Assembly (NCBI GenBank): GCA_017462485.1
Contig: JAFTRA010000024.1
Span: 1 to 34,876, forward strand
From: Clostridia bacterium
GTDB lineage: Bacteria; Bacillota; Clostridia; Oscillospirales; CAG-272
Length of the DNA stretch: 34,876 nt
Direction: 5' to 3'
The position numbers and the translations under genes were made by a program. Under the pieces are notes generated by a model. The model had not been told where the DNA came from. It searched no databases and worked only from the letters and a program-made list of their open reading frames with translations. Shown here piece after piece: positions 1-34,876 of this stretch; position 1 is the first letter of the stretch, and every line of letters begins with the position of its first letter.

Positions 1-3000
1 CAACGGTATTGCAGAAATTACTGCCCGAGGTAGTGTAGTCAAAGACCTTACCTATACTGCGTCCGTAGTCGTCGTAGTATAGCCACTCGCTGCCGACACT
101 TGCTGCCGTATGGGTATATAGTCTGTATAGCTTTCCGTAATGAGAATAAGTATATTGACTGTCAACACTGTCATATACCACGCCCGACGTGGAGTCAAAC
201 CGGAATTCATAATAAATTCTGGATACTCTGTTCTTTGCGTCGTAGTTGCTTCTAATTCTGAATGCTTGCTCGGCACTGTCTCCCTCGTACTCGTAAAACT
301 CCGAGAGTCTGTTATACGAATCGTACTTATAAACGGTAGTTCTATCGCTTATATGGTCTATATACTTATGTACCTGACCGTCCTTCGTATATTCGTACTC
401 ATATGCAAGCGTTCTGCTTTCACCCTCATTATACCATATCTCTATAAGATTTTCAAGTCTATCGTAAACATATTCTACCGAATAACCGTTTCCGTACGTA
501 ATTTTATTGAGCTTTCCGTTATTCTGATTGTACGTGTAGGTTGCGAGGGTATTGTCTCCCGCCCGAATTGAGCTTTGGTTTCCGAATACGTCGTAGTTAA
601 ACGTATATACGGTGGACCTTGTTTCGATTTTATTAAGCTTTTCGTCCGCTGTATACGTATAGCTTACCGATTCGTTGAGATAGTCTTCGATATATGTATT
701 CGGGTTGGATGCGTTCCAATAAGCCGGAGTAACCGATATTAGATTTCCTCTGTAATCGTATTCGTAAGCAAGTCCCTCACCGTCTGACATCTGAAGCTCG
801 TCTTCTCGTTCCTTTTCGGTTATAGCGGCAAGAAGGTGACCTCTTGACTCGTCGTAGAAATATCTCGTTACAGTTCCGTTAGCATCCGTAGCGCTAGTCA
901 TAACGCCGAAGATATACGAGCCCGCTTGAGTGTTGTAGGTGTAAGACGTCTTCATCGAGTTTTCGGACAGCACAAGGCTTCCGCTCGCGTTTTCCACGTA
1001 GGGAGTTACCTCTACGAGAGTGCAGAGTCCGTAAGAGTTATACGTATAATCCGTTTTGTGCTGCTCTGTCTTAACTATGAGAGAGTCCGGGTCGCTCTCC
1101 TCGTACGGATAGTCGATATCATTGTAAGCATCAACGAAATCATAGTCGATAGTATAATCTACGAGGTGGTTTGAGGTGTAGGTATAGTCTGTTATCTTAC
1201 CGTAGTTATTAGCGACTCTCGTGAGATTTCTATTTGTGTCATAGTAATAGCTCTCCGTATAAAACGCGCTCTCTGTTCTTTTAAGGAGTCCGTTTGAGTA
1301 ATAGTAGTATCTCTCGGTGTCCCCGTAGCTGTTATTAAGCACGGATATGTTATCAAACAGAGCGTATCCGTTATACTGATTTGAGTAATCGCAGTAAACG
1401 TCTATCGCTTTAACGTAGTCATACGTGTTTGTATCTGACGCTGCTGCCTCGTATTTGCAGCTTACGCTTCCGAGCACGTATTGCCAGCCCTCCGAGTAAT
1501 TATTAAAATCGAAGGTGTGACGCACGGTTACGTCATCTGACAGTCCTTGATAATATATAACGTCAACTATAATCGCAAAGCTTCCGCTTGACGTTGCGTT
1601 TTCTGCCGCATATGCAAAGCCGGAAACGGTGAAGTTCATATTGTTATTGGCGTAGTTAAAGTTATCCGTTTCGAAAATGCGCTGCTTTACGTAGCGGTCT
1701 GATGCATTTGAGACTAACTTTACGGTGTTTCCGAAAATGCTTCCCGCATTATATACGGTAGGCGCGACTCCCGTTTCTGTGACCCAGACGTCAGAGAGAC
1801 TTTGACTTGTAGCAGCAGCGCTCGTTATACCGCTTTCATCAAAGCTACCGTAGCTTACGATGCTGTGGTATGCTGTGCCTATACCCTTTGTCAAGCTTAC
1901 GTTGTCAACGAAGAGGAAGCCTGTTTGTGTAGCCGAGGAGCTTGCTTCGAATTCGATAGCTACAGCTATATTGTCTCCGCCGTTTATATTGCTTGGAACG
2001 GTGAAGCTAACCGAGGCGTCCTTATAACCGCTAAAGGTAGAGCCGCCGTCATTGAGCGAAAGCTCTTCCAAAACGTTCAATCCCGAGCCGGATATTGAGT
2101 ATATATGGGCTTTTGCGGTTATAAATTTGCAGCTATGTGACTGTATAGGAACGGTAAGCGTATATTCTCCCGCCTTCAAGAAAACGTATTGAGTCAGCGC
2201 GGAGCTTTCCGAGGCGGCGAGGTTTATCCATACGCTTTCGTTATTTACGATAGGAGCCTTTCCCGTGAACGTCCAATAAGAAGCGCTTACGGTTGAGACG
2301 TGCTCTGAAAAATCTCCGTTGAGAAGATAATTCACGTGGTCTCCCTCGGAGCTCGTGCTTAAGGTAAGGTTATTCTTTATATTTGCCTGCGTGCTGTATT
2401 CTCCCGTGGTTGCTCCGTATATTTCACCGTATCCTAGAGAGAAGGAATATACGCTACTCGCGCGGCCGCCGTCGTCAAGCACGTATCTTGTGGTTATATC
2501 GTCACTTGTACCGAGAGCCTCATCGTTTCCGGTGCTCTTTACGTCTGTGTATCCCGTGCCGTAAGTGAATGATACTGCTTGGCCGAGATTTTCGCTGTCT
2601 CCGTATTCTTCTGCTTTAGAAGCTCTGCCATTCCACCACGTGTATTTGATTCTATCGCTTGAATGGTAGTTTTCAACTTCGGAAAGCTTACCGCTTGATT
2701 CGTATGAATATTTGTAATCAACGCTGCAATACAAATCCTGCGTTGGATGCCAATAGGCACGGTAATATTCCTCTGTAGTGCAGTCAACGGTATCATCGAC
2801 GGTCATTCCAAATTCTATTTCTCGCAGATATTTGAAATTCGTTTCCGATATGCTTCCGTTATACGTAGCGGAATATCTGAAGAACATAATATCACCGCTC
2901 GCAATATTTTGCACCGCATAAAGCATTCCGTCGATATAATGGAATTTCATCGTTGTTACGGCAGTGCTGTTCTTTGGTTTGCTCGTCATTGAAAGCGGTC

Positions 3001-5044
3001 TTGAATAGGTCGAGTCGTAGATGATATTTATAGCGTTTCCAACCTGGTCTGTTATTTTAGTAAGTACCCACGCGTCAGTTACGGGAACTGTATTATCATT
3101 GGTGGCGTAAGGCGTCTTTGAAAACGTTCGTGTGATTCTTGAGTCATCGGTTATAGTTATCGTGCTTGTGCCGACGGTCATTGTTTTCCCAAGTCCGTCG
3201 TTGTCAAGATAAACGTTGCCCGATTTAAAGAATGCGTGTCCCGTTCCGTCTGCGTCCTCGTATAGATAGTACGCATCTCTTGCGTACGTTTCGGTTGACG
3301 TCGTATATTCTTTCCTTACGACCGTTTCGCAGAGATTAAGCTTGAATCCGTTTGGCAAAAACTGCTCGGTATATGCCGTATCTACGTTAGGATAAATATA
3401 TGCCTTGTTTCCATAAGCTGAATTATATACGAGAGTTGGGGTATAAGGCATAAGACTGTCTACGGTAGAAAACGTAGGAATGGTAAAGGTAAGGTTGCCC
3501 GTAGCAAGATTTACGCTTCCGCTTCCTGCCTTTCCCGCGCTCTGAGAGCTGTACGGCCAATAGTCCTCAAGTCCGTTCGTATTAACGTAGCTGAGTTCTA
3601 TATACGGAGCAGTAGATGTAGCGGTACTTTGCGTGCTTGCTGCGGTCGAAATAGGATTTGCCACTCTCACGGTCAATGGGGTATAAGCTCCATAAGAATT
3701 GAGGACTTGACGTATCGCAACACCGTAATTCTTTTCAGGTGTTTCAATCCATTTTTTCGCAATGTCTGTAATATTCCATACGTAATAAGTTCCACAGGAT
3801 GATACGTCTATAACCGTCTCGGAATACGTAGGAGCTTCGGTAGAATACCTGTTCCACGAGCTTGTTATCTCGTGTATTTGCAAGCTAGGCGTTCCGTTAT
3901 CTTGACTAGCAAGGTGTTTTATAGCTAAATTTATTTCCGAAATGTAAGAATCCTCGGGAATTTCCGGAAATTCGTTTATTTTTACATATGCGGTGGTAGT
4001 GCTATCTACGCAAATATAAGGCACCTCTTCTGCAATCGTAAACGTTCCGTTTTGCGTGCTTGTAGCGATTGTCGAATTTTCATACGTTGCCTCTACCGTG
4101 GGGTCAATAATTATAGGATATACTCTTTCCTCGCTGTTCATCCATTCGGTATCTGCGCTTACTGTCAGAGTGTATTTATTTCCGCTTCCGCTGAGTGAAT
4201 ATCTGATAGCTTCCTTTGGCGCTACCGATATATTAGAGTCGCAAGCAACGGGTGCCGGAATAGTATATATAGTCTCTTTGGTTTTCTCGTCGGAGATAAG
4301 GACGTCGCCCGATTCCAAAAGCTCCGCTGAGAGACCCTTGAGCTTCAATTCAAAGGAGTAATTATATGAATCCTTCATTTCCTTGACTACAATGTTCTCC
4401 TTTATGTCAAAGGAGCTGACTATGTATTCAAGGTCTATGCCGGAGAGAATGTTTTCGTAGTAAACCTTTGAAGATAGCTTTTCAAGATTCATCATTTTTT
4501 GAAGCTCGGTATCTTGAAGAGCGTCGCTTCCGTTGATAACCGTTCCGGGAACGTTCTTTTCACCGCCGATAAAACTCATAGTTATGCTATAATCTTTATC
4601 CTTCAAAGTGAAAATCTTGCCGCTTCCCGTTATTTTCTTCGAGAAGCGTATGCGTGAGACGGAATTTGAAAACTCACCCGAATCTTCGGAAAGCACGTTA
4701 TCTATATCCTGCCACTTTCCCGTCTCGTCCACGTAATGAACGGGGGAAGCGTACTGCGCCGCGATATACGTTCCGTCTTTCAGGTGAAAGTGCTTGACGT
4801 TTTCCTCGCGTAGCTCTTCCACTTCATAGAGAGCGCCAACGGCAACGTTTTCGCTGTCAATCGCTGAAGCCGTACTTTCGTTGCTTGCCGAGTCTTCTCC
4901 TGAAAGAGCGTCTGCTACTTCCGCGTAAATTACAGTAGGTATAACGTAGAATAGCATAACTAACGAAAGAGCCATAGATAAAACTCTTGCTCCAACGCTA
5001 TGCTGCTTCAAAAATCTTAAAATGCTCGCCATTTTCTTTTTCAT
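1..5044 (-). CDS. Giant secreted DNRLRE/YD-repeat (RHS-type) protein, partial
   Basis: The minus frame stays open from the ATG at 5044 to the window edge (1681 codons, C-terminus missing). A GGAG-type ribosome binding site sits just upstream. Residues 1-42 form a long signal peptide: a basic start, then a hydrophobic stretch ending in VIYA. Residues of about 315-455 resemble a DNRLRE domain (SWNRYSTEAPTY, then WNITDIAKKWI). Residues of about 900-1250 hold beta-sandwich, carbohydrate-binding-like segments (LLNGDFSE, WTFTG, FVDNVSL). YD repeats begin near residue 670 and dominate from about 1260 on (YEYDYRGNLISV, FNYDVFGNQ, YKYDSYNRLSEF). Known members are wall-associated or secreted and often carry a toxin or variable tip after the RHS core; that part lies outside the window. 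The role is probably cell-surface or interbacterial competition (inference). Next upstream is a small secreted protein on the same strand. Confidence 0.88.
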   Translation of the reverse strand, partial: MKKKMASILRFLKQHSVGARVLSMALSLVMLFYVIPTVIYAEVADALSGEDSASNESTASAIDSENVAVGALYEVEELREENVKHFHLKDGTYIAAQYASPVHYVDETGKWQDIDNVLSEDSGEFSNSVSRIRFSKKITGSGKIFTLKDKDYSITMSFIGGEKNVPGTVINGSDALQDTELQKMMNLEKLSSKVYYENILSGIDLEYIVSSFDIKENIVVKEMKDSYNYSFELKLKGLSAELLESGDVLISDEKTKETIYTIPAPVACDSNISVAPKEAIRYSLSGSGNKYTLTVSADTEWMNSEERVYPIIIDPTVEATYENSTIATSTQNGTFTIAEEVPYICVDSTTTAYVKINEFPEIPEDSYISEINLAIKHLASQDNGTPSLQIHEITSSWNRYSTEAPTYSETVIDVSSCGTYYVWNITDIAKKWIETPEKNYGVAIRQVLNSYGAYTPLTVRVANPISTAASTQSTATSTAPYIELSYVNTNGLEDYWPYSSQSAGKAGSGSVNLATGNLTFTIPTFSTVDSLMPYTPTLVYNSAYGNKAYIYPNVDTAYTEQFLPNGFKLNLCETVVRKEYTTSTETYARDAYYLYEDADGTGHAFFKSGNVYLDNDGLGKTMTVGTSTITITDDSRITRTFSKTPYATNDNTVPVTDAWVLTKITDQVGNAINIIYDSTYSRPLSMTSKPKNSTAVTTMKFHYIDGMLYAVQNIASGDIMFFRYSATYNGSISETNFKYLREIEFGMTVDDTVDCTTEEYYRAYWHPTQDLYCSVDYKYSYESSGKLSEVENYHSSDRIKYTWWNGRASKAEEYGDSENLGQAVSFTYGTGYTDVKSTGNDEALGTSDDITTRYVLDDGGRASSVYSFSLGYGEIYGATTGEYSTQANIKNNLTLSTSSEGDHVNYLLNGDFSEHVSTVSASYWTFTGKAPIVNNESVWINLAASESSALTQYVFLKAGEYTLTVPIQSHSCKFITAKAHIYSISGSGLNVLEELSLNDGGSTFSGYKDASVSFTVPSNINGGDNIAVAIEFEASSSATQTGFLFVDNVSLTKGIGTAYHSIVSYGSFDESGITSAAATSQSLSDVWVTETGVAPTVYNAGSIFGNTVKLVSNASDRYVKQRIFETDNFNYANNNMNFTVSGFAYAAENATSSGSFAIIVDVIYYQGLSDDVTVRHTFDFNNYSEGWQYVLGSVSCKYEAAASDTNTYDYVKAIDVYCDYSNQYNGYALFDNISVLNNSYGDTERYYYYSNGLLKRTESAFYTESYYYDTNRNLTRVANNYGKITDYTYTSNHLVDYTIDYDFVDAYNDIDYPYEESDPDSLIVKTEQHKTDYTYNSYGLCTLVEVTPYVENASGSLVLSENSMKTSYTYNTQAGSYIFGVMTSATDANGTVTRYFYDESRGHLLAAITEKEREDELQMSDGEGLAYEYDYRGNLISVTPAYWNASNPNTYIEDYLNESVSYTYTADEKLNKIETRSTVYTFNYDVFGNQSSIRAGDNTLATYTYNQNNGKLNKITYGNGYSVEYVYDRLENLIEIWYNEGESRTLAYEYEYTKDGQVHKYIDHISDRTTVYKYDSYNRLSEFYEYEGDSAEQAFRIRSNYDAKNRVSRIYYEFRFDSTSGVVYDSVDSQYTYSHYGKLYRLYTHTAASVGSEWLYYDDYGRSIGKVFDYTTSGSNFCNTV

Positions 5045-5081
5045 TTTTTTCTCCTTTCAATTTTCTGTTCTTGTGATTTTA

Positions 5082-5134
5082 CTCGGGTATATAAGTGTTA
5101 TTTAGTTTTGCAATTAGTCAATTATATACCCGAG
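5082..5134 (-). other. 13-bp perfect inverted repeat between two secreted-protein genes
   Basis: CTCGGGTATATAA at 5082-5094 is the exact reverse complement of 5122-5134, with a 27-nt loop. It lies between the stop of the small secreted protein and the start of the YD-repeat gene, both on the minus strand. There is no run of T after it on the minus strand, so it is not a standard intrinsic terminator. It could be an mRNA-processing or attenuating hairpin that sets different levels for the two genes (inference). Confidence 0.5.
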
Positions 5135-5143
5135 CTACGTAAG

Positions 5144-5560
5144 TTAAGAAGAAGCTTTTATCTCCTCCTCGATAATGTCGGTCGCTCCGCCGCTACCGCT
5201 TATCTCATACGTTATCTTAACTCTGTACGTGCCGCTGCCGACTCCATACGTGTGCTTAAATGTACCGTACGATGATGATGAAGTATCAACCCATTCGGTA
5301 ACGTCCTTCCAGAAAACGAGTAGATTTCGCTTCTGCAGAGTCGTAGTAATTCTTGCGCCTGTAGTAACTCCAGTGTAACCTTTGTATGAGAGTGTAACTT
5401 CGGCTTCTCCGTCGGAAATGACGAAATCGGAATACACGTTAGCAACGTTATTTGCTCTTGGAGATATAACGTCATCACTTGCGCTTACTACACCGGCAAA
5501 GCTAGATAATATCAGGGTTAAGCATAGCATAAACGCAAAAATTCTTTTAAATCTGGTCAT
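5144..5560 (-). CDS. Small secreted beta-rich protein of unknown function
   Basis: 138 residues. Residues 1-27 are a typical signal peptide (basic MTRFKR, hydrophobic core, VSA cleavage site). The mature part of about 110 residues is predicted beta-rich and has the motifs TTLQKRNLLVFWKDVTEW and GSGTYRVKITYEI. It resembles small secreted Clostridia proteins of the DUF6147 kind; that link is from memory and is tentative. The ribosome binding site is strong (AAGGGGGTG, 6 nt from the ATG). It precedes the YD-repeat gene on the same strand by 99 bp, so the two may be co-transcribed, possibly as surface partner proteins. No enzymatic motif is visible. Confidence 0.75.
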   Translation of the reverse strand: MTRFKRIFAFMLCLTLILSSFAGVVSASDDVISPRANNVANVYSDFVISDGEAEVTLSYKGYTGVTTGARITTTLQKRNLLVFWKDVTEWVDTSSSSYGTFKHTYGVGSGTYRVKITYEISGSGGATDIIEEEIKASS

Positions 5561-5869
5561 ATTTTCACCCCCTTCATTTTGTTTGATTTGAGCGTTTGAA
5601 AAAAATATATTTCATACCCCTCTATAAACCTACAATGCAAAAAAACGCAAAAAAGGTGCAAAAAAATTAGAAAAAATCAAAAAAATTAAAAATATTTTTA
5701 AAGCTGCACAAAATTCGAAACTTGCTTTGGTGAGAAGTGCATAAAAATTGTAAATATAAAAAAGAGATAAAGATATAAGGTAAATATAGAAATCTAAAAA
5801 ATTCTTGATTTAAAGAGGCAAATATGATATAATGCAGTTGCATAATCCATACGAAAGAAGACTTTAGAA
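5561..5869. other. AT-rich divergent intergenic region
   Basis: The 309 bp between the secreted-protein gene (minus) and the sigma-factor gene (plus) are very AT-rich, with many A tracts. They contain the plus-strand promoter described separately. For the minus gene only weak promoter-like matches were seen (TTGC-type hexamers with poor -10 partners). No further gene is visible. A-tract richness suggests curved DNA. Confidence 0.6.
5805..5833 (+). promoter_or_regulatory. Sigma-A promoter of the ECF sigma-factor operon
   Basis: TTGATT (5805-5810), a 17-bp spacer, then a perfect TATAAT (5828-5833). The sigma-factor ATG follows 36 bp downstream. A housekeeping-type promoter means the sigma gene need not depend on itself for expression. 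Confidence 0.75.
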
Positions 5870-6421
5870 ATGCCCTTTATGTTCCTTGCGGTAATAGATG
5901 ATACCGCAAAAGAAGAAGACTTTTTATCTATATATCATAAATATAAAAAGATGGTCTTCAAAATAGCAGATTCCATTTTGGAAAATCCTTCGGATAGCGA
6001 GGAAGCTGCGCAGGAGACTTGGTTTGCAATCTCCGAGAATATGTCAAGCATTGAAGTTGATAACGAAGAGAGAACCGAGCGCTACATAAGAAAAGCCGCA
6101 GAAAGCCAGTGCTTTATAATCTTAAGAAAAAATAAAAAGATACCGAAGACTGTAGAAATGTCGGTACTGTGTTCGATACCCTCTGATGAAAATATTGAAA
6201 CAGATCTGGAAGTTGAGGAAGAGGTTGGAAAGGTAATTAAATGTATTACCTCTATGCCGAAGGCTTATAGAGATGCATTAACTCTTTTCTATCTGGATAA
6301 ACTAAGTCCGACGAAAATAGCCAAGCTTTTAGGAGAGCCTATCTCTACCGTAAAAAGCCGATTGAGAAGAGGAAATAAAATCCTTGAGAAAACGATAAAG
6401 GAGATGAAGCTTGATGACTAA
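5870..6421 (+). CDS. ECF-type RNA polymerase sigma factor
   Basis: 183 residues, usual for the ECF family. Residues of about 18-85 correspond to sigma region 2 (YHKYKKMVFKIADSILENP, then EEAAQETWFAI). Residues of about 125-178 are region 4 with the helix-turn-helix (YRDALTLFYLDKLSPTKIAK, then STVKSRLRRG). It should direct RNA polymerase to a small set of promoters. The start at 5870 has AAGAAG 9 nt upstream; an ATG at 5879 is an alternative and gives the FLAVIDD start usual in Clostridia homologues. Its stop overlaps the next gene by 8 bp, a coupling typical of a sigma factor with its membrane-bound regulator. The target genes cannot be read from this window; the secreted genes transcribed divergently are candidates. 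Confidence 0.9.
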   Translation: MPFMFLAVIDDTAKEEDFLSIYHKYKKMVFKIADSILENPSDSEEAAQETWFAISENMSSIEVDNEERTERYIRKAAESQCFIILRKNKKIPKTVEMSVLCSIPSDENIETDLEVEEEVGKVIKCITSMPKAYRDALTLFYLDKLSPTKIAKLLGEPISTVKSRLRRGNKILEKTIKEMKLDD

Positions 6422-7073
6422 AAGTGAAATTTCAATAATCAGAAAAGCTCTTCTCAAAATCGATGAATGGGAGCGCAACTATTACGCAAAGCTCCCCGAA
6501 GTAAATCGCACTCCAAGTGAAAAATATCTTTCCTCTATTCAGTCGCTTTTCTCTAAAAAGCATGAGTCGCGTTTTACTCCAAGAAGAGCCGCTGCGATAA
6601 TTATTATTGCCGCTTTGATTGCGGGATTGGTAGGTTGTGCCTTCGTATTCAGAAAGCCAATTCTTAACTTTATTGAAGAGAAATGGGGAGATGATACGAA
6701 AATGACCCTGCCCGATGGATACAAGGAAAGAATAGAAGTCGCTTATATGCCATCATACGTGCCGGAAGGATATCTACAATTTGATAGAGTAATAGACGAT
6801 CGTATTGTTGAAGTCAATTACGCAAAGTATGATAAAATTATTTCTTACAGTCAATACGCTCCTACAAATGCCAGCATAATATATGATACAGAAGACGCGC
6901 CATACGAGGTTGCGTACATAGGAGATCAAGCTGTCTATTACATAAGCAAATACAACGATTACGGCTTGATATGGGAAGACGGTGATTATACCTATTCTAT
7001 GACGATTCCTAACGAGCTTCCGTGGGAAGAGGTAGAAAAAATCATTTTGAGTATCAAAGCTGTGGAATCTTGA
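6414..7073 (+). CDS. Membrane-anchored DUF4367 protein, likely anti-sigma partner
   Basis: 219 residues from the ATG at 6414, which is 9 nt after AAAGGAGA; a TTG at 6411 is less well placed. Residues 1-55 are cytoplasmic. About 58-80 form one membrane helix with a small basic cluster (RR) before it. Residues of about 100-219 are an outside domain of DUF4367 type (MPSYVPEGY near its start, WEEVEKIILSI at the end). DUF4367 proteins are usually encoded right after ECF sigma factors in Clostridia and are thought to hold or sense for them. The N-terminal part has no recognisable zinc-binding anti-sigma motif, so the anti-sigma role rests on context. Confidence 0.82.
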   Translation: MTKSEISIIRKALLKIDEWERNYYAKLPEVNRTPSEKYLSSIQSLFSKKHESRFTPRRAAAIIIIAALIAGLVGCAFVFRKPILNFIEEKWGDDTKMTLPDGYKERIEVAYMPSYVPEGYLQFDRVIDDRIVEVNYAKYDKIISYSQYAPTNASIIYDTEDAPYEVAYIGDQAVYYISKYNDYGLIWEDGDYTYSMTIPNELPWEEVEKIILSIKAVES

Positions 7074-7133
7074 AGTTAGAAAATTTAATTCTTCGAAAAA
7101 ACAAACAGCTCAAAACTAAAGCAAAATAAAAAG

Positions 7134-7172
7134 CGGGCAAGCTCGAAAAAAACAAGCTTGTCCGTCTTTTTT
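7134..7172. terminator. Bidirectional intrinsic terminator
   Basis: A 10-bp stem (7134-7143 with 7155-7164, one G-U pair) is followed by TCTTTTTTG on the plus strand. On the minus strand the same stem is followed by CTTTTTATTTT. It can therefore end both the sigma operon and the convergent aminopeptidase unit. Confidence 0.85.
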
Positions 7173-7217
7173 GTAAATAATAGTTTTCAAATATTGCAGT
7201 TTTCTATGATTTAAATA

Positions 7218-8441
7218 TCAGAACGCCCATTCGCCGTTCTCGAAAATTTTAACCTCGTTGTCGTTCTTGTCAATGCCGACAATAGAGAGGTCGCGAGTTC
7301 CTATCATAAAGTCAACGTGAGTTACCGAATCATTGATTCCGAGTGCGTGAGCCTCGTCGTCGGTGTATTTTTCAAAGTCACGAAGAACGTTCGTGAAGCC
7401 CATTCCGATAGCGAGATGGCAGGCAGCGTTTTCGTCATAGAGAGTATTGTAGAAGAGAACACCGCTTTCGCGTATGGGAGATGAGTAGGGAACGAGCGCG
7501 CATTCGCCAAGATAAGCTGCGCCCTCGTCTGCCGAGAGCATCTCGGAAAGAAGCTCCGCATTCTTTTCAGCGCCTGATTCAACGACCTTTCCGCCCTCAA
7601 ACTTCATCCAGAAGTTTTCGATAAGCTGACCGCCGTAGGAGAGGGGAAGAGAGGCGTAAACGATACCCTCCGCCTCGCCTCGCTTGGGCGAAGTGAAGAC
7701 CTCCTCGGTAGGAATATTGGGGTTGAAATATACGCCCTCGGTGGTGGTATCTCCGCCGCCCTGGAAGAGAGCCTCGGGGATAAGACCTACCGTAAGGTCT
7801 GTTCCGTTTTCAGAGTGGTATATAAGCTTCTTCAAGCCGAGCGAGTTAAGGTAGCTCGATTTTTCGATAAGATTTTTGTTGTGCTTTTCCCATTCAAGCG
7901 TGGGGTCGTCGTAAACACGAGAGGTATCGAGAATAGCTTCCCAAAGCTTTTCAACAGCCACCGAGGTTCTCATTCCGGGGAATACCTTTTTAGCCCAAGC
8001 CGCGCCGGGAACGCCTGCGATGCACCACTGATATCTGTTTTCCATCTTTCGTCTGATAGGCTTGATAGCAAGCGAGCGAGCCGCTCTTGCCTTGGAATAT
8101 TTCTTCTGATTTACGCCCTTAAGACCGTCGGGGTCCTCAGAGGTGAGATATATTTTTGCGGGGAGAACGTCGAGCTGATGCTCCCATCTCTTCATCTGCC
8201 AATCCTCGAGCGTTGAGAGCGTCTTCTGACTCTGATACTTTACCGCAAGCTTTTCGAGAGGCTGGTAATCCCAGTCAACCGAAACCTTTTTTGCGCCGAG
8301 CTTGTAGCATTCCTCGACGAGCATTTTTACGAACTCGGGTTGGTCAAGCTCCGCTACTATCATAACCTCTTGACCTTTTTTTACGTTAGCGCCTACCGAA
8401 GCAATTAAGTGAGCGTATTTTTTAAGTCTTGTCTTGTTCAT
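7218..8441 (-). CDS. M29 family aminopeptidase (AmpS/AmpT type)
   Basis: 407 residues, full length for peptidase family M29: metal-dependent cytoplasmic aminopeptidases that form large dimers. Family signatures are all present: NIPTEEVFTSP at 242-252, GECALV at 312-317, NTLYDENAACHLAIG around H342, and SVTHVDFMIG with H375 and D377. These supply the E/E/H/H/D metal ligands and catalytic residues known from AmpT/AmpS. The start has GAGGATAAAAA in front. It lies 24 bp downstream of pepD on the same strand, so the two peptidases are likely one transcript. No signal peptide is present; the likely role is turnover of intracellular peptides. Confidence 0.93.
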   Translation of the reverse strand: MNKTRLKKYAHLIASVGANVKKGQEVMIVAELDQPEFVKMLVEECYKLGAKKVSVDWDYQPLEKLAVKYQSQKTLSTLEDWQMKRWEHQLDVLPAKIYLTSEDPDGLKGVNQKKYSKARAARSLAIKPIRRKMENRYQWCIAGVPGAAWAKKVFPGMRTSVAVEKLWEAILDTSRVYDDPTLEWEKHNKNLIEKSSYLNSLGLKKLIYHSENGTDLTVGLIPEALFQGGGDTTTEGVYFNPNIPTEEVFTSPKRGEAEGIVYASLPLSYGGQLIENFWMKFEGGKVVESGAEKNAELLSEMLSADEGAAYLGECALVPYSSPIRESGVLFYNTLYDENAACHLAIGMGFTNVLRDFEKYTDDEAHALGINDSVTHVDFMIGTRDLSIVGIDKNDNEVKIFENGEWAF

Positions 8442-8465
8442 TTTTTATCCTCTATTCATTATACT

Positions 8466-9890
8466 TTAAATTTCACGAAGCACGTTTTTGATAAATTCCC
8501 ATACCCTCGCAAACGAGGAAATTGAAAGATGCTCCTCGGTAGTATGGATATCGAAGTTATCCGGGCCGAGCGATATGCAGTCAAGCCCGTCAATTTTGTT
8601 TGAGAAAATACCGCATTCAAGTCCTGCGTGTATGGTAATAACCTTTGCCGCCTTGCCGTACATATCCGAGAATACACGGCACGCAACGTCTCTTATATGC
8701 GAGTCCTTTTTATATTCCCAAGCGGGATACTCGCCTCGAACGGAAACCGAAGCGCCGTGTTTTTTTGCCGAGTCCTTAAGGCAATTTATAAGCTCTGCCT
8801 TTGCGTCGCTCTTCGACGAGCGCACCGAAACGGTAAACTCCATTTTATACTCTGTAAGATGCGCAATTCCGAGGTTTTCCGAGCTTTCAACGAGCCCCTC
8901 AATGTCACGGCTCATAGCGATAACGCCAAATCTCGTTTCATTTAGTATGGAAAGCGTGCGCTCGGTTGATTCCTTGTCAAGCGCGGCAGCTTCGCACTCG
9001 CACTCAACAAGTGTGAACGTAGCATTCGGCTCGGTGTCCTTGTAGCGAGCGAGAATTTCGCTCTTTTTCTCTTCAAATGCGGTAAAGATATCTTCGCCCG
9101 CAAAGAAGCAAGCCGTACATTCACGGGGGATAGCGTTATCCTTTGTTCCGCCCTCAAGCGAAGCGAGGCGAACCTCTTTAAGTGATGCGAGCACTTCCGC
9201 CGTGAGCTTTATTGCGTTTGCGCGCCCCTTGTCAATCTCAACGCCGCTGTGACCGCCAAGAAGATTTGCCACGGAGAGCTTGTAGGCTTTCAGAGCGCAA
9301 GCCTCACGGCTTACGTCAAAGCTTATATCAACTCTCGCGCCGCCTGCGCAGCCGACGGTGAATATACCCTCGTCGTCGGAGTCTATATTTATCATAAGCT
9401 TTCCGTCGAGCTTCGAGGTGTCAAGAGCGTCAGCTCCGAGAAGTCCCACCTCCTCGTCAGAGGTGAAAAGCATTTCAAGGCTTGGGTGGGGGATATCGTC
9501 TGACTCGAGAAGAGCCAGCATATACGCAACGGCAACTCCGTCGTCACCGCCAAGCGTTGTTCCGCGAGCGCGGAGAAAATCTCCGTCTCGGTATATTTCA
9601 ATACCTTCGGTCTCCATATCCTTCGTTGAGTCGGTGACCTTTTCCGCAACCATATCCGTGTGCCCCTGGAGAATAACGGTGGGGCGGCTCTCATATCCGC
9701 TGAAAGCTCGCTTCTTTATGATTACGTTGTTGGCATCGTCTCTTACGTATTCAAGTGAATGCGCCTTTGCAAAGCCCTCAAGATAATCGGCAATCGGTGC
9801 TGTGTTATACGAGCCGTGAGGAATTTTCGAAATTTCTTCAAAATAATAGAACACTCGCTCGGCGCTCTTATATTCGGGAATGTTTAACAT
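8466..9890 (-). CDS. pepD: PepD-type aminoacyl-histidine (Xaa-His) dipeptidase, M20 family
   Basis: 474 residues, normal for PepD. Metal and catalytic motifs of the M20 clan are visible in order: GHTDMV (H77, D79), TTLGGDDGVAVAY (D116), TSDEEVG (E146 base, E147 ligand), INIDSDDEG, GGHSGVEI in the lid domain, and FDIHTTEEHLSI near the C-terminus. The enzyme hydrolyses dipeptides, including Xaa-His, in the cytoplasm. The ribosome binding site GGAG is 6 nt upstream of the ATG. It is the first gene of a two-peptidase minus-strand unit and is divergent from the M18 aminopeptidase. Confidence 0.93.
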   Translation of the reverse strand: MLNIPEYKSAERVFYYFEEISKIPHGSYNTAPIADYLEGFAKAHSLEYVRDDANNVIIKKRAFSGYESRPTVILQGHTDMVAEKVTDSTKDMETEGIEIYRDGDFLRARGTTLGGDDGVAVAYMLALLESDDIPHPSLEMLFTSDEEVGLLGADALDTSKLDGKLMINIDSDDEGIFTVGCAGGARVDISFDVSREACALKAYKLSVANLLGGHSGVEIDKGRANAIKLTAEVLASLKEVRLASLEGGTKDNAIPRECTACFFAGEDIFTAFEEKKSEILARYKDTEPNATFTLVECECEAAALDKESTERTLSILNETRFGVIAMSRDIEGLVESSENLGIAHLTEYKMEFTVSVRSSKSDAKAELINCLKDSAKKHGASVSVRGEYPAWEYKKDSHIRDVACRVFSDMYGKAAKVITIHAGLECGIFSNKIDGLDCISLGPDNFDIHTTEEHLSISSFARVWEFIKNVLREI

Positions 9891-10051
9891 ACTTTACTCC
9901 ATTCTGTCAAAACAACTCGGTATATAGTCAACACCTGCCTTGAAAAACTGATAGACTAGGGTAAGTATCGGCGTTTATTTGCGCAAGCGTTGACTAAAAA
10001 TATACTACCAATATATTTTACATTAACTTCTCCGCTTTTTCAACAGAAAAG

Positions 10052-10080
10052 TTGACTTTTTATAAAAAAAGTTGTAAAAT
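10052..10080 (+). promoter_or_regulatory. Promoter of the M18 aminopeptidase gene
   Basis: TTGACT (10052-10057), a 17-bp spacer, then TAAAAT (10075-10080). The ATG follows 37 bp downstream. The -10 element lies inside a perfect palindrome described separately. The rest of the 227-bp divergent region (9891-10117) is AT-rich; another TTGACT at 9990-9995 has only a weak partner. Confidence 0.7.
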
Positions 10081-10090
10081 ATTTTACAAC
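10071..10090. promoter_or_regulatory. Perfect 20-bp palindrome over the -10 element (candidate operator)
   Basis: GTTGTAAAATATTTTACAAC reads the same on both strands and covers the -10 box and the likely start of transcription. A dimeric repressor bound here would block RNA polymerase. Its TTGTAAA-N4-TTTACAA layout has the spacing of Rex-type sites but a different consensus, so no regulator is assigned. Confidence 0.55.
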
Positions 10091-10117
10091 AATACTCTTT
10101 GACGGAGAAATCTAAAA

Positions 10118-11392
10118 ATGAACGATTTTAAAAAATCCTTTTTTGAATTTATTGAAGCCTCAAAAACCGCGTATCACACGGTAAAGGAAATATCCGAAAG
10201 ACTCGAGGCAAATGGATACACGCGTCTTTATGAAAGCGAAATGTGGAATCTTACCCTCGGCGGAAAGTATTACGTCGTGCGTAACGGTTCGTCGCTTATA
10301 GCGTTTGTTAATAACGGCGGCAGCTTTATGATAGCGGCTTCGCACTCTGATTCTCCTGCCTTCAGAGTCAAGGGTGACTCTGCTATGGGAGCATACGTAA
10401 AGCTCGATACCGAAAAGTACGGCGGCCTTATAAATTATACTTGGCTCGATAGACCTCTCACCGTTGCGGGCAGAGTAACAGTAAAAGCGGACGGTGGGCT
10501 TGAAACTCGCCTTGCCGATATAGGCGGAAAAACTCTCGTTATCCCCAGCCTCGCAATTCATATGAACAGAAATGTTAACGAAAGCTGTAAGCTGAATCCC
10601 GCAAAGGAGCTTCTTCCGCTTGCGTCTCTTTCGGGCAAGGGCGGAGAGCTTTTTGAGCTTGTCGCAAGCTCGGCTTCCGTAAAGAGAAAGGATATAGTGT
10701 CGCACGAGCTTTTCCTTGTCTCAAATGAAGCGCCCGTCTCCTTCGGCATGAACAACGAAATGGTACTCGCTCCGAGACTTGACGACCTCGGCTGCGTTTA
10801 CGCATCGCTCTCTGGTTTCCTTTCGGCAGAAAAGAGCGAGTCAACTCCCGTTCTCGCAGTGTTTGACAATGAAGAGGTCGGCTCTGAAACCAAGCAGGGT
10901 GCGGCTTCAACGTTCCTCGGGGACACGCTTCGCAGAATTGCAGGTGAAACGAGCGAATATTTAACACGCATAGCCTCTTCCTTTATGATAAGTGCCGATA
11001 ATGCGCACGCATTACACCCGAATTATCCCGAAATGGCGGATAAAAACAACGCTCCCCTGTTGGCAGGCGGCATAGTTATAAAGTACAACGCAAATCAGCG
11101 TTACGCAACCGATGCCGTATCCGAGGCGTTGTTCCGTGAGATTTGCGGCAAGGCAAACGTAAAGGTGCAGACCTATTACAATAGAGCAGACCTTCCCGGC
11201 GGCTCAACGCTCGGCTCAATTTCGGATACAAAGGTGTCCGTACCGACCGTTGATATAGGAATTCCGCAGCTCGCTATGCACTCTGTAAACGAGTGCGCAG
11301 CGCTTTGTGACGTATGCGATATGGAAAAGGTTATGACGGAATTCTTCTCAAAATCTCTCACCGTAACAGGCGAAAAGATTTTGATAAAGTGA
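10118..11392 (+). CDS. apeB: M18 family aminopeptidase (aspartyl aminopeptidase type)
   Basis: 424 residues, full length. M18 motifs: AASHSDSPAFRVK with H76 and D78, DNEEVGSETKQGA (residues 250-262, catalytic E and metal-ligand E), ISADNAHALHPNYPE with D294 and its histidines, and PQLAMHSVNE near the end for the last histidine ligand. These enzymes are dizinc, usually dodecameric, and remove N-terminal residues, often acidic ones, in the cytoplasm. GGAG sits 11 nt before the ATG. It is monocistronic, with its own promoter and a strong hairpin after the stop. Exact substrate preference cannot be told from sequence. Confidence 0.92.
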   Translation: MNDFKKSFFEFIEASKTAYHTVKEISERLEANGYTRLYESEMWNLTLGGKYYVVRNGSSLIAFVNNGGSFMIAASHSDSPAFRVKGDSAMGAYVKLDTEKYGGLINYTWLDRPLTVAGRVTVKADGGLETRLADIGGKTLVIPSLAIHMNRNVNESCKLNPAKELLPLASLSGKGGELFELVASSASVKRKDIVSHELFLVSNEAPVSFGMNNEMVLAPRLDDLGCVYASLSGFLSAEKSESTPVLAVFDNEEVGSETKQGAASTFLGDTLRRIAGETSEYLTRIASSFMISADNAHALHPNYPEMADKNNAPLLAGGIVIKYNANQRYATDAVSEALFREICGKANVKVQTYYNRADLPGGSTLGSISDTKVSVPTVDIGIPQLAMHSVNECAALCDVCDMEKVMTEFFSKSLTVTGEKILIK

Positions 11393-11416
11393 CGCAAATA
11401 TAAAACTTTAAACAAG

Positions 11417-11442
11417 AGCGGCTGTCTTTAGAGACAGCCGCT
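11417..11442. terminator. Hairpin terminator between convergent genes
   Basis: An 11-bp perfect stem (11417-11427 with 11432-11442) closes on a 4-nt loop. It lies between the convergent apeB and ybaK-like genes. The T run is weak on the plus strand (TTAACTATT) and better on the minus strand (CTTGTTTAAAGTTTTA). Confidence 0.7.
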
Positions 11443-11459
11443 TAACTATTAAGGGAATA

Positions 11460-11933
11460 TTATTCTGCAGGCAGCTTGCAAACGTCAACCCAAGAGCATT
11501 CTCCCGAATACCTTTCAAGCTCGGGGATAGTCAGCTCTATCGCACTGTTAGAGCTTCCGCAAGCAGGGAATACCGTTTCAAAACGCTTCAAGGACTTGTC
11601 AAGATAAACCTTAACTCCCGCGTTTATCGCAAAGGGGCAAACTCCACCTACCGCATGACCGATAAGAGACGGCACCTCGTCGGGCGTGAGCATTTTTGCC
11701 TTTGCTCCAAAGGTTGCCTTGTACTTTGAATTGTCTATCTTTGCGTCACCTGCGCACACGATAAGAATTGGATTCTCCCCCACCTTAAAAGAGAGGGTTT
11801 TTGCAATTCTGCAGCCCTCGGTGTGCAAAGCCTCTGCCGCAAGCTCAACCGTTGCGCTTGACACGTCAAATTCCAGTATTTTATTGTCAATACCGTATTT
11901 TTGAAAATAATTCTTTACATTTTCAATACTCAT
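11460..11933 (-). CDS. YbaK/EbsC family aminoacyl-tRNA deacylase
   Basis: 157 residues, the typical size of a stand-alone YbaK/ProX domain. Visible features are the conserved lysine in RIAKTLSFKVG, the AGDAKIDNSKYK segment, and the GHAVGGVCPFAI loop (the family G-x-x-x-G-x-x-x-P motif). Such proteins hydrolyse mischarged tRNA, for example Cys- or Ala-tRNA(Pro), as a proofreading step in trans. The start overlaps the stop of the upstream trmO-like gene by 4 bp (ATGA), so translation is probably coupled. Both neighbours act on tRNA, which fits a shared translation-quality role. Confidence 0.88.
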   Translation of the reverse strand: MSIENVKNYFQKYGIDNKILEFDVSSATVELAAEALHTEGCRIAKTLSFKVGENPILIVCAGDAKIDNSKYKATFGAKAKMLTPDEVPSLIGHAVGGVCPFAINAGVKVYLDKSLKRFETVFPACGSSNSAIELTIPELERYSGECSWVDVCKLPAE

Positions 11934-12613
11934 AGTTTATTATTCCTTGTTTCTACGTCGGTAACTTGAAGATTTCTTTCCGAAACCTTAAACGAGATTT
12001 CATAATCTGCAAACGCAAAGGTATATATCCTGTTCTCGTCGTCGATGTATGACGGTCTCGGGTCGTTTTCTAAAATTTTAATAAGGCTTTTTTGCTTTTC
12101 TTCTGCTACGGTGGATAAAAGCTCGCTTGGGAAATCAACCTCAAGCGAGTAGTCCTTTACCTCGTCGGCAAAACCGCAGGTAGCCTCGGGGTGACTGTCG
12201 GTATAAGCGAGGTAAGGCTTGACGTCGTATATAGGAGTTCCGTCAAGCATATCCGCTCCCGATACTATCAGAACGGTGCCCTCGTCTTTGGTTTCTCTTA
12301 TCTCGAGAAGCTTCACCGAGGAAAGCCCTATCGGATTCGGTCTGAAGGGCGAACGGGTTGCAAAAACTCCCATGCGTTTGTTTCCGCCAAGTCTTGGCGG
12401 GCGCACTGTCGGAGACCAGTCGTCTCTTACCGATTTTGAAAATTGCCATATAAGCCAAAGATGCGAGTAGCCCTCGATTCCTCGAAGCGCTTCCTTCACT
12501 CTGTATTTAGGCTCGAAAACTATTTTTGATATAAAGCCGTCGGTAATTCCGCTTTGCCTTGGAATACCGAACTTCTCTTTAAAGTCGTTGTGTATAGTTG
12601 CAATAATTTTCAT
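11930..12613 (-). CDS. TrmO/TsaA-type tRNA methyltransferase
   Basis: 227 residues. The protein starts at MKIIATIHNDF; an in-frame ORF extends 25 codons upstream, but that part overlaps the preceding gene and is not family-like. Conserved TsaA/UPF0066 segments are IEGYSHLWLIWQF, RMGVFATRSPFRPNPIGLSS and DMLDGTPIYDVKPYL. In E. coli, TrmO uses S-adenosylmethionine to methylate t6A37 of tRNA-Thr(GGU) to m6t6A. The start falls 1 bp after the stop of the tautomerase gene, and the stop overlaps the YbaK-like start by 4 bp, so all three genes form one tight transcript. Confidence 0.87.
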   Translation of the reverse strand: MKIIATIHNDFKEKFGIPRQSGITDGFISKIVFEPKYRVKEALRGIEGYSHLWLIWQFSKSVRDDWSPTVRPPRLGGNKRMGVFATRSPFRPNPIGLSSVKLLEIRETKDEGTVLIVSGADMLDGTPIYDVKPYLAYTDSHPEATCGFADEVKDYSLEVDFPSELLSTVAEEKQKSLIKILENDPRPSYIDDENRIYTFAFADYEISFKVSERNLQVTDVETRNNKL

Positions 12614-12614
12614 T

Positions 12615-12959
12615 CTAGAAGTTTTCTCCCGCATAGCCCCAATGCGAAAATTCAGCGTAATTAACGTAAATTCTGTCACTGGGAACACCGAGAACTCTGT
12701 TTACCGTGTCGCATATAGCGTGAGTCATATCGTCATACGACTTTTTTGAAGCGCCGCCCAAAAGCTCAACGCTTACCATGGCGGTATCTGCGTCGTTGTT
12801 ACCTCTGAATGCCATTCTACATCCGTCGGTAAAATTCAGCATAAGCCAAGCCTCTGTCTTACCTGGAATAAGAGTTATTATTTTTCCGAATTCGCGCGTG
12901 AGCTCCGCTTCTTGAGTCTCACTGATTTTAGTTGTAGTTTTTAAATTAATTAAAGGCAT
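12615..12959 (-). CDS. MIF-like tautomerase
   Basis: 114 residues with start at 12959, so that the mature protein begins with proline (MPLINLKTTTK). This start has GGAG in good position; an upstream in-frame ATG at 12971 would bury the proline. The N-terminal proline is the catalytic base of the tautomerase superfamily. The motifs PGKTEAWLMLNF, RMAFRGNNDADTAMVSVELLG and RIYVNYAEFSHWGYAG match the macrophage-migration-inhibitory-factor (phenylpyruvate tautomerase) branch. The physiological role in bacteria is unclear. It is the first gene of a three-gene minus-strand group with trmO-like and ybaK-like genes. Confidence 0.85.
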   Translation of the reverse strand: MPLINLKTTTKISETQEAELTREFGKIITLIPGKTEAWLMLNFTDGCRMAFRGNNDADTAMVSVELLGGASKKSYDDMTHAICDTVNRVLGVPSDRIYVNYAEFSHWGYAGENF

Positions 12960-13020
12960 AACTAGCTCCAAACATAATATATTGTATATAATTATTTACA
13001 TTTACGGGATTTTATAACGG

Positions 13021-14280
13021 TTATTTACCGAGGCACTCCTCTGAAAAGTCCTTGTATAAATAGAGCGAGCCGCAGATTATAGTGAGCTTTCCTCTCAAAA
13101 TAGCTTCTGCGTATGCATCGGCAATTTCCTCAAAATAAGAGCCGAAGAAGCCGAGACTCTCAGCTCTTTCGGACAACTCCTTTGCGCCGGAAGCTCTTGG
13201 ATTGTTTTTAACCGTGGTAAATATAAAATCGGTTTTTCCGCCCAAGGAAAGCATTTTAAGAGAATCGGCAATTTCCTTGTCACGCATGCAGGCGAAAATT
13301 ACCGTTTTGTCGGCATTTCCGAAGTATCTTTCGATAGAAGACGTAAGAGCTGCAATTCCGTTTTCGTTATGACCGCCATCGTAAATAACGGTCGGATTTT
13401 CTCTTATAATCTCGAATCTTGCGGGATTCTTCGCGCGCCTGATTCCGCTTCTGATATGCGCTTCGGGAATGCCGAGCGCAATAGCGCCAAGCACCGCAAG
13501 CGAGGCGTTTTCAATCTGATGGAAGCCTGATATTCCGCATATCAAGTCCTCAATGCCACCGACCGAGAATTTTTCACAAGTTCCAATAGCGCCAAGAGAT
13601 TTCGGCTCCGCTACGATAAGCTTAACGCCACAGCCTTCGGCAGCGCCCGAAAGGGCGGGCATAGCCTCGTCGTCTTGCTTAACGGTAATAACCGCGCCGC
13701 TTCCCGATTTCTTTTTTATGATACCTGCCTTCGCCTTTGCGATTTCGGCAATAGTGCTGCCAAGGTAACCCGTATGGTCTATACCGAGTCTCGTTATTAT
13801 CGCAAGCTCGTTTCCGTCTATAACGTTCGTTGCGTCAAATTCACCGCCAAGACCAACCTCGAGAACGACGTAATCGCATTTTCTTTTCTCGAAATATATA
13901 AATGCCGCAGCAGTCCATATCTCAAATTGAGTGGGCGGAATACCGAGCTTTTTCTCAACGCTTGCCGAAATCGGCTCAAGCTCCCGGAGGATTTCCTGAA
14001 GCTTTTCGTCTGAAATATCAATGCCGTTAACGCTTATTCTTTCATTAACTTTAATAAGGTTTGGCGAAATGTATTTTCCCGTAACGAAGCCGGCGTCCTC
14101 AAGAATGCATGCCATATTTGCAGAAACCGAGCCCTTTCCGTTAGTTCCGGCTACGTGAATAAACTTTAATTTTTTTTCGGGGTTTCCGACGGTATCAAGA
14201 ATCATAGCGATTCTTTCAAGACCGGGAACAGTAACAGCCTGAAAGCTGTTGGCGTATTCTTTAAACTTATTGTTTTTCAT
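13021..14280 (-). CDS. folC: Bifunctional folylpolyglutamate/dihydrofolate synthase
   Basis: 419 residues from the ATG at 14280; a TTG at 14292 is possible but less likely. The Mur-ligase type P-loop is visible (HVAGTNGKGSVSANM), then KYISPNLIKVNERI, TQFEIWTAAAFIYF, LEVGLGGEFDATNVI (metal and substrate site), ITRLGIDHTGYLG, and YDGGHNENG in the C-terminal domain. The enzyme adds glutamate to folates (or to dihydropteroate), trapping them in the cell. It overlaps the folate transporter gene by 14 bp and lies downstream of a THF riboswitch, so import and retention of folate are co-regulated. A stand-alone folC next to a transporter suggests salvage. Confidence 0.93.
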   Translation of the reverse strand: MKNNKFKEYANSFQAVTVPGLERIAMILDTVGNPEKKLKFIHVAGTNGKGSVSANMACILEDAGFVTGKYISPNLIKVNERISVNGIDISDEKLQEILRELEPISASVEKKLGIPPTQFEIWTAAAFIYFEKRKCDYVVLEVGLGGEFDATNVIDGNELAIITRLGIDHTGYLGSTIAEIAKAKAGIIKKKSGSGAVITVKQDDEAMPALSGAAEGCGVKLIVAEPKSLGAIGTCEKFSVGGIEDLICGISGFHQIENASLAVLGAIALGIPEAHIRSGIRRAKNPARFEIIRENPTVIYDGGHNENGIAALTSSIERYFGNADKTVIFACMRDKEIADSLKMLSLGGKTDFIFTTVKNNPRASGAKELSERAESLGFFGSYFEEIADAYAEAILRGKLTIICGSLYLYKDFSEECLGK

Positions 14281-14797
14281 ATTGAATTCCAAGCGGCTTC
14301 ATGAGCGCCTTTAAAATAAAGTGGTAGGTAATTATACGAATAGGAAGATTTATAACTGCGTTAAGTGTCCTCGTCGCAAGGGTGAATCCGGGTGTCCAAT
14401 CATAGAGAATAACAAAGATGGGGGATTTTAAAAGAATCTCGATAAAAATTGCTATCAGTGAGAAGCAAAGCACGGTTCTTTTTGCAGAGTGCTTCTTCTT
14501 ATAGAAGAAAAATCCCATAATAACTCCCGAGAGTGCCTGGCAAAGCGTTATCCATAAGTTAGGCGCATAGCCTGAAAAGAGAGAGCCTATAACGTCAGCC
14601 GTAAGATATGATAGAGCTGCGTAAAGCGGTCCTGCAACGTATGAGGTGATAGCGATAGGAAGAAAGCCTATTTCGAATCTGAACGGCGTTCCCTCAGGCG
14701 AGAAGCCTAAAAATCGGGTGAAAATCACCGAAAGCGCTACCATAGCGCAGCTAAACGTAAGTGTGAAAAGCTTGCTTTTGTTATTCTTTTTTTTCAA
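14267..14797 (-). CDS. folT: Folate ECF transporter, substrate-binding S component
   Basis: 176 residues with about five to six membrane helices (FTLTFSCAMVALSVIFTRF near the start, then four or five more), the size and layout of ECF-transporter S components. FRFEIGFLPIAITSYVAGP matches the conserved early region of FolT. The start is probably the TTG at 14797: the ribosome binding site GGAGGTG (14807-14813) lies 9 nt before it, but inside the longer reading frame that starts at the ATG at 14815. The THF riboswitch upstream and folC downstream make folate the substrate. The shared energising module (EcfA/A'/T) is not in this window. Confidence 0.9.
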   Translation of the reverse strand: MKKKNNKSKLFTLTFSCAMVALSVIFTRFLGFSPEGTPFRFEIGFLPIAITSYVAGPLYAALSYLTADVIGSLFSGYAPNLWITLCQALSGVIMGFFFYKKKHSAKRTVLCFSLIAIFIEILLKSPIFVILYDWTPGFTLATRTLNAVINLPIRIITYHFILKALMKPLGIQYEKQ

Positions 14798-14806
14798 AAT
14801 AAAAAA

Positions 14807-14930
14807 CACCTCCATAGTACAGATTTACATCTTCCGAACCAGGAGGTGATTAAATTCAGGACTGCAAACGTTAAACGAACTAAAAAATCTGTAGATTTTA
14901 TAAAGCTGAAAAACGTTTTTCTAATCACTT
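14807..14930 (-). promoter_or_regulatory. Riboswitch expression platform with sequestered ribosome binding site
   Basis: On the minus strand, three short segments can pair exclusively. TAATCAC-CTCC (14842-14852) is perfectly complementary over 7 nt to the folT ribosome binding site GGAGGTG (14807-14813). It is also complementary over 7 nt to GTGATTA just 3' of the aptamer (14922-14928). Choice between the two pairings would close or open the folT start. Two further small hairpins, around 14885-14897 and 14907-14920, lie between. The direction of the ligand effect cannot be fixed by eye. Confidence 0.55.
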
Positions 14931-14934
14931 GAGG

Positions 14935-15043
14935 AACAGTGGGATGCGACCGATAAACCGCAGGGAAAAGAGATGCTTCCCATTCGTCCCTGTGACAACT
15001 CCCCGTCCACAAGGCACTAAACGCTTACCGATCTACTCTGTCA
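14935..15043 (-). ncRNA. Tetrahydrofolate (THF) riboswitch aptamer
   Basis: On the minus strand the order of conserved blocks fits the THF-I class: GAGTAGAT, GCGTTTAGTGCC, the GACGGGGAGTTGTC hairpin region, ACGAATGGGAAGC, CTGCGGTTTATCGGTCGCATCCC and the closing ACTGT. Pairing can be traced: ACAG/CTGT closes P1, and GATCGGTAA pairs with TTTATCGGTC in P2 (one G-U, one U-G). THF riboswitches control folate transport and synthesis genes in Firmicutes, and the gene downstream is a folate transporter. The call is from pattern and context; a covariance-model search for this class would settle it. Confidence 0.88.
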
Positions 15044-15084
15044 GCTATAATACTTGTTAGTTTGGTCTTTACGGCTATGTAGTT

Positions 15085-15113
15085 ATTTTACCACAAAACG
15101 ATAAAGAAATCAA
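15085..15113 (-). promoter_or_regulatory. Promoter of the THF riboswitch-folT-folC operon
   Basis: On the minus strand: TTGATT (15113-15108), a 17-bp spacer, TAAAAT (15090-15085). Transcription would begin near 15077, about 35 nt before the aptamer. Confidence 0.65.
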
Positions 15114-15400
15114 CACTTTTGAAAGAAAATAAGAGAAAATATAATTTTCCGACGCTCTTCAACACTAAAAACGCTCGAATTCTGTATAAAAACAAAGATT
15201 TTTGAAAATAACGGTACGGATTTTTATTGCAAAAACCGTTTTCTTTGCTTTCTTCTAAAAAATAGCGAAAAATGGTATTTATCAAAGTAAATTCGGTTGA
15301 AATATCGGGAAAAATCGGAAAAATCTCGTCTTGACAGAATAATATTGATTTTCTTTCAAAAATGTGCTAGAATAGTAATATAAAATTTGCGAGGTGCTAT
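15114..15400. other. AT-rich divergent spacer
   Basis: The stretch holds the plus-strand promoter listed next and an AT-rich hairpin (15216-15224 with 15231-15239, one bulged A) followed by TTTTCTTTG. That hairpin has no plus-strand gene before it, so it is not called a terminator. No open reading frame with a usable start and ribosome binding site was seen. Confidence 0.5.
15345..15373 (+). promoter_or_regulatory. Promoter of the nitroreductase-exonuclease unit
   Basis: TTGATT (15345-15350), a 17-bp spacer, TAGAAT (15368-15373), with TGC directly before the -10 (extended -10). A TTGACA at 15331 has no -10 at the right distance. Confidence 0.65.
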
Positions 15401-15931
15401 ATGAATTTTTCGGAAATTGCAAAGAACCGTCAGTCTTGCAGAAGCTATGACGAGTCAAGAGCGGTCGAAAGAGGAAAAATAAACGCTATCCTTGAATCTG
15501 CCAGACTCGCTCCGTCCGCCTGCAACGGTCAACCTTATCATCTTACCGTTTGCGAGGGTGAGAGCGCAAAGGCGGTTGCAAAAGCGACGCAGGGGATGGG
15601 AATGAATAAGTTCACCTCATCCGCTCCCGTAATGCTCGTTATTTCGGAGAAGCCCTACGTAAAAAGTGCCGCGATAGGCGCAAAGCTTAAGAAAAACGAT
15701 TATCGCTCAATAGATATAGGTATCGTCTCTGCGTACATTACGGCAGAAGCGGCTGCGCTGGGCCTCGGAAGCTGCATTTTAGGTTGGCTTGACGACGCAA
15801 AAATACGTGATATATGCGCTCTTGACGCTCCCGTGCGACTGGTAATCTCCATAGGTTATGCGGCAGATGACGAAAAATTCCGCGAAAAGAAGCGTAAGAA
15901 TATTGAAGAGCTGGTCTCGTTTAAGGGCTGA
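15401..15931 (+). CDS. Nitroreductase family protein (FMN oxidoreductase)
   Basis: 176 residues, a short member of the nitroreductase family of FMN flavoproteins that reduce nitro compounds, quinones or flavins with NAD(P)H. N-terminal RQSCRSYDESRAVERGKI and LAPSACNGQPYHLTV contain the conserved FMN-binding arginine and serine/asparagine segment. The C-terminal half shows DIGIVSAYITAEAAALGLGSC, the usual glycine-rich helix start. The ribosome binding site GAGGTG lies 7 nt before the ATG. Exonuclease III follows after 38 bp on the same strand. The substrate is not predictable; a redox-detoxification role is likely. Confidence 0.88.
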   Translation: MNFSEIAKNRQSCRSYDESRAVERGKINAILESARLAPSACNGQPYHLTVCEGESAKAVAKATQGMGMNKFTSSAPVMLVISEKPYVKSAAIGAKLKKNDYRSIDIGIVSAYITAEAAALGLGSCILGWLDDAKIRDICALDAPVRLVISIGYAADDEKFREKKRKNIEELVSFKG

Positions 15932-15969
15932 TGCGCCGGGAAGTTAATTTTGGAATATAAGGAGTATGT

Positions 15970-16719
15970 ATGAAGCTTGTATCTTGGAACGTAAACGGAT
16001 TTCGCGCCGTTCTTACTAAAGGATTTGAAGAGATTTTTAATTCGCTTGATGCCGATATTTTTGCCTTGCAGGAAACGAAAATGCAAGAGGGGCAGGCGAA
16101 TTTCGCCCCCGATGGCTATAACGTATATATGAGCTACGCAGAGAAAAAAGGGTATTCCGGAACTGCCGTGTTTGCTAAGCAAAAGCCGCTCTCGGTTTCA
16201 TATGGCATTGACGGTAAGCATACCGACGAGGGAAGAGTTATAACGCTTGAATATGATAATTTTTATTTCGTAACCGCCTACGTTCCCAATGCGCAGGATG
16301 AGCTTCGGCGTATTGCCTACCGTATGGAGTTCGAAGACGATATGCGAGAGTACCTTATTCGGCTTGGTAAAACCAAAAGCGTTATTTATACGGGTGATTT
16401 GAACGTCGCAAAAGAAGAAATTGATATTAAAAATCCCAAGGCAAACGCAGGAAAAGCAGGCTTTTCCGACGAGGAGCGAGGCAAAATGCGTGAGCTTCTC
16501 GCAAGCGGCTTTTCTGATACGTTCAGAACGCTTTATCCCGATACTGTCAAGTATTCCTGGTGGTCATACCGCTTCCACGCGAGAGAAAACAACGCAGGCT
16601 GGCGTCTTGATTACTTTATAGTTTCGAATTCTCTTATGCCGAGGGTAGTGGACTCCAAAATACACAACGACATAATGGGCAGCGACCATTGTCCTGTTGA
16701 GCTTGATATTGATATTTAA
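15970..16719 (+). CDS. exoA: Exodeoxyribonuclease III / AP endonuclease
   Basis: 249 residues, full length for the Xth/ExoA family of the EEP superfamily. Motifs are complete: SWNVNGFRA (metal-binding N), LQETKMQ (catalytic E), TAYVPNAQ (Y), YTGDLNVAKEEID (D and N), SWWSYRFHARENNAGWRLDYF and MGSDHCPVEL (final D and H). The enzyme cuts at abasic sites and degrades one DNA strand 3' to 5' in base-excision repair. The ribosome binding site AAGGAG lies 6 nt before the ATG. It likely shares the nitroreductase transcript. Confidence 0.94.
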   Translation: MKLVSWNVNGFRAVLTKGFEEIFNSLDADIFALQETKMQEGQANFAPDGYNVYMSYAEKKGYSGTAVFAKQKPLSVSYGIDGKHTDEGRVITLEYDNFYFVTAYVPNAQDELRRIAYRMEFEDDMREYLIRLGKTKSVIYTGDLNVAKEEIDIKNPKANAGKAGFSDEERGKMRELLASGFSDTFRTLYPDTVKYSWWSYRFHARENNAGWRLDYFIVSNSLMPRVVDSKIHNDIMGSDHCPVELDIDI

Positions 16720-16832
16720 CCGGGTTTACTATTGCTTTTTGAGGTCTCAATGGAGAGCAGCATTTCAAAATGCGCCAAAAGAATAACTCGGCTTTTAGCT
16801 TCTGCAAATAAATATATTTTTTGAATTTACAA

Positions 16833-16916
16833 AAATCCACCTATAGTAGAAAACACGGCTTATTTTTACATTGCAAAGCAGGGTAATCTACAACAGGTGG
16901 GTTTATTTTTTGCGTT
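16833..16916 (+). terminator. Large imperfect hairpin with T-rich tail
   Basis: 16833-16842 pairs with 16895-16904 (10 bp, one G-U). After a small internal loop, 16846-16850 pairs with 16887-16891. The loop is 36 nt, and TTATTTTTTGCGTTTTTTG follows. It probably ends the nitroreductase-exonuclease unit and lies just before the next promoter. The long loop makes it atypical. Confidence 0.5.
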
Positions 16917-16921
16917 TTTTG

Positions 16922-16930
16922 TGCTATAAT
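16922..16930 (+). promoter_or_regulatory. Extended -10 promoter of the XRE-PfkB gene
   Basis: TGC followed by a perfect TATAAT (16925-16930). No good -35 hexamer is seen at 17 bp (TTTATT), which is acceptable for an extended -10 promoter. The start codon follows 29 bp downstream. Confidence 0.55.
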
Positions 16931-16959
16931 TGACTCGTAAAAAAAGAACGGAGAGTGTT

Positions 16960-18177
16960 ATGGACCCTAAAAGCATTGGAAAAACTATTGCTTCCTTACG
17001 AAAGAAGCAAGGACTTACTCAAAGCGAGCTTGCGCAAAAGCTTAACGTGAGCAATAAGGCGGTAAGCAAGTGGGAAAACGGTCTGTGTTACCCGGATATT
17101 GAGCTTTTTCCCATGATTGCGTCTCTTTTTGGTGTTTCCGCTGATTATTTGATGATGAAGAAAAAAGGAATCGGAGTAGCGGGAACGATAGTTATCGATA
17201 TAGTAAAAAGCATAGATTCATATCCAACGATTGGAACTCTTACCAACATAACTTCCGTCTCGTCTGCGGTAGGCGGATGCGTATCAAACGTTGGCATAGA
17301 TCTTGCGAGAATGGACCCTCAGCTATCCGTGTCGGGATACGGAAAAATCGGAAATGATGAGAATGGCAGATTTATACTTTCGAAGCTTGTCGAAAACGGA
17401 GTAAATATAGACGGTATCGTATATTCAAAAGATCGTGGAACAAGCTTTACGGACGTAATGAGCATACCTGCCGGTGAGAGAACCTTCTTCCATACCAGAG
17501 GCGCAAACGCAGAGTTTTGCCCCGAGGACATTGACGTAAAAAAGTTGAATTGCGATATATTCCACATAGGCTATATTCTTTTGATGGACAAATTGGACGC
17601 TCCCGACAGTGAATACGGTACTGTATTGGCAAGACTTTTGGCAGACGTACAGCGTGAGGGAATTATGACCTCGGTGGATATGGTAAGTCAAAGTGACGGC
17701 AACTACGCCGATAAGGTTATACCTGCTTTGAAATATTGCAATTATTTCATTGTCAACGAAATAGAAATATGCGGTATATTCGGTCTTTCTCCCCGCAAAG
17801 AAAACGGTGAGATAGACGTATCCTGTGTGCGCCGCGCTATGAAGCTTGCGGCTGAAAACGGTGTCAGCACCAAAGTAATCGTTCACGCAAAGGAAATAAG
17901 CTTCCTTTACGACGTCAAGTCGGGTGATTTTATCTCCATGCCATCGCTCAAAATTCCTAAGGAGGAGATACTCGGCAGCGTTGGTGCCGGCGACGCATTC
18001 TGCGCAGGTTGCCTTTACGGACTCTATCATCACTATACGGATAAGAAAATACTTGAGTTCGCTTCCGCAGCCGCTGCTTGCAATCTCTTTGCCGCAAATT
18101 CGATAGACGGAATGCGCTCCGCTGAAGAGATACTTAAGATGCCGGAAAAATACGGCAGATTAGAATTGACGCACTGA
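16960..18177 (+). CDS. HTH-XRE domain fused to PfkB-type carbohydrate kinase
   Basis: 405 residues from the ATG at 16960 (GGAG in good position; the in-frame extension upstream has no such site and overlaps the promoter). Residues 7-62 are a Cro/C1-type helix-turn-helix (IASLRKKQGLTQSELAQKL, NVSNKAVSKWENG, YPDIELFPMIASLFGVSADY). From about residue 72 a complete ribokinase/PfkB fold follows: GIGVAGTIVIDIV, AVGGCVSNVGIDLAR (substrate glycines), YGKIGNDENG, and SVGAGDAFCAG with catalytic D345 and the anion hole. A DNA-binding domain on an intact sugar kinase suggests a self-contained sensor: kinase state or substrate binding could tune DNA binding. The next gene, a class II aldolase, suits a kinase-aldolase pair for a keto-sugar phosphate. 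The substrate is unknown. Confidence 0.87.
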   Translation: MDPKSIGKTIASLRKKQGLTQSELAQKLNVSNKAVSKWENGLCYPDIELFPMIASLFGVSADYLMMKKKGIGVAGTIVIDIVKSIDSYPTIGTLTNITSVSSAVGGCVSNVGIDLARMDPQLSVSGYGKIGNDENGRFILSKLVENGVNIDGIVYSKDRGTSFTDVMSIPAGERTFFHTRGANAEFCPEDIDVKKLNCDIFHIGYILLMDKLDAPDSEYGTVLARLLADVQREGIMTSVDMVSQSDGNYADKVIPALKYCNYFIVNEIEICGIFGLSPRKENGEIDVSCVRRAMKLAAENGVSTKVIVHAKEISFLYDVKSGDFISMPSLKIPKEEILGSVGAGDAFCAGCLYGLYHHYTDKKILEFASAAAACNLFAANSIDGMRSAEEILKMPEKYGRLELTH

Positions 18178-18275
18178 AATGAAAAGAAAAGCTTACAAAA
18201 ATAGGCAAACAAGCTAACGTTCTACACGAAAAGGTAAAAATTAAATAACGATTTCATAGGAAAGGAATACATATT

Positions 18276-19127
18276 ATGCTTGTAAATCTTAACGACGTTT
18301 TGTACGACGCTCAGAAAAACGGATACGGAGTAGGACTTTTCAATACTACCGATACCGATATGCTTGAGGCTGTAATTTCAGCCGCGGAGGAGCTTCGCTC
18401 TCCCGTTATCATAGGAACTGCCGAGGTGCTTCTTCCTTACGGTGAGCTTAGCCTTGTAGCTCCCGCTTTTGTAAGCGCGGCGAAGAGGGCAACCGTACCC
18501 GTAGTTCTCCATTATGACCACGGCGTTACATTTGAGCGCTGTATGGAAGCGCTTAAGCTTGGTTTTTCCAGCGTTATGTTTGACGGCTCTGCTGACGATG
18601 TTGAAGAAAACCTTAAAAACACCAGAGAAATCGTAAAAATAGCGCACTCCTTCGGCGCAACCGTCGAGGGTGAAATAGGCCACGTAGGTCAGGCATCCAG
18701 CTCTGATAACGAGGTAACCGATATGTACACCACTCCCGACGAAGCAGAGGCATTCGTTGCAGCAACAGGCGTTGACGCTCTTGCTGTTGCAATAGGAACT
18801 GCTCACGGAGCATATAAGAGCGCTCCCAAGCTCGATATCGAGCGTCTTGCCGCTATCCGTGAAAGAATTCAGACGCCCCTTGTTCTTCACGGCGGCTCGG
18901 GACTCTCCGACGACGATTTCAGAAACACTATCAAGAACGGTATAGCAAAGGTAAACATCTTCACCGACCTTTGCATAGCAGGCGAGCACGCTATGCGTGA
19001 TAATGCGTCCGACGGCTCTCGCGGTATGTACGGATATCTTGAAACGAGAAACGCAAAGGTTGCGGCTATGAAGGAAGAGGTTAAGAAGAAAATGCTCCTC
19101 TTCGGCTCCGCAGGCCGCGTGAAATAA
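18276..19127 (+). CDS. Class II (zinc) ketose-bisphosphate aldolase
   Basis: 283 residues, in the range of fructose- and tagatose-bisphosphate aldolases of class II. Key residues are present: HYDHG (H79, catalytic D81, zinc ligand H82), EGEIGHVG (E131/E133), GTAHG (zinc H177), VLHGGSG (zinc H205) and the phosphate-binding KVNIFTD. It splits a 1,6-type ketose bisphosphate into dihydroxyacetone phosphate and an aldehyde phosphate. The start has AGGAAAGGA in front. It follows the XRE-PfkB kinase by 98 bp with no terminator between, so the kinase product may feed it. Fructose and tagatose forms cannot be separated by eye. Confidence 0.9.
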   Translation: MLVNLNDVLYDAQKNGYGVGLFNTTDTDMLEAVISAAEELRSPVIIGTAEVLLPYGELSLVAPAFVSAAKRATVPVVLHYDHGVTFERCMEALKLGFSSVMFDGSADDVEENLKNTREIVKIAHSFGATVEGEIGHVGQASSSDNEVTDMYTTPDEAEAFVAATGVDALAVAIGTAHGAYKSAPKLDIERLAAIRERIQTPLVLHGGSGLSDDDFRNTIKNGIAKVNIFTDLCIAGEHAMRDNASDGSRGMYGYLETRNAKVAAMKEEVKKKMLLFGSAGRVK

Positions 19128-19143
19128 TAGTTAAATAAAAGTG

Positions 19144-19181
19144 AAAGGATAAGTCCGCTATATGCCGACCTATCCTTTTAT
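19144..19181 (+). terminator. Probable terminator after the aldolase
   Basis: AAAGGATA (19144-19151) pairs with TATCCTTT (19171-19178) around an 18-nt loop, followed by TTATTAG. The stem is short and AT-rich, so the call is moderate. Confidence 0.5.
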
Positions 19182-19193
19182 TAGCTGGAATGT

Positions 19194-19273
19194 TTTCTCA
19201 AAACTGTGAGAAATGTTGAGAATTTTCCAATATTAAGAACGCTATTGCGAGGAAAAATAAAATGTTTTATACT
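19194..19273 (+). promoter_or_regulatory. DeoR-linked operator and promoter of the GH2 gene
   Basis: TTTCTCA (19194-19200) and TGAGAAA (19207-19213) form an inverted repeat with a 6-nt gap. A further direct TGAGAA copy starts 10 bp on (19217). From 19207 to 19250 the sequence is identical to 22599-22642, upstream of the dehydrogenase operon. The block ends in the -35 element TTGCGA (19245-19250); 17 bp later comes TATACT (19268-19273). The repeated block therefore carries both promoter and probable binding sites. The divergently encoded DeoR-type protein is the likely binder (inference). Confidence 0.7.
19207..19250 (+). repeat. 44-bp direct repeat, copy 1
   Basis: Identical over 44 bp to 22599-22642. 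Outside the block similarity drops, but promoter spacing is kept. Two exact copies in front of two transcription units, one next to a DeoR-family gene, mark a shared regulatory module rather than a mobile repeat. Confidence 0.9.
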
Positions 19274-19329
19274 TTCAGTAGAAGCGTTGTGATATGATTA
19301 GCCTCAACCTTGGCGGAGTCAATAATAAC

Positions 19330-19412
19330 AATGCGTAGCATTTTATAACTCATAACTTGCCCATAGGGCAATTATAACTGCAGCGTGAATACTCCATTAA
19401 GAGTATCACGCT
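19330..19412 (+). ncRNA. Structured 5' leader of the GH2 gene (three hairpins)
   Basis: Between the promoter and the ribosome binding site lie three consecutive hairpins. AATGC-GTA-GCATT is near 19330. TTGCCC-ATA-GGGCAA is near 19359. A 12-bp stem with one bulged A pairs 19382-19394 with 19401-19412 around the loop CATTAA. The last ends 7 nt before AGGAGGT (19420-19426). None is followed by a T run. No known riboswitch class is recognised. The 160-nt leader is unusually long for this window. Confidence 0.5.
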
Positions 19413-19434
19413 ACTCATTAGGAGGTTCTACAGT

Positions 19435-21585
19435 ATGAGATTTAATCAAATTTGGAGCGGTAGAAATTGCACAAAGGCCGCAGATGAATGGTTTTTTGTA
19501 AGTGTTCCCGGAAATATACAGTATGATTACGGTGTTTTTCATAATTTTGATGATTTAAATTATTCCGACAATTACAAGCAATTTATTCCATTAGAGGACG
19601 ACCATTGGGAATACAGAGCTGTTCTGTCCTATGATAAAAGAGAAGACGAGCGCGTTTTCTTTGTCAGCGGCGGTATTGATTACAAATACGACGTACATAT
19701 AAACGGAGAAAAAATCTATTCATACGAGGGGATGTTCCGTGGCTTTGAGGTGGATTTGACCGAGAAGCTGAACGGTAGAGAGGATATTCTTACTATTCAC
19801 ATCTATCCTCACCCAAAATCCACAGGCGGTAGAGTTAACACTCGTGACGAAGCTGATCAGAGCTGCAAGCCTCCGCTTTCATACGGTTGGGATTTTAATC
19901 CCCGGCTGCTTAACTCGGGAATGTGGGAAGAATCCTACATTGAGACGCGCGGAAAATCTTATATCGGAAATACCGAGGTTATGGCAAAGCTCTCCGACGA
20001 TCTCGCGGTAGGTAGGGTTACCTTTAATTTTACTTGCGAGATTCCTTGTAAGACCGCCATTTACGATATGGACGGAAATCTCGTTTACGAGGGAACAGAC
20101 AGAGAGGTCACGGTAAATAATCCTTCGCTCTGGTGGTGTAACGGGCAAGGCACACCATATCTCTACCGATGGGAGATTTCCAACGAAAGTGAAAGCCGAA
20201 GCGGCAATCTCGGCTTCCGTACACTTCGCCTAGTGCGGAACAAAACCGAGACTCTCACGTCATTCCCAAAGGGAAGATACGCAGCTCCCATTACCGTGGA
20301 GCTTAACGGCAGACGCATTTTTGCCAAGGGAACCAACTGGGTAGCTCCCGCACTTTTCTGGGGACATTTGAATGAGGAAATATACGAGGAGCATATAAGG
20401 CTCGCTCACGACGCAAATATGAATATGATTCGTATGCACGCCGGCTCGGGCAGACCAAAGAGATTCTTCTATGATATGTGCGATCGCTACGGTATTCTTC
20501 TCTGGCAGGAATTTCCTCTTGCATGCAACAATTACGTAGCAACTCCGCGTTATATGGAGATTCTGAAGTCCGAGGCAACGGCTATCGTCACCGATTTTCG
20601 CCATCACCCTTGTCTTGCGTTCTGGTGCGGAGGCAACGAGCTGTTCAATGACTGGTCGGGTATGGACGAGCAGTCTCACGCCCTTAGACTTCTAAATAAA
20701 ATTTGCTTTGAGTTGGACTATGATCGTCCATTCATATACACTTCACCTCTCATCGGCATGGCGCACGGTGGATATACGTTTTACGACGAGCAGCAAGGAG
20801 GAGAAACTCTACGGGCGTTCCAAAACTCCGAAAATACGGCTTATCCCGAATTCGGTATTCCGTCCATCACTAACGCAGAGCTTTTGCGCAAGGTGATTCC
20901 AGAGGATGAAATAGCCTTTCCTATCCCATATACGAAATCATGGATTACACATCACGGATTTGATGCATGGGGACACCAAAGGTGGCTTTGCCAGGACGTT
21001 CTTGCGCGTTACTTCCCCAGGGCGACTACTCTTGAGGAAATGGTTGCACAATCAGAATGGCTTCAAAGTGAGGGTTATCGAGGTTTATTTGAAGAGATGC
21101 GCCGTCAGTGGCCCAGATGTAGCATGGCGCTCAACTGGTGCTTTAACGAGCCCTGGACCACAGTTGGAAACAATACTCTCCTAGCTTTCCCATCTCATCC
21201 AAAGCCTTCGTATTATACTGTCAAGAGCGCATTGCGTCCGACAATTTTCAGCGCAAAGATTGAAAAATTCGTCTGGCTCGCGGGCGAGACCTTTGAGGCA
21301 GAGATATGGCTTCTTAACGATTCACCGTATTCGGCAAAGGGAACTGTACGAGTTACGCTAACGCTCGGAGAAGAAACCGTTGAGCTTTTGGAGTGGCGCG
21401 CCGATACTACGGAAAATGCCAACAAGCAGGGTCCCACAGTACGTTTCAAGCTGCCGAAAATCGACGGTATTGACCGATTGACTTTAAATCTTATTGCCGA
21501 GAACGGAATGGAAAATGAGTACGTTTACCAATACCGTCCAACCAAAAAGATAGTCAACCTTCGTGCCAATAACGGAGTAGAATGA
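19435..21585 (+). CDS. Glycoside hydrolase family 2 protein, beta-mannosidase-like
   Basis: 716 residues, no signal peptide, so cytoplasmic. Residues of about 1-170 form the sugar-binding jelly-roll (ending SYGWDFNPRLLNSGMWEE), about 175-285 the immunoglobulin-like domain, and about 290-600 the TIM barrel. FWCGGNELF holds the acid/base E402, and AYPEFGIPS the likely nucleophile E472. GTNWVAP, RMHAGSGRPKRFFYDMCDRYGI and WQEFPLAC are typical of the beta-mannosidase branch. It would trim a non-reducing mannose or similar beta-linked sugar from imported oligosaccharides. AGGAGGT lies 8 nt before the ATG. Its promoter block matches that of the dehydrogenase operon. No transporter is seen nearby. 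Confidence 0.88.
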   Translation: MRFNQIWSGRNCTKAADEWFFVSVPGNIQYDYGVFHNFDDLNYSDNYKQFIPLEDDHWEYRAVLSYDKREDERVFFVSGGIDYKYDVHINGEKIYSYEGMFRGFEVDLTEKLNGREDILTIHIYPHPKSTGGRVNTRDEADQSCKPPLSYGWDFNPRLLNSGMWEESYIETRGKSYIGNTEVMAKLSDDLAVGRVTFNFTCEIPCKTAIYDMDGNLVYEGTDREVTVNNPSLWWCNGQGTPYLYRWEISNESESRSGNLGFRTLRLVRNKTETLTSFPKGRYAAPITVELNGRRIFAKGTNWVAPALFWGHLNEEIYEEHIRLAHDANMNMIRMHAGSGRPKRFFYDMCDRYGILLWQEFPLACNNYVATPRYMEILKSEATAIVTDFRHHPCLAFWCGGNELFNDWSGMDEQSHALRLLNKICFELDYDRPFIYTSPLIGMAHGGYTFYDEQQGGETLRAFQNSENTAYPEFGIPSITNAELLRKVIPEDEIAFPIPYTKSWITHHGFDAWGHQRWLCQDVLARYFPRATTLEEMVAQSEWLQSEGYRGLFEEMRRQWPRCSMALNWCFNEPWTTVGNNTLLAFPSHPKPSYYTVKSALRPTIFSAKIEKFVWLAGETFEAEIWLLNDSPYSAKGTVRVTLTLGEETVELLEWRADTTENANKQGPTVRFKLPKIDGIDRLTLNLIAENGMENEYVYQYRPTKKIVNLRANNGVE

Positions 21586-21604
21586 TGTAAAAATTCAAAA
21601 TAAA

Positions 21605-21664
21605 AAGCGGATGATCATTTTCCTGATTTAACCTTGACAGGAAATTGGTATCCGCTTGTTTTTT
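21605..21664 (+). terminator. Strong intrinsic terminator after GH2
   Basis: Outer stem AAGCGGAT (21605-21612) with ATCCGCTT (21650-21657); inner stem TTTCCTG (21619-21625) with CAGGAAA (21638-21644); then GTTTTTTG. The remaining 115 bp to the convergent deoR gene show only a weak AT-rich hairpin near 21757-21777. Confidence 0.85.
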
Positions 21665-21779
21665 GTTCTAATATTAACGGTAGTCTTTTATTGAATTGAG
21701 CGAGTCCGTCCGTTGAAGCTACTGCCGTAGGTCTGTGCTTTAGCTTGGATAAAATAAACCGATATTTTATAGGTTTGTA

Positions 21780-22526
21780 TTATTCCTTCGCCACCACAAA
21801 TTCGGTTTTGGGATAGGATTCCTTAGTTTCATCGGGAAAGTCGTAATCGCTTATGACACAGTCAACCTCGGAAAAGTCGCAGAATATGGCTTGGAACGGC
21901 TGGTCTATCTTGTTGTGGTCCACGAGATAGAAAACTCGGGCGGCATTATTAGCTATTGTTTTGAAAAGAAGGTCATAAATACCGGCTGATATCAATCCAT
22001 CCCGAGTGACTGCTCCTGTTGCAAAGAACATTTTGTCAACTCTGTACCTTGAGGCGTTTTGTACGGTTTCCGTGCCGCAAAGCATACATGGCGCCTCAAC
22101 GACGGTGCCGCCAAGGCAAATAACCTTTACGTCGTGAACGGAGAGGTTGGCAGCGAGAAAAATGTTATTTGTAATAACCGTTAAATTCTTTTTGCCGATC
22201 AGATATTGCTCCATACACTGAGCGGTGGTTGAGCTGTCAATATAAATCGTATCGCCGTCCTGCACAAATGAAGAAGCCATACGTCCTATGAGCTTTTTTA
22301 CTGTATGCATCTTGTGCGCGCGGAAGGGGATCGTTACGTATTTCGTACGAACGGGCTCAACTCCTCCGTAACTGCGGATTATAAGCTGACGTTTTTCCAG
22401 TGCGTTTAGGTCTCGGTTGATAGTTGCAGAGCTGTATTGCAAAGCGCCTATCAGATGCTTTACCGTAACGTACCCTTGCTGCTCTAGTATATCAAGTATT
22501 TGCTCTTGCCTTTCCTTTGAGGTCAT
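21780..22526 (-). CDS. DeoR/GlpR-family sugar-sensing transcription regulator
   Basis: 248 residues, standard length. Residues 1-57 are the DeoR winged helix-turn-helix (RQEQILDILEQQGYVTVKHL, SSATINRDLNALEKRQLIIR, SYGG). Residues of about 75-235 are the DeoR C-terminal sensor, related to sugar-phosphate isomerases: GDTIYIDSSTT for phosphate binding, VITNN, LGGTV, ATGAVTRDG and YLVDHNKI. It normally represses a sugar-catabolic operon until a phosphorylated sugar binds. GGGGAG precedes the ATG. It is convergent with the GH2 gene and divergent from the dehydrogenase operon, and probably controls both and itself. Confidence 0.92.
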   Translation of the reverse strand: MTSKERQEQILDILEQQGYVTVKHLIGALQYSSATINRDLNALEKRQLIIRSYGGVEPVRTKYVTIPFRAHKMHTVKKLIGRMASSFVQDGDTIYIDSSTTAQCMEQYLIGKKNLTVITNNIFLAANLSVHDVKVICLGGTVVEAPCMLCGTETVQNASRYRVDKMFFATGAVTRDGLISAGIYDLLFKTIANNAARVFYLVDHNKIDQPFQAIFCDFSEVDCVISDYDFPDETKESYPKTEFVVAKE

Positions 22527-22561
22527 AGCTCTACTCCCCTTACGTATGTGTTGTTTTCTTT

Positions 22562-22590
22562 ATTATATCATCATTTTCTCAAAAATGCAA
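22562..22590 (-). promoter_or_regulatory. Promoter of the deoR-type gene, overlapped by an operator half-site
   Basis: On the minus strand: TTGCAT (22590-22585), a 17-bp spacer, TATAAT (22567-22562). The half-site TGAGAAA (22581-22575) lies inside the spacer, so a bound regulator would also shut off its own gene. Confidence 0.7.
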
Positions 22591-22665
22591 CACATAAATG
22601 AGAAATGTTGAGAATTTTCCAATATTAAGAACGCTATTGCGAAGAAAGTTGAAATGTTGTATGCT
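22575..22665 (+). promoter_or_regulatory. DeoR-linked operator and promoter of the catabolic operon
   Basis: Half-sites TTTCTCA (22575-22581) and TGAGAAA (22599-22605) form an inverted repeat with a 17-nt gap, against 6 nt in front of the GH2 gene. The 11-bp difference is one helical turn. The common 44-bp block follows, ending in -35 TTGCGA (22637-22642), then 17 bp and TATGCT (22660-22665). An 85-nt leader with only a small GTCG/CGAC hairpin precedes the first gene. Confidence 0.7.
22599..22642 (+). repeat. 44-bp direct repeat, copy 2
   Basis: Exact copy of 19207-19250. It contains two direct TGAGAA elements 10 bp apart and ends in the -35 hexamer of the operon promoter. Confidence 0.9.
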
Positions 22666-22757
22666 TTTAATAGGACGTATTCCATGAATTTGAAAGACGA
22701 GTCGATACGACCGATTTAAAGAATAACAAATCAATATTGTAATAGAGGAGAAAATGC

Positions 22758-23807
22758 ATGAAAATTGTTGCAGTAAGCGATCATTTTGTGAGAACGGAGC
22801 ATTACGAGGCTTGCTTTGCGAAGTATCCGGAGTACGAGTTGAAAACCATATTTTTTGGAACAGAGGACCGCATTGAAATGCGTGATATATTCCACAAAAT
22901 TGAACGTAACGGCCCTGAGGCATGGCCAATCCCCGACGAGCTTTACGAGGCTGTTGAGGATGCCGACGTGCTTATGGTTCACACCTGTCCCGTCCCTGCC
23001 TCACTTATTGCTCGCGCTAAAAAGCTTCGCGCTATACTAACAAATCGCGGAGGACTTGAAAACATAGCAGTTGATGAGGCAACGAAGCGCGGAATTCCCG
23101 TGCTTAATAACCCTGCGCATAATTCTAACGGAGTATGCGAGCTTGCGATTGGATTGATGATTACCGAAACGCGTAACGTAGCGCGCTCTCATATGGGACT
23201 TATGCAGGGAAATTGGCGCGAAAATTTTTACAATACCGGTAACATCTGGGAGCTTAAAGGCAAGACTGTTGGTATAGTTGGCTTTGGTAACATAGGTCAC
23301 CTTATGGCAGAGCGACTCTACGTATCCTTTGGATGCAACGTGCTTGTAAATGACATCTGTATTGATCCCGAGGATGAACTGCTTGCAAAGTATCCCGAAA
23401 TCAAGGTGGTGGATCTTCCAACCCTTATGCGTGAGAGCGACGTTGTAACGTTGCACGCAAGAAACGAGAACGTTATCCTTGATCGCGAGATGCTTTCGCT
23501 TATGCGTCCCCACGCATTCTTTATCAATACCGCTCGTGCGCATATGGTTGACTACGATGCACTCTACGAGCTTCTGCGTGACCGTAAGATAATGGGCGCA
23601 GCAATTGAGGTTCACCCCGTTGAGCCGCTTTCGGAGGATTATCCATTCCTCAAGCTTGATAACGTAACCTTGACCACGCACCGCGGCGGAGATACTATAA
23701 ATGCGTACAGTGACAGCCCCGAAATGCTTGTTCAGGATTATGCCCGTTATCGCAACGGCGGAAAGGTGCGCTTCTTTGTAAATTCCGAGGTTGGCTTTGG
23801 CAAATAA
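22758..23807 (+). CDS. D-isomer-specific 2-hydroxyacid dehydrogenase family protein
   Basis: 349 residues. The NAD-binding domain starts near residue 168 with VGIVGFGNIGHL (GxGxxG). The catalytic triad of the family is seen in order: R in NTARAHMVDYDAL, E in AAIEVHPVEPL, H in TTHRGGDT. HNSNGVCELAIGLM matches the conserved hinge. Members oxidise D-2-hydroxyacids or reduce 2-keto acids; D-3-phosphoglycerate and D-lactate dehydrogenases are relatives. In this operon it could act on the lactaldehyde/lactate side of a deoxy-sugar route or on a sugar acid (inference). AGAGGAG lies 7 nt before the ATG. It is the first gene of a five-gene operon. Confidence 0.88.
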   Translation: MKIVAVSDHFVRTEHYEACFAKYPEYELKTIFFGTEDRIEMRDIFHKIERNGPEAWPIPDELYEAVEDADVLMVHTCPVPASLIARAKKLRAILTNRGGLENIAVDEATKRGIPVLNNPAHNSNGVCELAIGLMITETRNVARSHMGLMQGNWRENFYNTGNIWELKGKTVGIVGFGNIGHLMAERLYVSFGCNVLVNDICIDPEDELLAKYPEIKVVDLPTLMRESDVVTLHARNENVILDREMLSLMRPHAFFINTARAHMVDYDALYELLRDRKIMGAAIEVHPVEPLSEDYPFLKLDNVTLTTHRGGDTINAYSDSPEMLVQDYARYRNGGKVRFFVNSEVGFGK

Positions 23808-23835
23808 TGCAGTCTTTGAATAGAAGGAGAATTTT

Positions 23836-24633
23836 ATGAGAACTTATAATAAATATATGGACGGAAGCCGTATTTTACTCGGTAGTCACAGAGGCGATAG
23901 AAAGCATTTTCCCGAAAACACTATGTCTGCCTTTCGTGCTTCTGTAGAGCTTGGTCTTGATGCCATTGAGACTGACGTACGTATGACGAAGGACGGTCAT
24001 CTGGTACTTATCCACGATAGAGACGTCACACGCACAACGAACGGACACGGCAACGTAGATGAAATGACGTTGGAGGAGATTCGCTCACTTGACGCAGGCT
24101 TCTGGAAGGGACCCGAGCACGTAGGTCAGCGCATACCCACCGTAGAAGAATTTCTCGACTTGATAGCTCCGACAGGTATGATAGTTAATTGGGAGCTTAA
24201 GGAATATCCCACCGAGCTAGGTGAACGTGCATACACCTGCGCTGATAAGCTTTTCGAGCTCATAGATAAGTACGGTATGGCAGAGCGCAGTATGATAAAT
24301 TCGTTTTCTCAGAAAATACTTGAATACACAGCAGATAAGCATCCCGGTAAATTCCAGATTCACGGTTATTTCGATTATATAAAGATTGACAGGTCGGAAA
24401 AGCCCCTGGACAGCTTCTCTGATTGGATAGCCATTTGGCGTAAGGATCCGGATCACGTTTCCGGCTTTATTGCTGATTATGAGTTTGCGGCACGCCGCGA
24501 TCTGCCGACCTGTATTCTCGTGCCGGATGATATTGCGCATTATAAGAAGGCTATTGAGCTTGGCTGCAAAATGTTCACGAGCGACGATCCCGAAAAAGCA
24601 ATCGGTTTCTTGAAGGAACTCGGCGTAAGATAA
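23836..24633 (+). CDS. Glycerophosphodiester phosphodiesterase
   Basis: 265 residues, cytoplasmic (no signal peptide). GDPD motifs: SHRGDRKHFPENTM with catalytic H18, IETDVRMTKDGHLVLIHD with E45, D47 and second catalytic H60, TTNG, and the C-terminal KMFTSDDPEKAIGFL. It hydrolyses glycerophosphodiesters to glycerol-3-phosphate and an alcohol. The acid chain IVNWELKEYP supplies another metal-binding glutamate. It lies 28 bp after the dehydrogenase with AGAAGGAG before the start. Its place among sugar genes suggests the substrate may be a glycerophosphorylated sugar rather than a phospholipid head group (inference). Confidence 0.9.
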   Translation: MRTYNKYMDGSRILLGSHRGDRKHFPENTMSAFRASVELGLDAIETDVRMTKDGHLVLIHDRDVTRTTNGHGNVDEMTLEEIRSLDAGFWKGPEHVGQRIPTVEEFLDLIAPTGMIVNWELKEYPTELGERAYTCADKLFELIDKYGMAERSMINSFSQKILEYTADKHPGKFQIHGYFDYIKIDRSEKPLDSFSDWIAIWRKDPDHVSGFIADYEFAARRDLPTCILVPDDIAHYKKAIELGCKMFTSDDPEKAIGFLKELGVR

Positions 24634-24664
24634 ATAGCCGTAAGATAATTGAAATAATAAGCCT

Positions 24665-24696
24665 TACGACGATAAATTTTAGCGTCTTTCGTCGTA
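24665..24696 (+). other. Intercistronic hairpin
   Basis: TACGACG (24665-24671) pairs with CGTCGTA (24690-24696) in the 102-bp gap between the phosphodiesterase and rhaD genes. CGTAAG/CTTACG just before can form a competing stem. No T run follows, so it may stabilise or process the mRNA rather than end it. Confidence 0.4.
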
Positions 24697-24735
24697 CTAA
24701 CCATTATGAGATAAAAGAAAGAGAGAAAAATAAAA

Positions 24736-25548
24736 ATGAAAAATATACTTGAAGCACCTTTTATGGTTGAAACTGTAAGAACTCTTACCAATCTCTATAG
24801 ACTCGGATGGGCTGAACGCAATGGCGGCAACCTTTCTTACCTTCTTTACGATGAGGATATTGACGGATACCTTGATACTAATAAAATAATTCGCAATATA
24901 CCTATGTCCTTTGACGCATCCGAGATTGTCGGCAAGATATTCCTCGTAACCGGTACCGGCAAGTATTTTAAAAACGTTCAGTACGATCCCGAGGCTAACC
25001 TCGGTATTATCAGAATTGCAGAGGACGGAAAGTCCTGTGATCTTCTTTGGGGTTATAAAGACGGCGGAAAATTCACGAGCGAGCTTCCCGCTCATCTTAT
25101 GAGCCATATGACAAGACTCAAGGTTGACCCCGAAAACAGAGTCGTTATGCATACTCACGCGACCAACACAATTGCAATGTCTCTTATCCTCGGTCCCGAT
25201 GAAAAAGAATTTACAAGAGCTCTTTGGAAGATGCAGACCGAGTCTATCGTAGTATTCCCCGAGGGTGTAGGAATTCTTCCTTGGATGGTTTGCGGAACGA
25301 ACGATATAGGTGTTGCAACCGCAAAAAAACTTGAGAACTGCAGAATTTGTATATGGACTACTCACGGAATATACGGCACCGGAAAGGATCTTGACGAAGC
25401 ATTCGGTCTTGTTGAAACCGTGGAGAAGGCGGCACAGCTTTATATGCTCACCGTAGGGCAGGACAGAAGAAACGAAATCAAGGATAGCGAGCTTCGCGAT
25501 CTTGCTGCCGTATTTGGATTCGATTACAGAAAAGATTATCTTGACTGA
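24736..25548 (+). CDS. rhaD: Rhamnulose-1-phosphate aldolase
   Basis: 270 residues, close to the 274 of the E. coli enzyme. GWAERNGGNLSYLL matches the substrate-binding start of RhaD. The catalytic glutamate is E116 (SELPAHL), and the zinc histidines are H139 and H141 (MHTHATN) and H210 (TTHGIYG), with the same spacing as E117/H141/H143/H212 of E. coli RhaD. It splits L-rhamnulose-1-phosphate into dihydroxyacetone phosphate and L-lactaldehyde. The isomerase (RhaA) and kinase (RhaB) needed upstream are absent from the window. AGAGAG precedes the start. The phosphosugar cleaved may also be the effector of the neighbouring DeoR-type regulator. Confidence 0.9.
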   Translation: MKNILEAPFMVETVRTLTNLYRLGWAERNGGNLSYLLYDEDIDGYLDTNKIIRNIPMSFDASEIVGKIFLVTGTGKYFKNVQYDPEANLGIIRIAEDGKSCDLLWGYKDGGKFTSELPAHLMSHMTRLKVDPENRVVMHTHATNTIAMSLILGPDEKEFTRALWKMQTESIVVFPEGVGILPWMVCGTNDIGVATAKKLENCRICIWTTHGIYGTGKDLDEAFGLVETVEKAAQLYMLTVGQDRRNEIKDSELRDLAAVFGFDYRKDYLD

Positions 25549-25564
25549 ACAGAAAGTGAATGTT

Positions 25565-26212
25565 ATGAAAAAGGTTGTTCTTATCGGTGATTCAATAAGA
25601 ATGGGTTATGACAAATACGTAAAGGATGCTCTAGAAGGCTCCTGCGAGGTATATTATCCATCGGAAAACTGCAGATTTGCTGAATACGTGCTTCGTTATC
25701 TTTACGACTGGAAGAAGAACGGGGAATGGCCAAACGATATAGACCTCGTTCATTGGAACGCAGGACTTTGGGACGTTGTAGATATGGATATGGAGGGACC
25801 GCTGACCTCAATAGACTATTATGCGGAAGCGGTTGCGCGCATTACAAGAAGAATACATAGAGTATTCCCGACGGCAAAAGTAGTTTTTGCTACATCAACT
25901 GCAGTTCGCGAGGAGGGATATCCCAACCCGAATTTCAGGAGACTCAATTCGGATATAGAACGTTTCAACGATGCGGCAAAAAAGGCGCTTCTGGGCTCCG
26001 GTACTGTTATAAACGACCTTTATTCCGTAACACGCGATATACCAGATGAGTGCTGTTCGGATATGACTCATTTTAATACTCCCGAGGGAAGAGCGTTGCT
26101 TGGAAATAAGGTTTTATCGGTTATATGCGACGAGCTTGGTATCGAGCTTCCTGACGTGGCTAAGAAAAAATTTATCCCTGAAAATTACACGGAAGAAAAC
26201 ATAGGCGTATAA
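25565..26212 (+). CDS. SGNH/GDSL-type hydrolase (first copy)
   Basis: 215 residues from the ATG at 25565; an in-frame upstream start would overlap rhaD and gives a non-family N-terminus. Block I is VVLIGDSIRMGY with nucleophile S10, the HWNAGLWD region stands where the block III asparagine is expected, and SDMTHFNTPEGRALLG carries the final D-x-x-H. These are the SGNH hydrolase residues; such enzymes remove acetyl or other acyl groups from sugars. The gap after rhaD is 16 bp. No signal peptide is present, so it works on imported material. It is only distantly similar to the next gene, so the pair is not a recent duplication. Confidence 0.84.
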   Translation: MKKVVLIGDSIRMGYDKYVKDALEGSCEVYYPSENCRFAEYVLRYLYDWKKNGEWPNDIDLVHWNAGLWDVVDMDMEGPLTSIDYYAEAVARITRRIHRVFPTAKVVFATSTAVREEGYPNPNFRRLNSDIERFNDAAKKALLGSGTVINDLYSVTRDIPDECCSDMTHFNTPEGRALLGNKVLSVICDELGIELPDVAKKKFIPENYTEENIGV

Positions 26213-26233
26213 GTCTTTATAAGAGGTGAATAT

Positions 26234-26908
26234 ATGGAACTTAAAGGTAAAGTAATTGATTTTTTGGGTGATAGCATCACCGAGGGCTGTGGAGTTAAGG
26301 ACGTTAAGGCTTGCCGCTATGACAGTCGTATTCACGAGCGATTTGAGCTTGCGGCACACTATAACTACGGTATAGGCGGCACAAGAATAACGCATCAGAT
26401 GGTACCGAGCGAAAATCCCAGATACGACCTCTGCTTCTGCGGAAGAGCGTATAATATGAACAAAACTGCAGACGTTGTCGTTGTTTACGGCGGTGTTAAC
26501 GACTACATACACGGTGACGCATATTTCGGAACGATGGAAGACACAACTCCCGCGACCTTCTGCGGTGCGGTATATTTTCTTATGAAGCTTCTTAAAGAGC
26601 TTTATAGGGACAAGACCGTCATATTTATGACTCCTGCGCATATGCACTTCGGCGGTCACAGCGATAAGTATCCGTCTCCAAGAGCGGTAAAGAAGCCTGA
26701 CGCCAAGCCGCTTGCAGCTTACGTTGAGGTAATCAAGGCTCGCGGCGAGGAGCTTGGAATTCCCGTGCTCGACCTTTTCGAAAAGCTTCCGATAGATCCC
26801 AACAACGAAGCAGACAAAGTAAAATATACCACTGACGGTCTGCATTTCAACGATGACGGTCACGCCGTTCTCGCAAAAGTTCTCGGAGATTTCCTCGAGG
26901 CACTTTGA
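26234..26908 (+). CDS. SGNH/GDSL-type hydrolase (second copy)
   Basis: 224 residues. All four SGNH blocks are clear: IDFLGDSITEG (S14), YGIGGTRI (G), VVYGGVNDY (N) and TDGLHFNDDGH (D and H). Cytoplasmic, probably a sugar or acyl esterase. AGAGGTG precedes the ATG, 21 bp after the first hydrolase. Two different SGNH enzymes in one operon suggest a substrate with two types of ester or two acylated positions. It is the last gene of the operon; a strong hairpin follows. Confidence 0.88.
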   Translation: MELKGKVIDFLGDSITEGCGVKDVKACRYDSRIHERFELAAHYNYGIGGTRITHQMVPSENPRYDLCFCGRAYNMNKTADVVVVYGGVNDYIHGDAYFGTMEDTTPATFCGAVYFLMKLLKELYRDKTVIFMTPAHMHFGGHSDKYPSPRAVKKPDAKPLAAYVEVIKARGEELGIPVLDLFEKLPIDPNNEADKVKYTTDGLHFNDDGHAVLAKVLGDFLEAL

Positions 26909-26959
26909 TAGCTCCGTTAGAACGTATATTCCAAAACTAAGCTTTATATAAAAATAATA

Positions 26960-26994
26960 CAAGCCCCTTGCTAGAGTTTTCAGCAAGGGGCTTG
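26960..26994 (+). terminator. Strong hairpin ending the catabolic operon
   Basis: A 13-bp perfect stem (26960-26972 with 26982-26994) has a 9-nt loop. The sequence after it is only modestly T-rich on the plus strand (TTGACTGTT), while the minus side is TATTATTTTTATA. Confidence 0.7.
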
Positions 26995-27175
26995 TTGACT
27001 GTTAAGTACATAAAATGATAATCTTGGTTTACAAAATATTGACTTGCTGGAGTCGGCAAATCTTTTAATATTATTACTTAAGTGCTGCCTGCATTGCTAT
27101 GAACAAAACTTGGCTATTCAATTCCCCCTATTTCTTTTTTAATTCTATCATTTTCGAAAAAATGACTAAATTGAC
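26995..27175. other. Non-coding boundary before the defence island
   Basis: About 180 AT-rich bases hold no open reading frame with a usable start and ribosome binding site, no tRNA and no inverted repeat of note. It separates host-like metabolic genes from the restriction island. No attachment-site pair or integrase could be identified. Confidence 0.4.
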
Positions 27176-27204
27176 TTGACAAACGATGATATTGAATGTA
27201 TAAT
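27176..27204 (+). promoter_or_regulatory. Consensus sigma-A promoter of the fic-hsd operon
   Basis: A perfect TTGACA (27176-27181), 17 bp, and a perfect TATAAT (27199-27204). This is the best match to consensus in the window and the only clear promoter seen for the whole island, so fic and the hsd genes are probably co-transcribed. Confidence 0.8.
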
Positions 27205-27256
27205 AGATAATGAAGAAAACTATAAGCAACTCTAAAATCTAAAAAGGATGATTTTA

Positions 27257-28306
27257 ATGAGAAAATACAGCTATAAAAATGAATGGAAAAAGTTGCTCAC
27301 ACCCGAGATAGTTGCTCTACTCACAAAGATACACGAATACAAAGGAGAGCAAAACAATTTCCTTGGAGCAACGAAAGACACACTTACTCATCTCGTCGAG
27401 ATAGCAAAGATACAAAGCACAGAAAGCTCTAACAAAATTGAAGGTATCTATACCTCAAGTGATAGACTGACAAAGATACTCAAGGACAAAACCCGTCCTT
27501 CGAATAGAAGCGAACAAGAAATTGCGGGTTACCGTGACGTACTTGCTTTAATTCACGAGAGTCACGATTACATTCAGCCAAAGCCGAACATGATATTGCA
27601 GCTTCATAAGATGCTCTATAAATATGGCGGCAATGAAGGCGGTATATATAAGTTCAACGACAACGAAATTCAGGAAGAAGATGCCGAAGGCAACAAAAGA
27701 ACTCGCTTTACTCCTGTGCCGGCATGGGAAACCCCCGATGCAATGGAGAAACTTTGCCAAGCGTTTGACGAAGCACTTGCAGACCAGGAAATTGATCCAC
27801 TTATTATAATTCCGATGTTCATCCTCGACTATCTCTGCATCCACCCGTTTAGTGACGGAAACGGAAGAATGAGCCGTCTCTTAACTTTGCTCCTTCTCTA
27901 CAGAACCGGATACGTCGTAGGAAAATACATCAGTATTGAAAAAGCTATCGAACAAACTAAAGCAACCTATTATGAAGCACTCGAAGATAGCTCTTACGGT
28001 TGGCACGAGAATGCGAACGACTACGGTCACTTTGTAAGATATATGCTCGGCATAGTTCTTGGAGCTTACAGAGAATTTAAAGATAGAGTACAAATCGTAG
28101 TTGAAAGCGGTTCATCAAAGACAGAGCGTGTCCGTGATATTATAAAGAATACAATAGGAAAAATCACAAAAGCGGAGATTCTCAAGGAATGCACCGATAT
28201 TAGCGATGTCACCGTGCAGAGAACACTTAACGATCTCCTCAAAAATGGAGAGATCACAAAAATCGGTGGCGGTAGATACACATCATATATTTGGAATGGA
28301 GACTAA
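27257..28306 (+). CDS. Fic family protein with own inhibitory helix and winged-helix tail
   Basis: 349 residues from the ATG at 27257; AAAGGATG overlaps an earlier ATG at 27248, so the later start is preferred. The Fic core motif HPFSDGNGR (196-204) is intact, so transfer of AMP or a similar group to a hydroxyl is expected. The (S/T)xxxE(G/N) inhibitory motif is in front of the core (SNKIEG, S58 to G63), the class II arrangement that keeps the enzyme off. The last 60 or so residues look like a winged helix (TKAEILKECTDISDVTVQRTL, then GGGRYTSYIW), found in many Fic proteins. hsdM begins 3 bp after its stop, so they are coupled. It may act as a guard or regulator for the restriction system (inference). 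Confidence 0.9.
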   Translation: MRKYSYKNEWKKLLTPEIVALLTKIHEYKGEQNNFLGATKDTLTHLVEIAKIQSTESSNKIEGIYTSSDRLTKILKDKTRPSNRSEQEIAGYRDVLALIHESHDYIQPKPNMILQLHKMLYKYGGNEGGIYKFNDNEIQEEDAEGNKRTRFTPVPAWETPDAMEKLCQAFDEALADQEIDPLIIIPMFILDYLCIHPFSDGNGRMSRLLTLLLLYRTGYVVGKYISIEKAIEQTKATYYEALEDSSYGWHENANDYGHFVRYMLGIVLGAYREFKDRVQIVVESGSSKTERVRDIIKNTIGKITKAEILKECTDISDVTVQRTLNDLLKNGEITKIGGGRYTSYIWNGD

Positions 28307-28309
28307 AAA

Positions 28310-29812
28310 ATGATTACAGGCGAGCTTAAAAATAGAATTGACGGACTCTGGGACGTGTTTGCAGCAGGTGGACTTGTAAATCCCCTCGACGTTATTGAGC
28401 AGGTAACTTACCTTATGTTCATTCGCGACCTTGATGATACCGATAACCTTCGCGCAAAGGAAGCCGTTATGCTCGGACTTCCTCACAAGAGTATATTTGC
28501 AGATAAGGTGAAAATAGGTGATCGAGAGATTGACGGAAGTCAGCTTAAGTGGTCTACCTTCCACGATTTCCCTGCAGGTAAGATGTACTCAACCGTTCAG
28601 GAGTGGGTTTTCCCCTTCATCAAAAACCTTCACGATAACAAGGATAGCGCATACTCCAAGTATATGGACGATGCTATCTTCAAAATTCCTACACCACTTC
28701 TCCTCGATAAAATCGTTACCATACTCGACGATATCTACGCTCAGATGGCGCAGATTAAGGATAGCGATATCCGTGGAGACGTGTACGAGTATCTTCTCTC
28801 TAAGATTGCGCAGTCGGGTCTTAACGGTCAGTTCCGTACCCCACGTCACATTATTCGTATGATGGTCGAGCTCATGGATCCTAAAGCGGACGAAGTTATA
28901 TGCGACCCTGCGTGTGGTACGTCAGGATTCCTTGTTGCAGCCGGTGACTATCTCAAAGAAAGGCGCAAGGAAGAAATCTTCTTCGATAGACAGAAGAAGA
29001 ACCACTATATGAACGGTATGTTTCACGGCTTCGATATGGACAGAACAATGCTCCGTATCGGTGCGATGAATATGATGACTCACGGTGTGGACAACCCCTA
29101 TATCGAGTATCGTGATAGCTTGTCCGACCAGAACCCCGATAAAGAAAAGTATTCTCTTATTCTCGCAAACCCGCCTTTCAAGGGTAGCCTTGATTACGAC
29201 ACAGTTTCCGCAGATCTTCTCAAGGTTTGCAAGACTAAAAAGACAGAACTCCTCTTCCTCGCATTGATGCTTCGTATGCTCAGAGTAGGCGGCAGATGTG
29301 CGGTTATCGTTCCCGATGGAGTCCTCTTTGGCTCGTCCACCGCGCACCAGGCAATACGCAAAGCAATCGTTGAAGATAATAGACTTGAAGCGGTAATTTC
29401 AATGCCATCAGGAGTCTTCAAACCTTATGCAGGTGTATCCACAGGTATACTTATCTTTACAAAAACAGGTCATGGCGGTACTGACAAGGTCTGGTTCTAT
29501 GACATGACCGCAGATGGACTTAGCCTTGACGATAAGCGTACACCCGTGTCAGAAAACGATATTCCCGACATTATTGCACGTTTCAAGAATCTTGGTGCTG
29601 AAGAGTCTCGCGAGCGCACAGAAAAGTCGTTCTTCGTGCCTAAGAAAGAAATCGTTGATAATGGATACGATCTTTCCATCAACAAGTACAAGAAGACCGA
29701 ATATAAGCCTGTCGAGTATGCTCCTACAAGCGAAATACTCGCAGAAATCAATGAGCTTGAAACAGAGATTCAAAAAGGGCTCGCAGAGCTTAAGGAGATG
29801 CTAAATGGCTAA
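28310..29812 (+). CDS. hsdM: Type I restriction-modification methyltransferase subunit
   Basis: 500 residues, full length. Residues of about 1-140 are the HsdM N-terminal helical domain (VTYLMFIRDLDD). The N6-adenine methyltransferase domain follows, with motif I DPACGTSGFL (199-208) for S-adenosylmethionine and the catalytic NPPF (287-290). TPRHIIRMMVELM and MPSGVFKPYAGVSTGILIF are further family hallmarks. With HsdS it methylates the recognition site; with HsdR it forms the restriction complex. Codon use (many CTC, GGT, CGT codons) is like the host genes and unlike the AT-rich genes between hsdM and hsdR. Its end overlaps the next gene by 8 bp. Confidence 0.95.
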   Translation: MITGELKNRIDGLWDVFAAGGLVNPLDVIEQVTYLMFIRDLDDTDNLRAKEAVMLGLPHKSIFADKVKIGDREIDGSQLKWSTFHDFPAGKMYSTVQEWVFPFIKNLHDNKDSAYSKYMDDAIFKIPTPLLLDKIVTILDDIYAQMAQIKDSDIRGDVYEYLLSKIAQSGLNGQFRTPRHIIRMMVELMDPKADEVICDPACGTSGFLVAAGDYLKERRKEEIFFDRQKKNHYMNGMFHGFDMDRTMLRIGAMNMMTHGVDNPYIEYRDSLSDQNPDKEKYSLILANPPFKGSLDYDTVSADLLKVCKTKKTELLFLALMLRMLRVGGRCAVIVPDGVLFGSSTAHQAIRKAIVEDNRLEAVISMPSGVFKPYAGVSTGILIFTKTGHGGTDKVWFYDMTADGLSLDDKRTPVSENDIPDIIARFKNLGAEESRERTEKSFFVPKKEIVDNGYDLSINKYKKTEYKPVEYAPTSEILAEINELETEIQKGLAELKEMLNG

Positions 29813-30407
29813 AAAGAAGGAAAAAACAGTTGCTATAGCAAAAAGAATTCACATAAAAAGACCCGGAACTACCGAAGATGTTATTGAACTAATATCAAAA
29901 ATGGAAAAAAGCATCGAAGATAAATTGCAATCCATGCGCTCCTTTGTTCCATTTGTTATAACCATAGTTACATCTCTACTCGCGTATTTATTTACAACAG
30001 CAAATGACTCATTTGATGATTTTATTTATATGATAGTCGCGTACCTTTTGATAAGCTTGTGCTCCATATTTATAGCTTATTTTCCACACAATAATTATAA
30101 AGGAAATTCAGATAAGCCAAAATGGCTTTATAAAATTCAAAAGAGTGCTGAAACGTACACAGATTTTCACCCTTGGAATCTTTCAAGTTATATTTATTTG
30201 AGCGATGATGATTTCATAGTGCAATTTGAAACTTTTGCAAACAAAAAACTATCGTCAATAGAACTAACTTCTACAAATTTTTTGAAGCAAAAAATCAACG
30301 AATATAGATACAAGAAACGTTGCATTTCTATTTCTTATATAGTGATCATTGTCGGTGCTTTAATTATGGCGTTAACATTTGGATATTATTTTGTATGCAG
30401 AATTTAG
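29805..30407 (+). CDS. Three-segment membrane protein inserted between hsdM and hsdS
   Basis: 200 residues. Basic N-terminus, a short coiled-coil-like stretch (21-45), membrane segments at about 47-65 and 73-93, a soluble part (95-172) with WNLSSYIYLSDDDFI and FLKQKINEYRYKKR, and a last membrane segment at 174-196. Two N-terminal segments, a cytosolic middle and one C-terminal segment recall small defence effectors of the PycTM or SLATT kind, but no family is assigned with confidence and no cyclase is seen nearby. AAGGAG precedes the ATG and the start overlaps hsdM, so it is translated with the restriction genes. It is strongly AT-rich compared with hsdM. Possibly a membrane-damaging back-up to restriction (inference). 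Confidence 0.75.
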   Translation: MAKKKEKTVAIAKRIHIKRPGTTEDVIELISKMEKSIEDKLQSMRSFVPFVITIVTSLLAYLFTTANDSFDDFIYMIVAYLLISLCSIFIAYFPHNNYKGNSDKPKWLYKIQKSAETYTDFHPWNLSSYIYLSDDDFIVQFETFANKKLSSIELTSTNFLKQKINEYRYKKRCISISYIVIIVGALIMALTFGYYFVCRI

Positions 30408-30416
30408 AGGAAAAAT

Positions 30417-31496
30417 ATGTCAAGATTAGGTGATTTTGTAAATATTAAAACTGGAAAACTTGATGCTAATGCATCGAGTGCCAATGGACAATATCCATTC
30501 TTTACTTGTTCGATTGAGCCATTGAGGATAGATGCGTATAGCTATGATTGTGAGTGCGTTTTGGTAGCGGGCAACGGCGATTTGAACGTTAAATACTACA
30601 ATGGAAAATTTGATGCTTATCAGCGAACATACATAATTGAAAGCAAAAACAAGGATGTTTTAAGTGTTCCGTACTTATATTGCTTTCTTGATAAATATGT
30701 TGAAGAATTAAGAAAACAATCCATTGGCGGAGTTATCAAATACATCAAGCTTGGAAATTTGACCGAGGCGCAGATACCGATGTGCTCTATATCAGAGCAG
30801 AATGAAATTGTTGCCAATTTGAACAAAGTAGACACTTTGATTTCTATCCGCAAGCAACAACTTTCAAAATTGGACAAGCTTGTAAAATCCCGATTTATCG
30901 AGATGTTTGGCGATTGTAAAGAAAGCAGAAAACTGGAAGATTACGCTATCCTCATAACAAAAGGAGCTTCTCCCAAATGGCAGGGTTTCGATTACTGTGA
31001 TGAAGGTGTGTTATTTGTTACAAGCGAGAATGTTCGTGAAGGATTTTTAGACTTATCAAAAAGAAAATACTTGCCTCAAGGTATTAATGATATTTTGCCA
31101 AGATCTGTGCTTAAAAAGAATGATATTCTTATAAACATTGTGAATGCTTCTATTGGCAGAGTAGCTATTTACGACTCTGATGAATTGGCAAATATCAATC
31201 AAGCTGTTGCTTTGGTAAGAATCAAGCCCAATGTACTCAATCTTTCGTTCTTACTCACATTTCTAAATTCGGATGAAGCTTGTGCATCTTACGATTTTAT
31301 GAAAGTCGGAGGTGACAAGGCAAATTTAAGTCTGAAAAACATATCGGATTTGAAGATTCCTGTCGCAAGTATGGAGCGCCAATTAGAATTTGAGAGCTTC
31401 AAGAAACAAGTCGACAAATCGAAATTTGAAATTGAAAAGAGCCTTGAAAAGCTCGAAACACTAAAAAAAGCATTAATACAAAAATACTTTGGGTAA
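30417..31496 (+). CDS. hsdS: Type I restriction-modification specificity subunit
   Basis: 359 residues with two target-recognition domains. The first covers about 1-120 and the second about 168-318. The conserved helical spacers are at about 123-167 (SISEQNEIVANLNKVDTLIS, then LDKLVKSRFIEMFGD) and about 322-359 (LEKLETLKKALIQKYFG). HsdS determines which split DNA sequence is methylated or cut. It is AT-rich compared with hsdM, as often seen for exchanged specificity genes. The gap after the membrane protein is 9 bp. Degenerate copies of its 3' end recur twice downstream. No invertible partner or recombinase is seen in the window. Confidence 0.93.
   Translation: MSRLGDFVNIKTGKLDANASSANGQYPFFTCSIEPLRIDAYSYDCECVLVAGNGDLNVKYYNGKFDAYQRTYIIESKNKDVLSVPYLYCFLDKYVEELRKQSIGGVIKYIKLGNLTEAQIPMCSISEQNEIVANLNKVDTLISIRKQQLSKLDKLVKSRFIEMFGDCKESRKLEDYAILITKGASPKWQGFDYCDEGVLFVTSENVREGFLDLSKRKYLPQGINDILPRSVLKKNDILINIVNASIGRVAIYDSDELANINQAVALVRIKPNVLNLSFLLTFLNSDEACASYDFMKVGGDKANLSLKNISDLKIPVASMERQLEFESFKKQVDKSKFEIEKSLEKLETLKKALIQKYFG
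31434..31496 (+). repeat. hsdS 3'-end repeat, intact copy A
   Basis: This is the coding end of hsdS (EKSLEKLETLKKALIQKYFG and stop). A relic similar over about 60 bp (roughly 80 percent identical by eye) is at 32241-32301, and a shorter one at 31952-32000. The match to the shorter relic continues past the stop to about 31515. Confidence 0.7.
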
Positions 31497-31566
31497 AATG
31501 AGAGCTTATGATTTGGTGATATTATAGGCACAGAGGCCTCAAAACAAAAAGAAAGGGATAATTTAT

Positions 31567-31962
31567 ATGGAATATAAAAATATGTCTGATTCAGAACTTG
31601 CTTCGGTAATGTTAAGTTATATCAATCGTGTTAAACAACTAAAAAATGCAATTTCTCAATATATAAATTATACTGATGGAGTTTGTATGCGTCCTCAACA
31701 AATAAAAGACGAATATCGTGAATTGAAGGATAAACTCCGCAATGATGCTAAATATTTGTACTTAGTAAAGAATAGAAATGGCAGTGTTTTATATACCAGT
31801 ATATTTACACCAAGCATTCGTGAAGCTTCAGCATTTGGATTTACAGTGCCAGTCAACGCAGCCATAAATTACGAAATGTATTCTGCGGTTGAGGAGGCTT
31901 ATTATAAATTGAGAAAATATTATTCTCTTGATAAGTGGGAAGAACTGGTTGAAAAACATTAA
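31567..31962 (+). CDS. Hypothetical 131-residue cargo protein
   Basis: No family is recognised. The first 65 residues look helical (DSELASVMLSYINRVKQLKN, then DEYRELKDKLRNDAKYLY), the middle has a beta-like stretch (GSVLYTSIFTP), and the end is helical again. Soluble, no signal peptide. AAAGGGA lies in front of the start. It is flanked by two degenerate direct repeats of the hsdS end and following bases (31466-31515 and 31952-32000), and its stop codon lies inside the second. This layout suggests the gene was inserted or duplicated as a cassette. Confidence 0.6.
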   Translation: MEYKNMSDSELASVMLSYINRVKQLKNAISQYINYTDGVCMRPQQIKDEYRELKDKLRNDAKYLYLVKNRNGSVLYTSIFTPSIREASAFGFTVPVNAAINYEMYSAVEEAYYKLRKYYSLDKWEELVEKH

Positions 31963-32000
31963 TAAAAAATACTTTGGATAAGGTGAAAATATATGATTGG
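31952..32000 (+). repeat. hsdS 3'-end repeat, relic C
   Basis: ACATTAATAAAAAATACTTT matches ACATTAATACAAAAATACTTT-like hsdS sequence with one base lost, and the likeness continues through GGxTAA to TATGATTxGG, where the next gene starts. The copy thus supplies the stop of the 131-residue gene and the ribosome binding site and start of the 83-residue gene. Confidence 0.65.
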
Positions 32001-32244
32001 AAAAGTCGTCAAAGTTAATTACCGTCGCGGATTAGTAATATTTGAAGATGATATTGGTGACTACGGTTATTTTGAAGTATTAGGTAGTGATGATTTTAAA
32101 CCCGACGAGATAATTATTGGCAACCTTCACTCTTTGGGAGGTGAAACTATTATCAAGCAAAGCACCAAAGAAAAGGTTGATATTTGCATAGAAGACTATG
32201 GGATGTCCTATAAAATCGCGATGGAAATGGTGTTTAGAAAATGA
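31993..32244 (+). CDS. Small hypothetical protein (83 residues)
   Basis: No family is recognised. The sequence alternates in a beta-strand pattern in its first half (GKVVKVNYRRGLVIFEDDIG, then YGYFEVLG) and could be a small barrel of OB or SH3-like kind; the end is helical (GMSYKIAMEMVFRK). AAGGTG lies 7 nt before the ATG. The start region sits in the hsdS-end relic C, and the stop touches relic B. AT-rich like the other cargo. Possibly a DNA-mimic, nucleic-acid-binding or anti-restriction helper, but nothing in the sequence proves it. Confidence 0.6.
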   Translation: MIGKVVKVNYRRGLVIFEDDIGDYGYFEVLGSDDFKPDEIIIGNLHSLGGETIIKQSTKEKVDICIEDYGMSYKIAMEMVFRK

Positions 32245-32301
32245 AACAGAGCTTTGAGAAGCTTGAAACACGAAAAAGCTTTAATGCAAAAATATTTTTA
32301 A
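32241..32301 (+). pseudogene. hsdS 3'-end remnant, relic B
   Basis: Read with one frame change it encodes SFEKLETRK then ALMQKYF and stop, against SLEKLETLKKALIQKYFG at the end of hsdS. About 60 bp align with roughly 80 percent identity and a 2-bp deletion. It carries more of the coding end than relic C, so it is probably what is left of a second hsdS gene or of a recombination with one. Confidence 0.7.
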
Positions 32302-32319
32302 TAAGAAAGGAATTTAACT

Positions 32320-32883
32320 TTGAAAAATAATGATTTTATTAAAATGGTAGACGAAGATATAATTAGATGTGATGTTGTGATAACAACTCGTCAAGGTGTT
32401 ATGGACTTGTTAAACGAATTAATGGGTAAGTATTCTAAGGTGTCTAATAACTTCCCCAATATAGAGATGAATTCGCTATTGTTTAAGATGCATCCTAATG
32501 TTCCTATGGAAAATATAAGAACGATTCAAGGATTCTTGAAAGCATATAGACTCAATAACTGCGAAGACTATAAATTCGATGAATCGGTACATAATGGAAT
32601 TAATGTTATAACCAACATTTCAAACAATAACGAAAATACTATTAATTTACAAAACTTTTCGGAAGTTCGTAATAAAATAGAAGAAATGAGCTCATTAACA
32701 GATTCAGAAATTGATGAAATTTTATCTAAGATTGATGAACTCGAAAATATCGTTAATTCTTCAGATCGCAAAACAAAAAAATGGGATAAAGCAAAAGGTA
32801 TTATAAATTGGATTGCCACCAAAGGAGTCGATGTAGCAATGACGGTTATTCCGCTCTTGATGAAAATCGGTGCAACATCTTAA
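32320..32883 (+). CDS. Hypothetical 187-residue cargo protein with N-rich linker and hydrophobic tail
   Basis: The start is probably the TTG at 32320, 9 nt after AAGAAAGG; the next ATG (32344) would remove eight residues. Residues 1-88 appear helical. Residues 92-112 are asparagine-rich with alternating hydrophobic residues (NVITNISNNNENTINLQN). Residues 113-148 look like a helical hairpin or coiled coil (SEIDEILSKIDELENIV). Residues 160-183 are amphipathic to hydrophobic (IINWIATKGVDVAMTVIPLL) and could contact or enter the membrane. No family is recognised. It lies 20 bp before the small membrane protein and its Abi-alpha partner, in the same direction, and may belong to that system. Confidence 0.6.
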   Translation: MKNNDFIKMVDEDIIRCDVVITTRQGVMDLLNELMGKYSKVSNNFPNIEMNSLLFKMHPNVPMENIRTIQGFLKAYRLNNCEDYKFDESVHNGINVITNISNNNENTINLQNFSEVRNKIEEMSSLTDSEIDEILSKIDELENIVNSSDRKTKKWDKAKGIINWIATKGVDVAMTVIPLLMKIGATS

Positions 32884-32903
32884 TATTAGCGAGGTAGTAT
32901 ACT

Positions 32904-33125
32904 ATGGAAAAAGAAATTATCGTTGCGATAATAAGTGCGAGTGGTGTTGTTTTGGCGGCACTGATAGCGGGTGCTTTTTCGTTAGTCAAAAGAAGCAAAG
33001 AAAACAAAAATACCAATATAAATATTAAACAAAAACAAACTCTTTTTAATAAAGGTAATCAAGTAGGAATTCAAAACAACTATGGTTCCAACAACAGCAC
33101 GACAGGAGACAAAAAAGATGAGTGA
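32904..33125 (+). CDS. Single-span membrane protein with C-terminal QVGxQNNYG motif
   Basis: 73 residues. Residues 5-28 form one membrane helix (IIVAIISASGVVLAALIAGA), followed by a basic KRSK that would keep the tail in the cytoplasm. Residues 41-61 (IKQKQTLFNKGNQVGIQNNY and G) match residues 7-27 of the next protein at 15 of 21 positions. The end is a polar N/S/T tail. GAGGTAG lies 6 nt before the ATG, and the last 8 bp overlap the next gene. A membrane anchor that displays a motif shared with the soluble neighbour suggests direct interaction through this motif, by beta-stacking or amyloid-like templating (inference). No named family. Confidence 0.75.
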   Translation: MEKEIIVAIISASGVVLAALIAGAFSLVKRSKENKNTNINIKQKQTLFNKGNQVGIQNNYGSNNSTTGDKKDE

Positions 33126-33198
33126 TGAATTAGTCATAGAACAGAAACAAGGTTTGGGTAATGCTGGAACGCAGGTAGGCGTTCAAAACAACTATGGT
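33024..33198 (+). repeat. Duplicated motif-coding segments in adjacent genes
   Basis: 33024-33086 (end of the membrane-protein gene) and 33136-33198 (start of the Abi-alpha gene) encode the same 21-residue motif. They share an identical 17-bp stretch (TTCAAAACAACTATGGT at 33070-33086 and 33182-33198). The rest differs at many silent sites, so the copies are old or under selection at the protein level. Confidence 0.75.
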
Positions 33199-33930
33199 CT
33201 TTCTCCTGTTGAGGCAACTAGGATGGCGTTTGAAATTTTTAGAGAGTATTACCCGCAACTGAGAGAAGAAGCACTCAAAGAATTAAACAATTTAGTTGAA
33301 GAGAAACTGAGTTCAATTCCTCAAGAACTTATAGACTCACCCAAGCCAAGAATTGCTGTTCCAACATTGCAAAATGCAAGCATTACAGAAGAACGAGAAG
33401 TTAGGGAACTTTATGCAAATCTTCTCGCAAATTCAATGAACAAAGTAGTGAAAAATGGTGTTCATCCTGGCTTCGTTGAAATCATCAAGCAACTTTCGCC
33501 AGATGAGGCTAAAATAATACGGTATCTGCGTATTCATAAACGAATTCCTACGTTAGGATTAAAGATAGATAAAACAGATTCTTCTCATGTAGTCTATGTT
33601 AAAGAGTTTTCAAATGTGCCGGAATTATCAATGTGTGAAAATATATATGATAGCCAAAAATATATTGATAACCTGGTTAGATTAGGGTTGGTAGAGCGAT
33701 CACCGGATGGTACATACATATCGAACGAAAGTGTATATGAGCCACTTAAAAATCACCCATTCATTAAAAACAAGTATCAAAATATTGAGAAGCAATCTGC
33801 GACAATCGATAATTTTAGTAAAATAGATTACGTAAAAGGATACTGTGAGTTGACTTCTTTTGGAGAGAGTTTTTGCTCGATTTGCCTTGAAACACAAAAA
33901 GTTATCATATTAAAAGCGCAAGAAGGTTAA
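33118..33930 (+). CDS. Abi-alpha (DUF4393-like) abortive-infection protein with N-terminal QVGxQNNYG motif
   Basis: 270 residues from the ATG at 33118 (AGGAGA 8 nt before it); a longer frame starts at 33082 but lacks a ribosome binding site. Residues 7-27 are the Q/N/G-rich motif shared with the preceding membrane protein. Residues of about 75-160 match the Abi-alpha/DUF4393 pattern: KPRIAVPTLQNASITEE, REVRELYANLLANSMNK, HPGFVEIIKQLSPDEAKII, then a winged-helix-like YIDNLVRLGLVERSPDG. Abi-alpha proteins are linked to abortive phage infection; their mechanism is poorly known. The overlap with the membrane-protein gene argues that they work together. hsdR starts 4 bp after its stop, so it sits fully inside the restriction operon. 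Confidence 0.78.
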   Translation: MSDELVIEQKQGLGNAGTQVGVQNNYGLSPVEATRMAFEIFREYYPQLREEALKELNNLVEEKLSSIPQELIDSPKPRIAVPTLQNASITEEREVRELYANLLANSMNKVVKNGVHPGFVEIIKQLSPDEAKIIRYLRIHKRIPTLGLKIDKTDSSHVVYVKEFSNVPELSMCENIYDSQKYIDNLVRLGLVERSPDGTYISNESVYEPLKNHPFIKNKYQNIEKQSATIDNFSKIDYVKGYCELTSFGESFCSICLETQKVIILKAQEG

Positions 33931-33934
33931 AACT

Positions 33935-34876
33935 ATGACCAACTTTGATTTCCTAAAACAAACAACCGATTTTAACACGTTTAGTGACGTTGCGATATCG
34001 GCGGAAAAGTTAATATACATAGATCCGGCGGCATGTGTATTTAATTGCCGACGTGCTATGGAATTTGCGGTCAAATGGATGTATTCAGTTGACCGCGACC
34101 TCGTTATGCCTTATGAGGATAATCTACATCTACTTATAAACTCCGAAGAGTTCCGAGATATCGTTGGAAACGACGTTTGGCGCAGAATGGATTTGATACG
34201 CAAGATGGGTAACGACGTTGCTCATAAGAGCAAGGAGATTGCAGAAGATCAAGCAGAACTCTGCCTTGAGAACCTTTTCGTCTTCCTCGATGAAGTGGCA
34301 TATCTCTACGCGCCCGAATACACCGAACAGCATTTCGACAAGAGCCTACTTAAGAAGGACGAGCCTACGACCACACCCGTAGCAGCCGTTCCCGATATTG
34401 ACTTTGAGGCATTACTCAAGGAAAACGAAGCACTCAAGGCTGAACTTACCGCACGTCGTGAGGAACAGCAGCAGACCTACGTTCCGAAGCCTCTTGATAT
34501 TTCCGAATATAAGACGAGAAAGATATACATCGACTGGATGCTCCGCGATGCAGGATGGACCCTTGGCAAGGACTGGGAAAACGAGGTTGAGCTCTACGGT
34601 ATGCTGAATCAGAGCGAGGTTGGTTATGCCGATTACGTTCTCTTTGACGATTCTCATAAGCCTCTTGCAGTTCTCGAAGCAAAACGCACCTGCGTTGACG
34701 TTGCCAAAGGCAGACAACAGGCAAAGCTCTATGCAGACCTTCTCGAGCAGAAATACGGCAGAAGACCCGTTATATTCCTTTCAAACGGTTTTGATACACG
34801 CATCTGGAATGACAAATACTATCCCGAGAGACGCGTGGCATCTATCTATTCAAAGCGCGACCTTGAAAAGCTCTTC
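33935..34876 (+). CDS. hsdR: Type I restriction endonuclease subunit, N-terminal part (cut by window edge)
   Basis: 314 codons are visible and the frame is open at the edge. Residues of about 20-125 resemble the DUF4145 domain (FNCRRAMEFAVKWMY, then IRKMGNDVAHKSKEI), common at the start of one HsdR subgroup. A coiled-coil linker (160-180) follows. From about 190 the HSDR_N nuclease domain begins, with the PD-(D/E)xK residues D233 (YADYVLF) and E248-A-K250 (LAVLEAKRT). The helicase motor should lie beyond the window. It translocates and cuts unmodified DNA with HsdM and HsdS. Its codon use resembles hsdM and the host, unlike the cargo just upstream. AGAAGG precedes the ATG. Confidence 0.92.
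   Translation, partial: MTNFDFLKQTTDFNTFSDVAISAEKLIYIDPAACVFNCRRAMEFAVKWMYSVDRDLVMPYEDNLHLLINSEEFRDIVGNDVWRRMDLIRKMGNDVAHKSKEIAEDQAELCLENLFVFLDEVAYLYAPEYTEQHFDKSLLKKDEPTTTPVAAVPDIDFEALLKENEALKAELTARREEQQQTYVPKPLDISEYKTRKIYIDWMLRDAGWTLGKDWENEVELYGMLNQSEVGYADYVLFDDSHKPLAVLEAKRTCVDVAKGRQQAKLYADLLEQKYGRRPVIFLSNGFDTRIWNDKYYPERRVASIYSKRDLEKLF

Follow-up and report, generated by a model that had tools for sequence, protein, structure and literature searches.

A two-gene unit encoding a small membrane protein and a larger Abi-type protein, each bearing a copy of the same short Q/N/G-rich motif, was identified in the 34,876-nucleotide stretch of Clostridia bacterium DNA analyzed here (the window) and in 14 further loci that span several bacterial groups, prophages, and an Escherichia coli P2-like element. 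In every further pair the small protein carries the motif near its C terminus and the product of the adjacent gene carries it at the N terminus, and 13 of the 14 small proteins have a membrane span. This unit, found in bacteria and some viruses, probably serves phage defense. We put at about 50% the probability that it works as a two-protein abortive-infection module, in which the matched motif couples the two proteins and infection leads to their clustering and to membrane damage.

The window ends in a type I restriction-modification (RM) operon that houses the pair between hsdS and hsdR, with three small open reading frames (ORFs) separating hsdS from the pair. The features are as follows.

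28310..29812, + strand: hsdM, type I methyltransferase (Pfam N6_Mtase and HsdM_N; PADLOC MTase_I, E 1.6e-183)
30417..31496, + strand: hsdS, type I specificity subunit (Pfam Methylase_S, E 2e-24)
32891..32894, + strand: GAGG, likely ribosome-binding site of the 73-aa gene (sequence)
32904..33125, + strand: 73-aa single-span membrane protein with the motif in its C-terminal tail (ORF; Kyte-Doolittle scan)
32916..32972, + strand: predicted membrane-spanning segment, residues 5-23 of the 73-aa protein (Kyte-Doolittle scan)
33024..33086, + strand: shared motif, copy in the 73-aa protein, residues 41-61 (local alignment)
33104..33108, + strand: AGGAG, likely ribosome-binding site of the Abi-alpha gene, within the upstream 73-aa gene (sequence)
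33118..33930, + strand: Abi-alpha family protein, 270 aa (PF14337, E 6.6e-53; PADLOC PDC-S47)
33136..33198, + strand: shared motif, Abi-alpha copy, residues 7-27 (local alignment)
33199..33336, + strand: short module following the motif, judged helical by eye, common to LPO_1073/Vpar_1526 proteins (BLASTP, hhalign)
33262..33885, + strand: Abi_alpha domain, PF14337 (Pfam)
33935..34876, + strand: start of hsdR (DUF4145 and HSDR_N), which exits the window end (Pfam, PADLOC)

The two genes of the pair overlap by 8 bp if Abi-alpha translation begins at position 33118, where the ATG is preceded by AGGAG; another ATG in the same frame lies further upstream, at 33082. The Abi-alpha protein matches PF14337 over residues 49-256 with 180.1 bits (cut-off, 29) and the PADLOC model PDLC05026 (PDC-S47) with residues 1-259 on positions 1-256 of 257 (E 4e-92). 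The 73-aa protein has no Pfam family above cut-off and, at an E threshold of 0.01, matches nothing in PADLOC or PHROGs.

Further genes lie around the pair. A Fic-family protein is encoded upstream of hsdM (27248-28306; PADLOC SoFic, E 2.6e-40), and a 200-aa ORF with weak, subthreshold matches to membrane-protein families (29805-30407) forms an insertion in the RM operon between hsdM and hsdS. Two of the small ORFs between hsdS and the pair (31567-31962, 131 aa; 31993-32244, 83 aa) have no family above cut-off. The third, a 187-aa ORF that begins with TTG and lies immediately before the pair (32320-32883), has an N-rich stretch, a helical-looking region, a hydrophobic C-terminal tail, and a partial PADLOC PDC-M14B match (E 6.9e-5), and is possibly another membrane-active defense gene.

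A sequence-only reading of this locus had described a 21-residue motif common to a single-span membrane protein and the overlapping Abi-alpha gene product, and each of these observations holds when quantified. The motif copies, IKQKQTLFNKGNQVGIQNNYG (residues 41-61 of 73 in the small protein) and IEQKQGLGNAGTQVGVQNNYG (residues 7-27 of 270 in Abi-alpha), are identical at 15 of 21 positions with a BLOSUM62 local score of 78. None of 20,000 shuffles of the small-protein tail reached this score and the top shuffle scored 49; a chance or low-complexity origin of the match was rejected on these grounds. The 73-aa protein has a single hydrophobic stretch (residues 5-23, KD19 mean 2.59) followed by a K/R-rich and then Q/N/G-rich tail, with a net charge of +3 over the 15 residues after the stretch, so that the positive-inside rule predicts a cytoplasmic motif. 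The window Abi-alpha protein shows no hydrophobic stretch in residues 1-110 (maximum KD19, 0.15). All these topology calls come from simple hydrophobicity scale scans (KD19) rather than from a trained topology predictor.

How widely does such a pair recur? The pattern TQ[VI]GxQNN[YF] was found in 36 stretches of the genome contigs, 30 of them within an ORF of at least 35 aa and 6 without an ORF match. Twelve of the 30 ORFs are no longer than 110 aa with the motif near the C terminus, and for nine of these a second motif copy lies near the start of the directly following ORF; the other three (L046, L059, and L065) have no second copy after them. The nine pairs come from Lachnospiraceae and Eubacterium (L039, L049, L058), Faecalibacterium (L057), Pseudoflavonifractor (L073), Selenomonas and kin (L069, L072), Candidatus Ruminimicrobiellum (L038), and Fretibacterium (L048). 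The Faecalibacterium locus (L013/L057) was first reached when 295 genomes of the taxonomic order were searched with the PADLOC model. After hsdS, this locus encodes a 72-aa membrane protein with the motif at its end and a 268-aa protein with the motif at its start, and hsdR follows; the 268-aa partner is an LPO_1073/Vpar_1526 protein (NF045477), not Abi-alpha. Searches that used either the LPO_1073 family or the L057 protein as query yielded ten loci, with one of two E. coli plasmids counted, and six of them encode a small protein with a matching motif: L057 again (as L074), L075, L076, L082, L083, and L084, the last being the E. coli P2-like pair (81 aa and 285 aa). The motif types differ widely between pairs (QIGxQNNY; QIGxxTI in L075 and L076; SNxQxGxxxxI in L082-L084), though the motif is alike in both partners of each pair.

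The remaining four of the ten loci (L078-L081) have no small partner in the fetched stretch, and their LPO_1073 proteins have an N-terminal hydrophobic segment of their own, with KD19 values of 1.61 (L078), 2.57 (L079), and 2.74 (L081) in the three that were scored. Three of these proteins (L079-L081) are long (about 660-725 aa), come from one genus with a C-terminal LPO_1073 match of 89-92 bits, and adjoin a nucleotidyltransferase-like gene (by eye); they may not be defense genes, perhaps representing a housekeeping branch of the family.

Absence of the motif from homologous pairs had been named beforehand as the result that would speak against a functional pairing; what we found is its presence in 14 further adjacent pairs. 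The pair thus recurs, though usually with another partner, since 13 of these 14 partners score above the NF045477 cut-off and are LPO_1073/Vpar_1526 proteins rather than Abi-alpha. The exception is L048, a pair that has probably decayed, where the small protein has no membrane span and the partner, a stub of 98 aa, gives no NF045477 match. Nine of the 15 pairs were ascertained via the motif (the window and eight from the pattern scan), L057 via both routes, and five via the domain; related loci among the 15 are not independent. Repeated loci were counted once (L013 and L074 are the L057 locus, L085 equals L083, and L086-L090 repeat the L084 protein at 98-100%), and L077 was dropped as below cut-off. 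The analysis leaves out the other E. coli plasmid (H68) and three fragment loci (L005, L014, and L015).

The matching of motifs is specific to cognate partners. When the C-terminal 38 residues of every small protein were aligned with the first 42 of every partner over the 15 pairs, cognate scores averaged 59.7 against a permuted mean of 37.4 (SD, 3.2), and none of 100,000 permutations reached the cognate mean; permuting only within the three motif subtypes raised the mean to 50.3, again with 0/100,000 reaching the cognate mean. Against partner residues 61-102, small-protein tails scored on average 18.1 (maximum, 33). The cognate partner ranked top in 8/15 rows and 8/15 columns, so the specificity is statistical rather than absolute within the large QNNY subtype. 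At the 188 residues that are identical within the 15 pairs, the two genes use the same codon 93 times and a synonymous one 95 times, against 104.1 same codons expected under independence, the expectation being drawn from the codon use of both genes per locus, a small sample. Codons at identical residues are thus randomized, meaning that the match is maintained at the protein level, and recent DNA duplication was rejected as the source of the motif. At the sequence level, then, recurrence, cognate specificity, and protein-level maintenance bear out the earlier suggestion that the shared motif marks a functional pair.

Topology is likewise shared across the pairs. A hydrophobic stretch starting at residue 3 to 17 is present in 14 of the 15 small proteins (KD19, 1.31-2.92), and in 13 of these 14 the 15 residues after the span carry a net positive charge, which places the motif in the cytoplasm by prediction. 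The small protein of L084 has a charge of -2 after its first stretch and, by eye, a second hydrophobic stretch, leaving a single-span, tail-in topology unclear for this one. No comparable hydrophobic stretch occurs in residues 1-110 of the 15 motif-bearing partners (maximum KD19, 0.72). In Mantel tests over 12 pairs (leaving out the window, L048, and L072), the small-protein tail tracks both the head (r = 0.41, 54/20,000) and the body (r = 0.51, 1/20,000) of the partner, while the span part tracks neither (r = 0.04 and 0.10, respectively). Since the span part does not covary with the partner, the membrane span itself may be generic.

The window Abi-alpha protein looks like a chimera, joining an LPO_1073-like N-terminal module to the Abi_alpha domain at residues 49-256. 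Its residues 5-73 align with the LPO_1073 partner of L073 (BLASTP, 25/70 identical, E 5e-13), and hhalign matches residues 3-145 to the LPO_1073 alignment (E 4.3e-12); the match to NF045477 itself, residues 27-76 on profile positions 1-49, is 13.2 bits and below the cut-off of 45. Profiles of canonical Abi-alpha (8 proteins) and LPO_1073 (11 proteins) show no similarity by hhalign (E 0.49), a result still compatible with a common fold, and the best solved-structure matches were at chance level (E 0.17, A5; E 0.52, A7). In a genome of the same genus (L008), an Abi-alpha gene sits in the same hsdS-side slot, and an hsdR-like gene begins after it (hsdR by eye from the first residues); this Abi-alpha has an N terminus with a KD19 of 1.42 and neither motif nor small partner. 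The simplest reading of these sequences is that the N-terminal module is able to replace the ordinary Abi-alpha N terminus, its membrane partner coming along.

The eight canonical Abi-alpha proteins are moderately hydrophobic in residues 1-110 (highest KD19, 0.74-1.42), with the KD19 peak outside the N-terminal region in three of them (L007, L010, L011). A membrane element in cis is at best suggested for the Abi-alpha proteins of L008, L003, L004, L006, and L009, a weaker case than for LPO_1073. No such motif was seen by eye in alignments of the eight other Abi-alpha proteins and three phage Abi-alpha proteins, and the window is the sole Abi-alpha/motif pair found, so that the Abi-alpha version rests on one locus and a motif-spanning PADLOC model. 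That model, PDLC05026, matches the whole window protein and also the motif end of L038, L048, L057, and L058; as it covers the motif, other Abi-alpha pairs may exist. For LPO_1073/Vpar_1526 (NF045477), no described function was found in the literature.

The genomic contexts of the pairs are of the kind expected of defense genes. Five of the 15 pairs (window, L048, L057, L073, and L075) lie between hsdS and hsdR, the hsdS of the last four being assigned by eye; the L069 pair adjoins a DNA methylase gene and the L038 pair a KAP NTPase gene. Two pairs (L082 and L083) are on prophage-like viral contigs, where their neighbors are phage genes of tail and lysis type (labels by eye), and the L084 pair is beside the portal gene of the P2-like element, the portal side being one border of a described P2 hotspot of anti-phage genes (PMC9122126). 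The prevalence of the families searched is low. A 1301-base stretch of L084 is at least 80% present in 6 of 5426 E. coli genomes; the closest Abi-alpha protein matches occur in 4/398 genomes of the phylum, PF14337 in 2/98 relatives, and PDLC05026 in 8/295 genomes of the order, own genome included in each case. NF045477 was found in 4/394 and 4/398 genomes and the N-terminal module in 1/391, which is the own genome. Viral contigs searched with the window Abi-alpha protein gave no relative, and a Pseudoalteromonas plasmid match is without the motif.

Among known systems, the nearest are the NLR-BELL pairs of bacterial amyloid signaling (BASS), a field said to have been founded by Dyrka et al. 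(2020). In BASS pairs, the motif is C-terminal on a membrane-helix protein and N-terminal on its partner, and the genes are adjacent or overlapping (PMC7889193). All 15 pairs described here share this layout of a short motif common to adjacent or overlapping gene products, and they resemble BASS also in having many motif families with RHIM-related members (PMC7889193, PMC8086366, and PMC12261475). They differ in several respects. No NLR (STAND/NACHT) carries the N-terminal motif in any of the 15 pairs, where it is instead borne by Abi-alpha or LPO_1073 proteins of 260-370 aa; no BELL domain is recognized, the small partner having a membrane helix and few residues to spare for a bundle, and four small partners that were scanned have no Pfam family above cut-off. 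Hosts here include gut Bacillota and E. coli prophages, as against the filamentous bacteria of the BASS pairs, and 5 of the 15 pairs lie within type I RM operons.

An nSTAND1 NTPase with the motif was found only in L061 (Okeania), outside the 15. This protein (2913-4121) has a doubled motif at its N terminus (QIGIQNQ...TQIGIQNNF), and a nearby 89-aa protein (4376-4645) has a doubled copy as well. By sequence L061 looks like a motif-matched STAND pair, which links the motif family to STAND proteins.

The RHIM and fungal PP motifs have a G-phi-Q-phi-G core (PMC7885112), and the window copies, G-N-Q-V-G and G-T-Q-V-G, share its Q-hydrophobic-G followed by N; unlike that core, they have N or T at the first phi and so miss it at one position. 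Pfam RHIM was not among the matches to E 1 or E 10 in the proteins scanned, bearing in mind that HMMER filters drop very weak matches. Given no NLR, no recognized BELL, no RHIM match, and a core missed once, the pairs are not assigned to BASS or RHIM. Abi-alpha (DUF4393, PF14337) of Enterococcus faecalis prophage 6 (EF2833) is described as a true Abi gene causing premature lysis, and the discussion there takes up holin timing, the proton-motive force, and the permeability of the membrane (PMC6356687). The window protein has the same C-terminal domain; in the E. faecalis case, one gene is described as giving the phenotype (PMC6356687), while the window protein has a motif-plus-helix N terminus and a dedicated membrane partner. 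LPO_1073/Vpar_1526 (NF045477) proteins share the N-terminal module and, in 13 pairs, the arrangement with a small membrane partner, but their C-terminal domain has no detectable profile similarity to that of Abi-alpha. Membrane damage or homotypic assembly is also known from bacterial gasdermin/CARD-like systems and from TIR or CBASS effectors with transmembrane partners; unlike these, the two genes of the window show no protease, CARD, TIR, or nucleotide synthase. Type II toxin-antitoxin operons are alike in gene order and overlap only. In the literature searched, preprints being outside its scope, no description of a motif-matched pair of a small protein with Abi-alpha or LPO_1073 was found.

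In the abortive-infection module that we favor, the 73-aa protein would be anchored in the inner membrane and extend its tail into the cytoplasm, and the cytoplasmic Abi-alpha would carry the motif-plus-helix module in place of the moderately hydrophobic N terminus of relatives such as that of L008. The shared motif would supply the membrane link in trans, like with like, probably by stacking of beta-strands; the alternative to such a link is a membrane element in the same chain as the Abi-type domain. We infer that the proteins come into physical contact through the motifs, that phage infection is the trigger causing the Abi-alpha side to change state or cluster, and that the motifs then nucleate a joint, amyloid-like assembly at the membrane. 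The membrane would be compromised, and the infected cell would die or lyse before phage maturation. If the motif acts as a pair-specific code, Abi-alpha and LPO_1073/Vpar_1526 domains would be exchangeable behind the same N-terminal module.

The executioner could be either the small protein or the Abi-type partner. In NLR-BELL pairs, the proposed executioner is the membrane-helix protein with the C-terminal motif (PMC7889193), and by analogy Abi-alpha or LPO_1073 might be the sensor, with the small protein a mini-executioner templated through the motif into a pore. Such a reversal of roles would fit the motif positions and gene adjacency or overlap, which are the same as in BASS pairs (PMC7889193), the N-terminal motif on the nSTAND1 NTPase of L061, and the covariation of the small-protein tail, but not of its span, with the partner body. 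Yet apart from the motif a small protein comprises only about 35-60 residues, not much to build a helical bundle from, and the E. faecalis Abi-alpha phenotype came from a plasmid carrying that gene (PMC6356687); we consider the reversal unlikely, though worth keeping in mind. The small protein might otherwise be an antitoxin-like keeper, the motif pair holding a toxic domain inactive at the membrane until infection frees it. A small upstream gene, close to or overlapping the next as in toxin-antitoxin operons (overlap in 11/15 with assigned starts), and the tight cognate motif specificity are what such a keeper would predict, but the L008 relative occupies the same hsdS-side slot without motif or partner, so that a keeper is not required in every case, and we hold this role to be distinctly improbable.

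The location of 5 of the 15 pairs between hsdS and hsdR raises the question of whether the pair is an independent defense unit or serves the RM system, for example by anchoring or controlling HsdR. The other ten pairs lie elsewhere as far as the fetched loci show, including prophage-like contigs and the P2-like element, and a plain Abi-alpha fills the same slot in L008, making a service role very doubtful. Finally, the motif is Q/N/G rich and its short core occurs in unrelated proteins (21/22 viral stretches in a lysin-like protein and 13/36 genome stretches in a Flavobacteriaceae receptor-like one), as a functionless low-complexity accident or recent local duplication would have it; the shuffles (0/20,000), the cognate specificity in 15 pairs, and the randomized codons strongly disfavor this at the sequence level, and we give it hardly any credence.

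Returning to the motif-coupled module, the pairs may represent, as a tentative proposal that we rate somewhat below even odds, an undescribed class of two-protein immune modules found across bacterial groups and prophages, in which a diversifying, pair-specific Q/N/G code for homotypic docking or templating links a minimal membrane protein to interchangeable Abi-type domains, amyloid-like but without an NLR. If so, motif-templated immune signaling would reach beyond the NLR systems of filamentous bacteria and include very small two-gene cassettes carried by other bacteria and by phages, Abi-alpha and LPO_1073/Vpar_1526 would gain a mechanism, and the pairs would offer a natural set of matched and mismatched motifs for testing homotypic recognition. 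The E. coli P2-like pair makes the module testable in laboratory strains.

The motif also occurs outside such pairs. The idea that it is a generic phage or surface sequence was rejected; no pair was seen in viral contigs searched with the core and T-containing patterns. The first core pattern hit 22 stretches there, 21 in one lysin-like protein (SQIGGQNNYG) and 1 in a tape-measure-like protein (by eye); the T-containing pattern hit 6, of which 5 have an ORF match, all in one unrelated protein of 414-416 aa that reads 184 aa where the locus is cut. Among the 36 stretches in genome contigs, 13 belong to a Flavobacteriaceae receptor-like protein (label by eye). A 500-aa Marinilabiliales protein (L056, 5845-7347), whose N-terminal part looks HNH-like by eye, carries TQIGTQNNYY behind that part, at residue 149. 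In Moraxella (L063), a repressor-like protein with HTH and peptidase S24 domains (1920-2654) has TQIGQQNNY between both domains, and it is followed by a 96-aa protein (2657-2947) with TQIGTQNNF.
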